Origin: an uncultured Selenomonadaceae bacterium
Lineage (GTDB): Bacteria; Bacillota; Negativicutes; Selenomonadales; Selenomonadaceae
DNA length: 10,632 nucleotides
NCBI GenBank assembly: GCA_905236785.1
Contig: CAJOQC010000089.1
Span: 1 to 10,632 of the forward strand
Reading direction: 5' to 3'
Positions 1-10,632 of this stretch are shown here, piece by piece (position 1 is the stretch's first letter; each line of letters opens with the position of its first letter). Below the pieces are notes generated by a model. It saw only the letters and a list, made by a program, of their open reading frames with translations. It was not told the origin of the DNA and made no database searches. Both the position numbers and the translations under genes were made by a program.

Positions 1-98
1 GAGGAATGACGCAGTACGCGTGCCCTTCAGGGTATGCCGGAAAAAGACCCGGCAAGGGTGCGGACGAATTATGCAGTGTTTCCCTAAACAAAGAGTAA
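1..98 (+). CDS. C-terminal tail of an unidentified upstream protein (partial)
   Basis: Reading from base 3, the frame is open from the window edge to a TAA at 96-98, giving about 31 codons that end in ...SLNKE. The next gene's ATG lies only 5 nt further on, the spacing expected inside an operon. That spacing is the main reason to treat this as a gene end. The visible peptide is rich in Gly, Lys and Cys and shows no motif I recognise, so no function is offered. Another + strand frame is also open here and could be read as an N-terminal extension of the following gene, but that would bury its signal peptide. Confidence 0.4.
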   Translation, partial: GMTQYACPSGYAGKRPGKGADELCSVSLNKE

Positions 99-103
99 AC
101 AAA

Positions 104-1201
104 ATGAAAAGAAAATTACTGCTTATTTGTTCTCTGCTGTGGTATCACATCAGCAATTTGTGTTTTCCCGCCGTCGCCAGCACGTCGGAACAACTAAACG
201 CGAATATGTCCCCCGTTGAGGGTCAAGCCGTAGATTTTATTAAAGCGCGGCTTGCCGACAAAAACGGTCTTATCCTAAACGCTGTGGAATTTGACCGACC
301 GTCAAAGACTGCCCTTAGCGAATCCGCCGGGCAGATTATGCTCTATGCGGCACGGCTCGACGACGACTTGTTGTGGCGTTTATATCGGCCGTCGGCAGAA
401 AAATACTTTTGGCAAAACGGTTTTTATGCTTGGCGGGTAAACTCCGACACCCTTGCCCCCGACACCGTGAGCGCGCTTATCGACGATTTGCGCCTGGCAA
501 AAGCGTATATGACGATGAACAAAAATCATGTCGGCGAATATGATGATAAAATTGCCGCCGTTTCAACGGGACTTTTGACCAAAAGCGTTGACGGGGGGCA
601 TGGCAACATCAGCGACTTTTACGATTTGGAATCGGGGGCGGCCGACCATGTGTCCCTGTTTTATCTTGATATCGAAACAATGGACGAATTGACGGCTTAC
701 GACCGACGCTGGCAGAGAGTGAAAGACAACTGCACGAAAATTTTGCGCGATATGCCGGAAAACGAACAAGGCTTTTTCCCAAAAGCATATTATTTTTCTG
801 CCGGGAAATACGAGCGCAAAGAAGAAACAGTTACGGTAGAAAATCTTTATACTGCCATATTCGCCCAAAAAGCCGGGCGGAACACGAAAAAATTTGCCGA
901 ATTTCTGCGCAAAGAATTGACAAAGGGCAAGATAGCCAATCGCTACTTCGCCGACGGCCGCCCATCCCTAAGCCATGACAGCGTGGCGGTATATGCCCTG
1001 GCGGCGCGATACTTTTTGTATGTCGGCGACAAAACAGCCGCAAAGACAGCCTACGATAAAATGATGACATTCTTCATCGAAGACGGACGTTTGGCGGGGG
1101 GCTTTGGTTACAAATTGCCGGCTACGGTGTACGCTTTTGACCAACTGGAAGCCCTCCTCACCATAAACGAAACCAAAGGGGAATTATCGGCGGGAAAATA
1201 A
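104..1201 (+). CDS. Secreted GH8-like (alpha/alpha)6-barrel glycosidase
   Basis: The 365-aa product begins with a signal peptide: MKRK, a hydrophobic core of Leu/Ile, then an AVA signal-peptidase-I site at residues 23-25. This fixes the start at the ATG of 104 rather than the in-frame GTG at 20 or ATG at 71. The mature part resembles glycoside hydrolase family 8 and its Bacillota relatives in exopolysaccharide operons. A Ser-Glu-Ser turn (Glu73, the expected position of the general acid) is followed by a Gly and a Leu-Tyr-Ala helix. An aromatic Phe-Tyr-Ala-Trp stretch follows, then SALIDDLRLAKA with Asp127-Asp128. The C-terminus has repeated helical hairpins and a Tyr-Ala-Phe-Asp-Gln-Leu helix. 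It probably trims a surface or secreted beta-linked polysaccharide outside the membrane. The gene follows an upstream gene by 5 nt and converges with the glycosylation operon. Family assignment comes from motif reading only, and the substrate is unknown. Confidence 0.6.
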   Translation: MKRKLLLICSLLWYHISNLCFPAVASTSEQLNANMSPVEGQAVDFIKARLADKNGLILNAVEFDRPSKTALSESAGQIMLYAARLDDDLLWRLYRPSAEKYFWQNGFYAWRVNSDTLAPDTVSALIDDLRLAKAYMTMNKNHVGEYDDKIAAVSTGLLTKSVDGGHGNISDFYDLESGAADHVSLFYLDIETMDELTAYDRRWQRVKDNCTKILRDMPENEQGFFPKAYYFSAGKYERKEETVTVENLYTAIFAQKAGRNTKKFAEFLRKELTKGKIANRYFADGRPSLSHDSVAVYALAARYFLYVGDKTAAKTAYDKMMTFFIEDGRLAGGFGYKLPATVYAFDQLEALLTINETKGELSAGK

Positions 1202-1223
1202 TAATTGCGGCAAATTTTGTCGG

Positions 1224-2651
1224 CTATCCAATGATTTCTTTATACCGCCGTTCAAGCTCCTTCATATATCCGTCCCCATCCAAAAGCGGCGAAGCTTGAA
1301 GGATATTTCGCAATTTAACGCGCAAATTTTTTAACCGTTCCTTGTCTTTGGCCAAATCTGTGGCCTTTTGAACATATTCTTCGGGGGTTGCGGCCGCAAA
1401 CTCAGAAAGCCCCGCGCTTTTAAGAATACTTGAGCCAAAACGCGCCCCGTACCTGTCGCCGCAAAGCGTCACCGCAGGCACGCCCATATAAAGCGCAACA
1501 GCCGTCATTGCGCCGCCGTTATAGGGCGCAGGATTAAGCATGATGTCAACTTCCCCGTAATGCTCCCAATAATCCTCGGCGGCGGGGCGAATTTCAACAA
1601 CATCGGCGGGAATGTTCGCTTTTATTACGCGGCTTTTCATGGCGCAAAGCCGCGCCGATATGTCCGTCGTATCCTGCAATATAAGTTTGCTGTCCGGCGT
1701 TTGGCGCAAAATCTCCCGCCACAGAGCCAACATTTCGTCGGTGATTTTCATAAAATTGTTGAAACAACCAAAAACCACCCTTTGATGCTCTTGGGGCATA
1801 GGCGCAATTTGTTGCATTTCGTCGGTGGGGGAAAAGCAAAAGGCATGGGGCAACAAAAGAACATTTTCCGTGAAATAATCTTTGCTCCCGTTGTCGAACA
1901 AAACATGGTCGCCCAAGACATAATCAACAAAATCCGCCCCGGTGGTGTCAAAATAGCCGATGCCCGTGATGCAGACTTTGGCGGGGCGGCGCGACGCGAC
2001 GAGCAAAGTTCGCCCGCCTGCGCTATGCCCGCCCAAATCGAACAAAATATCAATGCCGTCCGCGTTTATTTTTTTGGCGGCTTCTTCATAGTCGGCGGGC
2101 AAAAAGACAAATTTATCCGTGCTGTTTTTCATTCGCCGCGAAAAATTGTCCTCCGCTTCCTCAAGAGAATAGCAATAAACCTCAAATTCGTCGCGATTGT
2201 AACGGGTGAGCATCACATCAAAGAACAACGCCGCCGCCTGAAAAAGAAAATTAACCGCCAAGTAACCTACGCGAATTTTCTTCGCGCAGGTTTTTTTTGC
2301 GGTCGGCAAAACCGCCGCGCCGTCGAAAAATCCGCCGTAAAAACAATGTTCGCGAAACAGAGCGGCTTTGTCCACGCCATGCAAATAGTGAAGGGCGAAA
2401 AGATAATTTGAAAAATGCTGGCATTGAGCCGACAAATAGCGGTCATGTTTGGCGGCGTTAAGATAGGCGGCGGCAGCTCCCTCCGCATCCGCCGTGCAAA
2501 AGAACAATTCGCCGAAAAGCTCATGCACTCGCCACAAATCCCTTTCGTCGGCGGTATCTTTTAGAATTTTCAGTTCGTTTCTTGCCGCCGCTGTTTGCCC
2601 GGCTTTTAACAGGCGGCGAATATGGTTTAACTTTTCGTCGATGTTATTCAT
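1224..2651 (-). CDS. GT41 (O-GlcNAc-transferase-like) protein with degenerate donor site
   Basis: The protein has 475 aa: a short helical TPR-like N-terminus (about 1-100), then a GT41 domain (about 124-475). Family hallmarks kept include the DILFDLGGHS segment (His209), GYFDTTG (232-238), the FGCFNNFMK segment with Lys302 (equivalent to human OGT Lys842), and the C-terminal SPLLD and Leu-Glu-Arg region. Several residues expected to handle the nucleotide sugar are lost. The SPDxRxH motif reads AVNFLFQ, with Gln138 where the family has His (human OGT His498). The GGGTTxDALYMG motif reads NGGAMTAVALYMG, with Val385 where Asp is expected (human OGT Asp925). Alignment with the two GT41 domains of the upstream gene is ungapped here, so this is substitution and not frameshift. 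It may be a non-catalytic partner or have altered specificity. The ATG overlaps the upstream stop by 8 nt (ATGAATAA), preceded by GGGTAGGG. The same frame is open upstream to 3092 but lies antisense-free inside the previous gene, so that extension is not real. Confidence 0.88.
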   Translation of the reverse strand: MNNIDEKLNHIRRLLKAGQTAAARNELKILKDTADERDLWRVHELFGELFFCTADAEGAAAAYLNAAKHDRYLSAQCQHFSNYLFALHYLHGVDKAALFREHCFYGGFFDGAAVLPTAKKTCAKKIRVGYLAVNFLFQAAALFFDVMLTRYNRDEFEVYCYSLEEAEDNFSRRMKNSTDKFVFLPADYEEAAKKINADGIDILFDLGGHSAGGRTLLVASRRPAKVCITGIGYFDTTGADFVDYVLGDHVLFDNGSKDYFTENVLLLPHAFCFSPTDEMQQIAPMPQEHQRVVFGCFNNFMKITDEMLALWREILRQTPDSKLILQDTTDISARLCAMKSRVIKANIPADVVEIRPAAEDYWEHYGEVDIMLNPAPYNGGAMTAVALYMGVPAVTLCGDRYGARFGSSILKSAGLSEFAAATPEEYVQKATDLAKDKERLKNLRVKLRNILQASPLLDGDGYMKELERRYKEIIG

Positions 2652-5600
2652 AATCCCTACCCAAAATTTGCAAATACTCCCGCTCCAAATTCCTTGTATA
2701 GTTTTTTGGCGACAGGGCGGGGGAATTTTGCAATATTCCCCGCAAATTTTTGTGCAACACGTCCAAAAGTTCGGCATCATTGGCAAGGGCAACAGCCTTT
2801 TCAACGTAACTGTCCGCGCTGTCGGCGGCAAGCTCCGAAAGTCCTGCGGCATCAAGAACTGAAAGGCCAAAACGACTGCTGCGCCTTTGCCCGTAGCGAG
2901 AAACCACCGGCACCCCCATGTAAAGCGCGTCAAAGGTTGTGCCTCCCCCGGTGTACGGGTAGGTGTCAAGGGCAATATCGACGTCAAGGTAGCGGGGCAA
3001 ATATTCCTCCTCGGCTCCTTCAAACACAATACGGTCGGTGTCGAAACCAAATTTTTGCAAACGTTCGTAGGCCATATCCGCCGCCCTGTCATCGCCCAAA
3101 ATCGCCGACTTTAGGAGAAGATACGAGTTTGGCGTAAGCTCCATGATTTTTTGCCAACAACAAAGCATCTCATCGGTGATTTTTCGATAATGGTTGAACA
3201 CGCCAAAGGTAACATAGCCCCGCCCAAGGCAAGGCGCGCCCTTTGACACCGGCACGTCGTTCCTGCCGACGTAGGAAAATTGACATGGCAAGTACAGCGG
3301 CTTTTCCGTCAAAAATCTCTCGCTCCCCGGCGGGTTCACGATTTTGTCGGTGATTAAATAATCCACTGCGCCAAGCCCTGTGGTGTCAAGATAACCAAGG
3401 CCGGAAATTTGAACGGGCGCGGGGCGGTACGCCAGCACCGGCAACGAGCCGCCCGAGCTGTGCCCCGCCAAATCGACCAATATGTCAAGTCCGTCGTCGT
3501 AAATTTTCTTGGCAAGTTCTTCTATAGATAAACTCGGCACATGATAAAAATGTTCGGCGAAAGTTTTAAGATGCGCCGTGAAGCCGTCCTCAATTTCCCC
3601 GGTGTAATAACAAAAAAGCTCAAATTTATTGCTGTCGTGGCAAGATAAAAGGCCGTAGATGAAATTAAACATGACATGGCGGCGAAAATCCGGCGATATG
3701 TAGCCGATTTTTATTTTTCGCCCGCCGATTTTTGCTCCTTTGCGTCGGTTAAATTTTGGCGTGTCGGCAAAAATTTTGTCGTAGCCCCTGTGCAGGTCAA
3801 AAAGTTCTTCGGCGGTTATGTTCGTGGTCTGCGCCGCCAAAAGCATGGAATCGTACATAACGGAGCGGATATACTTTGTTCCTTCCACCTCATAGGCGGC
3901 GCGATACATTGCCACAGCTTCGGCGGTTTTGCCGATTTTTAGAGCCGTTGCGGCGATGCGGCAGAGAATATCCCGCCAATCTATGGCGTTTGGCAAGCCG
4001 TTTTTCTCGTACAGTTCCTTGGCTTTTTTCAGTGCTTCGTATTCGTTGACCGTCTCGCCCCTGTCGCGATATTTGTCCGCCAAGGCGACATATTCGTCGG
4101 CAGCGGGGGGCTTTGCGGGCAAAGGGGGGGTGTGGGCGGTTTTTCCATATAGCCACTTGGCAAAAATTTCTTCGTACAGAGTTTCAAGCTCCGCCATGTA
4201 AAGATTTTCGTCCATAAGGGGGGATTGCCTTATTTTGCGGCGCAAGGTCTGATGATAACGGGCGAGGCGCTCTTTGTCCCGCGCCAGGTTCGTAGCCTTT
4301 TCGATGTATTCGTCAACGGAGGCGGCGCAAAGTTCCCCCAAGCCCACATTCATCAAAATGCCGTACCCGAAGCGCGAGTTGTGCCGCTCCCCGACAAGGG
4401 TTATCACCGGCACGCCCATGTAAAGAGCATCGCAGGTTGTGCCGCCGCCGGGGTAGGGGAATGTGTCAAGGGCAATATCTATTTTGTTGTATTTATCAAG
4501 ATAATTGCGTTCAAAACCGTCAAGGGTAACTCGCTCGGCCAAGATGCCGAATTTTTCGAGCCGCTCCAAAGTTCTGTTGCAGTCTTCTTCGTTGTCAAAT
4601 ATTCGCGTTTTTAGGTACAGGCGCGAATGAGGGACGGCGGCAAGAATTTTGCTCCACGCCGCTAAAACTTCGTCGCCGACTTTGGCAAAATTGTTGAAAC
4701 TGCCGAAGGTGACAAAATTATTTTTTAGGCACGGCGTACCATTAAAGGGATAATAGGCATGATTCCACGAAAAGCAAAAATGGCTGTGGGGCATACGAAG
4801 GAGTTTTTCGACAAAAAATTCATCGTTAAGCCCCACGGGGTCGGTGTAATGATCCGCCAAAAAATAATCGACGGCCGAAAGCCCCGTCGTATCAAAATAC
4901 CCCACGCCGGATATTTGCACCGGCGCGGGTTTGTAGGCAAGCACCGCCAAACAACCGTTTGAAGTATGCCCCGACAAATCAAACAAAATATCAATCTCGT
5001 CCTTATGCACCATGGCCGCCGCATCTTGGGGGGGCAGGTCTTTTATGTTTTGCCATTTGTGGGCGACGGCGGCAAATTCGCGGCTTGTTGCGTCCTCATC
5101 CCCCGCCATGTAAGCGTAAATTTCAAAGCGGTTTTTGTCGTATGCAAAAAAGAAGGCGCGGCTGAAAAAACCTGCAACGTGCCTTCTTAAATCCGGCGAT
5201 ATGTAGCCGATTCTTATTTTTTCATGCCGCCTTTTCCGCTGGTGGGCAAAGGGGCGGATACGGACAAAAAAATCGGCGTATTTTTTGGCGGCGGCGCAAA
5301 GTTCCGCCCGGGATGCATCGGTGTAATGAAGGTTCAAAAGATAATTGCCGTAATCTTCGCGGCGCATCTTTTCCATGTCAACGGGGGCGGCGGGGTCGCT
5401 TTTTATCCGTGAGGAGGACAGATAGGCCTGCGCCGCCGCCTGTAACTGCCCTGTTTCACGATAGAGCCTGCCCAAAATGTTATAGGTCATCATTCGTTGC
5501 CAGGGGGCTAAATCCGCGCAAGTTAAGGCCTTGTTTGCGGCGTTTATGGCTTTAGTGCGCTTTTTTTGCAGGTGCAATGTTCGCGCCGTCAAAAAATAAA

Positions 5601-5829
5601 AATAACCGTCGCGGCCGAAGTTTTTTTCCGCCTGTTTTAGCGCCGACGCCGCCCCCTGCGGCAGATTATTGTCAATGTAAAGGGTGGCCACGGCGCAAAG
5701 GACGGCTTTACTTGCCGCGTCGGCAAATTCGAGCAATTTGTCGGCGGCGGCTACGGCGGCGGCTACGTCTTTTTTTTCGTAAGCGTCCGCCATTTTTTGA
5801 TAGAGTTCCTTTGCCGCCGAAGTTTTCAT
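2644..5829 (-). CDS. Double-headed GT41 glycosyltransferase (two tandem OGT/SPINDLY-like domains)
   Basis: The protein has 1061 aa. Order: TPR-like helices (about 1-190), GT41 domain 1 (about 204-556), a Pro-rich linker (about 564-577), a second helical/TPR stretch (about 578-690), GT41 domain 2 (about 705-1058). Both catalytic domains are complete: SPDLRRH (His217) and SPDFRRH (His718); DLSGHTS (His288) and DLAGHSS (His790); GYFDTTGL and GYLDTTGL; FNNFAK (Lys383) and FNHYRK (Lys883); GGGTTCDALYMG (Asp467) and GGGTTFDALYMG (Asp967). Equivalent residues are almost exactly 500 apart, pointing to an internal duplication of a TPR + GT41 unit. GT41 enzymes transfer a sugar, typically GlcNAc or a hexose, from a nucleotide donor to Ser/Thr (or Asn in HMW1C-type members) in the cytoplasm. 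Beside a flagellin gene, flagellin is the likely acceptor. The start overlaps the upstream stop (ATGA), with GGGAG 6 nt before the ATG. Donor and acceptor are not shown by the sequence. Confidence 0.93.
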   Translation of the reverse strand: MKTSAAKELYQKMADAYEKKDVAAAVAAADKLLEFADAASKAVLCAVATLYIDNNLPQGAASALKQAEKNFGRDGYFYFLTARTLHLQKKRTKAINAANKALTCADLAPWQRMMTYNILGRLYRETGQLQAAAQAYLSSSRIKSDPAAPVDMEKMRREDYGNYLLNLHYTDASRAELCAAAKKYADFFVRIRPFAHQRKRRHEKIRIGYISPDLRRHVAGFFSRAFFFAYDKNRFEIYAYMAGDEDATSREFAAVAHKWQNIKDLPPQDAAAMVHKDEIDILFDLSGHTSNGCLAVLAYKPAPVQISGVGYFDTTGLSAVDYFLADHYTDPVGLNDEFFVEKLLRMPHSHFCFSWNHAYYPFNGTPCLKNNFVTFGSFNNFAKVGDEVLAAWSKILAAVPHSRLYLKTRIFDNEEDCNRTLERLEKFGILAERVTLDGFERNYLDKYNKIDIALDTFPYPGGGTTCDALYMGVPVITLVGERHNSRFGYGILMNVGLGELCAASVDEYIEKATNLARDKERLARYHQTLRRKIRQSPLMDENLYMAELETLYEEIFAKWLYGKTAHTPPLPAKPPAADEYVALADKYRDRGETVNEYEALKKAKELYEKNGLPNAIDWRDILCRIAATALKIGKTAEAVAMYRAAYEVEGTKYIRSVMYDSMLLAAQTTNITAEELFDLHRGYDKIFADTPKFNRRKGAKIGGRKIKIGYISPDFRRHVMFNFIYGLLSCHDSNKFELFCYYTGEIEDGFTAHLKTFAEHFYHVPSLSIEELAKKIYDDGLDILVDLAGHSSGGSLPVLAYRPAPVQISGLGYLDTTGLGAVDYLITDKIVNPPGSERFLTEKPLYLPCQFSYVGRNDVPVSKGAPCLGRGYVTFGVFNHYRKITDEMLCCWQKIMELTPNSYLLLKSAILGDDRAADMAYERLQKFGFDTDRIVFEGAEEEYLPRYLDVDIALDTYPYTGGGTTFDALYMGVPVVSRYGQRRSSRFGLSVLDAAGLSELAADSADSYVEKAVALANDAELLDVLHKNLRGILQNSPALSPKNYTRNLEREYLQILGRDYE
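2656..3717 (-). repeat. GT41 catalytic domain, copy 2 of an intragenic duplication
   Basis: Codons about 705-1058 of the same protein form the second GT41 unit, with His718, His790, Lys883, GGGTT at 961-965 and Asp967 all intact. It is preceded by its own helical TPR-like stretch, so the repeated unit appears to be TPR plus catalytic domain and not the catalytic domain alone. Boundaries are approximate. Confidence 0.75.
4162..5220 (-). repeat. GT41 catalytic domain, copy 1 of an intragenic duplication
   Basis: Codons about 204-556 of the 1061-aa protein form one complete GT41 unit. It matches copy 2 in motif order and spacing: His217, His288, Lys383, GGGTT at 461-465 and Asp467 lie 500 to 502 residues before their counterparts. 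The copies have diverged strongly in protein sequence, so this is an old duplication and not a recent DNA repeat. Boundaries are approximate. Confidence 0.75.
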
Positions 5830-6329
5830 GTCGCGCTCCCTTTATGCCAATCGACCACGCTTAAAAGCTGTTTCATGTTGTATTCTTCCACCAAAAATGT
5901 CACTACATTGGGGTAAAAGGCCACCAAATACTTGTTTTGCTTGGCGTAATACATCAAAATGTCTTCCATTTCGTCCCGGTCGTCCTGGGTCAGCTTGTCG
6001 CGGTATTTTTCCACAATGTAATCATAGAGATTTAACGCCTCCGGCACACGGTTATTTAGGATAAAATGCCGCGCCAGCAGGAGCCTTGCCCCGATATGCC
6101 CCGGATCAAAGTCCAAGGTTAGGTTTATCCATTTTACCGAACGCTCGAAATCGCCGAGTTGAAAGTAATTCTTTGCGCCGGAGAACATGACTTCCGCGTC
6201 GCGGCAACCCATGTTTATAAGCTCCGACAATACTTCCAAAGCCTTGGCGGGTTCATTTATATCTTCCAAATATTTCATTCTGCGTTTTAGGGCATCCGCT
6301 TGCACGCCTTTTTTGTATATCATAAACAT
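5826..6329 (-). CDS. Small TPR protein of the glycosylation operon
   Basis: The 167-aa product is entirely helical in appearance, with TPR-type repeats. One covers roughly residues 44-77, with Phe-Gln-Leu-Gly-Asp-Phe-Glu-Arg-Ser and Asp-Phe-Asp-Pro at its end; another covers roughly 78-111, with Arg-Val-Pro-Glu-Ala. There is no signal peptide, membrane segment or catalytic motif. It may be an adaptor or scaffold bringing the glycosyltransferases to their protein acceptor, which is inference from position. The start is ambiguous. The ATG at 6329 gives a TGATG junction with the upstream gene, the GTG at 6332 gives a GTGA overlap, and an ATG at 6323 is also in frame. None has a well-spaced Shine-Dalgarno (GGAG lies 17 nt before the 6329 ATG), so translation probably depends on coupling. 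The stop overlaps the next start by 4 nt. Confidence 0.8.
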   Translation of the reverse strand: MFMIYKKGVQADALKRRMKYLEDINEPAKALEVLSELINMGCRDAEVMFSGAKNYFQLGDFERSVKWINLTLDFDPGHIGARLLLARHFILNNRVPEALNLYDYIVEKYRDKLTQDDRDEMEDILMYYAKQNKYLVAFYPNVVTFLVEEYNMKQLLSVVDWHKGSAT

Positions 6330-6625
6330 CACGTCGAACGCATAAACTCCAAAATGTGCGGGTATGCCGTCATTCGTTTGGCCGAACGGGTCACAAAGTA
6401 CTCCATTTCCCCCCGCAAAATTTCCCTGTCCGCTTCAAACATATCGGGCTTTATTGCCAAAAATCTTTCTGCGGCCTCAATGCCCTCCGCCGCTTGACCT
6501 GCATCCAACAGGGCTTTTATGTTTTTAATGACATTGTGCGCCTTGCCGGCTTGGTCTTGTTCGTGCTTTTGCTCCGCCTTGGCCTTTATCGAGGCAAAGG
6601 CGGATTTTTTTAATTTCTTTGCCAT
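6329..6625 (-). CDS. 98-aa Lys-rich TPR-like protein of the glycosylation operon
   Basis: The 98-aa product has a basic N-terminus (MAKKLKK... with further Lys to residue 20), then a helix-turn-helix pair around residues 31-62 resembling a single TPR (AGQAAEGIEAAERFLAIKP). A short tail ends Phe-Met-Arg-Ser-Thr. A well-placed GAGGGA ribosome-binding site precedes the ATG, and only 4 nt separate it from the stop of the upstream glycosyltransferase gene, so it is very likely translated. I do not recognise a named family. Together with the next gene it could amount to one roughly 265-aa TPR protein made as two chains. It could equally be an independent small chaperone or adaptor. No enzymatic residues are visible. 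Confidence 0.75.
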   Translation of the reverse strand: MAKKLKKSAFASIKAKAEQKHEQDQAGKAHNVIKNIKALLDAGQAAEGIEAAERFLAIKPDMFEADREILRGEMEYFVTRSAKRMTAYPHILEFMRST

Positions 6626-6629
6626 GTTT

Positions 6630-7562
6630 TTATCCCTCTGTCGCCGCGACTGTTACCCTCGCCGCGCTTTCAATCATCGCCATGTAGCGTTGCCACACTG
6701 CGCTCGTTGCCGCTTCCTTGTAAACGTACATTTTTTTCTTATATTCCTCGACCATTACGGACAAAAAATGTTTATAATCATCCTCGGTATAAGGGAAAAC
6801 TTTTCTTTCAAAATACTCTTTGTTAATTTCGTACCATTCTATGCGGCTTAGAATTACCACGTCGATGCCTTGGCCTTCCTGCTCTTCGTGTCGGCGAAAG
6901 AAACTCAAGGCATCCCTAAATATGGCAAGAGAGCCTTTTTCCAAAAGTTCCAACCACATAACGACATCCGATATGGTACGATAGCCCTTACATTCGGCCT
7001 GCCAATAATGGTGTCGCAAATCCTTGCGGCGGAACAAGGTGGCCGAAGGTTCGCCGATAATGTTGGCGGCGTTTCTCAGCATTTTCCACGCGATAAACTC
7101 CGACGGATAAATGCTGTATTCCTCTTTAACGGGAAAATCCGCAGGATACCATGCGACAATGTGCCCGTCCTTGTCGATAACCTGCCGCTGGCTTGAAACC
7201 AAAGCTACCTCGGAATTTTTTTTGAGGACGTTCACCATTTTGGTCAACTTCGCGGGGTGCAGCATATCGTCGTCCATGAGCCATTGCAGATATTCGCCAT
7301 GCGCCAAATTTTCAAAGGGCATAAAATTTTCCGCTTTGGTTTTGGCTTCGCGGTTGCGAATGTATGTGAGCCGTTTGTCGGCAAGATATTTTTTAATGAG
7401 CTGTTCGGTTTCGTCGTTGGTGCTGTTGTCGCAAACAATTATTTCAATATGCTTATAATCCTGGCTAAGGGCGGACAACAACGCCTGTTCAAACATAATC
7501 GGCCTGTTGTAGGTCGGTATCATTATGCTGACCAAATTTTTCCTTGTTACCGCTCTTACCAT
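6630..7562 (-). CDS. Family 2 (GT-A fold) glycosyltransferase
   Basis: The 310-aa product opens with a GT2 nucleotide-binding strand, VSIMIPTYNRP (11-21), then IIVCDNSTNDET with Asp45, and the metal/donor motif WLMDDDMLHP with Asp97-Asp99. A later Gly-Glu-Pro-Ser-Ala-Thr-Leu-Phe-Arg-Arg stretch and a Ser-Asp-x-x-Met-Trp-Leu-Glu-Leu-Leu segment correspond to the acceptor half of the fold. A Phe-Phe-Arg-Arg-His segment follows. It is soluble, with no membrane helices, which fits a cytoplasmic enzyme. It may extend a glycan begun by the protein-directed GTs of the operon, or modify flagellin directly; the sequence does not decide. I chose the ATG at 7562, with AGGCGG upstream. A GTG two codons earlier (7568) is an equally in-frame alternative. 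It follows the upstream gene by 22 nt and precedes the next by 4 nt. Confidence 0.9.
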   Translation of the reverse strand: MVRAVTRKNLVSIMIPTYNRPIMFEQALLSALSQDYKHIEIIVCDNSTNDETEQLIKKYLADKRLTYIRNREAKTKAENFMPFENLAHGEYLQWLMDDDMLHPAKLTKMVNVLKKNSEVALVSSQRQVIDKDGHIVAWYPADFPVKEEYSIYPSEFIAWKMLRNAANIIGEPSATLFRRKDLRHHYWQAECKGYRTISDVVMWLELLEKGSLAIFRDALSFFRRHEEQEGQGIDVVILSRIEWYEINKEYFERKVFPYTEDDYKHFLSVMVEEYKKKMYVYKEAATSAVWQRYMAMIESAARVTVAATEG

Positions 7563-7584
7563 GCTCACCGCCTGCCTTTGTCGA

Positions 7585-9531
7585 TTATTTTTCGCACCAC
7601 TTCAAGTAAGTGGGCAATTCGTCGTTTGTTGCGCCTTTTTCCTTGGCGCGGGCAAAAAACGCCGCCGCCGTTTCGTGTTGGTCGGTCTTAAAAAGGGCAA
7701 CCCCAATCTTAAAGAGAACATCCCCCGTCAGCAATTCACTGTCGTCCGGGATTTGGGTGTAAAAGGTCAATGCCTCCAAGTAGCGGTCGTATTTATAAAG
7801 TTCCTCCGCCGCCGCAGCGCATCGCTTGGGCAAAAAATCGCAGCCCATTAGGACAAAACGGCTAATCATTGCGACCGAACCGTAATTAAGCACCTCGATT
7901 AAAAGCGTGTGATACGCATCAAAATCGCTGTCCGCCAATGGTTCGATGCCGCCATGGTATTTTAGCAAACAGTTTTGCATCCCTGCGGGCAACAAGGCCA
8001 TTTTCCCGGCGGTTTCGGCAAATTCATTAAGGCTCATCATCATGATTGTCAAGGCCAACTCGCGCATACATTTTACTGTTTGCACCATGAGCCTTGAGGC
8101 GGGGCGCGCAGTTTTCGCCGCCGACGCCGGGTCGTTTTTCCAAAAGGCGGGCAACATTTTCTCCCAGGCGGGGCGGTCTTTGCCGTCTAAATAATACCGC
8201 ATACCTTCGGCAAAGCAAATTGCCAACCCTTCGGCGGCCTTTTGGGCGGCGGCGTTATACTTTCTTTCGCCGATAAGATACTCATAGGAGCCTTTTGGGG
8301 GTTGCATATAGAAAAAATACACGGCATCCCTGGGGCGCTTCTTCAAAAATGGGCGCAGATAATCGGCATCCTTTTTGAAATCATAAATTTTTTGCAAAAA
8401 CTTCAGCGTTTTTTTCGCGTCCTTGTCACGGGTCATCTTCAGATATTCCCGCAAAACGGCGTTGGTATGGGGGAAATCCTTCAGCACTCCCTCTAAATAC
8501 TTTGCCGCCTCGTCGTATTTTCCTTGCATCTGCCGACACCCCGCCAAAGCGGACATGATGCCCGGCATATCCGACAACGCCGTTGACTCGTAAATCTTGG
8601 AAAAATTCGGGTCTTTGAGCTTTTCTAAGATACGCAAAACATTTTCTTCCACATGGGCAAAATCCTTGCGCCTTACGGCAAGTTGCGCGTCCTCCCACAG
8701 AAAATCCGGGAAACCGGGTATGTCCGCCAAGGCGCGGTCTACTATTTTTTGCAAGGTTTCGTCGCTTGCGTTTCGCCCCCGTTCGGCCTTTAGCAAAATG
8801 CGATACTGTTTCACATAGGCCTGTATAAGGCCGCCGGTTTTTGTTTCAATGGCCAAGTTTGCGTAATGAATGGCCTTGTCGTACTCTTTGAGGTTAAGAT
8901 AGGTCGTTGAAAGATAGGTATAATGTTCGGGCTTTTCGCCGCCCGCCGCTTTTATGTCCTCCAACAGCAATTCTAAATTACGCCGATTTTTCTTTTCCGT
9001 CAGGCTTGTGGAGTAGCCGGTGTGAAAAATCGTCAAATCGCTGTCCAATATCTGCCATTGCCCCTTAGGGAAGGCCAAGCTTTCATGTATTCGCCCCCGA
9101 TAGCCGAGGTCGGGGCGATTGCGGAAAATTCGCGTTTGGGTGGTGGTGCTTATGACATGGTTGTTGTTGTCCATGTCGATGTTATGCAAGGGGCTGTCAA
9201 CTGCGATTAAGTTTTTGTATTTATGGACTTTCTCCAAGGTTTTGCGAAGTTTTTTTTGCGCGTCCTTAGAAAAATACTCGTCGGCATCAAGAAAAACAAT
9301 CCAATCCCCCACGGCTTTCCTAAGAGCGTAATTTTTCGCCGCCGAAAAACTGTTTTGCCATGGGAACTCGTAGACCGCCGCGCCGTTGGCTTTGGCAATC
9401 TCCATTGTCTTGTCCTCCGAGCCGGTGTCAACGACAATCATCTCGTTTACGATGCTTTTTATATTCTTCAGCCAGTTTTCGATATTGTGTTCTTCGTTCT
9501 TCACGATGACGCAAGCCGATATTTTTATCAT
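7585..9531 (-). CDS. GmaR/SunS-like GT2-TPR protein glycosyltransferase, probably acting on flagellin
   Basis: The 648-aa product has an N-terminal GT2 domain (about 1-175): SACVIVKNEEHNIENW (5-20), IVVDTGSEDKT (Asp35), FPWQNSFSAAKNYAL and the DADE motif at 82-85, then a Arg-Ile-His-Glu segment (His149, Glu150) and His170-Thr-Gly-Tyr. TPR-like helices follow from about 200 to the end, clear ones near 202-229, 324-354 and 576-635. This architecture and length resemble Listeria GmaR, which O-GlcNAcylates flagellin, and the GT2 of SunS, a peptide glycosyltransferase. It is therefore probably a cytoplasmic protein glycosyltransferase acting on Ser/Thr (or Cys). As first gene of the operon, divergent from flagellin, its likely acceptor is flagellin. 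GmaR also antagonises a repressor; nothing here shows that role. The ATG is preceded by GGAGG at an 11-nt spacing and a strong promoter at 9570-9598. Confidence 0.9.
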   Translation of the reverse strand: MIKISACVIVKNEEHNIENWLKNIKSIVNEMIVVDTGSEDKTMEIAKANGAAVYEFPWQNSFSAAKNYALRKAVGDWIVFLDADEYFSKDAQKKLRKTLEKVHKYKNLIAVDSPLHNIDMDNNNHVISTTTQTRIFRNRPDLGYRGRIHESLAFPKGQWQILDSDLTIFHTGYSTSLTEKKNRRNLELLLEDIKAAGGEKPEHYTYLSTTYLNLKEYDKAIHYANLAIETKTGGLIQAYVKQYRILLKAERGRNASDETLQKIVDRALADIPGFPDFLWEDAQLAVRRKDFAHVEENVLRILEKLKDPNFSKIYESTALSDMPGIMSALAGCRQMQGKYDEAAKYLEGVLKDFPHTNAVLREYLKMTRDKDAKKTLKFLQKIYDFKKDADYLRPFLKKRPRDAVYFFYMQPPKGSYEYLIGERKYNAAAQKAAEGLAICFAEGMRYYLDGKDRPAWEKMLPAFWKNDPASAAKTARPASRLMVQTVKCMRELALTIMMMSLNEFAETAGKMALLPAGMQNCLLKYHGGIEPLADSDFDAYHTLLIEVLNYGSVAMISRFVLMGCDFLPKRCAAAAEELYKYDRYLEALTFYTQIPDDSELLTGDVLFKIGVALFKTDQHETAAAFFARAKEKGATNDELPTYLKWCEK

Positions 9532-9542
9532 TATGCAGATTT

Positions 9543-9547
9543 CCTCC
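9543..9547 (-). promoter_or_regulatory. Ribosome-binding site of the GmaR-like gene
   Basis: On the minus strand this reads GGAGG, complementary to the 16S anti-Shine-Dalgarno. The spacing of 11 nt to the ATG at 9531 is slightly long. No alternative in-frame start lies closer. Confidence 0.6.
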
Positions 9548-9569
9548 GTTATTTCGCCCTTGTCCGATA

Positions 9570-9598
9570 ATTATAGTACACTTGCCGCAAATCGGCAA
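9570..9598 (-). promoter_or_regulatory. Sigma-A/sigma-70-type promoter of the glycosyltransferase operon
   Basis: On the minus strand TTGCCG (9598-9593) is followed after exactly 17 nt by a perfect TATAAT (9575-9570). Four of six -35 positions match TTGACA. Transcription would start near 9563 and give a leader of about 30 nt containing GGAGG. No other good promoter is seen between the operon's genes, so the six genes are probably one transcript. Confidence 0.7.
9582..9598. promoter_or_regulatory. Perfect inverted repeat over the -35 of the operon promoter (putative operator)
   Basis: TTGCCG, a 5-nt spacer CAAAT, and CGGCAA form a 17-bp dyad whose right arm is the -35 hexamer of the operon promoter and whose body fills most of the -10/-35 spacer. 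A dimeric repressor bound here would block RNA polymerase. Six-bp arms can occur by chance, and no regulator gene lies in the window. Confidence 0.4.
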
Positions 9599-9620
9599 CC
9601 ACAAAACGAGCAGAAACAAC

Positions 9621-9647
9621 TAAATATCCTTGCTAAAATGTCGAAAT
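9621..9647 (+). promoter_or_regulatory. Sigma-28 (SigD/FliA)-type promoter of the flagellin gene
   Basis: TAAA at 9621-9624 is followed after 15 nt by GTCGAAAT at 9640-9647, six of eight matches to the flagellar consensus GCCGATAT. The spacing matches the sigma-28 class. Transcription would begin near 9654, leaving a leader of about 130 nt. Its position upstream of a flagellin gene makes the assignment more likely than the sequence match alone. Confidence 0.6.
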
Positions 9648-9674
9648 ATTGGTATAACGAGGCTGTAATCATGG

Positions 9675-9784
9675 GTAATTGCAAGCAAAATTACAACTAC
9701 CCCGCAGGAGGCATCGGAAAAGGACTTCCTCCGGCATAATCATGGATGTATGTCAGTCAACTTTAAGGAAGGGTTGTGGCTAAT
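9675..9784 (+). promoter_or_regulatory. Structured flagellin mRNA leader with GGA motifs (CsrA-like sites)
   Basis: The untranslated leader holds an inverted repeat GTAATT/AATTAC (9675-9694) and a possible GGAGG/CCTCC stem (9707-9711 with 9728-9732). A hairpin GGCATA/TATGTC (9733-9738 with 9749-9754, one G-U pair) shows CATGGATG in its 10-nt loop. Bases 9738-9749 match 9 of 12 positions of the CsrA selected consensus RUACARGGAUGU. The Shine-Dalgarno AAGGAAGGG (9765-9773) supplies a second GGA about 23 nt downstream. Hairpin GGA plus GGA in the ribosome site is the layout CsrA uses to repress flagellin translation in Bacillus. No csrA or fliW gene is visible in the window. Confidence 0.4.
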
Positions 9785-10632
9785 ATGTCGGTTAAAATTC
9801 GCAACAATACGGGCGTTATGTCGGCCTTGGGGCGGCTTAACAAGAACAACAACGCCGTGGGGAAAGCTCTTAGGATAGTGGCCGCCGGGCAAAAAATCGT
9901 TGGCGTGGGGGATGCGGCAAGCGATTATGCCATAAGCGAAAAGATGCGCGCCCAGCTTCGCTCCATCAACCAACAAATTCAAAACGTGCAAAACGGCGCA
10001 TCCCTCCTAAAGGTTGCCGCCGGCGGCATCGACGACATCACCGACGAACTTCGCAACCTGAAGGAAATTGCCATCGCCGCCGCCAACGACACCAACACCG
10101 ACAGCGACAGGCGCACCCTCCAGAAGGTTTTTAACCAAAAAACCGCCAACATAAACGACATAGCATCAACCACCAACTACAACGGCAAAAAACTCCTTGA
10201 CGGCAGCCTTCGCGCCTATATAGAGGGTGACGGCGAGACTTTGGTGACGCAATTTGTGTCCTCCTCTAATTCCAAAACCCTCACCGAATCCACCGCCACA
10301 TCGTCAAACACAACGGAAATTCTCAGCAACAACGTCACCGACCTTGGCACAAAAGAGGTTCCAAAAACCACCGTCACACTTGAACCCCCAAACCCCGTCA
10401 CCGTGGAAGGCACACATATTCCCGGCGACGTGCCGGTGGGGCATTACATAGGCGAGCGGATAACGACGACTACGCCCATTCATGTGGAGGAAGACTACAC
10501 CCAAGTGGGCGACGTCACCTCCACGGACGAAGTTATCAGCGAACACACCGAGGTAGTCCCCGTCAGCAGTGTAACATCTTCCACCGGCAATATGCATAGA
10601 ACAGAAAGCACGGATTACCTGTCGGAAGAAAC
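9785..10632 (+). CDS. fliC: Flagellin, N-terminal part (runs off the window)
   Basis: The frame is open from the ATG at 9785 to the end of the window, 282 codons. Residues 1-140 are the conserved flagellin D0/D1 helices: Leu-Asn-Lys-Asn near 18-21, SDYAISEKMRAQLRSINQQI, then IQNVQNGASLLKVA, a LKEIAIAAANDTNTDSDRR segment, and NYNGKKLLDG. From about 141 the sequence turns Ser/Thr-rich (44 of 142 residues by hand count) and beta-like, the expected surface-exposed D2/D3 region and a plausible O-glycosylation target. The C-terminal D0/D1 half lies outside the window. The start fits the usual flagellin N-terminal length. A GTG at 9776 in the same frame is closer to the AAGGAAGGG site and would add three residues. 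The gene is driven by a sigma-28-like promoter and divergent from the glycosyltransferase operon. Confidence 0.93.
   Translation, partial: MSVKIRNNTGVMSALGRLNKNNNAVGKALRIVAAGQKIVGVGDAASDYAISEKMRAQLRSINQQIQNVQNGASLLKVAAGGIDDITDELRNLKEIAIAAANDTNTDSDRRTLQKVFNQKTANINDIASTTNYNGKKLLDGSLRAYIEGDGETLVTQFVSSSNSKTLTESTATSSNTTEILSNNVTDLGTKEVPKTTVTLEPPNPVTVEGTHIPGDVPVGHYIGERITTTTPIHVEEDYTQVGDVTSTDEVISEHTEVVPVSSVTSSTGNMHRTESTDYLSEE

Follow-up and report, generated by a model that had tools for sequence, protein, structure and literature searches.

A single gene on the minus strand of the analysed window (10,632 bases, the entire contig, from a draft genome that is 79% complete and totals 1.65 Mb over 282 contigs) encodes a 1061-residue protein, at positions 2644..5829, that carries two GT41 modules in tandem and lies in a run of glycosyltransferase genes beside a flagellin gene. 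We read this protein as a putative cytoplasmic flagellin O-glycosyltransferase whose single chain bears two catalytic heads, a reading to which we assign a probability of roughly 0.6; from the sequence, its neighbours, and its relatives we infer the substrate, the donor, the activity of each head, and the division of labour between the heads.

The 1061-residue frame has no internal stops, and relatives carry the same architecture. The protein clearly belongs to GT41: PF13844 matches it in four stretches (E = 1.9e-90, 304 bits, cut-off 25), with the model matched in two pieces per GT41 module, and it departs from the one-catalytic-domain GT41 architecture by carrying two near-full modules. Module 1 (residues 199-559; 4153..5235, minus strand) and module 2 (residues 700-1059; 2653..3732, minus strand) score 547 and 502 bits, respectively, with a module HMM, and residues 196-560 are 44% identical to residues 698-1061 over 356 columns (E = 4e-107). 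An earlier, sequence-only reading of this DNA had claimed two complete GT41 domains on one chain at a period of about 500 residues, and both points are borne out; the DNA of the gene contains direct repeats that are spaced 1500-1506 bases apart. Its further claim, that a whole TPR + GT41 unit is repeated, stands in part: the GT41 module is doubled and helices precede each copy, but the TPR matches fall under the Pfam cut-off. The N-terminal, TPR-like region (residues 2-188; 5266..5826, minus strand) comprises ten modelled helices, with a TPR_16 match at residues 48-106 that, at 23.7 bits, falls short of its 32.7 cut-off, and the helical linker between the modules (residues 576-686; 3772..4104, minus strand) comprises seven modelled helices, with no TPR stretch reported by Pfam. 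NF049992 (UDP-glucose:protein N-beta-glucosyltransferase, HMW1C-like) scores 49.1 bits, under its NCBI cut-off of 1000, and no NCBIfam family exceeded its cut-off for the five window proteins submitted.

All five donor-site columns (H, K, T, T, and D) are kept in both modules, as the sequence-only reading had described, namely as His217, Lys383, Thr464, Thr465, and Asp467 in module 1 and as His718, Lys883, Thr964, Thr965, and Asp967 in module 2. In an alignment to Arabidopsis SPINDLY (SPY), the His and Lys columns of both modules correspond to His495 and Lys665; in the accessible portion of the SPY study, the H495A, H495F, and K665 mutants are inactive and T748A has lowered activity (PMC9715652). 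The position equivalent to SPY Thr748 is occupied by glycine in both modules (Gly463 in module 1, as counted on the alignment, and Gly963 in module 2), and retention of the motif is therefore no proof of activity. Read from the motifs, both modules are apparently catalytically competent.

A structure model of the tandem protein, made with 14 sequences (pLDDT 78.4, pTM 0.61), places the two helical stretches ahead of two alpha/beta modules; residues 324-349 and parts of 827-849 have pLDDT values below 50, and at this pTM we give no weight to how the two heads are arranged with respect to each other. Among PDB entries, Arabidopsis SPINDLY comes closest both by sequence (7y4i, E = 1.5e-80) and by fold (8dtg, E = 2e-28); Foldseek ranks after it the OGT of Thermobaculum, those of human and fly, and XcOGT, matches by which the fold of the modelled modules is OGT/SPY-like.

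The tandem gene is part of a minus-strand run of close genes, in the order GT2-TPR, GT2, two small proteins, tandem GT41, and single GT41. The first of these, a 648-residue GT2 + TPR protein with homologues in relatives (7585..9531, minus strand), and the second, a 312-residue GT2 glycosyltransferase (6630..7568, minus strand), were assigned by Pfam. Of the two small proteins, the 98-residue one (6329..6625, minus strand) has no Pfam family match and, in the stretches searched, has a homologue only in the same-genus relative L039; the 168-residue one (5826..6332, minus strand) has TPR similarity, with its best Pfam match just below the cut-off and homologues in the GT41 stretches of many relatives. 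Divergent from the run, with its start 244 bases from the first gene, lies a flagellin gene that is cut at the contig end (9776..10630, plus strand; PF00669, E = 3.7e-25) and whose product is 32% Ser+Thr past residue 150 versus 11% before it. No nucleotide-sugar biosynthesis gene was noticed among the window proteins. The window also contains a 364-residue frame with a hydrophobic N-terminus (107..1201, plus strand), which has no Pfam or NCBIfam match and no homologue in the relatives' stretches searched.

At the end of the run lies a third GT41 gene (1224..2651, minus strand; 475 residues), assigned by Pfam, whose ATG overlaps the stop of the tandem gene and whose module is 40% and 41% identical to the two tandem modules. 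Its H, K, T, T, and D columns read Q, K, M, T, and V, and with several donor-site residues lost it is probably inactive, which makes it a probable candidate for a non-catalytic partner of the tandem protein. In the tree it groups with other single GT41 genes, seven in all, in a starred clade (100/99) with a long branch (1.24); Asn replaces His in 4 of the 17 single GT41 genes, three of the four belonging to the same clade.

Frames with two or three GT41 modules are common in the window's family, which we take to be Selenomonadaceae. The sequence-only reading had taken a tandem GT41 protein to be unusual, and this did not hold, given such frames in many relatives. Homologue set A holds the best 120 of 1701 matches, among candidates 0.55 to 1.75 times the query length, and all 120 contain at least two near-full modules (103 with three and 17 with two); some are from Selenomonas ruminantium or uncultured Selenomonas. 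Set B, the best 80 of 353 named loci, was gathered with an alignment of two-module proteins as the query and with patterns from the catalytic motif (TTCDALYM and DT[FYW]PYPGG), and 79 of its 80 loci carry a frame of at least two near-full modules (74 with two and 5 with three); its taxa are Selenomonas, Anaerovibrio, Pectinatus, Mitsuokella, Quinella, one Megamonas, one Veillonellaceae, and otherwise Selenomonadaceae or Selenomonadales. Since both sets were gathered with a tandem query, they give no measure of how frequent the tandem form is. Within the family, a two-module profile matches 144 of 151 sampled genomes at E = 1e-50 or better, a level of match that is not necessarily a tandem protein. 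By hand count, a single match spans more than 900 of the 1118 model positions in at least 77 of those 144, six of the 77 listing a stop inside the match and the window's own match, split in two, being outside the 77. In a sample of the phylum, 3 of 199 genomes match at 1e-20, namely the window's own and two of its family. Two-module frames are also present in two genomes from other families of the class, G048 (locus L037) and G052 (locus L055).

Several of these frames have features of their own. Four successive two-module GT41 frames of 933-959 residues lie at L051 (2177-13443, plus strand), with the first module degenerate in each and the second better kept (one with Asn at the His column). 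At L124 (8960-13273, plus strand), a 1437-residue frame has a GT2 domain ahead of two GT41 modules and lies two genes from a flagellin, and frames of about that length are present in many relatives. The two-module frame at L037 (1-3010, minus strand) is cut by the contig end and comes from a genome with no flagellin match.

To place the two modules relative to those of other genomes, we used a tree of 77 modules that took in 26 of the 80 loci of set B together with the window and seven G000/G001 loci, with module matches covering 250 or fewer model positions excluded from the tree and from the intactness counts. One branch (support 96/80) parts 28 of 28 first modules from 28 of 30 last modules; the last modules of L134 and L147 and the middle modules of L117 and L127 fall among the first modules, the middle module of L130 groups with the last modules, and single-module genes are found on both sides. 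Module 1 of the window pairs with the first module of a same-genus genome (98/96) and module 2 with its second module (100/95), and constraining the window's two modules as sisters costs 183 log units (p-AU = 2.9e-42). The divergence of the copies, which the sequence-only reading had pointed out, is thus that of old, separate lineages. A recent local duplication of the window's modules is ruled out by the tree and the AU test, and we infer that these genera diverged after the doubling. A younger duplication inside one protein is seen at L130 (9605-14512, plus strand; Selenomonas ruminantium ATCC 12561), which encodes a protein of three modules, the second and third of which pair in the tree, with Ser at the His column of the first.

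Seven columns are position-specific at 70% or more on both sides in a comparison of 28 first with 28 last modules, from which the L134 and L147 last modules, lying among the first ones in the tree, were left out. Among these columns are His350/Gln850, kept in 28 of 28 first versus 25 of 28 last modules, and Phe381/Tyr881, which lies two residues ahead of the lysine. From the tree position and these seven columns, a separate specificity for each head is plausible. The two heads are old paralogues, each holding to its own position and differing from the other at a few position-specific columns, and on that account different acceptor sites (or donors) are the most likely outcome. These observations also bear on the alternative that the two heads have identical specificity and that the tandem protein is a covalent dimer boosting local activity on a flagellin with many Ser and Thr residues. 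Both heads have the same core residues, SPY is described as dimeric in solution in the portion of PMC9715652 at hand, and the window flagellin is Ser/Thr-rich past residue 150, all of which would fit such a dimer; the module positions nevertheless stay separate across the family, with position-specific residues, and relatives have two or three modules, with no fixed even number. We consider the dimer unlikely, and within the flagellin reading, separate sites or donors for each head seem likelier than either a covalent dimer or a sequentially built disaccharide.

A further alternative retains one working head in the tandem protein and assigns the other to a scaffold role. Decay of one module is indeed frequent among relatives, and the third GT41 gene of the window has decayed. 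Among the best 120 of 1701 homologues, at least one module is intact in each, all modules are intact in 74, and one is intact in 8; in the 103 three-module homologues among them, the first module is not intact in 15, the middle in 21, and the last in 8, counts in which 'not intact' does not equal inactive, some of the changes being slight (T to S). In set B (best 80 of 353), first modules are intact in 76 of 79 loci (two of the three exceptions being cut frames), an excess that is biased because this set was gathered with catalytic-motif patterns, and last modules are intact in 53 of 79 and not intact in 26. A quick tree of 81 last modules, of which 18 were scored lost and 8 partial, needs no fewer than four changes to account for the lost modules, and starred branches force three of these. 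The idea that conservation is always higher in the first head was dropped in view of the biased set B, of first and middle decay in other sets, and of several frames with a degenerate first module in a motif count from which L038, a shorter piece of the L061 stretch, had been removed. Against a scaffold head in the window protein itself stand the five columns kept in both of its modules and the 12 of 17 two-module homologues (among the best 120 of 1701) in which both modules are intact, and we judge this alternative, too, to have a low probability.

The proposed substrate rests on the distribution of flagellin genes. The sequence-only reading had looked to flagellin genes near double-GT41 genes, and such proximity is found for the window and for many relatives: a flagellin-N homologue lies inside the fetched stretch at 20 of the 79 multi-module loci of set B (best 80 of 353), where stretches reach at most 10 kb on each side and are often ended by a contig end; the first set adds 38 other loci, 12 of them with such a homologue and some from the same genomes as set B. 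In the family sample, Flagellin_N is present in 145 of 151 genomes, and the GT41 profile matches at E = 1e-50 or better in 144 of the 145 with flagellin versus 0 of the 6 without it (G007, G010, G022, G035, G255, and G273), a co-occurrence counted without kinship correction and with the six flagellin-less genomes representing 3 genera. The sole flagellin-bearing family genome among the 145 without a GT41 match at this threshold is G283, from the genus group of Pectinatus genomes (g5). In a smaller set of relatives, a GT41 match is present in 32 of 32 genomes with flagellin and in 0 of 4 without it. Outside the family the link is loose: among 23 other members of the class, 18 have flagellin and 11 have a GT41 match at 1e-3. 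The larger co-occurrence test makes the flagellin link stronger and is silent on the division of labour.

These data also weigh on the alternative that the substrate is some other surface or cytoplasmic protein and that the flagellin is a chance neighbour. It draws on G048, which has a two-module frame and no flagellin match, and on the 59 of 79 set B loci (best 80 of 353) without flagellin in the stretch; the ten proteins neighbouring two flagellin-less loci, L103 and L096, revealed no shared alternative substrate. With the 144 of 145 versus 0 of 6 co-occurrence within the family and the repeated linkage against it, we hold a different substrate to be improbable.

In the flagellin reading, the helical TPR-like stretches would hold flagellin ahead of export, by analogy with FlmG, and each GT41 head would move a sugar from a nucleotide-sugar donor onto flagellin Ser/Thr residues; the GT2 and GT2-TPR enzymes of the run may then extend or diversify the glycan. 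For the two sites on one chain, the sequence-only reading had suggested processive action on neighbouring acceptor sites, the addition of two different sugars in turn, or a built-in dimer as possible modes. Sequential assembly, in which one head adds the first sugar to Ser/Thr and the other adds a second sugar onto the first, would agree with the heads being separate lineages and with an HMW1C-type GT41 relative that, in the part of the report available, acts on an adhesin with mono- and di-hexoses (PMC3012730). The two heads share their core residues, however, and the adjoining GT2 enzymes could perform the extension instead, which leaves sequential assembly decidedly unlikely. Fusion of two genes by sequencing or assembly, a worry raised by the draft state of the genome (282 contigs), of which the window forms one entire contig, is refuted to the point of negligible probability by independent genomes, isolates included, that carry the same tandem architecture.

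More tentatively, and as less likely than not, we can envisage a Selenomonadaceae poly-GT41 family of two- and three-headed proteins with overlapping single-head genes, in which each position may represent a separate old lineage that selects acceptors or donors of its own, heads may repeatedly have been made non-catalytic, and one chain might write an ordered multi-sugar pattern on flagellin. With the tandem protein, the OGT/SPINDLY family gains a multi-headed member. The cultured genera Selenomonas, Anaerovibrio, and Pectinatus offer natural test cases for several GT41 sites dividing labour on one substrate, and the intact and decayed heads of relatives provide a ready comparison of catalysis with scaffolding.

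Two components of the flagellin reading, a TPR-glycosyltransferase acting on flagellin (FlmG) and GT41 enzymes in flagellin islands, are known from the literature at hand, and the new element is the presence of several GT41 heads per chain. The sequence-only reading had asked whether tandem GT41 proteins are common and already characterised: they are common in the family, and in literature searches on tandem or multiple GT41 domains and on Selenomonas or Pectinatus flagellin glycosylation, whose coverage left out most subscription papers, we found no description of several GT41 heads on one chain and none characterised. The Quinella genome paper, in its accessible part, lists GT41 among surface-sugar enzymes (PMC9585023), and the available text of a Clostridium survey presents TPR-bearing glycosyltransferases as candidates for flagellin (PMC13317340). 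FlmG of Caulobacter crescentus has a TPR-containing N-terminal domain and a glycosyltransferase domain and acts on flagellins in the cytoplasm, and according to the text available, its TPR-containing domain binds flagellins and the enzyme is required and sufficient for their modification (PMC7591256); it differs in having one GT domain and a pseudaminic acid donor, and we liken it to the tandem protein by description, the accessible text of that paper not containing 'GT41'. In enterobacterial flagellin glycosylation islands, SPINDLY-type GT41 enzymes are reported, most of which, unlike the tandem protein, also have methyltransferase domains, and the accessible sections of the report do not mention several GT41 domains per chain (PMC4875605). 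SPINDLY itself, a GT41 protein O-fucosyltransferase, resembles the tandem protein in having helices ahead of a GT41 domain (TPR in SPINDLY, TPR-like here) and shares the His/Lys pair, and differs in its single catalytic domain and in having Thr748 where the tandem protein has glycine. Structures have been solved for two bacterial GT41 proteins that the tandem protein matches, the OGT of Thermobaculum terrenum and XcOGT of Xanthomonas; these differ in being chains of 529 and 568 residues, respectively, with one module match each. LARGE1, whose product is a xylose/glucuronic acid polymer, is to our knowledge not a GT41 protein. In the portion of the literature available on it, LARGE1 provides a functional precedent for a chain that combines two transferase activities (PMC9746966).
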